This document shows positions 1 to 64,000 of a DNA stretch of 64,000 bases, piece by piece. Made by a program: the position numbers and the translations under genes. Within the stretch, counting starts at the first letter, position 1. Each line of letters starts with the position of its first letter. Source of the stretch: Rugalucina vietnamica (taxonomy: Eukaryota > Mollusca > Bivalvia > Lucinida > Lucinidae); assembly GCA_964017185.1 (NCBI GenBank), contig OZ024873.1:48408760-48472759 (forward strand), in the 5' to 3' direction. A model generated the notes under the pieces. It saw only the letters and a list, made by a program, of their open reading frames with translations, did not search any database and was not told where the DNA came from.

Positions 1-2141
1 GTTTTTCTTCCATGGTGAAATCGAAAATTGTCCATATAAACTATAACATCACCATTACTGATCTTATGGCTGCTCCACACACCATGTCCCCCAAACAACT
101 AAGGTATTTCTTTCTAATCCTTTTGTTGAACTATCAAATGAACCATTTATATTCATTCATAGCCCACCAAGTTGATTTCATACTTTCTTTGTTAACCTCT
201 TAAACAACTTCTTAAGCAAGTTCTCACAAGGTGTTGACATGACAATAGAGTTAGATTTGGCCAGGGGAGTTTATGTGTTGGGTTAACAGAGGTACAGCTA
301 AGGTCTGTATTTGAAGATGATGATATAATAATGCATTGTTTTTACCTGTAAGTAAGTATGTTGTAGGTACTCATTGAAATCAATGTGTTGATGAAGTTCT
401 TATTCTCATTTGTCCTTTGAAAAGTGCTTACACCCATTAAACTCAACATGTCCCCCAAACATTGTTAATACTTCTTTTCTAAGTTCTTGATTGCCTTCCA
501 ATATTCTTTCGAAACTATGAAACGAATCATATAGATATGTTCCCATATCTTGAGTGAGATCTTCATTGGTGATAGGTTAACAATGGAATTGTAATGTTTT
601 CAGGGTAAAGAAGAAAAACTTTCCCAGGTGACTGATTGATTCTATGTGAAGTTATTTCAAATGAGCCGCATCATGAGAAAAACAATGTGATCTCCGATCA
701 GGTTCCACACATACCAAGCTGTACAAGCACAGAAGATGGCGAGAGACTAGAAATTTTGAATTTACGACAAAGAAGAATTGTAATATCTATGTAGTGAAAA
801 CAAAAATGCTCTGATCAACTTCACAGTTACTTTGTTTTCTCATATGTGAAATATTTGTTTTCTCATGAAGTGTCTCAAATAAATGATTAGGAAGTTTTAG
901 GAAAGTATAGTCAGTAAGCTTCAAAACTTCATGAAATAAGCTATGAAATCCTTTAAGAAGTTGGTTAGGAACATAGCAAGTTACCTTCCTTTATCTTCAT
1001 TTCGATCTTCATGTGATAGGTTTACAAAAGGAAAATGATTAGTATATTAGGGTTGACCATTGTAGACTCAACAGACTTTGCCACTATCCATTGTGAATTA
1101 ATCATGTACCAAGATTTTATATGGAGATTAGTTTAAACTTCTTTCTTTACTGGTCTAACTAATTTCCAATGAGTTTGTAAAAACTCTACAAAGAATCAAT
1201 CAGTCACCTGGGAAAGTTATTCTTCCTTCACTGAAAACCTGTGAAGGACTTATCACGCTTCCATTGTTATCCTATCACCAATGAAGATCTTACCCAAGAT
1301 ATGGGAACACATCTATATTATTCTTTTCATAGTTTGGAAAGAATATTGGAAGGCAATCAAGAGCTTAGCAAAGAAGTATTGAAAAAGTTTGGGGGACATG
1401 TTGAGTTTAATGGGTGTATAATATATTATAATCCATTATTGTGTCCGTAGTTAAATCCAGAGCATCAACAAAAATCAAAACTTTCTAATGTTGTTAGAAA
1501 TGAGGGTGTAGAAAAACATTTCATAGATGGTTTTATAACTTCTCAAACAACTTCTTAAGGAACTTCTCAAAGGGTGTTGACATGACAAAAGATTCGTGAT
1601 TGTTTTCTATTGTGATGAAGATCACTGGGAAGATAAGCTTAAAAGCTTCATGAAATGAACTATGAAATCCTTTAAGAAGTTGGTTAGGAGCATAGCAAGT
1701 TACCTTCCTTTATCTTCATTTCGATCTTCATGTGATAGGTTTACAAAAGGAAAATGATTAGTATATTAGGGTTGGCCATTGTAGACTCAACAGACTTTGC
1801 CGCTTTCCATTGTGAAGAAATCATGTACCAAGATTTTATATGGAGATTAGTTTCAACTTCTTTCTTTACTTGCCTAACTTATTTACAATGAGATAGTAAA
1901 AACTCTACAAAGAATCAATCAGTCACATGGGTAAGTTATTCTTCCTACCCTGAAAACATGTGAAGGACTTATCGCTCTTCAATTGTTAACCTATCACCGA
2001 TGAAGATCTTACCCAAGATATGAGAACACCTCTATTTGATTCTTTTCATAGTTTGGAAAGAATATTGGAAGGCAATCAAGAGCTTAGCTAAGAAGTATTG
2101 AAAAAGTTTGGGGGACATGTTGAGTGTAATGGGTATAATAA
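1..2141. repeat. Complex foldback/direct repeat block
   Basis: Bases about 425-640 are the inverted complement of about 1195-1425 (shared blocks include the 'gggggacatgttgag' stretch and the 'gaagatct' stretch). About 935-1440 is repeated directly at about 1650-2141 with an offset near 715. A shorter match links 195-245 with 1538-1590. No coding exon is visible. The structure fits a non-autonomous foldback transposon that has been duplicated locally. Family identity is unknown. Confidence 0.6.
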
Positions 2142-3062
2142 TTCTGCAACGCGTGTAGATAAGTACAACAAATATGTTAAGCGATATATGTTTATCCAAA
2201 CTGATATTGAATTTGTCAATTCACAGCAGAAAATGTCTAAAATTTAACATTATTTCCATTCTACGATTTGTCCGCCGTAAGAAATATCATTTTCGGCCCA
2301 AAGATCCGCCGTACGTAGCCTCATTCTTTAACAACACATCTTAGACGTAGCTTGCATCCAGGCGATGAACACATTGACGTACGTTGTTTCCCAAACGTTC
2401 CAATCTAGGTGTGTAAACACCGTATTGTACAAAAGCCGGTTTGAGTTCGGGATTGTCGTTAGGTGGTATGAAACAAGGAATGATTCCGGTATATACCGAA
2501 ACTTTGACATTGAAAAACGATGACGAAGGATTCGAGCAATTAGCAAATGTAGTCAATTTTCGTGCCTCTGGTGGCATATTCCCCCAATAAAATGTATAAT
2601 TTCTATCACAAGGTAAGGTTTTTTAACAAACTTCTTATGGCAAAAACTGAAAGCATCCTTACTTTGTTTTCCCTACAACTCACGACCCAGACATCCTCGC
2701 ATTTATGCCTGTAAAATTGAAATAATCGTCAACTTACCGTTCTCCATTTTTCCCTTCCCTCGTGAAATGTTGCATCAGTCTGTGCCGTAACATATTCAGT
2801 TGCATCAACGGTATACAGGGTGAACTTGCTGTTTTCTGAAATATGACAATTACATGTCTTATGTTTTCCCAAGATTGGTAAATAACATTGAATTCCATAG
2901 CATTGGTTTCACTTGGTCTACAAAATGAATGCAAGACAATATTAATGACAGCAAAGAATATTAATGTTACAAATCTACATGTACTGTAAATGCACTCACA
3001 AAGGAGTGCATTTTCATACATATTAATATATTTAACATGTTTAATTTGTGTAATTGTACCAT
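2142..3062. other. Intergenic or 5' intronic stretch, no recognised gene
   Basis: About 920 bases without a recognised repeat or exon. A 78-codon open frame on the minus strand (2341-2577) lies in a locally less AT-rich patch but has no recognisable domain. A minus-strand open frame at 2734-3021 also has no recognisable family. I would not call either a gene on sequence alone. Confidence 0.3.
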
Positions 3063-3412
3063 GTTAGTTCAAATCAGCGCACAATGTGCTTATCTTTTCA
3101 AAATAACCTAAAGCTAATGTCACAAAATATTGTTCTAATAAGCATACACTAGGAACAAAAACAGGACATAAACTGCTGAAATTAACATGTCAAAATACCA
3201 AAGACCAACCAAAAATACCAAGTGTTGCAAAATAGTGTTTGATCATTTATGGTTAAGTTTTAATGCAGTTCATAATAGTATTGATGTTAAAAATTTGAAA
3301 AAATACCAATACGATAGTCTTGCAGACTAGGCATTTATGCACGTATTTTGGAAGTGGTCAGGGTGCACGCTTATTGAAGCCTGTGTGCTAATTAGAATGA
3401 ATATGGTATATC
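3063..3412 (+). repeat. Interspersed repeat, also present at 49023-49840
   Basis: Shares ordered blocks with 49023-49840 ('cttttcaaaataac', 'cataaactgctgaa', 'gtttgatcatt', 'ggttaagtttt', 'gaatgaatatggta'). The later copy is interrupted by two family A insertions while this copy has none. It therefore gives an approximate empty-site reference for family A. Confidence 0.55.
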
Positions 3413-3569
3413 AAAATCATAGTATTCAGCAACGAATTTTGCCAGGTAAGAAATTATTATAAATAACTATAGAAGTTAATATCAAAATAAAGAAAACCAT
3501 TCCCATTGGACAATAATGTGAAATAATGAGGAAAACTGAAAAATTTTAACTTTAACACAAGACATTGAA

Positions 3570-3800
3570 CTCATTTAAGCCTGGCGTCCTATTTCAGGGA
3601 CATGGGCAAACAGAATAGCCCCAGATGTGACGCCACAGAAAGTGGCATCCCATCTGGTGCTTTTCTGTTTGCTTACAGCAATTTCATCTATTGGAATAAA
3701 ATTCTAAAATCACACCTGATTCACCTAAAATTGAAAGTGGACTCTCCAAGTTGATAATGATGGGCAAGTCCATTCGTCAAAACTATGGTAGGTTAAACTG
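3570..3800 (+). repeat. Family B repeat copy
   Basis: Carries the family B order: 'ttaagcctggcgtcc', 'gcaaacagaatagcccc', a short palindrome around 'gacgccacagaaagtggc', 'tgtttgctta', and the tail 'gaaagtggactc...gatgggcaagtccattcgtcaa'. MITE-like and non-coding. Confidence 0.65.
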
Positions 3801-4282
3801 ATATGTTTTATGATTTATGCTTACTGGATCATTCAGATGTAAGACAGTAGTATTAGCATGGAGAATCTAGCATACAATCAGATCAAGTTTGCTGCTGTCA
3901 TTGACAATATTAACAAAGAACTAAAAGCAAAAGGTGATGATGCGTCTAGTAAATGATTATTAGTGGTGCATGTTTTTCTGCAATTAATTCATTTCTTTAT
4001 AGCAAGGTAAACATTGAAGGGTTAATCAAATGATACTATCTGTGCTGTGGTCCAGTCATTTGTATACCATCACATGCAAAACCCCGCTGAGTATATCATT
4101 GAGGCTATAAATGTGATGCTTGTGCTTTTGCTGTCATCAGAGACATGAATGATACAACTGTCGATATACTTGGACGACAGCAAGATTTTGCATGAGATGG
4201 TATACGAATGACTCAGACAGCAGCATAGGTAGTACCATTTGAGTTACGCGTGTATTATCAAAGGTTCTAATTTAATGAGTAT
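3801..4282. other. Unannotated stretch
   Basis: Imperfect inverted symmetry around 'tttgtataccatcacatgcaaaac' (about 4058) and 'ttttgcatgagatggtatacga' (about 4184) suggests another foldback element, but no family match is clear and nothing coding is visible. Confidence 0.3.
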
Positions 4283-4480
4283 GATCACCAAACATGGTGA
4301 CCTACTGGTAGAGTGTAAAATTCCAAATCCAGACCTGTAGGTGCTGGGTTCGAAACCTACCTCTACAGGGTAATGTCCTTGAGCTGAAAACACTGTTGCC
4401 CCAATAGTACTGAATATATAGTACCCAGAAAGTGACATGAATAAAAAATCATTATAATTCCTTTGTTTCTGAAAAAAGAC
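4283..4480 (+). repeat. tRNA-derived SINE-like element
   Basis: Contains an A-box-like 'tgacctactggtagagtg' and a B-box-like 'gggttcgaaacc' about 45 nt downstream. These are followed by 'gtccttgagctgaaaacactgttgcc' and 'gtacccagaaagt', a tail that recurs near other tRNA-like heads in this window. It lacks a clean tRNA cloverleaf, so it is called a SINE, not a tRNA gene. Confidence 0.5.
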
Positions 4481-4989
4481 GGCAGAAAACAAACAGTTTA
4501 GTTTCAGCTAGTGCATGGACCCATTATTTCAAGTTGACATAGCATGCCTTTTGGCCTCTTGGCCAACCAATTGAAAATTGTGCTGCTTTAACTTTTTTGC
4601 CCCTTTAAAATAAAGTTTTTCATAAGTATATACATGTTATATAGATAAGTTATCTGATTCGTTTTTGTAGTGGTGCATTTAACAGTTCTGCTTTCTTAAA
4701 GCTTAGATAAATGGTAAATGTTGGTTAAATATTTTTTTTCTACCTTTTTATATTTTGTAGTTATTTTATCAGCCAATAATGCACTTGCACACACACATTT
4801 ATACTACTAGATAGTATTGTCTGTTTGACATGTCAGTCAATCCCATGCACTTTTTTGATAGTAAACCATTGCATGTTTTCTTTAAAATTTCAAGCCCCTC
4901 TTCTTGATTTACAAACACATTAAAATATATATATATATAAAAAAAATGTAACTCAGAAATTAATTCAGAAAAGATTCATTTCAATACAA

Positions 4990-5085
4990 AAATACCCATG
5001 GCGATAAAACCCATGCGAATGCAATTTAAATTTGCACACCAGAGTACCGTTGCATTCGGAGCATGCGAACTGGGCTTCAGTATGG
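4990..5085 (+). repeat. Fragment related to the TIR element at 41089-43691
   Basis: Blocks 'aaaatacccatggcgataaaaccc', 'gcgaatgcaatttaaattt' and 'gcatgcgaactgggcttcagt' resemble 43555-43691, the right end of the larger TIR element. It appears to be a truncated relative. Confidence 0.4.
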
Positions 5086-5128
5086 GTCAAAATTAGAGAG
5101 GGAAACTTCTGGGACACAATATGAAACT

Positions 5129-5378
5129 GGTGGCCCCCGTGGCCAAGTGGTTAAGAGTGCTGATATTTCATTACCAAGCTTAACCATTCAGTCATCTCAC
5201 CACTGTCTGGCATGGGTTCGAGCCTCACTCAGGGCGCATGTGAGACAAGCCAAGTTCTGTTTGCCGGTGTGCCAGGTGGTTTTTCTCAGGGTTCTCCCGT
5301 TTTCACCCTACTTTCTGATTGGCCTGTCTCATATGAGCTTAAATAATCTTGAAAGGGACGTTAAACTGAAAAAAATAT
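5129..5378 (+). repeat. tRNA(Ser/Leu)-like SINE
   Basis: A-box-like 'gtggccaagtggttaagag' and B-box 'gggttcgagcc' are separated as in class II tRNAs with a long variable arm. A conserved-looking body follows ('ggtggtttttctcagggttctccc') and the end is 'gggacgttaaactgaaaaaaa', an A-rich tail. This order is typical of a tRNA-derived SINE. Confidence 0.65.
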
Positions 5379-5749
5379 GAAACTGATCAGCTCCCATGTT
5401 TTCACCCTCTAGGGCCAGCCTCACTGGGACCTCTTCGAAATGTCTTAATAATTAAGACACGTTTTCACGCCACTACAGCACTTATCAATTATCATCATCA
5501 AAGGAGTTAAACATACATATCAACAGATTAAAGACATTACTATGGCGGCAGGAAAATTAACATCTTAAATTAATCAAGCCACATGCTGACAATTACAACA
5601 AACTTTTCTACTGTTGCATATGATCAGACATTTTCTTACTGAGTAGCTGATCAGTGTTTTTCATCTTCTATGATTCCTCCTAAATCTGAAACCTCAAGGC
5701 ATCTACTGTTTTCTCCCTTGTTTCAAATCATTTGCCATTCTGTTTTCAG
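5379..5749 (+). other. Upstream of exon 1: nothing recognised
   Basis: No repeat family recognised. The last 50 bases form the pyrimidine-rich 3' end of an intron ('ctgttttcag') in front of the first recognised dystrobrevin exon, so at least one untranslated or coding exon probably lies further upstream, perhaps outside the window. Confidence 0.4.
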
Positions 5750-5848
5750 GGTTTGTGGGTCAGAGCAGCCACCAGGAACATGGACTAGAGGATGTGAGTC
5801 CCACCCAGCAGAAAATGACTGGAAACAAACAACTCATCACAGAAATGA
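5750..5848 (+). CDS. DTNB: Dystrobrevin exon 1 (first recognised; probable start codon)
   Basis: Acceptor 'ctgttttcag', donor 'gtaagt', ends in phase 1. The downstream part reads MTGNKQLITEM and continues as R-A-Q in exon 2. This matches the dystrobrevin N-terminus, where a short leader precedes an RQLFAEMRAQ-like stretch. The frame is open upstream of the Met at 5815 through the start of the exon, so translation could begin further upstream, but 5815 agrees best with family length. A family B repeat begins about 12 nt after the donor. Confidence 0.85.
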
Positions 5849-5859
5849 GTAAGTTTATG

Positions 5860-6090
5860 TAACCCATTTTTGACGAATGGATTTTTCTATCATTATCATT
5901 TGGATGAGTCCACTGTCGTTTTTAGGGGCTTCAGGTGTGATTTTAAAAGTGTATCCCATTTTTCGATGAAATTCCTCTAAGCAAACAGAATAGCCCCAGA
6001 TGGGACACTGCATGCTGTGGCGTCACATCTGGGGCTATACTGTTTGCATATGTCCCGTTAAAAGGACACCAGGCTAAAATGACTTAACTC
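5860..6090 (-). repeat. Family B repeat copy
   Basis: Inverted family B copy: 'acgaatggatttttctatcattatcattt' at the left, the 'gcaaacagaatagcccc' / 'ggggctatactgtttgc' palindrome in the centre, and 'ggacaccaggct' at the right. It starts about 12 nt after the exon 1 donor. Confidence 0.65.
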
Positions 6091-6373
6091 AGGAAAAGCT
6101 TTGGTTTGGTTTATGCTGTCACCAATTACATGTATCAGTAATTGATGATGGGATGAGCACCATGAATGTACTGGTAATGCATTAAGAAGAAAAGTGGTAA
6201 GATAGATAAACATTTCGACATGATCTTGGCAGTTGACAGTACATGTAAAGCAAGAAATAACCTAAATTCTGGAAATAAAATAATGAAGCTTTTTTAAAGA
6301 CAATCATGATGCAGACGTAATTCATTTCAAACAAGATCTATAACATGCTGTAGATCTGCATACATTGTTTTTA

Positions 6374-6677
6374 TGCACTAGTCATTTGAATTATGCCCCC
6401 TCCCACCCCCGGGGAATAGCTGGGACTTTCACTTTTGGCAGCAAATCCCTGCTAAAAAGCCCCACCCTGCGGGGACTGCTCGGTAAAATCACTGCTGTTT
6501 TCCAGCGCAGTCTGCTATCTTTTCATTTCACGGCCCTTTTGCCTATATAAAGCAAACCCTGGGTATTTCCCTGGCACTGTCGTGGCAAAACTTTGGTCAA
6601 AGCCCTGCTCAATTCCACGGCTATCTCCCTCTCTCCCCCGGGGGTCGGGGGGGCATGGTAACAAATGACTAGTGCAT
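6374..6677 (+). repeat. Family F TIR repeat copy
   Basis: Terminal inverted repeats 'tgcactagtcatttg' and 'caaatgactagtgcat' enclose a GC-richer body with 'aaaaagccccaccctgcggggactgct' and 'cccgggggtcggggggg'. Non-coding MITE. It ends about 38 nt before exon 2. Confidence 0.7.
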
Positions 6678-6714
6678 TACATATTCAGAAAACATGGCTC
6701 ATCTTCGTTTCCAG

Positions 6715-6795
6715 GAGCCCAGAACTTTGATGTGATAAGATTCGCCACATACAGAACTGCCTGTAAACTCAGATATATACAGAAAAAGACACATT
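6715..6795 (+). CDS. DTNB: Dystrobrevin exon 2
   Basis: Acceptor 'tcgtttccag', donor 'gtaact', enters in phase 1 and leaves in phase 1. The product [27 protein letters not shown] aligns with the strongly conserved '[15 protein letters not shown]' block at the start of the dystrophin/dystrobrevin EF-hand region (residues about 12-38). The exon sits between a family F copy ending at 6677 and a family A copy starting at 6814, so very little unique intron flanks it. Confidence 0.93.
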
Positions 6796-6813
6796 GTAAC
6801 TATTTTACGTATA

Positions 6814-7049
6814 TGAGCCGCCTCGTGGGAAAACCAACAATGTGGTTTCCGAACAGGTCCAACACAAACCGGACTATACAAGCACAGAAGCAGGCTGGAA
6901 GCTTGAAATTTCAGATTTAAAAAGAAGAGGAAGTGTACTATCCGTGTAGTGAAAACAAAGGCGCTGATCAGCTTTGCGGTTACCGCAAAGCTGATCTGCG
7001 TCTTTGTTTTCACCTATGCAGATAGTTGGTTTTCCCATGAGTTGGCTCA
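6814..7049 (+). repeat. Family A foldback MITE
   Basis: Near full-length copy: TIRs TGAGCCGCCTCGTGGGAAAA and TTTTCCCATGAGTTGGCTCA. Central palindrome 'gctgatcagctttgcggttaccgcaaagctgatctgcg' region with 'aaaacaaaggcgc' and 'gtctttgtttt' arms. Flanked by TA on both sides. Confidence 0.85.
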
Positions 7050-7297
7050 TATGTTGTGAATCTTTGACAATTATGCTTTAAAACTAAAAAAACAACTGCT
7101 AGAGATCTTAAAACTTTAGAATTGGAAAGTAGGTTTTTTGAGATTCTTATTTTTAATCCAAAACATAGATTGTGTGTACTTGTTTGAACTGCCTCCTGAT
7201 GGGGTTCTAATGCACAGCCAACAAAACTGTTCATTGCTGTCTTGTTTTTGTAATGAGAGTTTCTCAGAACCTTGCCCAGTCTGTAAGTAAAATTAAA
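7050..7297. other. Short unannotated intron stretch
   Basis: Contains 'tcttatttttaatccaaaacatagattgtgtgtac', a fragment of the family C arm, and otherwise nothing recognised. Confidence 0.4.
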
Positions 7298-7533
7298 TGA
7301 GCCGTGATGCAAGAGCCGCGTCTTCAGGGTTTCAGAGCAGGTCCGACACAAACCGGCCTGTGCAGCTATAGAAGATGGCTAGAAGCTTGAAATTTCGGAT
7401 TTAGGAAGACATAGAATTGTACTGTCTGTGTGGCGAAAAGAAAGGCGCTGATCAGCTGTACAGTTATTGCACAGCTGATCTGCTCCTTCGTTTTCGCATA
7501 GGCAAAATTCCGGTTTTGTCAAGACGCGTCTCA
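7298..7533 (+). repeat. Family A foldback MITE (subtype 2)
   Basis: TIRs TGAGCCGTGATGCAAGAGCC and AAGACGCGTCTCA. Contains 'ggtccgacacaaaccggcctgtgcagc', 'gctagaagcttgaaatttcgg' and the central 'gatcagctgtacagtt' palindrome. This subtype carries 'cttcagggtttc' next to the left TIR. Confidence 0.8.
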
Positions 7534-8044
7534 AATTAAATGGTAGGTAGGCCGATATGTCACTGTCTGCGATATTTCAAGTCCTCATGAATTTCTGGGA
7601 GAAAAATCTTATTTATTTTTAAAATCCAATAATCACTAATGGAAATGTACTTCTTCACTTTTTATTAATAATTTTGTCATTTATCAAGCTTTCACTATAT
7701 TAGCTCATGACACCACAAAGTTGAAGACTTTATTTGGTACATGCAATGTGAGGAGACTATTCCTTGGATATGTGAAAATGAAAAGTGATCAGCTGTGCCT
7801 GAACAGTACAGCTGATCAGCACATTTGCTTTTTGCTAAATAGTTAGTAAAAGTCCTTAGTCAGAAATTTGAAGCCGCTAACCATCTTCGGTTCTATAACT
7901 AAGTATGTGTCAGAAATGGCAGTAAATTCAGACTCAGTTCATAAAACTTTGGAACCACAAATGTTGTAAACTGCATTTGGTAATTAAAATTTTATGTAAT
8001 ATTGGGGCAGCCGGACAGACCATCTAGAAAACAGGTTATCCATT
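7534..8044. other. Intron stretch with a degraded family A fragment
   Basis: Only 7740-7850 is recognisable: 'gtgatcagctgtgc' and 'tacagctgatcagcacatttgctttttgct' look like a decayed family A palindrome. The rest is AT-rich with no visible gene. Confidence 0.35.
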
Positions 8045-8195
8045 TTGTAAACACAGAAGATTCCGTGATTAAGGCATTTGCCTTGTAAACCAGGGCCTAA
8101 ATTCCCCAGTTTGCCAAATGAGACCAAGGTCCCGTCTCCAGATGACCTCTGGCTGTTGGTGGGACCTTAAACCCCAAATATACCAACCATTTTCT
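8045..8195 (+). repeat. Degraded SINE-like element
   Basis: 'ttccgtgattaaggcatttgccttgtaaaccagggcctaaattcc' resembles a decayed tRNA-like A/B-box head, and 'gggaccttaaaccccaaa' resembles a SINE tail. Weak call. Confidence 0.3.
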
Positions 8196-8548
8196 AATCA
8201 ATCATTAATGGGATTGAAGTTGGCTTGAAATTGCACCCCCCAACAACCTACCCTACCCCATGCCCAGAATGATTCTCTTTTGAAGATCTGAGAATGAAAA
8301 TATTTCTTTGACAGTTTTGCTTCTCCTTTGGAAAAGCAGTTGTACACTTTGTACTGGCAACCTGCTTCTAGGAACTGTGTTAGATAATTGAATGCCACAA
8401 CACCTTAGCTGTTTTTCGTGGCTGTTAAGTTTTAAATTAAGCAAATAAATTTTCTTGAAACTAAAATTCCACACCTATTGTCATGGTTGTATTACCTGGT
8501 ATAAGTTGTTCTTAAATAGAAACCTAGAAGACAGCATTTCTAAATGTC

Positions 8549-8795
8549 CAGGGCCCAGTTGTTCAAAACTAACGACGTCGTTAGTAAACGTTTCGTTGAA
8601 ATTTCAAACATTAATATTACAAATACACTGTTATTTTTTGTTGAAAAAATGTGAGAATCCTTTGCACTGCAAAGGATTCTCACATTTTTTCAACAAAAAA
8701 TAACAGTGTATTTGTTACTTTAGCTGATATTTGCTTAACAAATTTATGTCTTAACGATATCGTTAAGCTAACGATGCTTTTAACAAATGGGTCCA
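8549..8795 (+). repeat. Family D foldback MITE
   Basis: TIRs GGGCCCAGTTGTTCAAAAC and TTTTAACAAATGGGTCC. The centre (about 8619-8716) is an almost perfect hairpin: each arm carries the 'tgttattttttgttgaaaaa' stretch and the 'gtgagaatcctttgca' stretch or their complement. Non-coding. Confidence 0.75.
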
Positions 8796-9013
8796 GAACT
8801 CATCTCTGAATGTCCAGGAATTTTCATCATACTAAAAATAAGGCCACCTTGTTAAGGAATAAGTTTTTTTCAAAGCTTCAATTGTTTTGTATTACTCTCC
8901 TTTTTCTGTACCAATTGTTTAACTAAAATTGATCATCCACAAAAACTGAAGAAATTTTGGAATAATCAGAAAGCTTAATCAGCAATTGTGCTCATAATAT
9001 TGCAAATGATTGT
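8796..9013. other. Unannotated intron stretch
   Basis: No exon or recognised repeat. Confidence 0.4.
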
Positions 9014-9498
9014 CACACGCCTACTAAACACTCCGATTCTCAACAGTTGGTTGAGCAAGAAAATCGATAATTGCTGGATCCGCATCGGAGAACCTAAAAA
9101 GGTAAACAATTGTTGCTGGCTCTGTGTTGTTTGATTAATAACTTTTCTTCCAGGACAAAAATAAAAAAATCGAGGATTTGTGTACAGTGTCTTACATATT
9201 CCTATATCTGTGTTGTAAACATGACGCAGTGTCTACACAGACCTGTTGGTTTCTGGTACACCTTCTTCACGCTGAAATGGATTCAGACATCCCTCATGTT
9301 TACACCACAAACGTATGACTATGTAAGACATTGTACACAATTCCCCGATGTTTGATTTTTGTCTGGAAAAAAGTTATTAATCACACAAAACAGAGCAAGC
9401 AATAATTATTGTTAACCTTTTTATGTGCTCAAATGCGAACCGGAGATTGCTCCAATCGATTTTCTTTCTCAACTGTCGGAGCGTTTGGTAGGCGTGTG
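9014..9498. repeat. Foldback TIR element (~485 bp)
   Basis: Ends CACACGCCTACTAAACACTC and GAGCGTTTGGTAGGCGTGTG are inverted copies. Inner blocks are also inverted: 'ttgagcaagaaaatcgat' against 'atcgattttctttctcaa', and 'gtacagtgtcttacata' against 'tatgtaagacattgtac'. No transposase is visible. Singleton family in this window. Confidence 0.65.
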
Positions 9499-9940
9499 TC
9501 AGCTTTACAACAGAAAAAGTTTTGCACCTGTGAATCTATTGATTTATATTTCAAAAACAAAAAGAAATGAATGTGCATTGCAATCTAATTAACCTTGAAA
9601 TATAAAACCTGTAAGCATTATTGTCTATTCAGATAAATGAATAGAGGAGAACATTTTTTTTTTATTCAATTAAAAGAAAAAACAACAAATAAACTTGAAA
9701 CTTTATGATCATGAAAAATTTATATGAGCTATGACATGAAATAATCTGTACTGGGAAAACTGGCCTGTTTCTTGAATTTTGCCTTTAATGCTACTCATAT
9801 GTCATAAAATGAAATCCTTAGTTTTGTTCATACATACATTAAAGTAAGAATAGAGCATACAGGCATTGATTAAATTAAACAAAACCTTCCAAATATTTTA
9901 TTGGGCACCATTATTTGCCAAAAATTATTCCATTTGAACT
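9499..9940. other. Unannotated intron stretch
   Basis: AT-rich, no exon, no recognised repeat. Confidence 0.4.
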
Positions 9941-10102
9941 ATGTCATGAGAAAACCTGCCTTTCACATATATGCAAAAACAAAGGCGCAGATCATATCTG
10001 CATTTACCGCACAGCTGATCAGCGCATTGTTTTGGCTTCATGAATAGCTAATCTAGCCCTTTTCTGTAGCTGTACATGCCAGTTTGTGTCAGACCTGATC
10101 GT
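9941..10102 (-). repeat. Family A MITE, truncated
   Basis: Reverse-oriented partial copy: 'gtcatgagaaaacctgc', 'caaaaacaaaggcgcagatca', 'gcacagctgatcagcgcattgtttt', then 'agccagtttgtgtcagacctg'-like sequence. The right TIR is missing. Confidence 0.65.
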
Positions 10103-10129
10103 TAACCTGTAAGAGGGGCTTCCTTGTGA

Positions 10130-10640
10130 CACCCCTCACATCAGGATAATATGTCTTTGAATTGTATACCCCCTTATCACATACTTAGACTTATATTTCC
10201 AGCGATAACCCCAAGTTTGCATATGTGATAATGTGTTTCCCGCCCACTGGTTATCAGCATGGGCGGGCTGATAACCGGAAATCATGCATTTTGAACGGAG
10301 AGAGGTTATAATGCCCGCATGCATGTGACGTTGTCGCGCCACGGTATATGTGACGTCAAGTTTAATGACGTTACGTCATTGTAACGTCATTTTTATGGTG
10401 CCATTTTCTTTTTCAACGCAGAAATAAACGTTTTTCGCATTTCTAAGCACAAATCTTTGGAATAGAGGATTAAGAAGATGTGATAAACAGATTATAACAT
10501 GGGCATTTTGGTCATCACCCTTCGTATCAACCCTCGACCATTATCAGCCCTCGAGCTAAAGCTCTCGGGCTTGATAATGGAGTCTCGGGTTGATACTGCG
10601 GGCGATAACCAAAATGCCCATGTGATAATCTCTAATTATA
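10130..10640. repeat. Palindrome-rich block with CRE-like motifs
   Basis: Bases about 10495-10632 form a large palindrome: 'acatgggcattttggt' against 'accaaaatgcccatgt', and 'gtatcaaccctcga' against 'tctcgggttgatac'. The preceding part has 'gtgacgtcaag', 'atgacgttacgtcat' and 'gtaacgtcat', i.e. one TGACGTCA and several ACGTCA half sites. Likely a foldback element; any CREB/ATF binding is inference. Confidence 0.5.
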
Positions 10641-10653
10641 CCCAACTTATATA

Positions 10654-10850
10654 TGAGCCGCCTCATGGGAAAACCAACAATTTGCCAAGGCAAAAACAAA
10701 GGCCTTTGTTTTCGCTACACGGATAGTACAGTTCCTCTACTAGTTAAATCTGAAATTTCAAGCTTCTAGCTCTTTTCTGTGACTGTACAGGTCGGTTGGT
10801 GTCGGACCTGGTCAAAAACCACATTGTTGGTTTTCCCACGAGGTGGCTCA
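10654..10850 (-). repeat. Family A MITE with deleted core
   Basis: Both TIRs are present (TGAGCCGCCTCATGGGAAAA / CCCACGAGGTGGCTCA) but the central palindrome has collapsed: 'caaaaacaaaggcctttgttttcgc' joins the two arms directly. TA flanks both ends. Confidence 0.8.
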
Positions 10851-10859
10851 TATAGTTAA

Positions 10860-11036
10860 ACCAGGGTAATCAGGGGTATACAATTTTTCTTATTTTTGAT
10901 CCAAAACATAGATTGTGGGTACTCGTGGGTACTCGTTAGAACCACCTCGCCAAGGCGTTTCTAACTATACCCTGTCCCACTACCCACCATCAATGTTTTG
11001 GAGCAAAAAAAAAAAAACCTGTACACCCCTGAGTTT
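10860..11036 (-). repeat. Family C foldback copy
   Basis: 'ttcttatttttgatccaaaacatag', 'attgtgggtactcg' and the opposing 'acccaccatcaatgttttggagc' arms surround 'gaaccacctcgccaaggcg'. Contains a 10-bp local duplication of 'gtgggtactc'. Ends are truncated. Confidence 0.65.
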
Positions 11037-11105
11037 TGCTATATGAAATTGGGTTTCAAGGGGGAATTTCAATTTCAGTTTCAATTTCATTGACATGTAT
11101 TCCTG

Positions 11106-11342
11106 GGCCCAGTTGTTCAACATCGTTAGTTAAAGATTCGTTAAAATTTCAAACATGAATATTACAAATACTCTGTTATTTTTTGTTGACAAAATGTGAG
11201 AATCCTTTGCAATGCAAAGGATTCTCACATTTTGTCAACAAAAAATAACTGTATATTTGCTTATGTAGTCGGCATTTACTTAACGAGTTTAGGTCTTAAC
11301 GATGATGACCGTTAAGCTAACGAAGTTTTGAACAACTGGCCC
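11106..11342 (+). repeat. Family D foldback MITE
   Basis: TIRs GGGCCCAGTTGTTCAACATC and TTTTGAACAACTGGCCCC. The centre is the 'gagaatcctttgcaatgcaaaggattctc' type palindrome. It ends about 22 nt before exon 3, so the 3' end of the intron is largely repeat-derived. Confidence 0.75.
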
Positions 11343-11364
11343 CTGATTTATTTCTCCTTGACAG

Positions 11365-11578
11365 TGGACCAGGTAGACATCTGGAACATCATAGAGTGTT
11401 TCCGAGAGAACGGTCTCAACACCCTGGAGGCTGACACAGAACTGAACGCGTCCCGGGTAGAGGCCATCGTTACCAGTATATTCCTGCAACTCAACAAACG
11501 TATCCCAGTATCACGGCAGGTTGATGTACAGGCCAGTGTTAATATGTTGCTGAACTGGCTACTCAGTGCTTATGACAG
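11365..11578 (+). CDS. DTNB: Dystrobrevin exon 3 (EF-hand-like region)
   Basis: Acceptor 'tctccttgacag', donor 'gtttgt', phase in 1, out 2. The junction codon plus the exon read L-D-QVDIWNIIECFRENGLNTLE..., then NASRVEAIVTSIFLQLNKRIP and SVNMLLNWLLSAYD (residues about 39-109). These match the dystrobrevin blocks 'VDIWNVIEALRENALNNLD', 'LEAVLSTIFYQLNKRMP' and 'LLLNFLLAAFD'. The domain is an EF-hand-like fold, degenerate for calcium in the family. A SINE-like element starts about 26 nt downstream of the donor. Confidence 0.95.
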
Positions 11579-11604
11579 GTTTGTGGTTCAAATTTATCTA
11601 GTGA

Positions 11605-11800
11605 GTGCATAGGCCAAGTGGTAAGGTACAGTCCTCCAGAGTGAGTAGTCCGGGGTTTGTTATCTATTTTCGCCATGTAGCGTCCTTAAGCAAGACACTA
11701 AAATCTCCCCATAGTAGGAAACTGTGGCTCCATCTGGACTGGACTGAAAATTTTTTTTACTGGGGTGTTATTAAAGCAATATATAAATCAAATCAAAATG
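11605..11800 (+). repeat. SINE-like element
   Basis: 'ggccaagtggtaaggtacagtcctccagag' looks like a worn tRNA head. 'gtccttaagcaagacacta', 'aaactgtggctccatct' and 'ggggtgttattaaag' are the body/tail also seen at 14036-14228. Confidence 0.5.
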
Positions 11801-12323
11801 AAATCAATCAATTTTATCAATACTGTCGATTTAAGAAGCTGTCTTTTTTCCCCATCTTTTCTGTAAAAAAAGTCATAACAGAAGAGGAAGCTTTAACCTT
11901 TAGTGACCATACTCATTTTGTAAAATAAGGGTTTCGGTTACAGTCTTTATTTTATCTGTCTTATAAGTTTTTGCAATGATGAATGTTGGTAATTTGAGCT
12001 CTAAAATAAGTGTAATTTTTTGTAAAAAAAAAAAAAGAAAAAAAAAAGAATAAATTGTCATATATTTTCTCACAGAAACTTAGCTAGATGCTTTGAAGTT
12101 TGGGCTTAAAAAAACTGGGCAGCCTGCAGGGTAACTTAGCTGATCAGTGTCTTTGTTCTTGCATAATGTTTGACACAAGGCAATTCATTAAATGAAATTT
12201 ATAGATTATCTTGACTTTATTCTTTTTCAGTTCAAATAAGAAATGATTTTTGGGGGGTTTGAACAGGGGTGGATGGGGGACTAGAACCTAAAAAATAAAT
12301 TTCTCTGGCCTTAAAGATAATAT
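11801..12323. other. Unannotated intron stretch with poly-A tract
   Basis: AT-rich. A 26-nt A-rich tract (about 12024-12050) and a G-rich patch 'ttttggggggtttg' are the only features. No exon seen. Confidence 0.4.
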
Positions 12324-12565
12324 TTGAGGGGCCTCATGAGAAAACCAACAATTTGAATATGCGAAAACAAAGGCGCAGACCAGCTTCGCGGTAACCGTGA
12401 AGCTAAGCTGATCAGCGCCTTTGTTTTCGCTACACAGATTGTTCACTTCCTCTTCTTCTTTAATCCGAAATTTCAAGCTTATATCCTGCTTCTGTGACTG
12501 TACAGACCGGTTTGTGTCGGACCTGTTCGGAAACCACATTGTTGGTTTTCCCACGAGGCGGCTCA
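12324..12565 (-). repeat. Family A foldback MITE
   Basis: Reverse full-length copy: left TIR TGAGGGGCCTCATGAGAAAA, right TIR TTTTCCCACGAGGCGGCTCA, with 'gaccggtttgtgtcggacctgttcgg' near the right end. The copy ends 14 nt before exon 4, so it supplies nearly all sequence where a branch point would normally lie. Confidence 0.85.
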
Positions 12566-12579
12566 TTCCATTGTTTCAG

Positions 12580-12665
12580 ACAGGGTAATGGTAGGGTGAG
12601 GGTGTTTTCTGTGAAAGTGGCCCTGTCTCATCTCTGCTCCGGAAAACTGATTGATAAATTACGCT
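12580..12665 (+). CDS. DTNB: Dystrobrevin exon 4
   Basis: Acceptor 'ttgtttcag', donor 'gtaagt', phase in 2, out 1. Reads R-QGNGRVRVFSVKVALSHLCS-GKLIDKLR (residues about 110-138), aligned with 'GHGKISVFAVKMALATLCGGKIMDKLR' of vertebrate dystrobrevin. The 'Q-G-N-G' replaces the vertebrate 'PEGHG' loop. A family A MITE ends 14 nt upstream. Confidence 0.95.
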
Positions 12666-13164
12666 GTAAGTATATTTATATCTGAGCAGTTATTTGAGCT
12701 ATTATTTCCTTTTATTTTGACCAGTTTGGACAACAAAGCTATAGCTATACAATGAAAAAAAGGTGGATTTAAGCTTTGAATTTAGGTAGTAGAGTAGTTA
12801 TACTGTCTGTAAAATGGATAGATATGCAGATTAGACGCACAATTGCCTCACAACTGACAGGTGCCTTTTTCGCAAGTACAAAAATGCATGTTGTCTCAAG
12901 ATACACCACATTTACATGTATCAAAAACATAGAAAAGACTGGTCAATTCAAGTTTTAGCTGAAAGTTTCCACACATACACACACAAGTGCATTTGTACTA
13001 ACTGGCAAACTCAAGAACATTAAAATTAGAAATAAAAAATATGAATAAAGATTCAACAAGAAATTTGAACTTTAGTAGAGAGTTGTGCACCACATGCTCT
13101 TGGCATAATGTAATAACATTAATTTTAATGATAAAATTGTAATTGAATATCCTTTAATTTTCAG
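12666..13164. other. Intron 4, nothing recognised
   Basis: About 500 bases with no repeat family or exon identified. Confidence 0.4.
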
Positions 13165-13316
13165 ACATTTTCACCCAGATATCTGACTCGAGCGGTTTAT
13201 TGGTGCGACAGAAGTTTGAACAATATTTACAGGACATCCTGGCACTACCTACGGCAGTGTTTGAAGGACCCTCATTTGGTTACAACGATACTGCAGTCAG
13301 AGCATGCTTTGATATG
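13165..13316 (+). CDS. DTNB: Dystrobrevin exon 5
   Basis: Acceptor 'taattttcag', donor 'gtaatg', phase in 1, out 0. Reads [22 protein letters not shown], then [20 protein letters not shown] and ends ACFDM (residues about 139-189). The stretch '[13 protein letters not shown]' is almost invariant between dystrobrevins and dystrophins. The 'ISDSSG' loop is the usual position of the second EF-hand-like helix pair. Confidence 0.95.
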
Positions 13317-13334
13317 GTAATGTATTAGTCCATT

Positions 13335-13508
13335 TGTAAGGTAAACTATGGACTCTACCATTATTATGATTTGGGCGAGTTCACTTTAATTTTTATGGCA
13401 CCAGGAGTAATTTTAGATTCATTTAAAGCAAACTGAATAGCCCAAGATTAGACCCTGCAAATTTGCAGTGTCACATCTGGGGCTATACTGTTTGCCTAGG
13501 TCCCAAAT
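13335..13508 (-). repeat. Family B repeat, diverged
   Basis: Inverted family B copy with 'attattatgatttgggcgagttcac', 'aagcaaactgaatagccc', 'cacatctggggctatactgtttgc' and 'taggtcccaaata'. Begins within about 20 nt of the exon 5 donor. Confidence 0.55.
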
Positions 13509-13517
13509 ATAGTGCAG

Positions 13518-13815
13518 TTATAACATTACGAAAACACGCCCATGTAATATACAGATTTTTCCAAAGTTGTAAAAATTGAAAATTGTCAGGAGATTTTTTT
13601 TTCTTTTTCTTATTTTTGATCAAAATATAGACTGTGGGTACACGTTAGAACTGCCTTGCTGAGGCGATGTTCTAACGAGTACCCACAATCTATGTTTTGG
13701 AACAAAAATAAGAAAAATAGGTATACCTCTGTATACCCCAGTTTTACTATCTAAAATTGAGGTATAAGGGGGTTTACATTGCACGGACATGTTATCGTGA
13801 TGAGGGTTAACACCC
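13518..13815 (+). repeat. Family C foldback copy
   Basis: 'cattacgaaaacacgcccatg' left end, 'gaacaaaaataagaaaaat' and the opposing 'acccacaatctatgtttt' arms around 'gaactgccttgctgaggcgatgttc', then 'gtatacctctgtatacccca' and 'cacggacatgttatcgtgatga' right end. Confidence 0.75.
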
Positions 13816-14035
13816 AACATTCTGGCTGAGCATAGCTTATGGCAGATTTATTATTTTTATATTATTGTACTGTACCTTGAGATGGCTTAGTGGTAATTTT
13901 GTATGCATATACATGTAATGAATTGCAAGGGTTATACCCATTCTCAAGTATGTTGATTCTCAAGTATGTTGAAGTATTTTAACCTTTGAAATAGCCAGTA
14001 TTACCTCCCTTATACTATCAACAAGTTTCGGAAAG

Positions 14036-14228
14036 CTTAGTGGTAGAGTAAACAACTCTGGTTCGAATGGTTATGCGTTCGATAGCATCCCTCCCTTGTA
14101 TAGTGTCCTTGAGCAAGACACTTTAGCTCTCCTTACTGCTGGTAATCTGGTAAATACCCAGGAAGCTATGGCTCCATCCAGTCATGAGAGAGAAATTTTT
14201 GAATGGGGTGTTAAACCATAACCAAAAC
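14036..14228 (+). repeat. tRNA-derived SINE-like element
   Basis: Worn A box 'gcttagtggtagagtaa', B-box-like 'ggttatgcgttcgatagc', body 'gtgtccttgagcaagacactttagctc', tail 'ggggtgttaaaccata'. Same tail type as 11605-11800. Confidence 0.55.
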
Positions 14229-14230
14229 AA

Positions 14231-14616
14231 GGGAAGTGTAAGTACATGTATCAACAACTTTATTTTTACAGAAAAGTGGTGTAAATATCAACAACTGTCT
14301 ATCACAGAAAAGTGGTGTAAATATCAACAACTTTATATTCCAGGAAAGTGGTGTAAATATCAACAACTTTCTATTCCAGGAAAGTGGTGTAAATATCAAC
14401 AACTTTCTATTCAAGGACAGTGGTGTAAATATCAAGAACTTTCTGTTACAAAAAAGTGGTATAAATATAAAAAAAACTTCTGTTAATATCAAGAACGTTC
14501 TGTTTCAGAAAAGTGGTGTAAATATCAACGTCTTTCTGTTACAGAAAAGTGGTGTAAATATCAACGCCTTTCTGTTACAGAAAAGTGGTGTAAATATCAA
14601 CAACTTTCTGTTTCAG
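14231..14616 (+). repeat. In-frame tandem array of exon 6 acceptor plus exon start
   Basis: Nine units directly upstream of exon 6, starting at 14272, 14308, 14344, 14380, 14416, 14452, 14509, 14545 and 14581. All are 36 nt except the sixth, which is 57 nt; a worn partial unit precedes at 14231. Each copies the first 27-30 nt of exon 6 and ends in a pyrimidine run plus AG. Candidate AGs end at 14271, 14307, 14343, 14379, 14415 (aag), 14508, 14544, 14580 and 14616; the unit ending at 14451 has lost AG (acaa). All unit lengths are multiples of three and the frame shared with exon 6 has no stop from 14272. A typical unit translates KSGVNINNFLFQ. Confidence 0.9.
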
Positions 14617-14725
14617 AAAAGTGGTGTAAATATCAACAACTTCCTCAATGTGTTGGTGTCTGACCCTGGTCCACAATGTCTCATGTGGCTCCCAGTTCTG
14701 CATAGAATGGCTCAAGTGGAAAATG
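14617..14725 (+). CDS. DTNB: Dystrobrevin exon 6 (shortest form)
   Basis: Acceptor 'ttctgtttcag' at 14616, donor 'gtaagc', phase in 0, out 1. Reads KSGVNINNFLNVLVSDPGPQ, then CLMWLPVLHRMAQVEN (residues about 190-225). It aligns with '[35 protein letters not shown]' of vertebrate dystrobrevin. The vertebrate alignment needs only this copy of the KSGVNINNF segment, so 14617 is the ancestral start. Upstream acceptors would add 12 to 115 residues in frame. Confidence 0.92.
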
Positions 14726-14774
14726 GTAAGCTGGTTTGGAATGTGGTAGACTGTTGGCCTGTTGTCTTGGATAA

Positions 14775-14913
14775 GTGAGTCGTGTTGCGAGAAAAGGGGT
14801 CTATAGGGGTGTGACCAAGTCCAACACATAGTCGCACGAGAAAGCTAGAAGCTTGAAATTTTGGATTTAAGAAATAGAGGAATTGTTCTATCCAGACAGT
14901 GAAGACAAAGGCG
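14775..14913 (+). repeat. Family A MITE, 5' half only
   Basis: 'gtgagtcgtgttgcgagaaaa', 'gtccaacaca', 'gctagaagcttgaaattttggatttaag', ending at 'gaagacaaaggcg'. The palindrome and right half are missing, and the copy joins a family C element directly. Confidence 0.65.
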
Positions 14914-15152
14914 TTACCTGCATTACGGAAACTTACCCATGCAGTATACAGAGATTTTTAAAGTTGTAAAAAATGAAAATTGTCAGTAGAAAAGTTTTGC
15001 TATTTTTCTTACATGTTAGAACCGCCTCACCGAGTACCCACAATCTATGTTTTGGAGCAAAAATAAGAAAAATAGGTATACCCCTGCATACCCCAGTATT
15101 ATATAAGTGAGGTTTAAGGGGGTATACGTTACACGGACATGTTTTCATGATG
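14914..15152 (+). repeat. Family C foldback with one arm deleted
   Basis: Left end 'cattacggaaacttacccatg' and right end 'cacggacatgttttcatgatg' are present, but the left 'cataga-ttgtgggtac' arm is gone: 'cttacatgttagaaccgcctcaccgagtacccacaatc' runs straight into the right arm. Confidence 0.65.
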
Positions 15153-15461
15153 TTTAAGACTGGAAAAGCACAGGTTTTTACTCAAAAGTGAGTAACTTTT
15201 AAATTACCACTTCTGCACAGAGTTAATTAAGTATAATATGGAGCTGGTTAATACAGAACATTAAACAATTATTATAGAAATATGGTAAAATTAGATTAGG
15301 GCAGTTTGAAGACTTTTGCATCGATTTGCTCGACCTGTCAGCCACTAAACATCTCTACATTGATTGAAAATGACCATTTAAGCAAGTCTGCCTGTCATCC
15401 CTTTACTGCTTAATCTGGTTGAATACAAAGCTTTGAATGAAATAAAATATCAACAAAAATT
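15153..15461. other. Unannotated intron stretch
   Basis: About 310 bases, no repeat or exon recognised. Confidence 0.4.
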
Positions 15462-15537
15462 TGAGCCGCATCATGAGAAAACCACCAATTTACAGATGCA
15501 AATACAAAGGCGCAGATCAGCTTCGCAGTAACGCGGC
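15462..15537 (-). repeat. Family A MITE fragment
   Basis: TIR TGAGCCGCATCATGAGAAAA, then 'caaatacaaaggcgcagatcagcttcgcagtaacgcgg'; stops in the palindrome, about 34 nt before exon 7. Confidence 0.7.
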
Positions 15538-15571
15538 ACATTTTATTCTGAATGTTGATCATATATTTCAG

Positions 15572-15738
15572 TGTTTCACCCTATTCAGTGCGATGGTTGT
15601 CATAGAGAATCGTTCATGGGTTTTCGTTACCGGTGTCAGCGTTGCCATAACTACCAGCTGTGTCAGGATTGTTTCTGGCGGGGCCGGTCGTCGGGATACC
15701 ACAGTCCTGATCATCAGATGAAAGAATATGTTTCTTAT
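15572..15738 (+). CDS. DTNB: Dystrobrevin exon 7 (ZZ zinc finger)
   Basis: Acceptor 'catatatttcag', donor 'gtaaga', phase in 1, out 0. Encodes the ZZ-type zinc finger (residues about 226-281): C-x2-C in 'CDGC', C-x2-C in 'CQRC', C-x2-C in 'CQDC', then the two His of 'YHSPDH'. '[20 protein letters not shown]' is nearly identical to vertebrate dystrobrevins. In the dystrophin family this domain works with the EF-hand region as a protein-binding module. The alternative donor after 'KEY' is rejected because the longer form rejoins the vertebrate-like 'EYxSxKSPAK' sequence in exon 8. Confidence 0.97.
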
Positions 15739-16075
15739 GTAAGAATGCTGAGGATTATAGTTGTTTAAGGCCTCGTCACATAAGTGAAAATCCCTTGACA
15801 AAGACTTGTGCAGAATTACTGCGAGAAGGAATTCTTGTTTCCTTATTTATTGCTTTATGTCCCTTTCAACAGGTAACATCCTGACATGACCATAGCTGTT
15901 GACAGAAACGTAGAGCAATAAATCAAACAAACAAAAACTACATGTATATTTCAAAATTAAATGAATGTCTGTGCGACAAGGCCTTTACAGACAAAAATGA
16001 GCAAGTAGTTATCAAATATTGGGTGCACTGTATACTCATAAACTATTGTATCGTGTAAACGCCATTGTAAATTAG
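15739..16075. other. Intron 7 proximal part
   Basis: Contains a SINE-tail-like segment about 15842-15935 ('tgtccctttcaacagg' ... 'aataaatcaaacaaacaaaaac'). Otherwise unrecognised. Confidence 0.35.
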
Positions 16076-16321
16076 TCAGCTCATGAGAAAACCAACAATG
16101 TGGTTTTCAAACAGGTCCGACACAAACTGAGTTGTACAAGTACAGAAGTTGGCTAGAGGCTTGATATTTTGGATTTAAGAAGAAGAGGGATTGTACTATA
16201 TGTGTAGCAAAGACAAAGACGCTGATCAGCTTCACAGTTACTGCGAAGCTGATCTGCGCCTTTGTTTTTGCTTATGCAACTTGTTGATTTTGTCATGAAT
16301 CACTCATGATACGGCTCAAAT
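16076..16321 (+). repeat. Family A foldback MITE
   Basis: 'tcagctcatgagaaaaccaac' left, 'ggtccgacacaaactgagttg', central 'gctgatcagcttcacagttactgcgaagctgatctgcg', right end 'tgatacggctca'. The right TIR carries a short internal duplication ('aatcactcatgatacggctca'). Confidence 0.75.
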
Positions 16322-16362
16322 TTCCATTGGAGGCTTTCTTTGTTATATTGTGGTTAGCCAAC

Positions 16363-16580
16363 ATTAGCCTGGATTCATACTCCTGGGACATAGGAAAACA
16401 GTATAGTTCTAGATGTGACATCCCAAAATGAATTGTTCCATCTGGGGTTATGCTATTTGCTTAGAAAAATGCCATCGGAAAATTAACTTAAAAATCTAAA
16501 TCACTCCTTAGGTTCATAAAAGGCAAAAGAGTACAAACCCAACTGAATTGATGGGCAAGAGCGTTTAAGCAATGGGTCGT
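16363..16580 (+). repeat. Family B repeat, diverged
   Basis: 'agcctggattcatactcctgggacatagg', 'aacagtatagttctagatgtgac', 'ccatctggggttatgctatttgctta', then the family tail ending 'gatgggcaagagcgtttaa'. Confidence 0.5.
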
Positions 16581-16777
16581 ACCTGAGATGATCTAAAATT
16601 TCAAACCAAGAAACAGCACTACATCTCATTTCTGTAAAACTGTTAGCAAATGATTTTTGCATTAGAAACATCAGTTACTGTAGTAATCTTCTTCCTAGGA
16701 AACCGAATCTTATGGAATTTTACTCTGTCCACCTGGTCAATGATTCATTCTTTAATAATATGGGTCCTACCTTACAG

Positions 16778-16905
16778 AAATCTCCAGCTAAACAGATAGG
16801 TCATTCCATAAAGAAGTCATTCCACTGTGTTCCTAAGAGCTCCCACCCCGAACAGCCTCACTACCCGGAGGAGCCAGAGAAAACTGTAGATCTCTCATAT
16901 ATCGT
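16778..16905 (+). CDS. DTNB: Dystrobrevin exon 8
   Basis: Acceptor 'ctaccttacag', donor 'gtgagt', phase in 0, out 2. Reads KSPAKQIGHSIKKSFHCVPK, then a His/Pro/Glu-rich stretch ending EKTVDLSYIV (residues about 282-324). It aligns with vertebrate 'KSPAKKLTNALSKSLSC' and 'PEKPLNLAHIV'. Linker region between the ZZ finger and the coiled coil. Confidence 0.93.
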
Positions 16906-16937
16906 GTGAGTATTGCGGCACCCGTTTACATGTATAT

Positions 16938-17236
16938 TATGCACTAGTCATTTGTAACCATGCACCCCATCCCTTCAAGTCCAGGGGATAGCAGGGACTT
17001 TGACTTTTTTGTCCTACTAATCCTTGTCAAAAGCCCTACCCTACAGACAGGTCTTTGGTTTAAAAATGGCTCTTTTCCCCCGCAGACTGCTATGTTTTCA
17101 TTGGGCTGCCCTCTTTGGCTAATGCCGGATATTTCCCTAAAACAGTATGTTTGTCAAAGTCCTGCTTATTTTCATGACAATCCCCAACCCTACCCTGGCC
17201 CTTGGGGTCATAGATACAAATGACTGGTGCATTACT
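16938..17236 (+). repeat. Family F TIR repeat copy
   Basis: TIRs 'tgcactagtcatttgtaacca' and 'tacaaatgactggtgcat'; starts 33 nt after the exon 8 donor. Confidence 0.7.
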
Positions 17237-17452
17237 GTTTTATAGTGGTAGTCTTTGAAATGTACATGTACATCTCCAAAACTAGTCTTTTAGCACAAGT
17301 CTTTTCATTTCCTAAATTTCATAGAACCGTTCTTTGTACTGTCTTGATCTTGTATTTGTGAATCTTATAAAAATCTATTTCACGATACAGTCCAACTTGT
17401 GTATACAAGTCCATTCTTTGCAGCAGGAAATAATTCACCAATCACTGAGATA

Positions 17453-17575
17453 TGAGCCGCGACATGAGAAAACCAGATTATAGCCTAGGCGAAATCAAAG
17501 GCACAGATCAGCTGTGCAGTACAGCTGATCAGTGCCTTTGTTTTTGCTACACGGATAGTACGATACCTCTTACTT
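17453..17575 (-). repeat. Family A MITE, half copy
   Basis: TGAGCCGCGACATGAGAAAA, 'ctaggcgaaatcaaaggcacagatcagctgtgcag', 'tacagctgatcagtgcctttgtttttgctacacggatagta'. The right half is missing. Confidence 0.75.
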
Positions 17576-17931
17576 ATTTTTTTTTCTGGTGTTAGGTTGA
17601 CTTAAACACAGGTTAGGCTGTATTTTCTTTTCTTTGCCTTTGTATGGTGTACCTTGTTCTCTTGTTTCTTATGAAATTCGTTACACAAACCATCATGAAA
17701 AGTTGTCCCCTAAATGCAGACAAAATTAATAAAAGCCAGTAGGAAGCAAATACCTGTTTGAACCCTGTGGGAACAACTTACCACAGATCAGAATGACCAG
17801 TTGTTCCCAGACATGTAATTATGACCACTTGTTGCTTTAAAATAATCATTTAATCTATGATGGTTGTTTTCTGTTGAGTTTGTAGTTACTTGATAACCCA
17901 TGTGTTTATGTTTAATGTTGTTTGGTTTCAG
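17576..17931. other. Intron stretch before the candidate microexon
   Basis: No repeat recognised. Ends in a fair pyrimidine-rich tract 'gttgtttggtttcag'. Confidence 0.35.
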
Positions 17932-17970
17932 TCACAGTTCCTCCGAGGAATCACTCAAAGTTATTATAGA
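17932..17970 (+). CDS. DTNB: Candidate 39-nt cassette microexon (8b)
   Basis: Acceptor 'tttggtttcag', donor 'gtaggt'. Length is 39 nt, phase in 2 and out 2, so inclusion between exons 8 and 9 keeps the frame and adds 13 residues (HSSSEESLKVII plus a junction residue), a Ser/Glu-rich patch. Skipping gives IVPPTP at the exon 8/9 join, which matches vertebrate IVPPRP. A second AG six bases on (cagtcacag) gives VPPR but then runs into TAG, so it is less likely. Vertebrate dystrobrevins are known for small alternative exons in their variable regions. Prediction only. Confidence 0.4.
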
Positions 17971-18029
17971 GTAGGTGGTAGATGTTGTATATTGCTGTAG
18001 TAGGCTCTCTATCTGTTCATTTATATTTC

Positions 18030-18275
18030 CAGTTGTCTCCCTTTGACCAGTATATAACAATTACAAAAACTTGTCTTGCAATATACCGAGAATAAAAATA
18101 TTTTTGCTCAAAACATAGATTGTGAGTACACATTCTTGTCGAGGTGGTCCTAATGAGTACCCACAATCTATGTTTTGTAGCAAAATAAGAAAAAAAATTG
18201 TGAACCCATGCAGACCCTAGTTTTACTATATAAAAGTGGGGTATAAGGGGTATATATTTCATGGACATGTTTTCC
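18030..18275 (+). repeat. Family C foldback copy
   Basis: 'tttttgctcaaaacatagattgtgagtac' and the opposing 'gagtacccacaatctatgttttgtagc', then 'gggtataagggg' and 'catggacatgttttcctta'. The left end is diverged. Confidence 0.65.
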
Positions 18276-18505
18276 TTATGGTAGTATAATTTGGCAAAGG
18301 TCTTTATTTATGCATACTCTTTGTCGTCGTTTGTTTATTTTTGTTACTATAAAATCACAGATTACAATTAAAGAACGAGAAAAAAAAATGAATCCCACAT
18401 AATCTGTACATGATAGAGAGCCGAAATCTGCCTGCTTTATTTTAGCAAACTTATGACCAAATATAATCTGTGAGTCCATTCTGATGAAATGTTTTGCTGA
18501 CAAAT

Positions 18506-18708
18506 AAGCTGTGTCATGCGAAAACTGGATTTTTGCATAGGCAAAAAACAAAGACGCATATCTGCTGTGCAGTAACTGCACAGCTGAAATGCACCTTTGT
18601 TTTCGCTTCTTCTTAAAACCAAAATTTCAAACTTCTACCATTCTTCTCTGACTGCACAGGCTGGTTTGTGTCAGAGCTGGTTAGATACCGGTTTTCACAT
18701 GATAGATG
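18506..18708 (-). repeat. Family A MITE, diverged
   Basis: 'gctgtgtcatgcgaaaactgg', 'gcaaaaaacaaagacgcatatctgctgtgcagt', 'gcacagctgaaatgcacctttgttttcgc', 'aggctggtttgtgtcagagctgg'. Confidence 0.65.
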
Positions 18709-18820
18709 CTGGGATAACACATCAGAGTGGATAGTTTGAGAGTGCTCTTGGCTCACAATTGGTCATGGTTTTGCTCAACTCCTATATACCTATCAATGTT
18801 GTTTCACTGATAGGATGATT

Positions 18821-19028
18821 TGAGCCGCCTCGTGGGAAAACTAACAATGTGGTTTCCGAACAGGTCCGACACAAACCGGCCTCTGCAGTCACAGAAGATG
18901 GCTAGAAGCTTGAAATTTTGGAGTTAAGTAGAGGAAGAATTGTACTATCCTGGTAGCGAAAACAAAGGCGCTGATCAGCTTCGCGGTTACTGCGAAGCTG
19001 ATTGTTGGTTTTCTCATGAGGTGGCTCA
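18821..19028 (+). repeat. Family A MITE
   Basis: TIRs TGAGCCGCCTCGTGGGAAAA and TTTTCTCATGAGGTGGCTCA. The right part of the palindrome is shortened ('gcgaagctgattgttggttttctc'). A ~25-nt near-identical segment (aatgttgtttcac..ataggatgatt) lies immediately on both sides. Confidence 0.8.
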
Positions 19029-19071
19029 AATGTTGTTTCACCAATAGGATGATTTGTCAGGCATGTACATG

Positions 19072-21176
19072 CAGAAATTATGTTTTGACTGGGTCACAGT
19101 GTATATCCGAGCGTATGAAGAACAGACGGTTACGGAACGGACAGACGTTTACAGGAGCACGCGCTTTTTCGCGCCAAAAATGTGTTGTACAGTTTTTCAT
19201 CCAAAACTGTACGCTTCGAATGTATTGTTATATCGGTCTTGCATGTCCATCTACTATCTACCAAAACACCATAATTTCCGGCATGGAAGCCTTGTAGTTT
19301 AAGCAAAATTTTGTTGCTTAGCAACAAAAACATTACGGAGCGGAACAGTCTACAGATTCGTTTATGTTACGGGGCGGAACAGACGTAGCCTACGAAAAAA
19401 AAACAGACGGATCAGCATACGGAGCGGTCACAGACGGCCATGAATACTACATGAACAACACTGTGATGTCAAATATAACACTTTGCGGCAACCTTCTGTA
19501 TTGTAGCACTCGAACGTGACCAGATGGAATACACCTGGTGACCTGGATCAGCATCGTACATGTATCAGAATAGCATCGACTATGTTGTGAAAACAAAAAG
19601 TTGTTTGGGGGCAAACAGCAGATCAGAGAGAGAAGGGGGAGAGGTCCCGATAGCTCAGTGGTAAAAGCGCCCAATTCGGGGGCGAGATGTCGTGGGTTCG
19701 CCCAGGCCGCGCCATATCAAATGCGTTAAAATGGTACCAATGGCTTCCTTGGTGCTCAGCATCAAAGGGCAATCACGGCTTTTCTTCTCCTTTAAATATA
19801 GTATCACTAATAGTGCATATCTAACAATAAATTCTAAAATAAAAGACTGAAAAAAGTCTGAAAAGGTCCGATAATAAGACTCATGTCTGTTTTAACCGAA
19901 CTGGAAGGCTGGCATTCGTGCAGAATACGTTAGTAATATAGAGACCCTAGAATTTCGGTCAAAGGAAAAGGTTCCCTGTTTGCATACTCAGTCCTTAAGC
20001 AAAGTCATCAAGCGAACACCCACCTCCGTACACACCGGCGGGAGTACTCTCCAAAGCATCGGTCATATATTCCAAAGTCTTTCCATATATGAATGATGCG
20101 TGAGAATCAGCCAAGACGCCGCAAAAGGGAGCTTGCGGCGGGAGATAAAATCTTTGGCGTGATTGGTAAGCATATATGATTCTGTCATGCATCTTACTTA
20201 TTTGATTTACTCGCAGTTTATTACTATTTAGCCATGCTTGTGCATATTAACACGATGAAGCATCGGAATATGAACCTGATGAAGCATCGAATGAATCCAT
20301 GTTATTATGACGTACGCCATAAACATTTATTAAAGTAAGGATTTAGAATTTTAGATGTCATGACAAAAACCTGTCGGGATGGCTTCCGCTGCCTGATTAC
20401 TCATTGAAGTGCTAGTGTCGTCTAGCTGTGACAAGGACACAATACCGACTGTCAGCCACTAGCTAGCTGCGATCCACTGTATACTGGCCGATTGAGATGG
20501 CATAGTTGTTCATGACACTGCACCTGGGTTAAAATTGTTTGATTTCTTATTTTATTGTTAGATACATTGTTACATTTCTACTATACAGCATCTGTTTCTA
20601 TCCGTATTCTAAAGCTCGCCTACGTCTGTTCCGTTTCGTATGGAAATGCGTCATTTCGTCTGGAAATGCGTCATTTCGTCTGTTCCGCTCCGTAACAAAC
20701 GACTGTACCGCGCCGTAACCATGAAATTACCATACGCTTCAGATAAAAAAAAACAAATCTTGGCTATTTTTACTGGAAAACATATAAAATATTTAATGTC
20801 TGGTGGTTCAGGACATATTTAACTACATACGGACTAAATCCAAAAGGTTGACAATGGCTTATTTTGCAAGCCTCTCGACACACAGCCAAAAAAAAATACA
20901 AAATATGCCATTTTTCACACGTCTTGGGCAGTTATGGCGAACCCCCTGAAAAATCATTGTGCTCTTGAGCACAGACAACTAGACGGGTATGTATGCAACA
21001 CATCTGCTCTAGTTTGGTCTCAATATTTGCATTAGTCACTTTAAAAGAACGGAAAAACATTTTTGGCGCGAAAAAGCGCGTGCTCCTGTAAACGTCTGTC
21101 CGTTCCGTAACCGTCTGTTCTGCATACGCTCGGATATACACTGTGTGGGTGAGAACTACAAAGCAAAGTTTTCTCA
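19072..21176. mobile_element. Non-autonomous TIR DNA transposon (~2.1 kb)
   Basis: Ends are inverted copies over about 115 bp (19072-19190 against 21052-21176), including 'cagtgtatatccgagcgtat', 'ggttacggaacggacagacg' and 'cacgcgctttttcgcgcc'. A second inner inverted pair (about 19330-19400 and 20612-20712) shares 'gttacgg-gcggaacaga' blocks. No transposase frame is visible. A SINE lies inside (19640-19800). Superfamily not assignable by eye. Confidence 0.7.
19640..19800 (+). repeat. tRNA-derived SINE
   Basis: Head 'gtcccgatagctcagtggtaaaagcg' is a clear A box and 'gtgggttcgccca' a B box. The rest does not fold as a functional tRNA, and the following 'gcgttaaaatggtaccaatggcttccttggtgctcagcatcaaa' looks like a shared SINE body. 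It sits inside the 2.1-kb TIR element. Confidence 0.6.
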
Positions 21177-21347
21177 AATCCTGTTTGATTTTCTATTTAT
21201 TATTGAGATCAAACTTGCTATTACATGTACAATTACCAAGGTTTGGGGACATTGTTTGAACATAAGGCCACATTTTTGTTTTTTGATGATTTTTTTTTCT
21301 TACACAGAAAGCACCCTGCCTGAAATGCAAACATCATTGACAGTTGC

Positions 21348-21577
21348 ATTAACTCATTTAAGCCTGGCGTCCCTTTTATGGGACATAAGCAAACAGAATA
21401 GCCCCAGATGTGACGCCGCAGAACGCGGCGTCCCATCTGGCGCTATTCTGTTTGCTTAGAGAATTTTCATAAAAAAACTGAATAAAATTTAAAAATAACT
21501 CCTAACACCCCTAAAAATGAAAGTGGACTCACCCAAATGATAATGATGTGAAAATCCATTCGTCAAATATGGGTTAA
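21348..21577 (+). repeat. Family B repeat copy
   Basis: Well preserved: 'tttaagcctggcgtccc', 'gcaaacagaatagcccc', perfect 'gacgccgcagaacgcggcgtcc' hairpin, 'tctgtttgctta', then 'cacccctaaaaatgaaagtggactcaccc' and 'aaaatccattcgtcaaatatgggtta'. Confidence 0.75.
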
Positions 21578-21944
21578 TGCTGTTTTATGTGTCAGACAAG
21601 GCTACTTTTATTCAGAATGAAAACAAGACTAAAAATGTGTATATTTAACAGCATGTTTTTGAATGGTATCTTTTGCTGAAAATCCTTAAAATTGGTCCAG
21701 ATTAAACTATTACCATCAAACATACATTAATCCATAATATTATTTGAGGGGCCTATGTTATGTTTTTGATATGTAACATTATTTGAAAAAAAAAGCATAT
21801 CATATGCAACAACACCTTATAAAGAAGCATTCATTTACAGTTTATTAAACAGATGGTAAGGATTGTTTCAACAAATTTACTCTAAAATGTCCTCTTATGC
21901 AAGCTAAGCATGATGAAGAAAACCAATGGATTTTAGACCTGGCT
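21578..21944. other. Unannotated intron stretch
   Basis: AT-rich, no repeat or exon recognised. Confidence 0.4.
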
Positions 21945-22178
21945 AATTAATTCATATAAGCCTGGCATCGTCCTTTAAATGGGACATAGGCAAACAGTAT
22001 AGCCCCGGATATTACTTCGCATAATGTGGCGTCCCATGTGGGTCTATTCTGTTTCCTTATAGGAATTTCAGTGAAAAATGGAATTGAATTTTAAAATCAC
22101 CCCTGATACCCCTAAAAATGAAAGTGAAGTCACCCAAATAATAATGATGGGAAAATCCATTTGTCAAAATGGGTTAAT
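21945..22178 (+). repeat. Family B repeat copy
   Basis: 'aagcctggcatcgtcc', 'gcaaacagtatagccccggat', 'tgtttccttatagg', then the usual tail to 'tttgtcaaaatgggttaa'. Lies about 370 bp from another family B copy in the same orientation. Confidence 0.7.
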
Positions 22179-22206
22179 GTCAAGGGCACAGCAGTCAAGC
22201 ACTGTA

Positions 22207-22441
22207 TTGAAGCACCAGGGCCCAGTTGTTCAAAATTAACGAAAACGTTAGTGAACGATTCGTTAAAATTTCAAACATGTATATTACAAATGCACTGTGA
22301 TTATCCTTGCAATGCAAAGGATTCTCACATTTTATCAACAAAAAACAACTGTGTATTTGCTTATGTAGTCCGCATTTACTTAACAAATTGAGTTCTTAAC
22401 GATGAAATTAAACTAACAAAGTTTTGAACAACTGGGCCCAG
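22207..22441 (+). repeat. Family D foldback MITE with arm deletion
   Basis: TIRs GGGCCCAGTTGTTCAAAATT and TTTTGAACAACTGGGCCC. The left hairpin arm is partly missing ('gcactgtgattatccttgcaatgcaaaggattctcac'). Confidence 0.75.
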
Positions 22442-22654
22442 GTACTCAGCAATAGCTGTTGCTTTTGTCATGCTCTAGCTTGCATAAAATTTCTAGATAT
22501 GTTAATAAACTAAATATTAATGACCACCATTATTAAAACTTCAGATGAATGTAAAAAGAAGTACCAGCATTATGGCCGAGCTTCACTAATAGCCAAAGTG
22601 GTCATGCACAATATTTTCTTAACATTTTAAAAAGTTAGTCACATCTAAAGAATT

Positions 22655-22855
22655 CCTTTTTTTGCTGATGCAAAAATGGAGACGCAGATCAGCTGATTAG
22701 CAACTGCACAGCTGATCAGTGCCTTGGTTTTCACTTCTTGGATAGTATAATCTCTCTTCTTCTTAAATCTGAAATTTCAATGTTCTAGCTTTTTTTCTGT
22801 GAGTGTACAGGCTGGTTTGTGTCAAACCTGGTCAAAATTCACAAGTGAGAAGGTT
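22655..22855 (-). repeat. Family A MITE, ends lost
   Basis: 'tgatgcaaaaatggagacgcagatcagctgatt', 'gcacagctgatcagtgccttggttttcac', 'acaggctggtttgtgtcaaacctgg'. Both TIRs are decayed. Confidence 0.6.
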
Positions 22856-22867
22856 TGGTCAGTAGTG

Positions 22868-23510
22868 AGTAAGATTCATATACTCGCCTGAACGAAAGTA
22901 CAGGAAGAGTTATTGTAGTCACCACAGCGTTGGCGTTGCAAAAATGTTAAAATTTTTGGATAAAGTTTTGTCTATATCTCTCGAACCTGATGATGCATCA
23001 GGTTGATACTATGCCTGTAGTTAGATATTGTCCTGAAGTTTTATTCTATACCATCGTGACCCACATACATGTAGTTGACCTTGAGGTCAAGGTCAAGGAC
23101 TTTGAAATTTTATGTTAAAGTTTTTGGTTAAAGTTTATGGAATTCTATCTCTTGAACATGTAAATGGATCTAGTTGGTACTCTGCCTCCTGTTAGATGTT
23201 GGTCTTAAGTTTTATGCTGTACCATCTTGACCTGCCAGGGTGACCTTGAGGCCAAGGTCACATACATGTACTTTGAAATTTTATTTTAAAGCTTTTGGTT
23301 AAGGTACTTGGAATTTTATAACTTGTAAATTTGTGCATGATTATAGTTTATACATTGAATCCTATTAGATATTGTTTTGAAGTTTTATGAGCCAACTGAG
23401 TGACCTTGAGGTCAAGGCCATGGACTATGAAAGTTGATTTTAATAGTTGTAGTGGCAAAGCACAAGTCAGGAGAGCTACGCTGTCCTGCGACAGCTATTT
23501 CTTGGGAATT
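22868..23510 (+). mobile_element. Helitron/HINE-like element with internal tandem repeats
   Basis: Starts 'actcgcctgaacgaaag'. Internally has three diverged repeats of a unit carrying 'tgaccttgaggtcaaggtca', 'tttgaaattttatgttaaag' and 'tttggttaaa' (about 22950-23430). Ends 'gagagctacgctgtcctgcgacagcta', where GCTGTC-ctgc-GACAGC is a 3' hairpin. No protein coding. Assigned on structure only. Confidence 0.5.
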
Positions 23511-23859
23511 TTGTCAATTACAAGCAAAAGAACTGAATTTTTAAAGTGATTGCCAAAAAAAAATTGATGCTGCTGATGTGAACTTGCCCAAAACAAAGTC
23601 TTCAACAAATCTACATTGTGACATTGTGAAAACTGGACCATAACATAATACATGTATAATAAACACACAGCATAAATGTATATTTACAATTTTATTGCAT
23701 GAACCATTTTATAAAACTGATACTCACTGAGTTTATTTTGCATGCACAGTACAAAATAACAAGCATTGTTTTACTAACAGCTTTGTATTAATTAATTGGC
23801 ATCACTAAAGATTAATTTTACTACCTGGTAGAATTGAAACGATTAATAAAAGTTACATA
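23511..23859. other. Unannotated intron stretch
   Basis: About 350 bases, no exon or repeat recognised. Confidence 0.4.
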
Positions 23860-24095
23860 TGAGCCGTCTCGTGGGAAAACCAGCAATGTGGTTTTTGAAC
23901 AGGTCCGACACAAACCGGCCTGTACAGTCACAGAAGCAGGCTAGAGACTTAAAATTTCGGATTTAAGAAGAAGAGGAAGTGTACTATCCGTTTAGCGAAA
24001 ACAAAGACGCTGATCAGCTTCGCGGTTACCGCGAAGCTGATCTGCGTCTTTGTTTTCGCCTATACAGATTGTTGGTTTTCCCACGAGGCGGCTCA
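23860..24095 (+). repeat. Family A foldback MITE
   Basis: Full length, TIRs TGAGCCGTCTCGTGGGAAAA / TTTTCCCACGAGGCGGCTCA. Central perfect palindrome 'gatcagcttcgcggttaccgcgaagctgatc' region. Flanked by TA on both sides. Confidence 0.9.
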
Positions 24096-24286
24096 TATTT
24101 TGTAGGTGGTTGGCAAAAGTCATGTGAGCTCTTTCATGAGAAAACCTGCATTTAGCAGTCATACACACGCTGATCTATACCTTTTCTATTCTCTTTTGTC
24201 ACATGCAAGTTCAACTTGACAAATTGGTTCCTCAATTTGTAATTCATGACATCCGAATGTCTGTCGCTATCAGGTTGAGAATCATA

Positions 24287-24523
24287 TGAGCCGCTTTGTG
24301 AGAAAATGAGATAATTGCCTATGCGAAAACAAAGGCGCAGATCAGCTGTGCAGTAATTGCACAGCTGATCAGCGCCTTTGTTTTCGCTATATGGATAGTA
24401 CAATTCCTCTTCTACTTACACCCAAATTTTCAAGATTCTAGCTTTCTTCTGTGGGTGTATAGGCTGGTTTGTATCAGATCTGGTCGGAAATCTCGAAGAC
24501 CAGTTTTCTCACATCACGGATCA
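24287..24523 (-). repeat. Family A foldback MITE (subtype 2)
   Basis: TGAGCCGCTTTGTGAGAAAA left; right end 'cagttttctcacatcacggatca' with 'tctcgaagac', the subtype 2 signature. Palindrome 'gatcagctgtgcagtaattgcacagctgatc'. A further fragment ('ttcatgagaaaacctgc') lies at 24134-24150. Confidence 0.85.
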
Positions 24524-24667
24524 TATGTAAATGTTGTCTCAATATTCATGACTATGTCACCGACCAGACAGACTTTCCTTTCTTATTTCAGTGTTTGTCG
24601 AAGACATTGCATGTTAGTCAACATATTAGGTCATATGGAAGTTGATTCCCAGTAGAATAATAAAGAG

Positions 24668-24860
24668 TGTTTTTTTGTATTGAGGTTTAACATCCCAATC
24701 AACAATTTTTCAGCCATGTCCTCAGGGCTTTAACCAATACTCAGGTGAGTTAATGTGTCTTGCAGAAGGACACAACATAGTGTGTCGTATGAGGATCAAA
24801 CCCAGGACCTATTGATTCGGAGTCTGTCTATACCACCAGACCACCACACGACCCCTTGTA
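24668..24860 (-). repeat. tRNA-derived SINE, inverted
   Basis: Read on the minus strand it has an A-box-like 'gtcgtgtggtggtctggtgg' and a B-box-like 'gggtttgatcc', then 'tgtccttctgcaagacac' and 'ggttaaagccctgag'. It ends near the A-rich/T-rich 'tttttttgtattgaggttt'. Confidence 0.5.
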
Positions 24861-25190
24861 AAGATTAAGAATGAGTGATACAAATCCCTATAAGCACACG
24901 CAAAGGTCTCCTTTGAAAGGACATACTGCCTGTCTATAATCTGAGTATTGATTTAAAGTGTTTGGTACAAATTTAATGTCATTTGGTGGCAAATATGGTG
25001 AAATGATAAAGATATTTAGCATTGCACTGTTATTAGAGCAAATATGGTAAATGTCAATTTCAGAGGGACGATTATTTTTTGTGTTAGTCTTGAGATGTTT
25101 GCATCAATTTTAGCTGTTCTGTGCTGCCGGAAATGGCCTCTGGTCCTCATGGCAAACTCACAAAGAAATGACCATATTATATCATTTCAG
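24861..25190. other. Intron stretch before exon 9
   Basis: No repeat recognised. Ends with acceptor 'atatcatttcag'. Confidence 0.4.
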
Positions 25191-25292
25191 ACCACCCACC
25201 CCTAATGTTGTACGCAACGGTTTCTACAAGTTCAACAAAGATATTACAGTTGATACATCATCACATGACACTACATCTGTACTTAGTAAAAG
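25191..25292 (+). CDS. DTNB: Dystrobrevin exon 9
   Basis: Acceptor 'tatcatttcag', donor 'gtaaag', phase in 2, out 2. The join gives V-PPTPNVVRNGFYKFNKD-ITV, then DTSSHDTTSVLSK (residues about 325-358). The first residues align with vertebrate 'VPPRP'; the rest is a variable Ser/Thr-rich linker without recognisable domain. Vertebrate proteins are longer here. Confidence 0.75.
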
Positions 25293-25320
25293 GTAAAGAC
25301 AAGCGAGTTATGAATCTTAA

Positions 25321-25548
25321 CTAGCTGCGACGTGAGAAAACTGGTCTTCGGGGTTTCCGACCAGGTCCAACGTAAACCGGCAAAGAAAAAGGCTAGAAGC
25401 TAGAAAATTTGGATTTAGGAAGCATAGGAATAGTACTACCTGTGTAGCAAAAACAAAGGCGCTGATCAGCTGTGCAGTTACCGCACAGCTGATCTGCGGC
25501 TTTGTTTTCGCATAGGCAAAAATCCAGTTTTCTCATGACGCGGCTAAA
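25321..25548 (+). repeat. Family A foldback MITE (subtype 2)
   Basis: 'gctgcgacgtgagaaaactggtcttcggggtttccgaccagg' is the full subtype 2 left end; right end 'ccagttttctcatgacgcggcta'. Confidence 0.8.
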
Positions 25549-25609
25549 CTGGTCTTGTTTATGTCAACTCGAAACTCAGGCTGATTAGAACCTTACCTAG
25601 ACACACAAA

Positions 25610-25845
25610 TGAGCCACCTCATGAGAAAACCAACAATCTGCATATGCGAAAACAAAGGCGCAGATCAGCTTCGCAGTTACCGTGAAGCTGATCAGTGCCT
25701 TTGTTTTTGCTACACGGATAGTACAATTCCTCTACTTTCCAAATCCAAAATTTCCAATCTATAGCAATCTTCTGTGCTTGTACAGCTCGATTTGTGTCAG
25801 ACCTGTTCGGAAACCACATTGTTGGTTTTTCCACGAGGCGGCTCA
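25610..25845 (-). repeat. Family A foldback MITE
   Basis: TGAGCCACCTCATGAGAAAA left, TTTTCCACGAGGCGGCTCA right, palindrome 'gatcagcttcgcagttaccgtgaagctgatc'. Flanks AA / AA. Confidence 0.85.
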
Positions 25846-26006
25846 AATGTTCATGGACTTTTGTGAGGATTCTCCCTTGGAGACTTTCTTAGAAGACGGA
25901 CTTTAAACCATGTCAAGCATGTTATGCAAACATGCCCATGCAATAAATACCCCCTTATACCCCAGTGATATGTGGTGGAAATGGGGTTTACAGGGGAATA
26001 CTTTTT

Positions 26007-27749
26007 ATAGCCCCGCTTTGAAAAAGTGGGGCTATACTGGATTCACCATGTCCTTCCGTCGTTCCGTCCTTCCGTCATTCTGTCCTTCCGTTATTCCGTC
26101 AAAATTTCATTTCCACTCAATATCTTGAGAACCAGTTTACAGAATCTGACCAAATTTTGTATGTACATTAACATTGAGAAGATCTAGCTTGGGATTGTTG
26201 ACCGTCATTTTTCGCAAAATTTTGACAGAGTTACTGCCCTTGATTGACGTCAGAATTTCGTTTCCGCTCAATATCTTGAGAACGAATTGACAGAATCCGA
26301 CCAAATTTTGTATGCACATCATCATTGACAAGATCTAGCTTGGGATTGTTACCCGTCATTTTTCGCAAAATTTTGACGGAGTTACGGCCCTTAATTGACG
26401 TCAGAATTTTGTTTCCGCTCAATATTTTGAGAACGAATTGACAGAATCAGACCAAATTTTTTGTGCACATCAACATTAACAAGATCTAGCTTGGGATTGT
26501 TACCCGTCATTTTTCGCAAAATTTTGACAGAGTTACGGCCCTTGATTGACGTCAGAATTTTGTTTCCGCTCAATATCTTGAGAACGAATTGACAGAATCT
26601 GACCAAATTTTGTATGTACATTAATGTTGACAAGATCTAGCTTGGGATTGTTGACCGTCATTTTTCGCAAATTTTGACAGAGTTACTGCCCTTGATTGAC
26701 GTCAGAATTTTGTTTCCGCTCAATATCTTGAGAACGAATTGACAGAATCCGACCAAATTTTGTATGCACATCATCATTGACAAGATCTAGCTTGGGATTG
26801 TTACCCGTCATTTTTCGCAAAATTTTGACGGAGTTACGGCCCTTGATTGACGTCAGAATTTTGTTTCCGCTCAATATTTTGAGAACGAATTGACAGAATC
26901 AGACCAAATTTTGTGTGCACATCAACATTAACAAGATCTAGCTTGGGATTGTTACCCGTCATTTTTCGCAAAATTTTGACAGAGTTACGGCCCTTGATTG
27001 ACGTCAGAATTTTGTTTCCGCTCAATATCTTGAGAACGAATTGACAGAATCTGACCAAATTTTGTATGTACATCAACGTTGACAAGATCTAGCTTGGGAT
27101 TGTTGACCGTCATTTTTCGCAAAATTTTGACAGAGTTACTGCCCTTGATTGACGTCAGAATTTCGTTTCCGCTCAATATCTTGAGAACGAATTGACAGAA
27201 TCCGACCAAATTTTGTATGCACATCATCATTGACAAGATCTAGCTTGGGATTGTTACCCGTCATTTTTCGCAAAATTTTGACGGAGTTACGGCCCTTGAT
27301 TGATGTCAGAATTTTGTTTCCGCTCAATATTTTGAGAACGAATTGACAGAATCAGACCAAAGGCCTTTTGTGTGCACATCAACATTGACAAGATCTAGCT
27401 TGGGATTGTTACCCGTCATTTTTCGCAAAATTTTGACGGAGTTACGGCCCTTGATTGACGTCAGAATTTCCTTTCCATTCAATATATTGAGAACGAATTG
27501 ACAGAATCCGACCAAATTTTGTGTGCACATCAACATTGACAAGATCTAGCTTGGGATTGTTACCCGTCATTTTTCACAAAATTTTGACAGAGTTACGGCC
27601 CTTGATTGACGTCAGAATTTTGTTTCCGCTCAATATCTTGAGAACGAATAGACAGATCTAGCTTGTGGTAGTTACCCGTCATTGTCTTTTTCACCCTGCA
27701 AAAAAGCTGAGAAGCGGGGCTATAGTCAGATTCTCTGACAATTCTAGTT
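26007..27749 (+). mobile_element. HINE/Helitron-like element with 151-bp satellite core
   Basis: Starts 'tatagccccgctttgaaaaagtggggcta' and 'ccttccgtcgttccgtcc'. Ends 'gagaagcggggctatagtcagattctctgacaattctagtt', with a subterminal inverted match to the start (agccccgctt / gaagcggggct), a 3' hairpin GTCAGA-ttc-TCTGAC, and a terminal CTAGT. This layout (subterminal inverted repeats, internal tandem array, 3' hairpin) is that of HINE/pearl-type non-autonomous Helitron relatives. It carries no protein. Confidence 0.65.
26100..27680 (+). repeat. 151-bp tandem repeat with trimeric higher-order structure
   Basis: The motif 'agatctagcttgggattgtt' starts at 26180, 26331, 26482, 26633, 26783, 26934, 27085, 27236, 27391 and 27542, with a truncated copy at 27654: ten full units, spacing 151 (one 150, one 155). 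Marker bases recur every third unit. Units 1, 4 and 7 have 'tgtatgtacat' and 'gttgacc'. Units 2, 5 and 8 have 'tgtatgcacatcatcatt'. Units 3, 6 and 9 carry 'tgtgcacatcaacatt'. So the homogenised unit is a ~453-bp trimer repeated three times. Minus-strand open frames across it are by-products. Confidence 0.9.
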
Positions 27750-27925
27750 GTACTTATTTTTGCGCCAAAATATTGACTGGGGGTAGTCGTTAGTACCACC
27801 TCACTGAGGTATCTAACAAGTACCCACAATCAATGTTTTTAGCAAATATATTAAAACTATTAATTTTTTCTGATGAAATTTTCAATTTCTATAGATTAGA
27901 AAATCTCTGTATAAAGCATGGGAAA

Positions 27926-28209
27926 GTTTTTGTAATAAAAAACCAGAAGCCTTCAGGGTATATGGCTTACACTACATGCCTTGAAGTTGAATCCCTGGCT
28001 TCAGTGTTTCATATCAGACTTTAAACCAATGTGATGTCTCTTTATGAGTTTAGCTGTTAATGGGATGTCAAACATGAATGCAACAACAATCACAAATCAG
28101 ACTGTACAGTGTCTCTGAATCAAAATTTTCAGTTTAGAAATTGGAGAAAGTATGTCCTTTAGGACAGCAAGAAATAAACATGCCTTTATGTTTTATAGAT
28201 CCTAAAGTG
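27926..28209. other. Unannotated intron stretch
   Basis: No repeat or exon recognised. Confidence 0.4.
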
Positions 28210-28316
28210 ATCCATGCATTAGAAAACCGAATGATTGCATATGCAAAAACAAAGATGCAGATCAGCTGTGCAGTAATTGCACAGCTGATCAGCGTCTTTG
28301 TTTTTGCTATAAAGAC
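28210..28316 (-). repeat. Family A MITE fragment next to exon 10
   Basis: 'tgcattagaaaaccgaatg', 'gcaaaaacaaagatgcagatcagctgtgcag', 'gcacagctgatcagcgtctttgtttttgc'. It stops about 22 nt before exon 10; the rest of the element is missing on the exon side. Confidence 0.7.
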
Positions 28317-28338
28317 TCTCTGTTCCTATGTATTTCAG

Positions 28339-28438
28339 TCCAGGAAGACACAGTAATATCTCTTCTAGTAGCACGGATGACGAGCACCGGCTGATCGCCC
28401 GCTACGCTGCCAGACTGGCCGCAGATGTGAAAAATGCT
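28339..28438 (+). CDS. DTNB: Dystrobrevin exon 10
   Basis: Acceptor 'ctatgtatttcag', donor 'gtaagt', phase in 2, out 0. Reads S-PGRHSNISSSSTDDEHRLIA, then RYAARLAADVKNA (residues about 358-391). 'DEHRLIARYAARLAA' is identical or nearly so to the vertebrate 'DEEHRLIARYAARLAAE' block. Note the higher GC of the exon (ctgatcgcccgctacgctgcc) against its AT-rich intron. It is followed by the 31-kb intron. Confidence 0.95.
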
Positions 28439-28477
28439 GTAAGTTTGTCAATATTGTCATATCTTGTGGGCTTTTAT

Positions 28478-28806
28478 TATGCCCCCAACTTTGAAAAAGT
28501 TGCAAGGGCATATTGCTTTCGGCTTGTCTGTCTGTGTGTGTATCTGTTAACTTTTGAATGGTGCATGCTAGGGATTTGAAATTTCATGATAGTATTCATC
28601 ATGAAAAAATAGTTGACCTGGGTTTTTTTTTCATGTCTGAGTTATGCCCCTTTTCTGAATTATGTACCTTTGAAAACAAAATTTGAAAATCTTGTGTGCA
28701 AGATATCTCAAAAAGCGTTTGAGCTAGAGCCTTCATATTTGGTATACTGATTTGGGCTGAGGAGTAGATCATCTGATTAACTTTTCAGAACTTTACCTCA
28801 ATTTTT
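28478..28806 (+). repeat. 5' fragment of the HINE family of 53230-54568
   Basis: 'tatgcccccaactttgaaaaagttg', 'gggcatattgctttcggcttgtctgtctg', 'gtgcatgctagggatttgaaatttcat', 'aagatatctcaaaaagcgtttgagctagagcc'. Truncated at the right, where family A sequence begins. Confidence 0.7.
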
Positions 28807-28903
28807 GTACTATCGGAGTAGTGGAAACAAAGGCGATGGTCAGCTGATCTGCATCTTTGTTTTTGCACAGGCAAAAATCTGGTTTTCCCGTGACGTGGCT
28901 CAT
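28807..28903 (+). repeat. Family A MITE, 3' half
   Basis: 'gtactatcggagtagtggaaacaaaggcgatggtcagctgatctgcatctttg' through 'ggttttcccgtgacgtggctca'. The left half is absent. Confidence 0.7.
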
Positions 28904-29059
28904 GTAAGAGCAAATAAAATAGATCTATTGTTAAAATACTTGGGACAGTTGCTGCCCGGAAAGATTAGTACCATCACCCTATTCCAAAATTTCAAGCCTC
29001 CTGCCACTGTCTATGGCTGTTTGGTGTCATCCTGGGTCTCAAGGTTATAAAACTTTTCT

Positions 29060-29260
29060 TGTTCAACTCAGCTGAGCATGAAATTTATACTGCTCATAAA
29101 AACTGAAATAGCTCAGATAAATAGAAATTTCAGGTTTAGATCACTATAGCCTTGTAAATCCTGCTCATGAATGTTAAAATGCCAACAGTGGCTGGCATTT
29201 TAACATTAATCACAGGATGAAATTTCAGTCTCAGCTGAGTTGAGCATGAAAAAAGTTTAA
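29060..29260. repeat. Imperfect palindromic element
   Basis: 'ttttcttgttcaactcagctgag' against 'ctcagctgagttgagcatgaaaaaag', with an inner 'gttaaaatgcca-acagtggc-tggcattttaac' hairpin. Foldback-like, ~200 bp, single copy here. Nothing else is recognised to 29430. Confidence 0.5.
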
Positions 29261-29602
29261 TAACCTCAGGGCCAGATCATAAACCATGAAGCCTGATTTT
29301 CCCATGATATGGCTTACATCATATTGGTTGTGGTGACACCTTATGCTATACTGTTATTATGATGCTGACGTCATTTCCACATACATAGAAGTTATTATGA
29401 CATAACACAGCCTGCCAAAGCTGTGAATTGTGTTATGTATGACAGTTACTTGTTGAAAGATGTGCATTCAGTACTGGTAAACTTCCCAAGGGAGTATGTC
29501 CAGGAAAGTATGATGTTATACATATGATGTTTACTTGTTGTCCTTAGCAATTATTTACTTTTAGTGTCCCAGATATTGGACATAAACAGGTTGTTTACTT
29601 CA

Positions 29603-29620
29603 GAATTTTCTAGAAATTTC
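29603..29620 (+). promoter_or_regulatory. Heat-shock-element array 1 in LTR
   Basis: GAAttTTCtaGAAatTTC: four perfect alternating nGAAn/nTTCn pentamers with 2-nt spacers, the arrangement bound by HSF trimers. The identical site in the 3' LTR is at 35622-35639. About 215 bp upstream of the TATA box. Function is inferred. Confidence 0.6.
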
Positions 29621-29676
29621 AAATTGTTCTTTGACAGAAAAGTCCGGAAAAATCTGGAAGAACCTGGAAAGATGTA

Positions 29677-29689
29677 GAATCTTCTATAA
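29677..29689 (+). promoter_or_regulatory. Heat-shock-element 2 in LTR (broken in the 5' copy)
   Basis: In the 3' LTR (35696-35708) the site is GAAtcTTCtaGAA, three perfect units. In the 5' LTR the G at 35706 is T (29687), leaving two units. This is one of the only two LTR differences. Confidence 0.55.
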
Positions 29690-29739
29690 AAATCTTTTTT
29701 ATGTCAAAAGAATATTGTGGAAGGATAATGGCCTCTCTA

Positions 29740-29752
29740 GAATATTCCAGAA
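29740..29752 (+). promoter_or_regulatory. Heat-shock-element 3 in LTR
   Basis: GAAtaTTCcaGAA, three perfect alternating units. Present unchanged in the 3' LTR at 35759-35771. A further two-unit site GAAtgTTC is at 29821-29828. Confidence 0.55.
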
Positions 29753-29835
29753 GATTAAATTTTGGTAAACAACTTGTTATTTTTAGTATATGATATCATA
29801 GAATTTGCTGGAAGAATCCTGAATGTTCCTCAGTG

Positions 29836-29844
29836 CTATATAAG
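29836..29844 (+). promoter_or_regulatory. LTR TATA box
   Basis: 'ctatataagg' is a strong TATA match inside the LTR, downstream of the heat-shock-like sites. It implies that the U3/R border lies about 30 bp further on (near 29870). The same sequence occurs in the 3' LTR. Confidence 0.55.
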
Positions 29845-30254
29845 GGCTACAAATTTTCATAAGGACAATCTTTGGGTACTGTTACTATTAAGAAGTCAAA
29901 ATCTATCTTACTGGAATTTAAACTTATTCTTGGATTACTTTGTGATATTCGATTCTGGATTGGGACATAGTGCTATTTTGAAACAAACTTTAATTCTTGG
30001 GATCAGAAACTGATACAGACTTGTGTTAAAAAATTCTGAGGGACATTCAGACATTCTTTAAGGGAATTAACATCTTGAAAGGTATTGTACATTCATTTTT
30101 GTTTGATTGTATATATGCTTTTGATTGTTTCACATGTAATTACTGGTTAAATCACTTCTAAATAGATTTGTTAAATTTTAAACAAAGCTTGTTGCTGGCT
30201 AACCAACTTGTTGGTTTCCTTAATCTTCTAGTTACGCCTGGCACGTAACAGAAT

Positions 30255-30274
30255 TGGGGGCTCGAGTCCGGGAT
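30255..30274 (+). promoter_or_regulatory. Primer-binding site, tRNA-Pro-like
   Basis: TGGGGGCTCGAGTCCGGGAT starts 4 nt after the 5' LTR. It equals the classic tRNA-Pro complementary site (known from murine leukaemia-type viruses) except for two extra bases, AG, after TGGGGGCTCG. The first 10 nt next to the CCA end pair perfectly. Confidence 0.65.
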
Positions 30275-30363
30275 TGAAATTTCTTGTGCACCAAATTTAT
30301 TTAAAATTCTAAAGTATCTTCACTGTTTGCTGTTTAAATAGCTAAAGCCAGCAAAAAGCAACC

Positions 30364-33186
30364 ATGTCATTCAAACTAAGTGACTTTATTGCTGCGCCTT
30401 CTCAGGAGCTGTTAGATAAGGCCAAAAAGAGTGACCTCTTAGACATAGCTGATCATTATGGGTTGTCAAATATCAAGACTTCCATGTTAAAACATGAAAT
30501 TAAGAACATTTTGATTCAGTTTTTTGTTGACGAGGAAATTTTTGATTCCTCGGCTACTTCTCAGATTCTAGTCACTCAGACTGACTTGCAGTTGAGGGAA
30601 CTAGAAATCAAAAGACAAATTGAGATGGAAAAACTAAAATTTGAGTATGAAGAAAGAATAAGGGCAGAAAAGGCCGAAAGGGAAGAAAGAATAAGATTGG
30701 AAACTTTAGAACGGGAAGAAAGAATGCATAAACAAAAGTTAGAAATGGAAGAACGAGAGAAGGAAAAACAAAGAGAATTAGAACGAGAAAAAATTGAGTT
30801 AGAAAAAGAAAAATTAGAAAGAGAAGAAAGGCTTGAAATTGAAAAAGAAAAATTTAAATTTGAAATTGAAGAAAAAGAAAGAGAAAGGCAATTTCAGTTA
30901 AGAATGAAGGAAATTGAACTTAATGACAAATCAAAATCAAAATCTTTGCCTTTGGCTACTAGTACAGTATTTGATGTCACAAAACACATTCGTCTCGTTC
31001 CTCCATTTCAAGAAAAAGAGGTTGACAAATATTTCTTACATTTTGAGAAGGTGGCAGAAAACTTGAAATGGCCAAAGGAGCACTGGACCTTGCTTTTGCA
31101 AAGTGTTGTAATTGGTAAAGCTCGAGAAATTTACACTCAGCTTTCTCTTGAGCAAAGCTCAGATTATGATACAGTAAAGGAATTTATCCTTAAGGCTTAT
31201 GAGCTGGTCCCTGAGGCATACAGGCAGAAATTTAGAGACTGTAGAAAAGAACATGACCAGACTCATGTTGAGTTTGCTAGAACAAAAGAGCAACTATTTG
31301 ATAGATGGTGTTCTTCAAAGAAAGTAGGTTCTGATCATGCAAAGCTAAGGCAGCTCATGCTTGTTGAAGAATTCAAACGGTGCATAAATTCTGATGTTAA
31401 GGCTTTCTTGAACGAAAGAGAAGTTGAAAACTTGGAAACAGCAGCACGTTTAGCTGATGACTATGCTTTGACTCATAAGGCTTCATTTGTCAACAAGCCA
31501 TATCCTAGGAAACCATATAACCCTCAATCAAAGCAAATTACCCCTCAGTCAAAACCATATTCCCCTCAGTCCGGTCCCAAAGCCAATCCCAGTAATCCAA
31601 CTGACAATTCCAGTCCAAAACCCAAATTTTCTAGTGAAAACAAAGGACAAAATCCCTTATCCCAGCCAATTTGTAATTATTGTAAGAAAACTGGCCACAT
31701 TATTTCTGAATGTTTGGCACTGAAACGAAAGAAAGAAAGAGAAAATCTAGATAGTGCTAAACCGACAGGTCTCACCTCCTTAAAGGCTAAACCACAGTCT
31801 TGTATCCAGGAAGAAAACCCTATACTGACCAGAACTTGTAAAGAGTCAGTCTCTGAGGATTCTATTATGGAGATTTATGAACCATTCTTATCAGATGGTT
31901 TTGTGTCACTTAACAGTGACTCTGCCCAGTCTACCCCCATCAAAATCTTACGAGATACCGGAGCTTCTCAATCCCTTATCTTGGCAGATACCTTGCCATT
32001 TTCCGAGAAGTCTTCTTCTGGGACAAGTGTCCTTATCCAGGGCGTAGAGTGTGGATTTGTTAACGTACCCCTCCATAATATCTATTTGTCCTCAGACTTA
32101 GTTAAAGGTCCCGTGGCTGTAGGTATTAGACCTTCCTTACCTTTTAAAGGTATTCATTTGCTGTTAGGCAATGATTTGGCAGGAGATAAGGTTGTGGTAA
32201 ACCCACTTTTGACCAGCACACCATGTGTTGATCAACCGCCTGATCCCATTGAGCAGGAAATTCCTGACCTTTACCCTTCTTGTGCTGTTACTAGGGCAAT
32301 GGCTAAGAAAGCCAAATTATATGATGGGATGCAGGACATAAATTTAACTGACACTTTGATAGGTCAGTCCTTTAATAAAGAGATTTCAACATCTCTTTCC
32401 CCTAGTCAGTCTGATATTCAGACTGACCCTAGCAATCCAAGGTCGGGGTCAGAAAATGACCTTTCACCCTCAACGTCAAACGATCAAGGTCATGACCAGA
32501 TGTCAAGGTCACAGCTTTGTAAAGAACAACACAGTGATTCTGAGATCTCGCCTTTATTTGAAAGGGCTTTAGATGAAAAAGAAGTATCCCAGGTCCCTGT
32601 TTGCTATTATGTCAAAAATGGCATATTAATGAGAAAATGGTGTCCTCCAGATGTCTCAGCAGAAGATGAGTGGACTGTTAACCACCAAATTGTGATCCCT
32701 AGGGTTTATCGCCCTGAAATCTTAAACTTGGCCCATGAAACTCCAATGTCAGGCCATTTAGGTGTAAATAAGACCTATCACAAGATCCTTAATTATTTCT
32801 ACTGGCCAGGAATAAAATCTGATGTATCTCAACACTGCAAATCCTGCCACACTTGTCAGATGGTAGGAAAACCCAATCAGACTATTCCTAAAGCTCAGTT
32901 ACAGCCCATTCCTGCCTTTGATGAACCTTTCAGCAGAGTGATTATTGATTGTGTAGGTCCCTTACCCAAAACAAAGAAAGGTTGTGAATATCTTCTGACC
33001 ATAATGTGTGCTTCAACTCGCTTTCCTGAAGCTATCCCACTCAGAAATATCAAGGCTAAAACAATAGTTAATGCACTTGTGAAGTTCTTCACATTTGTAG
33101 GCCTCCCAAAAATCTATACAGTCAGACCAGGGCTCAAATTTTATGTCAGGAATTTTTCAGCAAGTTATGTACGAACTTGGAATTAA
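30364..33186 (+). CDS. Retrotransposon ORF1: Gag, protease, integrase N-part
   Basis: 940 codons. Residues about 75-195 are a long Glu/Lys/Arg-rich coiled coil. A CCHC zinc knuckle (C437, C440, H445, C450) marks the nucleocapsid end of Gag. An aspartic protease follows with D-T-G-A at 531-534 and an LLGNDLAG motif about 70 residues on. After a Ser/Pro-rich linker comes the integrase HHCC zinc finger (H791, H798, CxxC near 825) and the first catalytic Asp in 'IIDCVGPLP' (D862). The frame then leaves the integrase sequence at about 33112-33116, in a run of five A, just before the second catalytic Asp, and ends 24 codons later. The start is the first ATG after the LTR. Either a one-base change or a frameshift site. 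Confidence 0.92.
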   Translation: MSFKLSDFIAAPSQELLDKAKKSDLLDIADHYGLSNIKTSMLKHEIKNILIQFFVDEEIFDSSATSQILVTQTDLQLRELEIKRQIEMEKLKFEYEERIRAEKAEREERIRLETLEREERMHKQKLEMEEREKEKQRELEREKIELEKEKLEREERLEIEKEKFKFEIEEKERERQFQLRMKEIELNDKSKSKSLPLATSTVFDVTKHIRLVPPFQEKEVDKYFLHFEKVAENLKWPKEHWTLLLQSVVIGKAREIYTQLSLEQSSDYDTVKEFILKAYELVPEAYRQKFRDCRKEHDQTHVEFARTKEQLFDRWCSSKKVGSDHAKLRQLMLVEEFKRCINSDVKAFLNEREVENLETAARLADDYALTHKASFVNKPYPRKPYNPQSKQITPQSKPYSPQSGPKANPSNPTDNSSPKPKFSSENKGQNPLSQPICNYCKKTGHIISECLALKRKKERENLDSAKPTGLTSLKAKPQSCIQEENPILTRTCKESVSEDSIMEIYEPFLSDGFVSLNSDSAQSTPIKILRDTGASQSLILADTLPFSEKSSSGTSVLIQGVECGFVNVPLHNIYLSSDLVKGPVAVGIRPSLPFKGIHLLLGNDLAGDKVVVNPLLTSTPCVDQPPDPIEQEIPDLYPSCAVTRAMAKKAKLYDGMQDINLTDTLIGQSFNKEISTSLSPSQSDIQTDPSNPRSGSENDLSPSTSNDQGHDQMSRSQLCKEQHSDSEISPLFERALDEKEVSQVPVCYYVKNGILMRKWCPPDVSAEDEWTVNHQIVIPRVYRPEILNLAHETPMSGHLGVNKTYHKILNYFYWPGIKSDVSQHCKSCHTCQMVGKPNQTIPKAQLQPIPAFDEPFSRVIIDCVGPLPKTKKGCEYLLTIMCASTRFPEAIPLRNIKAKTIVNALVKFFTFVGLPKIYTVRPGLKFYVRNFSASYVRTWN

Positions 33187-35302
33187 GCAATACAAGTCAT
33201 CGGCTTACCACCCTGAAAGCCAAGGTGCCTTAGAAAGATTCCATCAAACTTTGAAAAACATGATCAGATCTTACTGCTTTGACACTGAAAAAGATTGGGA
33301 TGAAGGCATACACTTGCTTCTATTTGCTGTAAGAGAATCTGTACAAGAGTCTCTGGGGTTCAGCCCATTTGAGCTTGTTTTTGGGCACACTGTTCGTGGA
33401 CCGTTAAAACTTCTAAAAGAGAAATTTCTCTCAGATGATGACAGTTCTTTGAACTTACTTCAGTATGTGTCTGATTTCAAAAACAGACTATCAAAGGCCT
33501 GTGATGCAGCTCAGTCCAATCTCAAATCTGCTCAAAGCAAAATGAAGATTCGTTATGATGAAAATGCTAAAGACAGAAATTTTGAACCTGGAGACAAGGT
33601 ACTTGCTCTATTGCCCATTCCTGGCAGACCTTTACAAGCTCGATATTATGGCCCGTATACTGTTGATAAAAAGTTAAGTGACGTGAATTACATTGTTAAC
33701 ACTCCTGGGAGGCGCAAGCAAAAACAGCTTTGTCACATTAATATGCTTAAAAAGTACATTGATAGAGATAGTAATGTTATTTCATCAGTAAATATAGTTA
33801 ATTCTGTCCCTCATGAACAAAATCAAATGGACTCTGAGGACTTCAACTTGGAGAAATCTGATCCCTCGTCATCGAAACTCCAGAATTCTGACATACTACA
33901 GAATCTTGATCAGAAACTGTCTCACCTTGATTCAGACAAAAGACTTGAACTGAAACAGTTAGTTCTCGAATATGAGCACTTATTTCCGGACATTCCATCC
34001 AGAACTGACAAAATCTATCATGATGTTGACATTATTGAAGGTTCAAAACCTGTAAAGCAACATCCTTACAGAATGAACCCTGTAAAACAGCAATATCTCA
34101 GGGAAGAAGTTCAATATTTGCTGGACAATGAGTTCATTGAACCCAGCCAAAGTGAATGGAGTTCTCCTTGTATTCTTGTACCAAAGCCAGACGGGACATT
34201 TAGAATGTGCACAGACTATCGAAAAGTCAATTCTGTCACTAAAACAGACACTTTTCCCATCCCACGAATAGATGACTGCATTGATAATATTGGACATGCC
34301 AAGTATGTTACAAAGTTCGATCTGCTAAAGGGATTTTGGCAGATACCCCTCACGGACAGAGCAAAGGAGATCTCGGCATTTGTTACACCAGATGGACTGT
34401 ACCAGTATAAAGTCATGCCATTTGGAATGAAGAACTCGCCTGCGACTTTTCAGCGGCTGGTCAACAGTTTGATTTCCAATCTGGATGGCTGTAAAGCCTA
34501 TATCGACGACGCTATTATCTTCAGTGAGGAGTGGCAACAACACTTGCAGACAATCAGAACATTCTTTGACCGGCTAAGTGATGCTAAACTAACTGTGAAC
34601 TTGGCAAAAAGTGAATTTTGCCATGCAAACTTGACATTTCTTGGACACATTGTAGGTCAAGGTCAGGTAAAACCTGTAGAAGCTAAAGTTGAGGCTATCT
34701 CAGATTTTCCTGTACCTACTAGCAAAAGACAACTGATGCGCTTTCTGGGTATGGCTGGATATTACAGGAAATTCTGCAACAACTTCTCGGCTATAGCTGA
34801 GCCTCTGACAAACTTGCTTGGTAAGAAGGCCACGTATGTTTGGACAGATGACTGCCAGAAGTCATTTGATAAGCTCAAGGCCATACTTAGAAGTGCTCCG
34901 GTTCTCTTAGCACCAAGTTTTGACAAAGAGTTCAAGTTGGCTGTAGATGCCAGTGATGTTGGTGCAGGCAGTGTATTGTTGCAAGAAGATGACAATGGTG
35001 TTGACCATCCTGTTTGTTATTTTTCCAAAAAGTTTAACAAGCATCAGAGAAATTACTCTACCATAGAGAAAGAATGCCTATCTCTAATCCTTGCGCTTCA
35101 GCACTTTGAAGTTTACTTAGCTTCTTCACATGCACCAATTGTTGTCTTCAGTGACCACAATCCACTGACTTTCATACATAAAATGAAAAACAAGAACCAG
35201 CGTTTACTCAGGTGGAGTCTCATGTTGCAAGAGCACAATCTTGACATCAGACATATCCGAGGAAGAGATAATATCATTCCAGACACCCTAAGCAGAGCTT
35301 AA
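33143..35302 (+). CDS. Retrotransposon ORF2: integrase C-part, RT, RNase H
   Basis: 719 codons, in another frame from ORF1, overlapping it by 44 nt. It opens with the integrase C-terminal core; the catalytic Glu is E31 in 'ALERFHQ'. The second catalytic Asp codon lies upstream of this ATG in the same frame, so 33143 is probably not the natural start. The integrase C-terminal domain follows ('PGDKVLALLPIPGRPLQARY', about 150-175). The reverse transcriptase has 'FRMCTDYRKVN', 'FDLLKGFWQIPL', 'MPFGMKNSPATFQR' and the YIDD box at 453-456. RNase H has D602 in 'VDASDVGAG', then 'IEKECL' and 'FSDHNPL', and ends at 'DTLSRA'. No integrase follows. Confidence 0.92.
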   Translation: MSGIFQQVMYELGIKQYKSSAYHPESQGALERFHQTLKNMIRSYCFDTEKDWDEGIHLLLFAVRESVQESLGFSPFELVFGHTVRGPLKLLKEKFLSDDDSSLNLLQYVSDFKNRLSKACDAAQSNLKSAQSKMKIRYDENAKDRNFEPGDKVLALLPIPGRPLQARYYGPYTVDKKLSDVNYIVNTPGRRKQKQLCHINMLKKYIDRDSNVISSVNIVNSVPHEQNQMDSEDFNLEKSDPSSSKLQNSDILQNLDQKLSHLDSDKRLELKQLVLEYEHLFPDIPSRTDKIYHDVDIIEGSKPVKQHPYRMNPVKQQYLREEVQYLLDNEFIEPSQSEWSSPCILVPKPDGTFRMCTDYRKVNSVTKTDTFPIPRIDDCIDNIGHAKYVTKFDLLKGFWQIPLTDRAKEISAFVTPDGLYQYKVMPFGMKNSPATFQRLVNSLISNLDGCKAYIDDAIIFSEEWQQHLQTIRTFFDRLSDAKLTVNLAKSEFCHANLTFLGHIVGQGQVKPVEAKVEAISDFPVPTSKRQLMRFLGMAGYYRKFCNNFSAIAEPLTNLLGKKATYVWTDDCQKSFDKLKAILRSAPVLLAPSFDKEFKLAVDASDVGAGSVLLQEDDNGVDHPVCYFSKKFNKHQRNYSTIEKECLSLILALQHFEVYLASSHAPIVVFSDHNPLTFIHKMKNKNQRLLRWSLMLQEHNLDIRHIRGRDNIIPDTLSRA

Positions 35303-35437
35303 GTGCCTCTACAATGCTGATGTCCAGTTTTGTGCTGTTGTATTTGATTAGTTTTGCACAAATTTTGCTAAACATATTGTATACAATTATCCAGTATTGC
35401 AAAAGAAAGCTTTATTTTATAAAACTTTCTTTTCTTT

Positions 35438-35449
35438 GAAGAGGGGAAG
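35438..35449 (+). promoter_or_regulatory. Polypurine tract
   Basis: 'gaagaggggaag' lies immediately before the 3' LTR; this is the expected plus-strand primer site of an LTR retrotransposon. Confidence 0.85.
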
Positions 35450-36269
35450 TGTTATGTATGACAGTTACTTGTTGAAAGATGTGCATTCAGTACTGGTAAA
35501 CTTCCCAAGGGAGTATGCCCAGGAAAGTATGATGTTATACATATGATGTTTACTTGTTGTCCTTAGCAATTATTTACTTTTAGTGTCCCAGATATTGGAC
35601 ATAAACAGGTTGTTTACTTCAGAATTTTCTAGAAATTTCAAATTGTTCTTTGACAGAAAAGTCCGGAAAAATCTGGAAGAACCTGGAAAGATGTAGAATC
35701 TTCTAGAAAAATCTTTTTTATGTCAAAAGAATATTGTGGAAGGATAATGGCCTCTCTAGAATATTCCAGAAGATTAAATTTTGGTAAACAACTTGTTATT
35801 TTTAGTATATGATATCATAGAATTTGCTGGAAGAATCCTGAATGTTCCTCAGTGCTATATAAGGGCTACAAATTTTCATAAGGACAATCTTTGGGTACTG
35901 TTACTATTAAGAAGTCAAAATCTATCTTACTGGAATTTAAACTTATTCTTGGATTACTTTGTGATATTCGATTCTGGATTGGGACATAGTGCTATTTTGA
36001 AACAAACTTTAATTCTTGGGATCAGAAACTGATACAGACTTGTGTTAAAAAATTCTGAGGGACATTCAGACATTCTTTAAGGGAATTAACATCTTGAAAG
36101 GTATTGTACATTCATTTTTGTTTGATTGTATATATGCTTTTGATTGTTTCACATGTAATTACTGGTTAAATCACTTCTAAATAGATTTGTTAAATTTTAA
36201 ACAAAGCTTGTTGCTGGCTAACCAACTTGTTGGTTTCCTTAATCTTCTAGTTACGCCTGGCACGTAACA
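35450..36269 (+). repeat. 3' LTR
   Basis: 820 bp, same ends as the 5' LTR at an offset of 6019. Keeps the intact three-unit heat-shock element at 35696-35708. Being downstream, it could drive read-out into the host intron towards exon 11. Confidence 0.95.
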
Positions 36270-36273
36270 ATTG

Positions 36274-36959
36274 CTGTTATTGTAAGCCTGATACATGTAG
36301 TTTGAACAGAAAAACTAAAAGACCATCTAGATTATTTCGTCTTGTCAATATAAAGGAAGTAAGATATTTTGTATAGAGTAGCAGTAAGTAGAAGGCCATT
36401 CCTTTGAAAACCGTGTTCATATTTGTGTATAAACAAGCCAAGGTTAGACTGTTCTGATTATTAAATGAATTATAGCAGTGTATACATGTATTAGTATAGT
36501 GAGTTTTTACCTTGAATGAATGAAGAGTGATTCTGTTTTTCATTTGGTGTGGTATCGCTTAATCTGTTCTAAAATGTGTGGACATAAACCTTGTTTTTTA
36601 GGTATGTCATGTTTGAATTATTTCTGTGTAAGTTATAAGCAACTTTAGCATAATATGTCTCAAAATCAAATCATTTTCATATATGTTTGACCAGAACCAA
36701 AACACGTATTCCAAAAATTGACAAAATATCAGGCTAAATTTAAAACCCGACTAGCCTCTTTATAGATTTGAACCCCTTGTCTAGAAATTCAGTCCATCCC
36801 TGACTGTAACACGAAACTATAAGAAAACAACCGACATTGCTTGAGTACTAAATAAAATATAAAGGTTTGATCCTTTCGAAGCAGAATTCTAAAACCAATT
36901 GCAACCTCAAAATGGCAGTCTGAAAACTTTCACTGCAAAGGGCACCTAATGACACACTT
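36274..36959. other. Unannotated intron stretch
   Basis: About 690 bases of AT-rich intron beyond the retrotransposon with no repeat family or exon recognised. Confidence 0.4.
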
Positions 36960-37162
36960 GGTCATTGATCCAACAAATGGACTTTCCCATCATTATCATT
37001 TGGGTGAGTCCATTTTCATTTTTAGGAGAACCAGGAGTGTTTTTGTTTAATTTTTCAAACAGAATATCCCCAGATGGGATGCTGCATTCTGTGGCATCAC
37101 ATCTGGGGCTAAACTGTTTGCCTATACCACACAACAAGGATGCCAGGCTTATATGAGTTAAA
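36960..37162 (-). repeat. Family B repeat copy
   Basis: Inverted: 'caaatggactttcccatcattatcatttgggtgagtcc', 'aacagaatatccccagatgggat', 'cacatctggggctaaactgtttgcc', 'ggatgccaggctt'. Confidence 0.65.
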
Positions 37163-37345
37163 GCAAATAATCAGTCTGAGTTGTATTTTGGCTGGGACTC
37201 GTAATTTTATTTGTATCATCTTATGATGCCTTATTAGCAGAGAATTCTATACCTATCCATATCAAATTACCTGAAATTTCTCTATAACCACTTAATGTAT
37301 CAAGTTACAGACATTTTCAACTGACTGGTAGAATTCTGTTACATA

Positions 37346-37535
37346 ACATTACGAAAACACACCCATGAAATACATAACATTACGAAAACACACCCATGAA
37401 ATACACAGTAATGTTTTCATCTGTGAAAAATAATAATGTTCCAATGAAAGATATTGATATTTTCTTAATTTTGTATATAACATTGATTTTGGGTACTATG
37501 TATGTTTTGGATTAAAAATAGAAAAAAACGTATAT
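37346..37535 (+). repeat. Family C foldback, truncated, with 28-bp duplication
   Basis: 'cattacgaaaacacacccatgaaataca' occurs twice in a row, followed by a shortened arm 'gggtactatgtatgttttggat'. The other half is lost. Confidence 0.55.
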
Positions 37536-37587
37536 CTCTGAGAATTGGTTGTGCATTGGTAGATATAGGCAAAGTATCACATGTAAA

Positions 37588-37825
37588 TGAACCGCGTCAT
37601 GAGAAAACGGGATTTTTGCCCAGGCGAAAACAAAGGTGCAGACTAGCTTCACAGTAACTGTGAAGCTGGTGAGCACCTTTGTTTTCGCTACATGGATAGT
37701 ACAATTCCTCTTCTTTCTAAATCCAAAATTTTCAGCCTCTAGTCATCTTCTGTAGCTGCACAGTCCTGTTTGTGTCAGTCCTTGTAAGAAACCCCGAAGA
37801 CCAGTTTTCTCACGTCGTGTCTCAA
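37588..37825 (-). repeat. Family A foldback MITE (subtype 2)
   Basis: Left TGAACCGCGTCATGAGAAAA; right end 'cagttttctcacgtcgtgtctca' with 'aaaccccgaagacc'. Directly abuts the next copy in opposite orientation. Confidence 0.85.
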
Positions 37826-37826
37826 A

Positions 37827-38063
37827 TGAGCCGTGACGCGAGAAAACCGGTCTTCGGGGTTTCCGACCAGGTGCGACACAAATCGGTCTGTACAGTCACA
37901 GGAGCAGGCTAGATACTTGAAATTTTGGCTATGAGTAGAAGAGGAATTGTACTATCCGAGTAGCGAAAACAAAGGCGCTGATCAGCTTCGCGGTTACCGC
38001 GAAGGTGATCTGCGCCTTTGTTTTCGCCTAGGCAAAAATCTGGTTTTCTCACGTCGTGTCTCA
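37827..38063 (+). repeat. Family A foldback MITE (subtype 2), head-to-head partner
   Basis: TGAGCCGTGACGCGAGAAAA, 'cggtcttcggggtttccgaccagg', palindrome 'gatcagcttcgcggttaccgcgaag', right end 'ctcacgtcgtgtctca', the same right end as its neighbour. Only 1 nt or so separates the two copies. Confidence 0.85.
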
Positions 38064-38248
38064 AATGTGTTCAGCTAAGATTCAAACCTACAAATGTGAG
38101 AAAGGGGGAATATAAATACAATGAATGTCGAAGGCCTTGATCAATAGTACACACACCTCAGCACTCCAAGTATTTCACCAGGGTATTCCTTCATTAACAC
38201 TTATTTATGGCATTTTGCCGCTTACTCATGTTCCCTAAAAACATGATA

Positions 38249-38484
38249 TGCGACGGGTGAGAAAACCAACAATCTGCATATGGGAAAGCAAAGGCGCAGA
38301 CCAGTTTCGCGGTTACTGGGAAGCTGATCAGCACCTTTGTTTTCACTACACGGATAGTACAATCCCCCTTCTTCTTAAATCCAAAATCTCAAGCTTCTAG
38401 CCTGCTTCTCTGACTGTATAGGCAGGTTTGTTTTGGACTTGGTCGGAAACCTAAATTGTTGGTTTTCTCACACGAAGCCTCATG
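38249..38484 (-). repeat. Family A MITE, diverged ends
   Basis: 'gcgacgggtgagaaaaccaac', 'gggaaagcaaaggcgcagaccagtttcgcggttac', 'caggtttgttttggacttggtcgg', 'gttggttttctcacacgaagcctca'. Confidence 0.75.
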
Positions 38485-38745
38485 ATAGTCCACAAGGGAG
38501 CCATTGTTTTATGCCTTATTAGTTTATACAGGAACCTTGTTGCACGCTTGAATGCCATTATTTGATGTACAAATGGGCAGGTTAGTTGTAGCTTGATAGT
38601 CATTTTATAACACTGGAGAATTTGAATCATCATCATATCCGTTTTATAGTTGTCCATTGTCATTGATTGTCCTCTACATGAATTTTCATCTAATGGTGTA
38701 AAGCTGATCTGAAGAATCCTAATGAGAAGATACCTCTAGATTTAA

Positions 38746-39041
38746 TGCACCAGTCACTTGTAACCACTGCTCCCCCACCTACGGGGAAGGGCGAAGATTA
38801 TGACTTTTCAGATTTCAGTGCCCTACTATAAACCCCACCCCCAGGGGGCAAACTAGAGGTCAAAACTTTGCTCTTTGCCCTGCCCTTGGTAATAGAAAAT
38901 CTCCCTGGGGTAAGGATCCTAATGTCAAAACCCCATCGTTTCCCCTGCACTGCGGGGACCCTCGAAAAGTAATTGCCCTGCACTTTAGCCCGGCTATCCC
39001 TCACCCTTCCAGGCAGTGGTTACAAATGACTGGTGCATAAG
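38746..39041 (+). repeat. Family F TIR repeat copy
   Basis: TIRs 'atgcaccagtcacttgtaacca' and 'ggttacaaatgactggtgcat'. The body has 'aaaccccacccccaggggg' and 'ccctgcactgcggggacc'. Confidence 0.7.
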
Positions 39042-39279
39042 CTTGAATAGAATTGATTTGTCTCAGGTGAGCAGGAGAACCATTAAATGATTTTGTCCTC
39101 TCTAGATTTTATTAATTGGATTTAGAGAATAATAAATTGGCAAAACAGCATTTCATCAGGACAAATTAGTGGTAATGAGACAAGCAAATATGAAAAAATG
39201 CAACAATTAGATTGAAGAAGAATGTCATTGTTGCTTCAGCTATTGATTAGAGAAAAGTTTCAGTTCCGTTGAAAGGAAA

Positions 39280-39516
39280 TGAGCCGCTACATCAGAAAAT
39301 CATCAATCTGCATATGCGAAAACAAAGCCGCAGATCAGCTGTGCAGTAACTGCACAGCTGATCAGCGCCTTTGTTTTCGCTCCATAGATAATATAATACC
39401 TATTTTTTCTAAATCTTTAGTTTCAAGCTTTTAGCTATTTTCTGTGGCTGCACAGCCTGGTTTGTGTCGGACATGATCAGAAACCCAGATTGTTGGTTTT
39501 TTCATGCCAAGGCTCA
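39280..39516 (-). repeat. Family A foldback MITE
   Basis: TGAGCCGCTACATCAGAAAA / TTTTTTCATGCCAAGGCTCA, palindrome 'gatcagctgtgcagtaactgcacagctgatc'. AA flanks. Confidence 0.85.
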
Positions 39517-39786
39517 AATTCTGTTAGTGACTGAGGGGAATTTTTCATGGTAACTGACCAGCAATTTTCAACAAATGACTGTAGAAGTGTGTGTTATGGC
39601 TTCTCATTTGAAGCTCCTCGGTGAGACACTTTTGATGAGTACCTGAAACACACGTTTGTATGAAGAAAAACATGAAATTATTTGCTTATTATTGTCCAAT
39701 GCCCAAGTTTTCTACTGCACTAAAATGTTGCAGTTCCTTTGGAATTAAATCCTGTCAGTGACAAGCATGTGAATGGCAGCTGATAA

Positions 39787-40022
39787 TGAGCCACCTCATG
39801 AGAAAACCAACAATCTGCATATACGTAACCAAAGGCGCAGATCAGCTTTGCAGTAACTGCGAAGCTGATCAGCGTCTTTGGTTTCGCTACACGGATAGTA
39901 CAATTTTTCTACTTTCTAAATACAAAATTTCCAGTCTCTAGCCATCTTCTGTGCTTGTACAGGTCGGTTTTTGTCGGACCTGTTCGGAAACCACATTGTT
40001 GGTTTTCCCACGAGGCGGCTCA
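39787..40022 (-). repeat. Family A foldback MITE
   Basis: TGAGCCACCTCATGAGAAAA / TTTTCCCACGAGGCGGCTCA, palindrome 'gatcagctttgcagtaactgcgaagctgatc', full length. Confidence 0.9.
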
Positions 40023-40254
40023 AATGACAGAAATGTCAGAAGCATTTGCTCTGCGCAAACATGGCACAAGCTGGAATTAGTGCTTAGAACTAATAGTAAT
40101 ACAACTTGATAAGATTGAAGGAATTTGAATGTTCAGGGTTGTTGACAGCTGACTGGAATTTGTCATGCCTGCTTTGTTTGCTTTGCTTTAACTAGTCAGT
40201 AAATAGCTATTCATAGCTAATGTTATATATGTTAAACTACCCGACTTGAAATAA

Positions 40255-40305
40255 ATTTTTACTTTGAAATTTTGACTTTGAAATTTTGACTTTGACTTTG
40301 ATGAT
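40255..40305 (+). repeat. Short tandem repeat
   Basis: Three tandem units of a 'tttgaaattttgac' type motif, shrinking to 'tttgac'. Confidence 0.6.
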
Positions 40306-40336
40306 TTTTATGTTAGCGCATCAGAGCCAGATTATT

Positions 40337-40573
40337 TGAGCCGCCTCGTGGGAAAACCAACAATGTGGTTTCCGAACAGGTCTGACACAAACCAGCCTGT
40401 ACAAGCACAGAAAAGAGCTAGAAGCTTGAAATTTCGGATGTAAGTAGAAGAGGAATTGTACTATCTGAGTAGCGAAAACAAAGGCGCTGATCAGCTTCGC
40501 GGTTACCGCAAAGTTGATCTGCGTCTTTGTTTTCGCCTATGCAGATTGTTGGGTTTTCCCATGAGGCAGCTCA
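40337..40573 (+). repeat. Family A foldback MITE
   Basis: TGAGCCGCCTCGTGGGAAAA / TTTTCCCATGAGGCAGCTCA, flanks TT / TT, full palindrome 'gatcagcttcgcggttaccgc'. A SINE-like tail ('gggctcgaacccctg', 'gtgtccttgagcaaag') follows at 40575-40640. Confidence 0.9.
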
Positions 40574-40771
40574 TTAGAGGTTGAGGGCTCGAACCCCTGT
40601 TGCACTCATTGTGTCCTTGAGCAAAGCATGTTTACTACCCACAGTATAGTTAGCTCTGTCTCAAAATGACTGAAAATTTGTTGACTGTGATGTTTAGTCA
40701 AAAAACAAACAAACTCATGACTAAATTTCTCAATCAGAATGAGTGGGACATAGGTTTCTGCTTGGTTCATA

Positions 40772-40963
40772 TGAGCCGTGGCACAAGAAAACCTGTCTTT
40801 GGGGTCCCAAACCAGGTCGAACACAAACGGGCCTGTACAGTCACAGAAGAAGGTTGAAAGCTAACTTCAATGGAGAGGATGAATTTACTATCCTTGTAGC
40901 GAAAACAAAGGCACTGAACAGCTGCGTCTAGGCAAAAATACGGTTTTCTCACTAGGTGGCTCC
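40772..40963 (+). repeat. Family A MITE with collapsed palindrome
   Basis: TGAGCCGTGGCACAAGAAAA, 'ctttggggtcccaaaccaggtcgaacacaaacgggcctg', 'aaacaaaggcactgaacagctgcgtctagg': most of the right palindrome arm is deleted. Confidence 0.75.
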
Positions 40964-41088
40964 TATTCTACAATTCTTTCTTGTCATTGGGCAACATACC
41001 TATCTAAATTCTGATACAGTGTATGTGAATATTGTTGTGATTATAAAACCAGTTATCATTCTAAGGAATGAAAACTGAGATTTTTCTT

Positions 41089-43691
41089 GACCTAAGTCCA
41101 ATTCGCATGCGCCAAAAATACATGCGTGTAAATATACTCCAGTGTGCAAATTTTACTCGGGGTAAGCAAATGGCGCATGCGAACGCAAATACACACCGGA
41201 GTATATTTACATATGGGTAAATTTACTCCTGGGTCTGACCAGATGCAAATTTTATTTTTACAAATACACACGTGTTAATTTACTATTTTGTCCCATGTGA
41301 ACGCAAAGTAAAATTTACCCATGAGTATTTTTAATTTAAGTCAAAATTCTGCTTTTAGATAACAAATTTTCACATGTTTATACCCCCCGCAAAACGAAGT
41401 TTTTAGGGGGGTATACTGTTTTCAGCCTGTCCGTCATTCTGTCATTCCGTCATTCCGTGATTCCGTCATTCCGTCAACATTTTGACATCTTTGCTGAATA
41501 ACTTAAGTAGTTTTTGCCAGATGTTCTTCAAATTTTCAACACACCTGCACCATTAGACAACACAAGTGTGATATGAATTTAGGGGCCAAAGGGACAGTTT
41601 TGCAAGAGTTATGGGACTTTTTAAAACCTATACATAGAATGTTTGCCATAGTGCTAATAGTGCATACTATGTGAAATCAACTCCTCCTACAGCTTTTAAT
41701 ATTCTCTTTTGATACTTTGCAGATATGTGCCAGAGATGTTGAAGATGTGCATGAAGAAGTCTTATGCTGAAAAAATGAATTTTGACAAATTTACAGCATT
41801 TTGAACTTAGCCAATTTTCAATAATTGCCATATTCAACAGTGGTTGGTAGTGCATAGTTTGTGAAATCAACTCCTCCTAGGGCTTTCAGTATTTCTTTTC
41901 AATACTTTGCAGACATGTTTCACACATATTGAAGATGTGCATGAAGAATTATAATGATGAAAAAATAATTTTTGACAAATTTACAGCATTTTTCAACATA
42001 GCCATTTTTTGACCATTGCCTATATACAATAATGGTTGGTAGTTCATAGTTTGTGAAATCAACTTCTCCTAGGACTTTCAGTATTTCTTTTCAATACTTT
42101 GCAGACATGTTCCACACATATTGAAAATGTGCATGAAGAATTATAATGCTGAAAAAATATTTTTTGACAAATTTACAGCAATTTTTAACATAGCCATGTT
42201 TTGACCATTGCTTATACAAGAATGGTTGGTAGTGCATATTTTGTGAAATCAACTCCTCCTAGGGCTTTCAGCATTTCTTTTCAATACTTTGCAGACATGT
42301 TCCACACATATTGAAGATGTGCATGAAGAATTATGATGCTGAAAAAATAATTTTTGACAAATTTACAGTATTTTTCAACATAGTCATTTTTGACCATTGC
42401 TTAAATACATTACTGGTTGGTAGTGCATACTTTGTGAAATCAACTCCTCCAAAGGCTTTCAGTATTTCTTTTCAATACTTTGCAGGCATATTCCATACAT
42501 ATTGAAGATGTGCATGAAGAATTATAATGCTGAAAAATTAATTTCTGACAAATTTACAGCATTTTTTAACATAGCCATTTTTTGACCAATGCTTATATAC
42601 AGTAATGGTTGGTAGTGCATATTTTGTGAAATCAACTCCTCCTAGGGCTTTCAGTATTTCTTTTCAATACTTTGCAGACATGTTCCACACATATTGAAGA
42701 TGTGCATGAATTATTATAATACTGAAAAAGTGATTTTTGACAAATTTTCATCATTTTTCAACATTGCCATTTCTTGACCATTGCTTATATACAATTGTGG
42801 TTGGTAGTGCATACTTTGTGAAATCAACTCCTCCTAGGGCTTTCAGTGTTTCTTTTAAATTCTTTGTAGATTTGTTCCAGATATATTTTAGATGTGCATG
42901 AATAATTTTCATGCTGAAAAGTTAATTTTTGACAAATTTACAGCTTTTATTTAACTTAGCCATTTTTTTTTACCATTTCTCATAATAACAATAATGATCA
43001 TAGTGCATACAGTGAAATCAACATCATTCTTTCAGTATATTCTTTTAATATCTTATAGATGCGACTGGCATGCTGAGGATGTACATGAAGAATTATAATG
43101 CTGAAAAGATATCTTTGTCAAATTTTCTGCATGTTTGACTAAGGAAGTTATTGGCCAGCTTCAGATAATTTTGCGGGGGGTATCCTGAAAGCTTTGCTTG
43201 CAGCCAATTTCTAGTTTGTTCATAACTGATTATATGACAGTTGCTGAAACTATGGACATTGTTGCTAATAAGAGTTTATTGCCATTCATCACATTTTAGA
43301 TCATATGGAGTGCAAACAGCCACACTATTTCTTCATCATTCTTGGTGAGGATTCTTGGGGAATTTTAACAGTAATTCCTTGTGAAAGGATGATAAAAGGG
43401 AACTGTATAACTGCTAAGGTTATGCCTGACCATTACATGATTCTCATCTGCTGCCAAAATCTACAAGAACACCTTGAAGCAGCCTCTTCTTGTTTTGCAA
43501 ATACAGAAAACTTAAATGAACAGGTTTTAATCCAGAAATGATAAATTTACATACAAAAATACTCCTGGTGATAAAACCCATGCGAACACAATTTAAATTT
43601 ACTCACAGGTTGATTTGCACACTGGAGTATATATACACACTGAAGTATATTTACACGCGTGTATTTTTTGCGCATGCGAATTGGACTTAAG
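41089..43691. mobile_element. TIR DNA element (~2.6 kb) carrying a nested HINE-like element
   Basis: Left end 'cctaagtccaattcgcatgcg' with 'atgcgtgtaaatatactccagtgtgcaaat' and right end 'gtatatttacacgcgtgtat' with 'cgcatgcgaattggacttaag' are inverted over about 60 bp. 'tttttctt' flanks both sides (41081-41088 and 43692-43699), a possible 8-bp target duplication. Without the nested element (41380-43216) the host would be about 770 bp and non-coding. Confidence 0.55.
41380..43216 (+). mobile_element. HINE/Helitron-like element with ~190-bp tandem core
   Basis: Starts 'tataccccccgcaaaacgaagtttttaggggggtata' and 'ccgtcattccgtcattccgtc'. Ends 'gcggggggtatcctgaaagctttgcttgcagccaatttctagtt', i.e. 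an inverted match to the start, hairpin AAGC-ttt-GCTT, then CTAGT. The core has about eight diverged units of roughly 190 bp, each with 'gtgaaatcaactcctcct', 'ttcttttcaatactttgcag', 'gatgtgcatgaagaatta' and 'tttttgacaaatttacagc'. No long open frame. Confidence 0.65.
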
Positions 43692-43812
43692 TTTTTCTTT
43701 TTTGTTGGACACTAGGCACAAAATGGTTTAAATATGTTATTTGTATGCAAAAATAAATGTCTTCATGCCAACTAGAGAAATATTGATGCATGGATTGAAT
43801 GACAAAATGTGG
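43217..43812. other. Right part of the TIR element and short unique intron
   Basis: 43217-43540 holds an uninterrupted 78-codon frame without recognisable family; 43541-43691 is the right arm of the TIR element. No exon assigned. Confidence 0.35.
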
Positions 43813-44044
43813 CATTAACTCATTTAAGCCTGGCGTCCTTTATATGGGACATAGGCAAACAGTATAGCCCCAGATGTGACGCCGTAGAATGCGGCGTCCC
43901 ATCTGGGGCTATTCTGTTTGCTTGGAAAATTTTCATCAAAAAATGGAATAAAAATTAAAAATCACTCCTAACACCCCTAGAAATGAAAGTGGACTCACCC
44001 AAATGATAATGATGGGAAAATCCATTCGTCAAATATGGGTTAAA
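43813..44044 (+). repeat. Family B repeat copy
   Basis: 'aagcctggcgtcc', 'gcaaacagtatagccccagatgtg', hairpin 'gacgccgtagaatgcggcgtc', 'tctgtttgctt', tail to 'attcgtcaaatatgggttaa'. Close to 21348-21577. Confidence 0.75.
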
Positions 44045-44410
44045 GTACAGGAGGATTGTCCTGCATGTTGCATGCAATATAAGATTACCTTTAATCAGGC
44101 TTAAGCTTTCTGAAAATCATTATCCTATAAAAAAAATTTGTTTATTGTAATCCGTCTTCGCCCACCATTTTACACAGACCTTTTTTTATGAAACCATTCT
44201 GGCTGCAGTTGAGGATATACTTTATGTAGAGCCACGGGGTTGGAGGGGGTAGGAATGCTTATAAATAGAACAATAAACAATGTGGCTGCCATACCCAAGT
44301 AAGGCAAAAGCCACCAAAATTGTCTTATGATCATGAAACTTTGGATGCAGCATCACTAACTGCACAGCTTTCATGTATCAGCATCTTCAATTTTGCTACA
44401 CAAGACAGTA
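44045..44410. other. Unannotated intron stretch
   Basis: No repeat or exon recognised. Confidence 0.4.
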
Positions 44411-44692
44411 TAATGCACCAGTCATTTGTAACCACGACTCCCCCACCTATGGGGAAGGGTGGGGATTGTTACTTTTCAGTTTTCAGTGCTCTGCTATATA
44501 GACTCTACCTCCAGGGGACAAACTGGAGGTCAAAACCATGTTCTTTGCCCTGCCCTTCACAATAGAAAATCTTCTTGAGGTAAGGATCTTAATAACAAAA
44601 CCCCATCATTTTCACTGCACTTTCCAAGCTGAATCTGCGTCTTTGTTTTCGCATATTCAGATTGCTGGCTTCCTCATTAGGCGGCTCATATG
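44411..44692. repeat. Chimera of truncated family F and family A copies
   Basis: 'atgcaccagtcatttgtaacca' starts a family F copy that breaks off near 44622 and passes into a family A right end ('aagctgaatctgcgtctttgttttcgca' to 'attaggcggctca'). Confidence 0.6.
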
Positions 44693-45502
44693 TGGTTGGT
44701 ATCTTGTTCTGTATTTATAAATTGATGAAGTCAAAATTAGTTATGAACCTAAATATCTATCACGATTTCATATGGCATTAAATATTAAAACCATATGGTT
44801 CACATCCTATGATTTTCCTAGGCTTCTAGTTTTCAGACAGGTCAGCTAATGGAATTTATGTTTTGGTGTCAAATTTTTGTACTGTTTTGCACTTTATGTA
44901 CGTTGTAATATATTAAATGAGTGGCATCCTATTGGGAAATAGCTGCACACTGGGCATACAATATGTTAATTCTCTTGGTATAAGTTTCTGATTGTAAATT
45001 TAGTTTTTCCCCACCTCGGTTTTTAGAGTGGATTTCTTTCTGATTGCGCCATTTCCTGATCATTGCTTACTTTTAACTTTTTACTGTTTCAAACTGGACT
45101 ATTAGATTTCACAATATTTGACTCCATGCGGAGATTTATTTTTATGGACTAAAGAACTGGCCTACGCAAGAATAATATGCTGTTTGTCAAAAAAGGACAA
45201 TTTTTTTACATTTTTTTCTCTGGATTTTTTTACAGGGAAAGTAAATTGCTTGCTAAAATTAATTAGTTTACAGTAGAACAGTCTGGTCAAGCACTGCACA
45301 GCTAGTGTTTGCTATTCTGAATGTGTCTTGCTATAAAAGTTGTAATTTTTCTTTGTCACTTTATATTTGTGAAAACTAATATGGAAGATTTTTTCAAGAA
45401 AGAAAAAACTCTTGACAAAGTTTGATGCTCATGACATTGTGGCATGCAACATGAAATAAAGACAATAAGGTTTTAGAGCTTTTCATGCATTAGGTGACTC
45501 AT
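44693..45502. other. Unannotated intron stretch (~810 bp)
   Basis: AT-rich, no repeat family, no exon. Confidence 0.4.
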
Positions 45503-45743
45503 ATGAGCTTGTGCATGAGAAAACTAACAATTTGGGTTCTGACCAGGTCAGACACAAACTGGGCTGTACAGTCACAGAAGATGGTTAGCGGCTGGAAATT
45601 TTGGATATAGAAAGTAGAGGAATTGTACTTTCCGTGTAGCGAAAACAAAGGCGCTGATCTGTGAGCTTCGCAGTTACTGCGAAGCTGATCTGCACCTTTG
45701 TTTTCGCCTATGCGGATTGTTGGTTTTCCTGTGCCGTGGCTAA
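45503..45743 (+). repeat. Family A foldback MITE
   Basis: TGAGCTTGTGCATGAGAAAA, 'ggtcagacacaaactgggctg', palindrome with a 4-nt insertion ('gatctgtgagcttcgcagttactgcgaagctgatc'), right end 'ggttttcctgtgccgtggcta'. A short fragment with 'ttcatgagaaaatctttctgg' follows at 45770-45830. Confidence 0.75.
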
Positions 45744-46014
45744 TATTCTACAGAATACAATTGAGTTATTTCATGAGAAAATCTTTCTGGCAAATGCGAA
45801 AACAATGGCACTGGTTAGCTGTGCTGTCATTTATAATGCAGTTATCCAACACATATTTTTACTTAGTAGATTGTACAGGTACTCTGCCTCAATTTTCTTA
45901 TATGATTAAAAAAAACTGTACCCATCTCCAGCAATTGAATACCTCAGTTTCTGTCCATTGCAATCAGAAAATCTCAAAGACTGGTTTTCTAGCAACACCG
46001 GTCAGATGACATAA

Positions 46015-46251
46015 TGAGCCTGTGGGTGAGAAAACAAACAAATTGGGTTTCCGACCAGGTCCAACACAAACCAGCCTGTACAATCACAGAAGATAGCTAG
46101 AAGCTTTAAATTTCGGATGAAGGAAGAAGAGGGATTGTGCTATCCATTTAGCGAAAACAAAGCCGCTGATCAGCTTCGCAGTTACCGCCAAGCTGATCTG
46201 CGTCTTTGTGTCCCCATATGCAGATTGTTAGTTTTCTAATGCAGTGGCTCA
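46015..46251 (+). repeat. Family A foldback MITE
   Basis: TGAGCCTGTGGGTGAGAAAA, 'ggtttccgaccaggtccaacac', palindrome 'gatcagcttcgcagttaccgccaagctgatc', right end 'aatgcagtggctca'. Confidence 0.85.
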
Positions 46252-46862
46252 TATTCTAGCGATTACATAAAACAAGGAATAACAAGGACAGGCGACAGAC
46301 AGTCAGAAAAATTAGTATTTAAGACACAGGCATTCATCATTGTGCGATGGGAGAATTTAGTCGGGACTAGACATTAAACTGTCTTACCTAGTTTCTGTCT
46401 TGGACTTTTGACTTTTTCTGAGCGAGAAATGTGAAGATCCTGATTAGCTTGTGAAGTGTTATGTTTTGGCATATTTCTGGAATTGGTATTGGAAAATTGG
46501 GTGTATAAATGAAGTCAATCTACTGTAAAAACAACAGCCGTCAATATGCATAAATTGACCCACCCATGTGAAGTGACATGTCTTATTTGGAACAGTTCTA
46601 ATTGGTGCCTCGGGAATTTAAATTGATGCCAGGATACTACTTAGGCTGCTTACTGTCAGGAATATCATGAATTTACTTTTGTTAATATGGTGGTTATTGT
46701 CCGGGACATGCATTGAATGATTCTGATGTCACAGGTGGATTCTATGACAAGCGTTTGATGTCAGCATATAAAAGACTTGTAAAGCAAACAGTCATGATTC
46801 GGAACAAGTTAAAATAGTAGCATTAGAAATTGAGCTTCTGTTCTCTATGATAATGTTGCATT
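46252..46862. other. Unannotated intron stretch (~610 bp)
   Basis: No repeat or exon recognised. Confidence 0.4.
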
Positions 46863-47103
46863 TGAGCCGCCGCATGAGAAAGCCAACAATCTGCATGTAC
46901 GAAAACAAAGGGGCAGACCAGCTTCGCGGTACCCTCGAAGCTGATCAGCGCCTTTGTTTTCGCTATACGGATAGTACCATCATTCTACTTCTTAAATTTG
47001 AAATTCGAAGCTCCTACCTAGCCTGCTTCTGTTACTGTACAGACCGGTTTGTGTCAGACCTGGTCGGAAACCCAAATTGTTGGTTTTCTCACACACAGGC
47101 TCA
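46863..47103 (-). repeat. Family A foldback MITE
   Basis: TGAGCCGCCGCATGAGAAAG / TTTTCTCACACACAGGCTCA, palindrome 'accagcttcgcggtaccctcgaagctgatc', flanks TT / TT. Confidence 0.85.
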
Positions 47104-48135
47104 TTTTTCTTTTGTCATTCCTGAGGCACAGTGACTCAGTTTTGTCTTTTATTCATATGAACAGAGATGTATTCCTGAGACTCAAATTACAAAATGATTT
47201 GCTTTCACATAAAAAGGGGAAAAAAGGGAAATTTTCTGTAATTTTCCTGGAAGATTTTTAATACAAAGGTGGATAGCAATACGACATTGTTATTATGCAT
47301 CTCGTTTTGCAATGAGACACAGCTATAGAACTGGACATTTTGTAGTTTGTAACAAATGGAATATAATCTTGAATGTTTCTTATGTGTCTTTAGCAATGGT
47401 CTAGATTGGGGTTTGTGCATATGTGATGCTTCCCACTTCATAAGAGAAAAATGTTTTTGACTAGATTCTTAGAACATGATCAGCTCATCACTCAAGATGG
47501 AAAAGTGTTTGCAACAGAAAAACCCAAGGAGATAGTATAGATTGCTCAGTATTAAACATCTATTGCTGCATTCTGCACAGTGTGTAAAATTTTTAAAGCT
47601 TGAATTGTGCCTGATTCAAACGTCATATCACACACATCCTCTTGTGCAGCATTATGTTTCTCATGTGACTTTATGCAAGAAGACAATAGAAAAGTTTAGA
47701 CAGGAGTTGAAGCTTAAATTTATTCTTTATTATGGACGAAGCAAAGATTTGAAATTTGAAATGGGAAAATTCATTCAAAGTTTGCAGTAAGAATCACTTT
47801 ACTGAAAGAAGATAGCAGTTGACATTATGTCCTACTATTGCGAGTGTTGTCATTGTTACATCACTGAAATGAAGGATCAGGTGGGTTTAACTTTTTGGTA
47901 CTTCATGATAAATCTGCTTTGCAAATGCAGTAGCAGATCAGTTGCACAGTATTAATCTTGAATTTAGGATCGAAGCCCTGGTAGGGCATTTAGGGACATA
48001 GGGGTATTGGCAAATTATTTAAAGGTATAAGGGATATTTTTATTAATATTTAAAGTGATAGTGTAAGATCTATAACTGATTGTTTTTCTTCTTTGTCTAA
48101 GCTCAAACAAGTGGTTCTTTGTCATCCATCATCAG
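47104..48135. other. Unannotated intron stretch (~1 kb)
   Basis: Longest stretch of this intron with no recognised repeat. Open frames here are short and lack any domain. No splice-site-flanked segment fits dystrobrevin. Confidence 0.4.
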
Positions 48136-48338
48136 TTGAACTGTGACGGGAGAAAACTGGTCTTCTGGGTTTCCGACCAGGTCTGACACAAACCGGCCTG
48201 TGCAGCTACAGAAGATGGCTAGAAGCTTGAAATTTTGGATTTAGGAAGAAGTCTGAGTAGCGAAAACAAATTTTAAAGCGCTGATCAGCTGTGCAGTTAC
48301 TTGCTCCTTTGTTTTCGCATAGCAAAAAATCCAGCTCA
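48136..48338 (+). repeat. Family A MITE (subtype 2), right end lost
   Basis: 'tgaactgtgacgggagaaaactggtcttctgggtttccgaccagg', then 'gctgatcagctgtgcagttacttgctcctttg' where the right palindrome arm is missing, ending near 'aaatccagctcac'. Confidence 0.7.
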
Positions 48339-49022
48339 CTTGAAGATGACATTATCCCACAAGCTTTGTTACTTGATGAAGCTGATTTTTATTGCATCTG
48401 CTAAAAGCAAATTGCAATATACAGAAGCTCAACTTTCATGACTTGCTATCATGCTATGCCAGATTTATCCATGTTTGTCCGTCAGTCTGTCATCAATATA
48501 GTGTTGAGACGCAGTCTCTGGACATAGTAATAGTCACGTCATAGCTGAAAGAATTAAATCTTCATAGAGCAGTTATATGGGCATCACTAATATTTCAGAC
48601 AAAAATGCTAGGAAGTGTAATTAGGTAAAACAGAAAAGGCCTCCATGTCACTCATCTTGTAAATCAAAGAGTGCATGTTATACCCCAAATCATGCGACCT
48701 GTGAAAACGTATCATGCCACACGTTCATGTTTTGCAGTCTCTCTGTTAATGACTTGAATGTTCCTAAGGACAATTTTCCTGAAACAGGCTTCACACAGGG
48801 CATGAAATTTGTTGACATTGTTATTTTGTCCTGGGGAAAATTACTTGTCACATTTCTGTGCTATCCAGCAACAAGACAAATTACAGTTCTTAGCATCCTG
48901 TAAACCATACCATTAAATTGCCATCAGTTGTAATTCAAATTCACAGTTTTGAGGAAATGTTAGTCCTGTAAAATACGCAATGCTGAGGAGGATGTCTGAT
49001 GATGTAACAATTTGAAACACAC
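48339..49022. other. Unannotated intron stretch (~680 bp)
   Basis: No repeat or exon recognised. Confidence 0.4.
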
Positions 49023-49118
49023 CATATTGGTTCTAATTAGCGCACAGTGCTTTTAACTTTTCAAAATAACTAAAAGTTAAGATAACAAAGTATCTTTCTA
49101 ATTAGCTCACATTTCAAA

Positions 49119-49354
49119 TGAGCCACCACATGGGAAAACCAACAATCTGCATAGGCGAAAACAAAGGCGCAGATCAGCTTCGCAGTAACTGCGAAGCTGA
49201 TCAGCGCCTTTGTTTTCGCTACTCGGATAGTACAATTCCTATTCTACTTAAATCCGAAATTTCAAGCTTCTAGCTCTTTTCTGTGCCTGTACAGGTCGGT
49301 TTGTGTCGGACCTGTTCGGAAACCACATTGTTGGTTTTCCCACGAGGCGGCTCA
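49119..49354 (-). repeat. Family A foldback MITE
   Basis: TGAGCCACCACATGGGAAAA / TTTTCCCACGAGGCGGCTCA, perfect palindrome 'gatcagcttcgcagtaactgcgaagctgatc', flanks AA / AA. Confidence 0.92.
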
Positions 49355-49458
49355 AATGTAAACAACACATAAACTGCTGAATTCACCATTGTCAGAAATA
49401 TCAATGATGATGTCATTTAAGTGTTCCAGTCGTTGGAAAATAATGTTTGATCATTATA

Positions 49459-49694
49459 TGAGCCGCCTCATGGGAAAACCAGCAATCTGCATAGGCGAAA
49501 ACAAAGACGCAGATCAGCTTCGCGGTAACCGCGAAGCTGATCAGCGCCTTTGTTTTCGCTACTCGGATTGTACAATTCCTCTTCTATTTAATTCCAAAAT
49601 TTCAAGCTTCTAGCCTGCTTCTGTAGCTGTACAGGCCGGTTTATGTCGGACTTGTTCGGAAACCACATTGTTGGTTTTCCCACGAGGCGGCTCA
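49459..49694 (-). repeat. Family A foldback MITE
   Basis: TGAGCCGCCTCATGGGAAAA / TTTTCCCACGAGGCGGCTCA, perfect palindrome 'gatcagcttcgcggtaaccgcgaagctgatc'. TA on both sides; the related empty site at about 3243-3260 reads 'catttatggttaag'. Confidence 0.92.
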
Positions 49695-49844
49695 TAGGTT
49701 AAGTTTTATTTCAGCCGACATGGTATTACAGTGTAAAATACCAAAATGGCAGTCAAGCATTGTGCATTTATTTTTTTCAGAAACGACAAGGGTATGTGCT
49801 TATTGGAGCATTTGCACTAATTTGGATGAATATGGTATTAAAGA

Positions 49845-50105
49845 TATGACTTTGACTTTTGGTCCAGCAAATCCCCGCTAAAAGCTCCCCCCACCCTGCA
49901 GGAACTGCTCAGTGGTAAAGCCACTGCTGTTTTCCCCCGCAGCCTGCTATCTTTTCATTTCATTTTTGCCTATTCAAAGCAAACCCTGGGTATTTCACCC
50001 GCTCTGCCGTGGCCAAACTTTGGTCAAAGCTCTGCTCATTTCCACAGGTATCCCCCGCCCTCCCCCGGGGTTGGGGGGCCATGGTTAGAAGTGACTAGTG
50101 CATAA
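49845..50105 (+). repeat. Family F repeat, 5' truncated
   Basis: 'gactttgacttttggtccagcaaatccccgctaaaagc', 'cagcctgctatcttttcatttc', right TIR 'agtgactagtgcat'. The left TIR is missing. Confidence 0.65.
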
Positions 50106-50169
50106 GTACAAGTCAAGTACCCAGGAAGCAATAGAGTCAGCTTAAGATGACTTGTTCATGCAAAAGTAT

Positions 50170-50432
50170 GACTTCGTTACGAAAACCTGCCCATTCAATA
50201 TATAGAGATTTTTTTTTCAGGTGTGAAAATTAAAAATTTCATAGAAAAATTATATTTGCTCAAAACATAGACTGAGGGTACACATAAGAACAGCCTCGAG
50301 CTCAAGGAGGAGGTTCTAATGAGTGTAACCCACAGTCTATTTTTGGTTCAAAAATAAGAAATAATGTATACCCCTGTATACCCCAGATTTACTATATGGG
50401 GTATACATTTCAGAGACATGTCTTCATGATGT
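50170..50432 (+). repeat. Family C foldback copy
   Basis: 'gttacgaaaacctgcccattcaatatatagag', arms 'tgctcaaaacatagactgagggtac' and 'acccacagtctatttttggttc', right end 'cagagacatgtcttcatgatg'. Confidence 0.7.
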
Positions 50433-50488
50433 TCATGCATAAGTTTAACATCACCTTTAGAATTTTAGGCGGAACCTGGGAACTCAAA

Positions 50489-50724
50489 TGAGCCGCCTCG
50501 TGGGAAAACCAACAATGTGGTTTCCGAACAGGTCCGACACAAACCGGTCTGTCCAGTTACAGAAAAGAGCTAGAAGCTTGAAATTTTGGAGTTAAGTAGA
50601 GGAGGAATTGTACTATCCGAGTAGCGAAAACAAAGGCGCTGATCAGCTTCGCGGTTACCGCGAAGCTGATCTGCGCCTTTGTTTTCGCATATGCAGATTG
50701 TTGGTTTTCCCATGAGGCGGCTCA
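50489..50724 (+). repeat. Family A foldback MITE
   Basis: TGAGCCGCCTCGTGGGAAAA / TTTTCCCATGAGGCGGCTCA, perfect palindrome, flanks AA / AA. One of the best preserved copies. Confidence 0.92.
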
Positions 50725-50819
50725 AATGTTTTGAAATTTTCTGTTATGTTGGTTTCCATGTTCTAATATTTTATACCGCTATCATTGACAGACCTGGTGT
50801 TAATATCACAGCCCTTCAA

Positions 50820-51065
50820 TGAGACACAACACTAGAAAACTGTTCTTTGGGTTTTCCGACCCGGTTTGACACAAACAGGCCTGTATCGCCACAGAAGACT
50901 AGAAGCTGCTGGGAGAAGCTGGTAATTTCAGATTTAAGAAGAAAAGGAATTTTACTATCTGTGTGTCAAAAACAAAGGCGCTGATCAGCTGTGCAGGTAC
51001 TGCATAGCTGATCTGCGTCTTTGTTTTCGCATAGGCAAAATCCAGTTTTCTCATGATGCTCTTCA
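50820..51065 (+). repeat. Family A MITE (subtype 2), diverged
   Basis: 'tgagacacaacactagaaaactgttctttgggttttccgacc', 'gctgatcagctgtgcaggtactgcatagctgatctgcg', right end 'cagttttctcatgatgctcttca'. Confidence 0.75.
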
Positions 51066-51758
51066 ATGACATGTCACCGCCACCTGGTCTTAGACTGGGG
51101 AAAATAGTGTGTTGAATAATTGCTAAAATTTGTAGCTAATTTTTTTGCCAATTTTAGAGGGAATATGAAGCAAATTGTTTTCTTGTGAAACCCCTATTAT
51201 AACTGCATGTACAGTTTTTTTTCTTTTTTACACAATATTTTCTGGATTTGCTTTTAATTCTTATAAAAGAAAATGATTTTGTAAACGCAAGACTTTCAAT
51301 TTCTTTTCAAAAGAATCGGAAAGTGAAGATGCAGATACCTCCTGAGATATAGCAGTGTTTGGGTCTGGCTCGAGACTGTTTATACTGGTTTCTTTCGCTG
51401 AAATTTGATAATTTTAGTCTTATGTTTTAGCCATATTGTCGTCACATGGTTTGAGGCATCTTTTCCAGTGTTCAGGGAATTGTTTGTTTGCAATAGAATG
51501 TCTCTGTTGACGGAATTCCAAGGCTCCTTTAATAAATCTCTATCAAAAGCGCCTTAAATTTCTAATCTCTCTGCTATTGTGGTTTGTAATGGTGAACTTT
51601 GATTTGAAATATTTTAAGTTTGAGTATGTATCGAAGAAATGGAATAGAAATTCTGAGGATTTACTCGAAAGATGTGGAGAATTTGACTTCATGCACTGCC
51701 CATAGAATTGAGGTAAAATGGACAGACTGTGTTTAGTATAGGTTGTTCAAACTTAATT
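51066..51758. other. Unannotated intron stretch (~690 bp)
   Basis: No repeat or exon recognised. Confidence 0.4.
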
Positions 51759-52001
51759 TGAGCCGCAACACGAGAAAAGCGGTCTTCGGGGTTTCCGACC
51801 AGGTCTGACACAAATCGGCCTGTGCAGCTACAGAAGGTGGATAGAAGCTTGAAATTTCGGATTTAAGATAAAGAAGAATTGTACATGTACTATTCATGTA
51901 GCGAAAACAAAGGCGCTGATCAGCTTCGCAGTTACTGCGAAGCTGATTTTCGCCTTTGTTTTCGCATAGTCAAAAATCCAGTTTTCTCATGACGTGGCTC
52001 A
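51759..52001 (+). repeat. Family A foldback MITE (subtype 2)
   Basis: TGAGCCGCAACACGAGAAAA, 'cggtcttcggggtttccgaccaggtctgacac', palindrome 'gatcagcttcgcagttactgcgaagctgat', right end 'ctcatgacgtggctca'; flanks TT / TT. Confidence 0.88.
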
Positions 52002-52044
52002 TTTATTTTTATGCAATTATACAGAAAGCTTATATGTACAAGTT

Positions 52045-52205
52045 CTTGAAGGCGCAGATGCTTGCGTGGTGGAGGAAACCAGAGAATCCAGGGAAAACCA
52101 CTGACCTTGGATGGGTGACCACTAGCCTGTCACATGCATTCACACGGATTTGAACCTGGACCACAGAGGTGATTAGCGAGTGTGTTATCCACTACGCTAT
52201 CCAAG
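52045..52205 (-). repeat. tRNA-derived SINE, inverted
   Basis: Minus strand: A-box-like 'ggatagcgtagtggataaca' and B-box-like 'ccaggttcaaatccg', body 'cacccatccaaggtcagtgg', end 'ggtttcctccacc'. Confidence 0.55.
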
Positions 52206-52425
52206 CCCCTAAGGTATAGGTTGTTGGGATTTACCCAGCCCTTTACTCTTACCACAACAAGGCTTAGCGAGTATTATATAAGCATAGGGCCCGATTCTTA
52301 TTAAAGCAGACCCTGGGACGACACCCACATGTGGCACATTTCTTTCATGAAGGTTTGGTCATGAAAATAATTCTGCATACTGCCCAGTTTCATAGTGCTG
52401 ATTTGAGAAGAGCACTTAAAGCAAA

Positions 52426-52664
52426 TGAGCCTGTGCATGAGAAAACCCAACAATTTGGGTTTCCGACCAGGTCCGACACAAACTGGCCTGTACGGTCACA
52501 GAAGAAAGCTAGAAGCTTGAAACTTTGCATAAAAGTAGGGGAGGAATTGTACTATCCGTGCAGCGAAAACAAAGGGGCTAATCAGCTTGCAGTTACTGCA
52601 CAGCTGATCTGCGTCTTTGTTTTTTCATAATGCAAAATTGTTGGTTTTCTCATGCGAAGGCTCA
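52426..52664 (+). repeat. Family A foldback MITE
   Basis: TGAGCCTGTGCATGAGAAAA, 'gggtttccgaccaggtccgacac', right end 'ggttttctcatgcgaaggctca'. Similar to the 46015 copy. Confidence 0.85.
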
Positions 52665-53006
52665 TATACAAAGTACTGGTAGTTTATCAGGAATCTGTCT
52701 CCTGAAGGATTGCCCAGGAACAGTGTGGATTGCTCGCGTACTTGAGCCAACATGACCTTATGTAGAAGCCTTCGTGGCATCTTGGTTAAGTCACTACCTT
52801 TATTAACATTGGTAGGTTTTTTCCAGTTTTTTTTCGTATGCTACTTTAAACTGATATCCTGTCTCCACTAAATCATTATCATAGCTATTGTTCAGACATT
52901 AGGTTGGAATTTTAGATATGCCTCTTGTCAGGGTTTCAGAGTGTACAGCATTAACTTTAAGCAAGCAAACAGCATCTTCACAAAAGCTACCTTCACCAAC
53001 AGAATT
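52665..53006. other. Unannotated intron stretch
   Basis: No repeat or exon recognised. Confidence 0.4.
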
Positions 53007-54627
53007 CATTACGAAAACATGCCCATGCAATTTATAGAGATTTTTTTTCGGCTGTAAACATTGAAAATTTCAGCAGAAAACTTTGATATTTTTCTTATTT
53101 TTGCTCAAAGCATAGATTGTGGGTACAGGTTAGAACCGCCTCGGCAAGGCGGTTCTAACGAGTACCCACGATCTATGTTTTGGATCAAAAATAAGAAAAA
53201 TAAGTAGACCCCTGTATATGCCAGTTTTTTATGCCCCCAACTTTGAAAAAGTTGGAAGGGCATATTGCTTTCGGCTTGTCTGTCTGTGCGTGTGTGAGTG
53301 GGTGCGTCTGTTAGTCACTTTTTTTTAAACTTCTGAATGGTGCATGATAGGGATTTGTATATGCCAGTTTTTTATGCCCCCAACTTTGAAAAAGTTGGAA
53401 GGGCATATTGCTTTCGGCTTGTCTGTCTGAGCGTGTGTGAGTGGGTGCGTCTGTTAGTCACTTTTTTTTAAACTTCTGAATGGTGCATGATAGGGATTTG
53501 AAATTTCATGTGTGTATTCCTCATGAAAAAATAGTTGACCCATATTTTTTTTCTTGTCCGAGTTATGCCCCTTTTCTGAGTTATTTCCCTTTGAAAACAA
53601 AATTTGAAAATCTTGTGTGCAAGTTATCTCGAAAAGTATTTAAGCTAGAACCCTCATATTTGGTATACTGGTTGGGTCTGATGAGTAGATGACCTGATTA
53701 ACTTTTGAGAACTTTCCGTCAAATTTTGACAAAAATACAGAATTTTTAAATTTTGATTGATTTTTCCACTTTTCGGTGAAATTTGAAACTTTTGAACGGT
53801 GAATGCTAGGGTTTTGAAATTTCATATACAGATTCCTCATGAAAAAATAGTTGACCCATATTTTTTTCATGTCCAAGTTATGCCCCTTTTCTGAGTTATG
53901 TCCCATTGAAAACAAAATTTGAAAATCTTGTGTGCAAGATATCTCAAAAAGTATTTGAGCTAGAGCCTTCATATTTGGTATACTGGTTGGGGCTGAGCAG
54001 TAGATGACCTGATTAACTTTTGAAAACTTTCTGTCAAATTTTGACAAAAATACAGAATTTTGAAATTTTGATTAATTTTTGCACTTTTCGGTGAAATATG
54101 AAACTTTTGAATGGTGAATGTTGGGGTTTTGAAATTTCATATACAGATTCATTATGAAAATATAGTTGACCCGTATTTTTGTTTATGTTCAAGTTATGTG
54201 CCTTTTTGGAGTTATGCCCCTTTTAAAACAAAATTTGAATATCTTGTGTGCAATTTATCTCAAAAAGTATTTAAGCTAGAGCCTATATGTTCGGTATACT
54301 GGTTGGGGCAGAGAAGAAGATCACCTGATTACATTTTGAAGACTTTACGTCAAATTTTGACAAAATTACTCCATTTTGAAATTTTTACTCCATTTCTAAT
54401 TTATCTGCAAAAAGCTTACATTCTGTTTCTGGATCAAGGTCAAAACAGAGGCTTCAGGAAATAAAATTTCACTTCATTCAATTGAAATAAATGAATCATA
54501 CAAGCTGCCAGTTTAGGGACAAGCATACAGTTGGGGGCATAGTGTTTTACAAACACGCATTTCTAGTTTTATATAAACATGGAGTTTAAGGGGTTATATA
54601 TTTCACGGACATGTTTTCCTGATGTCT
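53007..54627 (+). repeat. Family C foldback split by a nested HINE-like element
   Basis: Left part 53007-53229: 'cattacgaaaacatgcccatg', opposing arms around 'gaaccgcctcggcaaggcggttc', then 'gacccctgtatatgccag'. Right part 54569-54627: 'atataaacatggagtttaagggg', 'cacggacatgttttcctgatg'. The element at 53230-54568 sits between. Confidence 0.75.
53230..54568 (+). mobile_element. HINE/Helitron-like element with ~316-bp tandem core
   Basis: Starts 'tatgcccccaactttgaaaaagttgg'. Ends 'agttgggggcatagtgttttacaaacacgcatttctagtt': inverted match to the start, hairpin GTGTTT-tac-AAACAC, terminal CTAGT. Three internal units begin near 53500, 53816 and 54131 ('gaaatttcatat..gattcctcatgaaaa..atagttgaccc'). 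The first 143 bp are duplicated in tandem together with 17 bp of flanking family C sequence (53213-53355 and 53356-53498). Confidence 0.7.
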
Positions 54628-54799
54628 TTCAAGGATCTGCATCACTCTATTCACACGAATTAGTAACATTGTCCAAAAAATATAAATTATGTATCGATGT
54701 TGTCAACCCAGCGGTGGTCATTTCAGCAACTGGAACAAACAAAATTAATATGTTCTTTGTCTGGATATGTCAGCTTGATTATCGGCAGTTAACATTGAT

Positions 54800-56035
54800 A
54801 GATGGCTCAAGTCTAGTTGTATATGTTTAAGATAGTTTAAGTCTTGTAGTATATGTTTTAGATGGCTTGTCTGGTAGTATATGTTTAATAAGATGGTTTA
54901 AGTCTTTTAGTATATGTTTAAGATAGCTCAGGTCTGGTAGTAATGTTTCAGGTGGTTTAAGTCTGAAAGCATTATATTTTAGTAACATTTGTTGTAGATG
55001 GCTCAAGTCTAGTAACATTTGTTGTAGATGGCTAAAGTCTAGTAACATTGGTTTTACATTTAATAGTAGCATTTGTTTTAGATGGCTCATTCAGTGCTGT
55101 TGTATTTGTTTTGGATGGCACAAGTATTGTAGCATTTGTTTTAGATGGCTCAAGTGTAGTAACATTTGTTTAAGATGGCTCCAGTCTAATAACATTTGTT
55201 TTGGATGGCTCAAGTCTTAGTAACATTTGTTTTAGATGGCTCAAGTCTTAGTAACATTTGTTTTTGATGGCTCAAGTCTAGAAACATTTGTTTTAGATGG
55301 CTCAAGTCTAGTAACATTTGTTTTAGATGGCTCAAGTCTAGTAACAATTGTTGTAGATGGCTCAAGTCTTGTAACATTTGTTTTAGATGGCTCAAGTCTA
55401 GTAACATTTGTTTTAGATGGCACAAGTCTTGTAATATTTGTTTTAGATGGCACAGGTCTAGTAATATTTGTTTTAGATGGCTCAAGTCTAGTAACAATTG
55501 TTTTAGATGGCTCAAGTCTGGTAGCATTTGTTTTAGATGGCTCAAGTCTAGTAACATTTGTTTTAGATGGCTCAAGTCTAGTAACATTTGTTTTAGATGG
55601 CTCAAGTCTAGTAACATTTGTTTTAGATGGCTGAAGTCAAGTAACATTTGTTTTAGATGGCTCAAGTCTAGTAACATTTGTTTTAGATGGCTCAAGTCTA
55701 GTAGCATTTGTTTTAGATGGCTCAAGTCTATTAACAATTGTTTTAGATGGCTCAAGTCTAGTAGCATTTGTTTTAGATGGCTCAAGTCTAGTAACATTTG
55801 TTTTGGATGGCACAAGTCTGGTAGCATTTGTTATAAATGGCTCAAGTGTTGTAGCATATGTTTTAGATGGCACAAGTCTAGTAACAATTGTTTAAGATGG
55901 CACAAGTCTGGTAGCATTTGTTTTAGATGGCACAAGTCTGGTAGCATTTGTTTAAGATGGCTCAAGACTAGTAACATTTGTTTTGGATGGCACAAGTCTA
56001 GTAACATTTGTTTTGGATGTCTAGTAACATTTGAT
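54800..56035 (+). repeat. 30-bp minisatellite, about 40 copies
   Basis: Unit 'ttttagatggctcaagtcta' plus 'gtaacatttg'. Very regular at 55200-56020, worn at 54800-55200. The 30-nt unit is a multiple of three, so long repetitive open frames appear on both strands (e.g. 55236-55634 +, 55210-55827 -). There are no splice signals or domains, so I do not call them genes. Confidence 0.92.
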
Positions 56036-56149
56036 TGCTGGTATTTGACCTGTGTCTGTTTTCATAAAAGCGTAAGAAATAACTGTATATCCAGCTTGCT
56101 AGGTTCATGGCATTTGTGTTGTACGTAGTGAACATTGTAAGCGATTGAA

Positions 56150-56427
56150 CATTACGAAAACTTGCCCATGCAATAAACATATATATTTTTTGAGCTTTAA
56201 GAATTAAAAATTTTCAGCTAAAAAAAATATTGTTCTTATTTTTGCTCAAAGCATAGATTGTGGGTACACGTTAGAACCACCTCGCCGAGGTGGTTCTAAC
56301 GAGTACCCACAATCTATGTTTTGGAGCAAAAATAAGAAAAATAGGTATACCCCTGCATACCCCAGTTTTTCTATAAAAGTGGGGTTTAAGGGGGTATACA
56401 TTTCATTTACATGTTTTCCTGATGATG
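56150..56427 (+). repeat. Family C foldback, well preserved
   Basis: 'cattacgaaaacttgcccatgcaataaac', a long perfect stem ('gggtacacgttagaaccacc' / 'ggtggttctaacgagtaccc'), 'ggtatacccctgcatacccc', right end 'catttacatgttttcctgatga'. Confidence 0.8.
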
Positions 56428-56652
56428 GATGTAATCTCCACAGAGCTCTACAAAATTATAAGCAGAACAAAGCTGTCAGCAGGAAGGCTTCCCATCTCAT
56501 TCATTCCCTGTCTAACTAGACGACAGGATGACAGCATGCTTTTGTTTTGATTTATAGTATATTGTGCAGCATTTTCCTGTCTGTTTGTTTCATCATTTAT
56601 GGCATTATCTCCTGTTTATGAATATAAACGAGAGATGATTGATTGATCATAG

Positions 56653-56885
56653 TGGAGCCGCATCATGGGAAAATTTGCCTTCAGGTTCCCAATCAGGTCT
56701 GGAATGAACTTGCATGTTTGGCCACAGAAGATAGCTAAAGGTTTGAAACTTAAGATCTTGGAAGAAAAGTGTTTGTACTACCAAAAATGAAGTGAAAACA
56801 AAGGGGCTAATCCACTGCATAGTTACTACAAAGCATTTTTATGTGTATGCATTTACAGAAAGCTTGTTTCTTGGGCCATGGCTCA
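56653..56885 (+). repeat. Family A MITE, old
   Basis: 'ggagccgcatcatgggaaaatttgcc', 'caatcaggtctggaatgaac', 'gcttgtttcttgggccatggctca'. The palindrome is largely eroded. Confidence 0.6.
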
Positions 56886-56991
56886 TTGATTTAATAATTT
56901 CCCCGTTTGTCCTTACAGAATGGCAGTATGTGGAAATTGGACAGCTTAAATAACTTAATTGATTAAATAAAGAGATATAATTGAGCCGCTG

Positions 56992-57217
56992 CATCAGAAA
57001 ACCAACAATCTGCATGTGTGAAACCAAAGGCGCAGATCAGCTTTGCAGTAACTGCAAAGCTGATCAGTGCCTTTGTTTTCACAACACGGATAGTATGATT
57101 CCTCTACTTTCTAAATCCAAAATTTCAAGCTTCTAACCATCTTCTGTGACCGCACATGCCTGTTGTGTCAGACCTGGTCGGAAACCATGAAGACCAGTTT
57201 TCTCATGACACGGCTCA
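56992..57217 (-). repeat. Family A foldback MITE
   Basis: TGAGCCGCTGCATCAGAAAA left; subtype 2 right end 'ccatgaagaccagttttctcatgacacggctca'; palindrome 'gatcagctttgcagtaactgcaaagctgatc'. Combines subtype 1 left and subtype 2 right ends. Confidence 0.82.
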
Positions 57218-57587
57218 TTTAATTAGGAATCTCTATCTAGGGATTTTGTTGCAGTTGTTATACCTACAAAGTATATTGTCTCCATATTTGCTGAATGTGA
57301 GTGAATTTGATTGATCAGAACTTCATCGTCAGTCTACGGATAGAGAGGCTGGGAGCTTAGTGATGAACCCGACTTGTTTCAGATTGTGTTCTTGGGCAAA
57401 AACATATTAACTCTACGAAATGCCAGAAAAGCTCTAAACCTGAGATCTGAAATTAAGCTAAACCAGGATAACAGGTCAATCCATTGTATAGGTGTACAGC
57501 CCGGGTATTTCTATTTAATAATTTTTCTTAATCTTTTAGCAAAAATGATTTTGTTTTATCAATTTTGTAGCTCTAATAAACTATACA
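57218..57587. other. Unannotated intron stretch
   Basis: No repeat or exon recognised. Confidence 0.4.
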
Positions 57588-59600
57588 TCAGGAAAACATG
57601 TCCGTGCAATGAGTACCCCCTTAAACCCCACATTTATATAGTAGAACTGGGGTTTGCAGGGGTATACCTATTTTTAGCTCACCTGAGCTGTTAGGCTCAC
57701 AAGGTGAGCTTATAGGATGGCCATGATCCGGCGTCCGTCTGTCCGTCGTCCACAATTTCAAAGATCTCCTCTGAAACCACTTGGCCAATCAAAGCCAAAT
57801 TTTATAGGAAGCCTTTATAGGAAGGGGAAACGAAAGTGTATATAAATAATTTAGGTCACATGACCAAGATGGCCGCCATGCCCATATATGAACCTCAACG
57901 CGACAAAATGTACCTTCAGACATTCTGATATTACTAGTAGAAAGCAGCAAAATGCGGAAAAATGATGTAATATACGTTTTAAAAATAACACTGTATTTGT
58001 AATTTTAGAACACTGGGCTACCAAACAATTGAGTTTTAAAACATATTATTTTTCAATATTTGGAGTTATCTGCCCTTGTTTTAGCCCATAATACACATAA
58101 TTTTCCATTATCTATTGTAAAATGGTAACCATAGCAACCACATCATCATAAAAAATAGACAAAATAGTTATGACAGATTGCCAGTAAGGATGATATGCTT
58201 CTATCTTAACAATAGGTTAAAACAGTTTTAAGCAAATGCATCAAGTTTTGTAAGCTCTACTGGCATGCAGAAATGCATTATGCAATTTTGACGTCATTTT
58301 TCAGGACAATGACGTCTGTAGGGTTCATATAGTAAATTGGTCATAACTCACAAAATAACTTAAATAATCTGGTCAAATAAAGACTAATAGGCTCTAGAAA
58401 CATCAAACATTCAAAGTAACTTTGTTTTTCTTATATTCAAAAAATTGTCCGAAGGTACATTTTCCCACGTTGTGGCCCATATGGTAAAAACTTTTAAAAA
58501 TCTTCTCCAGAACCCAAAGGCCTAGGATCTTGAAACTTGGTATGTAGCATAAGGGACCCAAGGCCCACAATGTATATATAAATCATGATCCTTGGATGAC
58601 CTTGACCTATTTTATGGCAAGGTCAACTTAGGTCGCCAATGCATATGAATGGGGAAAATTGGTAAAATGTAATCAAATGGGGGAATACTTGCTGGGAATA
58701 GGCAAATGGACAGAAAATGTATGTTTATGAAAAGATTTTGTCTCCAGGGGTTTGTCTGCCCCAGCCCCGGGGCTATATACATGTATATTTCCATAATATT
58801 CAAACATCTTCTGCTCTGAAAGTGTTTGGCCAATCAAAGCAAAACTTTATGTGTAGCATCCTTAGGAAGTTGGAAGGAATGTGTATATAAGTAATTTAGG
58901 TCACATGACCAAGATGGCCACCATGCCCATATATGGTAAAAACCTTTAAAAATCTTCTTCTCCAGAACCCAAAGGCTTAAGTTCTTGAAACTTGGTATGT
59001 AGCATAAGGGACTGAAGGTCCACAATGTATATATAAATCATGACCCTAAGATGACCTTGACCTATTTATGGCAAGGTTAACTTAGGTCACCAATGCATTT
59101 GAATGGGGAAAATTGTTAATATATAATTAAATTGGGACAAAGGCAAATGGACAAAAGAAGCCATTTGGCAAATCAAAGCTTAACTTTGTAATGTAAGGTT
59201 CATCCTTAAGAAGTGGGAACTAAAGTGTATATAAATAAACAAGATGGCCACCATGCCCATATACATGTATGGTAAAAACCTTTAAAAATCTCCAGAACCC
59301 AAAGTTGTATAGTCTTGAGACGTGGCATTGGCGACTCAAGCTGCATAATGTGTTTATATACCAGGTCTCAGGTGAGCGTTTACAGGACCATTGGTCCTCT
59401 TGTTCTTATTTTTGCTCCAAAACATAGATTGTGGGTACTCGTTAGAACTGCCTCGATGAGGCGGTTCTAAGGTGTACCCACAATCTATGTTTTGAGCAAA
59501 AATAAGAAAAATGTCAAAAATTTTACAACTTAAAAAGTCCCTGTATATTGCATGGGCAAGTTTTCATGATGAAAATCCTTGTATATTTCATGGGCATGTT
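57588..59600 (-). repeat. Family C foldback split by a nested element
   Basis: 57588-57675 ('atcaggaaaacatgtccgtgcaatgagtacccccttaaacccc' to 'ggggtatacctattttt') and 59405-59600 ('cttatttttgctccaaaacatag' to 'catgggcaagttttcatgatg') are the two sides. It ends about 24 nt before exon 11. Confidence 0.75.
57676..59404 (+). mobile_element. HINE/Helitron-like element ('agctcacctgagc' family)
   Basis: Starts 'agctcacctgagctgttaggctcac'. Ends 'ctcaggtgagcgtttacaggaccattggtcctcttgtt', with subterminal inverted repeat CTCAGGTGAGC and hairpin AGGACC-att-GGTCCT. Three diverged internal units carry 'ggccaatcaaagc', 'catgaccaagatggcc', 'tggtaaaaacctttaaaaatct' and 'atgaccttgacctatt'. Repeats of this kind are widespread in molluscs, as far as I recall. 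No coding. Confidence 0.65.
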
Positions 59601-59623
59601 AATGGGTATTTGTTATGTTTCAG

Positions 59624-59709
59624 TCTCGTAGCCCTGTAGAGATGAACTTTTCCCTGGACGCCAGTAAAGCCCAGAGAGAACTCATAGGGCAGTTAGAGAA
59701 GAAAAATAG
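59624..59709 (+). CDS. DTNB: Dystrobrevin exon 11 (coiled-coil start)
   Basis: Acceptor 'gttatgtttcag', donor 'gtaagc', phase in 0, out 2. Reads SRSPVEMNFSLDASKAQREL, then IGQLEKKN-R (residues about 392-420), aligned with vertebrate '[29 protein letters not shown]'. This is the start of the helix that pairs with dystrophin. Repeats press in on both sides: family C ends about 24 nt upstream and a family A MITE starts 12 nt after the exon. Confidence 0.95.
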
Positions 59710-59720
59710 GTAAGCACATA

Positions 59721-59956
59721 AGATCCGCCTCGTGGCAAAACCAACAATGTGGTTTCCGAACAGGCCCGACACAAACCGGCCTGTACAAGCACAGAAAAGA
59801 GCTAGAATCTTGAAATTTTGGATTTAAGTAGAAGAGGAATTGTACTATCCGAGTAGCGAAAACAAAGGCGCTGATCAGCTTCGCGGTTACCGCGAAGCTG
59901 ATCTGCGTCTTTGTTTTCGCATATGCAGATTTTTGGTTTTCCCATGGGGTGGCTCA
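59721..59956 (+). repeat. Family A foldback MITE
   Basis: 'agatccgcctcgtggcaaaac' left (TIR start altered), 'ggtttccgaacaggcccgacac', perfect palindrome, right end 'cccatggggtggctca'. Starts 12 nt after exon 11. Confidence 0.88.
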
Positions 59957-60372
59957 TAAGCAGGAATTTTACTTATGTCAAATGGAATTACCTTTGTTTC
60001 AAATATAATCTGTGTGCTATGATATGATTTGGGATTCTCTCGGACATATTCTAATACCATGCTGTCCTGTAATAGGGGGAACATGAATGCCCACGGTAGA
60101 GCATTCATTGGACTCCAGAGAAACTTTTAGCAAGACGCATTTACTCCCAATAGTACTGATGAAGATCTCAAGAAGCGGTGGCTTCAGTCTGAAAAACTGT
60201 TGACAGACATTTTAAGTAATAATATATACACATACAAGACACTTTTAAAAGTATTTTAGGCTTATTTGAATTTAATACAAAGCACTCTTTACATTCAAAT
60301 TAAGGAAAATATGCACAATAATCTGTTTCCAGATTTTTTTTTGTCATTGATCAGTGATATGATTTTACATAA
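59957..60372. other. Unannotated intron stretch
   Basis: No repeat or exon recognised. Confidence 0.4.
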
Positions 60373-60579
60373 TGAGCCGCAACATGAGAAAACTTGTCTT
60401 TGGGTTTCCGACCAGGTCCAACACAAACCGGTCTGTGAAGCCACAGAAGATGGCTAGAAGCTTGATTTTCTGGATTTAAGAAGAGAGATTGTATTATCCA
60501 GGAAGCGAAAATAAAGGCGCTGATCAACTATCTACATCTTTGTTTTCGAATAGATAAAATTCCGGCATGATGCAGCTCG
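60373..60579 (+). repeat. Family A MITE (subtype 2) touching exon 12
   Basis: TGAGCCGCAACATGAGAAAA, 'ctttgggtttccgaccaggtccaacac', 'ggcgctgatcaactatctacatctttgttttcg' (palindrome eroded), right end 'ccggcatgatgcagctc'. It ends 11 nt before exon 12 and may contain that intron's branch point. Confidence 0.8.
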
Positions 60580-60590
60580 TATTCTTACAG

Positions 60591-60798
60591 GGAAATAATG
60601 CACGAGATACAGAGGCTACGTATGGAGCAGGAGGTTCATGCCAAGAACACGGCCGAGGCCCAGTATAACCCGACCCTGATGGCCGAGTTACGGTTGCTAC
60701 GACAACGGAAAGATGAGTTAGAAAATAGGATGCAGGCACTGCAGGAAAGTCGTAAAGATCTGGTGATGCAGTTAGAGCATCTGATGAAACTGTTAAAG
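60591..60798 (+). CDS. DTNB: Dystrobrevin exon 12 (coiled coil)
   Basis: Acceptor 'tattcttacag', donor 'gtatag', phase in 2, out 0. Reads [21 protein letters not shown], then [45 protein letters not shown] (residues about 420-489). Regular hydrophobic heptads form the conserved dystrobrevin coiled coil. '[19 protein letters not shown]' is almost identical to vertebrates. This region mediates heterodimerisation with dystrophin in the family. Confidence 0.97.
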
Positions 60799-60929
60799 GT
60801 ATAGACTAGTGTGTAATATGTCCCAATGACTTTTCTTAGGTGGTGACTTTAGGGAATTATTAACTGTGATTTGTTATGTCACAATCATGAAAACTGGTCT
60901 CATGTTTTACCCATATCAAGAAAAATTGC

Positions 60930-61100
60930 TTCAAAGGTTTTGTTTGTTTTGTGGTTTAATATATCCGTCAACAATTTTCCTGTCATGTCATGTGGGGGCC
61001 ACACCTTTCTGGTTACTTACAAATACTATGGGGAGTTAAGGTGTCTTTCTCAAGGACACAGCAAGGTTCAAACCCAGGACCTCTTAATTCTGAGTGCACA
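60930..61100 (-). repeat. tRNA-derived SINE, inverted, plus tail
   Basis: Minus strand B-box-like 'gggtttgaacc', 'tgtccttgagaaagacacc', and the far end 'ttgtggtttaatata'. Same class as 24668-24860. Confidence 0.5.
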
Positions 61101-61113
61101 CGCACACACGATT

Positions 61114-61115
<2 letters not shown>

Positions 61116-61163
<48 letters not shown>
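61116..61163 (+). repeat. (CA)n microsatellite
   Basis: About 24 uninterrupted CA units following a SINE-like segment. Confidence 0.95.
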
Positions 61164-61166
<3 letters not shown>

Positions 61167-61261
61167 TTCAACAGAATTTTTCATATTTTAAAGCTATTAA
61201 AAATCTATACATTCATGCATAATATGCTTGATTTGTAATTGTTTATTCTAACCTATTTCAG

Positions 61262-61706
61262 AATCAGCCTACCTCACCCCGCTCTACCCCACAGGACAGT
61301 CCCAGAAGCTTCAGTCTTTCCCCCACAAATATTCCTCCACAGACACGATCTAGTGCACCGGTGGAAAATAAAACTAGTTTAGACTACATAACACCTGTGA
61401 GAAACAGTGCCCCACTGACTAGTGTGTCTAATTATAGTTCGGAACAATATCAAATCTACACACCTCATAAATCTAGTCTACCGGCTCCGACACCAAATAC
61501 TCCGGCGATGGAATCGTCAATGTTATCGGGACTGGAAGGTGAAGTACAGACGGCATTTAGTCAGCCGTCAAGTGCAGCACTGAATGTGCGGAACCTGCGT
61601 AATGATCTGCTAGTGGCTGCAGATTCTATCACGGGTGCAATGTCTTCACTAGTGAAGGAGCTGTCGGAGAATAGTGCCAGTGAAGACGAAGATGATAATT
61701 TAAATG
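61262..61706 (+). CDS. DTNB: Dystrobrevin exon 13
   Basis: Acceptor 'ctaacctatttcag', donor 'gtaagt', phase in 0, out 1. 148 codons (residues about 490-637): a Ser/Pro/Thr-rich stretch ([20 protein letters not shown]...), then '[10 protein letters not shown]' and the conserved '[20 protein letters not shown]', '[20 protein letters not shown]'. It aligns with vertebrate '[25 protein letters not shown]'. The last 117 nt and the donor are repeated three times downstream. Confidence 0.95.
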
Positions 61707-62090
61707 GTAAGTAGACAACCTGCGTAATGATCTGTTAGTGGCTGCGGATTCTATCACGGGTGCAATGTCTTCACTAGTGAAGGAGCTGTCAGAGAATAGT
61801 GCCAGTGAAGATGAAGATGATAATTTAAATGGTAAGTAGACAACCTGCGTTATGATCTGTTAGTGGCTGCAGATTCTATCACGGGTGCAATGTCTTCACT
61901 AGTGAAGGAGCTGTCAGAGAATAGTGCCAGTGAAGATGAAGATGATAATTTAAATGGTAAGTAGACAACCTGCGTAATGATCTGTTAGTGGCTGCAGATT
62001 CTATCACGGGTGCAATGTCTTCACTAGTGAAGGAGCTGTCAGAGAATAGTGCCAGTGAAGATGAAGATGATAATTTAAATGGTAAGTAGA
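61707..62090 (+). repeat. Three tandem copies of the exon 13 3' end with donor
   Basis: Period exactly 125 bp; donors 'aatggtaagtag' at 61707 (exon 13), 61832, 61957 and 62082. Copies share changes absent from exon 13 (ctgttagtg, tcagag, gaagatgaa), so they were amplified after the first duplication. No pyrimidine tract or acceptor precedes each copy. Reading past the first donor meets TAG at once, and 125 is not a multiple of three, so the extra copies cannot add residues by intron retention. Confidence 0.9.
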
Positions 62091-62141
62091 CAGTGGGTGA
62101 AAATGAGGCTGCTTGGGGATGTCCGCTACATCAGGATGATT

Positions 62142-62377
62142 TGAGCCACCTCGTGGGAAAACCAACAATTTGGTTTCCGAACAGGTCCGACACAAACCGG
62201 CCTGTAAAAGCACCGAAGAGAGCTAGAAGCTTGAAATTTCGGATTTAAGTATAAGAGGAATTGTACTATCCGAGTAGCGAAAACAAAGGCGCTGATCAGC
62301 TTCGCGGTTACCGCGAAGCTGATCTGCGCCTTTGTTTTCGCCTATGCAGATTGTTGGTTTTCCCATGGGGCGGCTCA
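62142..62377 (+). repeat. Family A foldback MITE
   Basis: TGAGCCACCTCGTGGGAAAA / TTTTCCCATGGGGCGGCTCA, perfect palindrome 'gatcagcttcgcggttaccgcgaagctgatc', flanks TT / TT. Confidence 0.92.
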
Positions 62378-62528
62378 TTTCTGTGTGAAGAGCACAAAAT
62401 GCTCAGAAACCACAGTACAGTTAATGATGTCAATGCTGTTTCTGCCCAACAAGATATGTTTTTATTTCTATTACCACCCAACAAGATAGTAATTGCTGTT
62501 ATTTGACATTATCTTGTTCCATATTCAG

Positions 62529-62647
62529 GTGATTTAGAGATAGTAGACAGCAGTATGATGCAATCCATAGAAAACCTGACTAGTTGGCAGAGAGAAGTAC
62601 AGCGCAGACTGGGCCAGGAGGCAGAGTTTATCTCTGAAAAGTGGTAA
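62529..62647 (+). CDS. DTNB: Dystrobrevin exon 14 (terminal, first copy)
   Basis: Acceptor 'ttccatattcag', phase in 1. Reads G-DLEIVDSSMMQSIENLTSWQ, then REVQRRLGQEAEFISEKW and stop TAA (residues about 638-676). An amphipathic helix rich in Q, E and R, plausibly coiled coil. I see no close vertebrate counterpart. A possible donor lies just before the stop (gaaaagtg|gtaaca), so the exon may instead continue to exons outside the window. Confidence 0.8.
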
Positions 62648-62671
62648 CAGTAATGACATTTAAGAAATGTC

Positions 62672-62757
62672 CTCAAACCAGAGAAGTCCTGGCTAGTTGG
62701 CTGAGAGAGGTACAGTGGAGACTATGCCAGGAAGCAAAGTTTATCTCTGAATAACAG
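62672..62757 (+). pseudogene. Partial copy of exon 14 without acceptor
   Basis: 'accagagaagtcctggctagttggctgagagagg' to 'tttatctctgaataac' copies the second half of exon 14, without the 'gtgatttagag' start and without a splice acceptor. Confidence 0.75.
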
Positions 62758-62811
62758 TAATGACATTTGAGAAATGGTAACAGCACTGACATTGTCTTCT
62801 TCTGTATTCAG

Positions 62812-62924
62812 GTGATTTAGAGATAGTAGACAGCAGTATAATGCAGACCAGAGAAGACCTTGCTAGTTGGCAGAGAGAAGTACAGTGCAGACTGGGCCAG
62901 GAAGCAGAGTTTATCTCTGAATAA
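62812..62924 (+). CDS. DTNB: Alternative terminal exon 14b
   Basis: Own acceptor 'ttcttctgtattcag', phase in 1 as exon 14, open to TAA at 62922-62924. Reads G-DLEIVDSSIMQTREDLASWQ, then REVQCRLGQEAEFISE. It differs from exon 14 at several residues and lacks the KW end. Use instead of exon 14 would give a slightly different C-terminus. Expression not provable here. Confidence 0.55.
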
Positions 62925-62981
62925 CAGTAATGACATTTGAGAAATGGTAACAGCACTGACATTGTCTTCTTCTGTATTCAG

Positions 62982-63109
62982 GTGATTTAGAGATAGTAGA
63001 CAGCAGTATAATGCAGACCAGAGAAGACCTTGCTAGTTGGCAGAGAGAGGTACAGTGGGGACTAGGCTACGTAGCAAAGTTTATTAGCTCGACTGCACGA
63101 AGTGCATAG
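62982..63109 (+). CDS. DTNB: Alternative terminal exon 14c, end replaced by a repeat
   Basis: A 170-bp-offset copy of 14b with an identical acceptor. The first about 25 codons match 14b, then the frame changes to VQWGLGYVAKFI and runs into a repeat starting 'agctcgactgcac' near 63086, stopping at TAG 63107-63109. Could be an exonised repeat end or a dead copy. Confidence 0.45.
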
Positions 63110-64000
63110 AGCTATTGCAGTCACCCCGGTCGTCCACGTTCCCGTTCCCGTGTGCGTTCCCATTCCCGTGCGCGTCACACTTGCGTTAAAGTTTTCTAGA
63201 AGTCCATATCTCAGCAACCACTCGACAGAAAGCATTCATACTTGGACCATAGATACCCTGTAGGGTTAGCTTTCATTCCATGGCATCGGGCCCCTGGGTC
63301 CAGGCCAGGGGGTGGGGCTGGAGGTTAAAATCTAGAACACCTTCAAAAATGGCAATTCTTGTGTTAAAGTTTTCTAGAAGTCCATATCTTGACAACCACT
63401 CATCAGAAAGCATTGATACTTGGGCCATTGACACCCTGTAGGGTCGGCTTTCATTCCATGGCACCAGATCCCTGGGTCCATGCCAGGGGGTGGGGCTAGA
63501 GGTTAAAATCTAGAACACCATTAATAATATTGGCTTTTCTGTAATATAGTATTCTAGAAGTTTATATCTTGAAAACTTTTTATCAGAGGGCTTTCATACT
63601 CGGACCATAGGTACCCTGTAGGGTTGAGTTTCATTTCATGGCATCAGATCTCTGGGTCCATGCCTGGGGGGTGAGGCTAGAGGTTAAAAACTAGAACACT
63701 GTAAATTTAGATGTACTGCTGTGTAACTTTTACAAGGAGTCCATATTTTGACAACAACTGATCATAAAGCATTCATACTTCATGCACTTTAGGTTCCATG
63801 ACATCGGACCTCTGGGTCGGAGTCAGGGGGGCGGGGCTAGAGGTCAAAATCTAGAACTCCCTGAATTTTTTTTTCTTTTCATTTCTTAATAGAAACAACT
63901 TAAGAAGATGGTTTGTCATTCATCTTTTGACTTTGTGACACAGACTTGTGTGTCATGACCGTAAGGATTGGTTGACCTACTTTCCATGGTTCAGTGATTT
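63086..64000 (+). mobile_element. Tandem-unit repeat element, truncated by window end
   Basis: Starts 'agctcgactgcacgaagtgcatagagct' then 'cgtccacgttcccgttcccg'. Four diverged units of about 180 bp contain 'agttttctagaagtccatat', 'gaaagcattcatacttg', 'ggaccataggtaccctgtaggg', 'ttcattccatggcatc' and 'gggggtggggctagaggttaaaatctagaac'. Likely another HINE-like element; its 3' end is outside the window. Confidence 0.6.

Follow-up and report, generated by a model that had tools for sequence, protein, structure and literature searches.

The tandem array that precedes exon 6 of a dystrobrevin gene in the clam Rugalucina vietnamica is probably a mirage minisatellite of an intron-exon boundary, whose copies would most likely be spliced out with the intron. 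Such an array would have begun when a stretch spanning the 3′ splice boundary of the exon was duplicated in tandem; it would then have become a minisatellite and, as the similarity of its units suggests, have grown by slippage or unequal exchange. By analogy with lancelet mirages and with the junction in related proteins, splicing would most likely be directed mainly to position 14617, whose acceptor is the only one joined directly to the full exon, and the copies would stay in the intron. If one of the three closest strong acceptors were chosen now and then, the protein would gain 12, 24 or 36 residues in a loop, which would probably be tolerated.

Structure of the gene and of the array before exon 6

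The window, the whole stretch of 64,000 nt that was analysed, carries on its plus strand a gene corresponding to a bivalve dystrobrevin, the exons of which were placed by tblastn with the protein P0001 and two named proteins. The protein assembled from these exons is 84% identical to P0001 over 92%, the best match among those listed, followed in the same list by the dystrobrevins of Ruditapes (71%), Mactra (70%), Mya (70%) and Dreissena (66%). P0001 comprises 644 residues on a contig of 2234 nt and is therefore taken to be a transcript of a relative. Exon 5 (13165..13316, plus strand; numbered as in the initial annotation) ends in phase 0 with the residues ACFDM and was delimited by its splice sites and by tblastn with P0001 (98% over 13167-13316). 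Exon 6 (14617..14725, plus strand; 109 nt, KSGVNINNFLNVLVSDPGPQCLMWLPVLHRMAQVEN) has the same junction as in P0001 and an end placed by sequence, and the canonical join of the two exons would read TTTGATATG to AAAAGTGGTGTAAATATCAACAACTTCCTCAATG.

The array consists of nine units, eight of 36 nt and one of 57 nt; it measures less than 400 bp, and Tandem Repeats Finder places it within 14249-14642. A regular unit is composed of the first 26 nt of exon 6 and 10 nt of the intron end with its acceptor. On the plus strand, units 1 to 5 are located at 14272..14307, 14308..14343, 14344..14379, 14380..14415 and 14416..14451, the irregular unit at 14452..14508, and units 7 to 9 at 14509..14544, 14545..14580 and 14581..14616; the first 26 nt of unit 9 are identical to the exon, and this unit closes with the acceptor of the real exon copy, which starts at 14617. 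All units but one terminate in AG, unit 4 in the form CAAG; the exception is unit 5, which has lost its AG and ends in ACAA, with the CAA ending at 14451. A join between units would read TTTCAG or TTACAG followed by AAAAGTGG, and a join to GAAAGTGG would indicate unit 3 or 4. For the 57-nt unit, the best reading is a fusion of two units with a loss of about 16 nt and a net gain of 1 nt, as this alignment scores 57, compared with 37 for one unit with a 21-nt insertion, under a scoring scheme of our own choice. Upstream of unit 1, the segment 14232..14271 (plus strand), whose end is the most upstream acceptor of the array, may be a decayed further unit; its likeness to the units begins at 14249 in blastn (14249-14290), and the earlier part was matched by eye.

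This structure agrees with the initial annotation, which had described nine units copying the 3′ splice site and the exon start, gave for each AG the position of its G, and recorded the loss of one AG. As had also been claimed, splicing at the eight upstream AGs would lengthen the protein by 12 to 115 residues, and all unit lengths are multiples of three in a frame that is open throughout, from 14242 to 14725, the nearest stop upstream being a TAA at 14239.

Just upstream of the array lies an interspersed element at 14101-14230, perhaps starting at about 14035, that appears tRNA-like by eye and has diverged copies near 11678-11770, 24684-24773 and 60940-61059; its blastn likeness to these copies stops near 14230. 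ARAGORN found no tRNA within the window. A target-site duplication of this element was considered as the seed of the repeat, and no clear one was seen by eye.

Boundary-spanning repeats in this gene and in lancelets

Mirage minisatellites have been described in lancelets for Adh3, the globin genes Gb6 and Gb9, TnC and PGBD5, and they were reported, from RT-PCR of globin transcripts and from data on Adh3, to leave regular splicing undisturbed (excerpts of PMC3087553 and PMC3902484). According to the same excerpts, the unit number of one globin gene was 6 in one haplotype and 3 in another. For PGBD5, normal splicing was inferred, and one annotation, without RNA support, called the repeats an exon (PMC3902484, in excerpt). 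As far as these portions of the papers go, the clam array shares with the lancelet mirages the tandem copies of an intron-exon boundary, the involvement of both 5′ and 3′ boundaries, the presence of AG or GT signals in many units, and the homogenisation of neighbouring units (PMC3087553, PMC3902484). Its unit spans the boundary (26 nt from the beginning of the exon, 10 nt from the end of the intron), acceptor and donor boundaries are both duplicated within one gene (14272-14616 and 61592-62092), and neighbouring units are closer to each other than in shuffled order (P = 0.011 over the eight regular units). Unlike the lancelet mirages, the clam array has a unit of 36 nt that is in phase, a frame that is open throughout, and a bivalve host, and the lancelet findings may not carry over to 36-nt units. 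Length instability and splicing have been studied in the lancelet mirages.

The other arrays of the same gene argue for the mirage reading. The donor-side array (61592..62092, plus strand) consists of four 125-nt copies, 98% alike, of an exon end and its 5′ splice site. Its period does not keep the frame. Past the first donor comes an in-frame TAG, which only that donor avoids, so that no later donor would yield the full protein. A third array (62529..63084, plus strand; period 170 nt) comprises a later exon and partial copies of that exon, of which two have an acceptor of their own (62812 and 62982). Tandem arrays make up 12.1% of the window, and 2 of the 23 listed exon boundaries lie inside arrays, compared with 2.8 expected by rotation, a count in which four acceptor positions deviated by 1 to 6 nt from the final ones, some exons were omitted, and the exon at 62529 was not included since it lies just outside its Tandem Repeats Finder row. 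An enrichment of arrays at exon boundaries was rejected on this count. Boundary-spanning arrays are thus what is expected in an array-rich genome, and that one of the three is in frame is unsurprising.

Large satellite-like arrays also occupy introns of this gene, at 26097-27656, 41658-42968 and 54800-56019, with periods of 151, 192 and 30 nt. Several introns carry an element with terminal inverted repeats (GAGCCGCCTCGTGGGAAAACCAACAA...), seen by eye for example at 59724-59958, 62138-62388 and 12330-12565, which looks like a MITE. An intronic ORF of coiled-coil-like sequence at 30541-30981, with weak tblastn matches, derives perhaps from a retroelement.

Introns or exon changes arising from tandem arrays were reportedly described by Zhuo et al. 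in 2007. Internal tandem repeats in genes can carry or create splice sites, as stated in the excerpted part of PMC2812944; in contrast to introns formed from such arrays, an existing acceptor appears to have been multiplied here. No new intron is needed, since the protein junction aligns without gaps to that of relatives (the intron position in DNA was compared for P0121, a genomic ORF that covers exon 6 in another relative and has no array). Short-distance tandem acceptors (the NAGNAG class) likewise place several in-frame AGs before one exon, but their spacing is 2-12 nt by the TassDB2 definition as excerpted, whereas the AGs of the clam array are 36 nt and once 93 nt apart and therefore lie outside this class. 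Intron sliding in Drosophila (PMC2891723) and worm minisatellites (PMC4039745), judged from excerpts of these papers, are parallels no closer than the mirages. Among the open-licence papers listed, which in one case were 15 of 67, no case of mirage repeats in bivalves was found, and the descriptions concern lancelets only. The present case suggests that mirages also occur in bivalves, where one gene may carry several and related species perhaps have them at different exons. If so, clam genomes rich in arrays would be well suited to studying how splicing proceeds amid many near-identical acceptors and whether arrays of this kind ever become protein.

Acceptor strength and the exon 5-6 junction in related proteins

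Scored with a matrix from only 13 other acceptors of the dystrobrevin gene, the acceptors leading to 14509, 14545 and 14581, at the ends of the 57-nt unit and of units 7 and 8, reach 10.8, 11.0 and 11.2, compared with 10.9 for that of 14617 at the end of unit 9. Further upstream, the scores are 9.4 (unit 3), 8.7 (unit 2), 4.3 (the first array acceptor, leading to 14272), 3.2 (unit 4) and 0.0 (unit 1). Because the leave-one-out scores of the 13 real acceptors run from -2.9 to 10.9, the weak acceptors of the array could also serve. The AG-free stretch of each array acceptor is 27-29 nt long (13 nt for 14509). No array acceptor has a yTnAy motif at a distance of more than 10 nt from its AG, and 3 of the 13 other acceptors are likewise without such a motif.

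Splicing tends toward the first AG past the branch point (PMC1431707, in excerpt), so that the choice of acceptor depends on where the branch point is located. Strictly read, this scanning rule speaks against the mirage reading, because only a branch point within the last unit, which contains no yTnAy motif, would lead to 14617, and an earlier AG would be preferred from a branch point farther upstream.

It is conceivable, if rather unlikely, that several acceptors are used in parallel to yield a ladder of dystrobrevin isoforms, in 12-residue steps within an EF-hand loop and with a range set by the unit number. The three acceptors that score like the real one and the open frame over the array are consistent with such a ladder, and so is the predicted fold: in the structure model of P0001, the junction (residues 182/183) lies between helices at 173-179 and 188-197, and residues 182-184 form a three-residue turn (pLDDT of 77 and 89 by block, with a mean of 62 over the model as a whole). 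The junction is canonical in P0001 and in eight named bivalve proteins, save for one additional residue in Mactra, which agrees with the mirage reading. Among the 122 of 179 proteins that matched the flanking pattern, 116 show the usual spacing; the others are Mactra (+1), a lancelet (+5), the octopus protein P0031 and the cuttlefish protein P0154 (each with +13), and two gene models of doubtful quality (+18 and +37). The cephalopod-like P0024 does not have the 13 residues of P0031 and P0154, and their presence or absence at this junction looks, from the protein sequences, like alternative splicing. In dystrophin, 3 additional residues stand three positions beyond the junction. Such inserts indicate that the neighbourhood tolerates additional residues, which keeps alternative use of the acceptors feasible. 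On the other side, the units show no purifying pattern, and no repeat-bearing protein occurs among the matches listed, although these lists hold no full-length protein of R. vietnamica. Proteins with exon 6 repeats were found neither among the best 120 of 7004 matches (7996 candidates scored), nor in 2 matches from a second search (7981 candidates scored), nor among the 59 matches listed from 76 candidates. No related DNA was found in viral and prokaryote collections.

Similar copying appears at exon 5 in genomic ORFs of apparent relatives, either species or alleles. P0162, P0163 and P0170 carry three copies, two copies and one copy of the exon 5 start, so that P0162 and P0163 have two and one extra in-frame copies of about 30 residues each; the copies in these two ORFs are preceded by VIS or AIS, except for the first in P0163, at which the ORF starts. 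The exon 5 protein of P0170 is identical to that of the window. P0162 and P0163 were found through their open frames and are no argument for frame preservation, and acceptor bases are not readable from protein. It is tempting to speculate that a splice-acceptor minisatellite acts as a genetic length dial, in which a unit number that changes fast between individuals sets an in-frame isoform ladder of 12-residue inserts in an EF-hand loop; arrays of this kind would have arisen at two exons of the gene in related clams, and cephalopods have a comparable insert at the same spot, but we regard this idea as doubtful.

Reading frame and divergence of the units

The initial annotation had called the preservation of frame across all units unexpected and suggestive of selection or of very recent growth. 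The first suggestion is not supported. With a phase 0 intron and a period of 36 nt, every copy falls in frame without selection. When counted against a majority consensus (with ties), the eight regular units contain 14 distinct changes, 12 nonsynonymous, 2 synonymous and none to a stop, compared with 19 to 29% synonymous changes and 3 to 4% stops expected without constraint. The probability of no stop is 0.57 to 0.65 for 13 to 15 changes and about 0.5 for 18. No purifying selection on the units is visible in these 14 changes, which provide little power. The frame starting at 14232 is also open across the array, save for one stop inside the 57-nt unit, so that openness is less special than it seems; the third frame has a TAA in every unit. 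The case shows that an open frame over a short-period array is weak evidence of coding function.

It could still be proposed that selection keeps the frame so that long forms made by mis-splicing stay translatable, even though they serve no function themselves. All units have lengths divisible by three, including the 57-nt unit, whose two proposed indels would cancel each other. However, this is expected anyway from a single 36-nt period with few indels and a probability of no stop of about 0.6, and the array at the donor side, in this gene as well, does not keep the frame. Such selection was rejected as not needed, and we consider it improbable.

The suggestion of recent growth fared better in part. 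Local growth is borne out by the likeness of neighbouring units (P = 0.011), whereas "very recent" is made doubtful by a mean pairwise difference of 12.3% among the regular units, with a range of 1 to 7 bases. The pattern is that of ordinary minisatellite turnover and is not obviously recent. Positions 4-20 are invariant across the eight regular units (P = 0.002 for 14 changes), and the effect fades to P = 0.33 when four hand-mapped changes of the 57-nt unit are added. Their reading as a branch-point signal was rejected, as it is significant only without that unit. The excess of changes in the 10-nt intron part of the unit (7 of 14, compared with 3.9 expected; P = 0.065) was likewise set aside.

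Constitutive use of the acceptor of 14272, reached by scanning from an upstream branch point and always adding about 115 residues, is also an improbable reading. The scanning rule (PMC1431707, in excerpt) and the open frame over the whole array would allow it, and its score of 4.3 falls within the range of real acceptors; on the other hand, its yTnAy motifs are as close as 4 and 10 nt to the AG, its score is below those of the acceptors adjoining the exon, and the units show no constraint. An assembly artefact, through collapse or expansion of an error-prone repeat as in the lancelet mirage that was misassembled in a genome draft (PMC3087553, in excerpt), is very improbable for an array of this small size with units that differ from one another, and ORFs on other contigs have a similar structure at exon 5.
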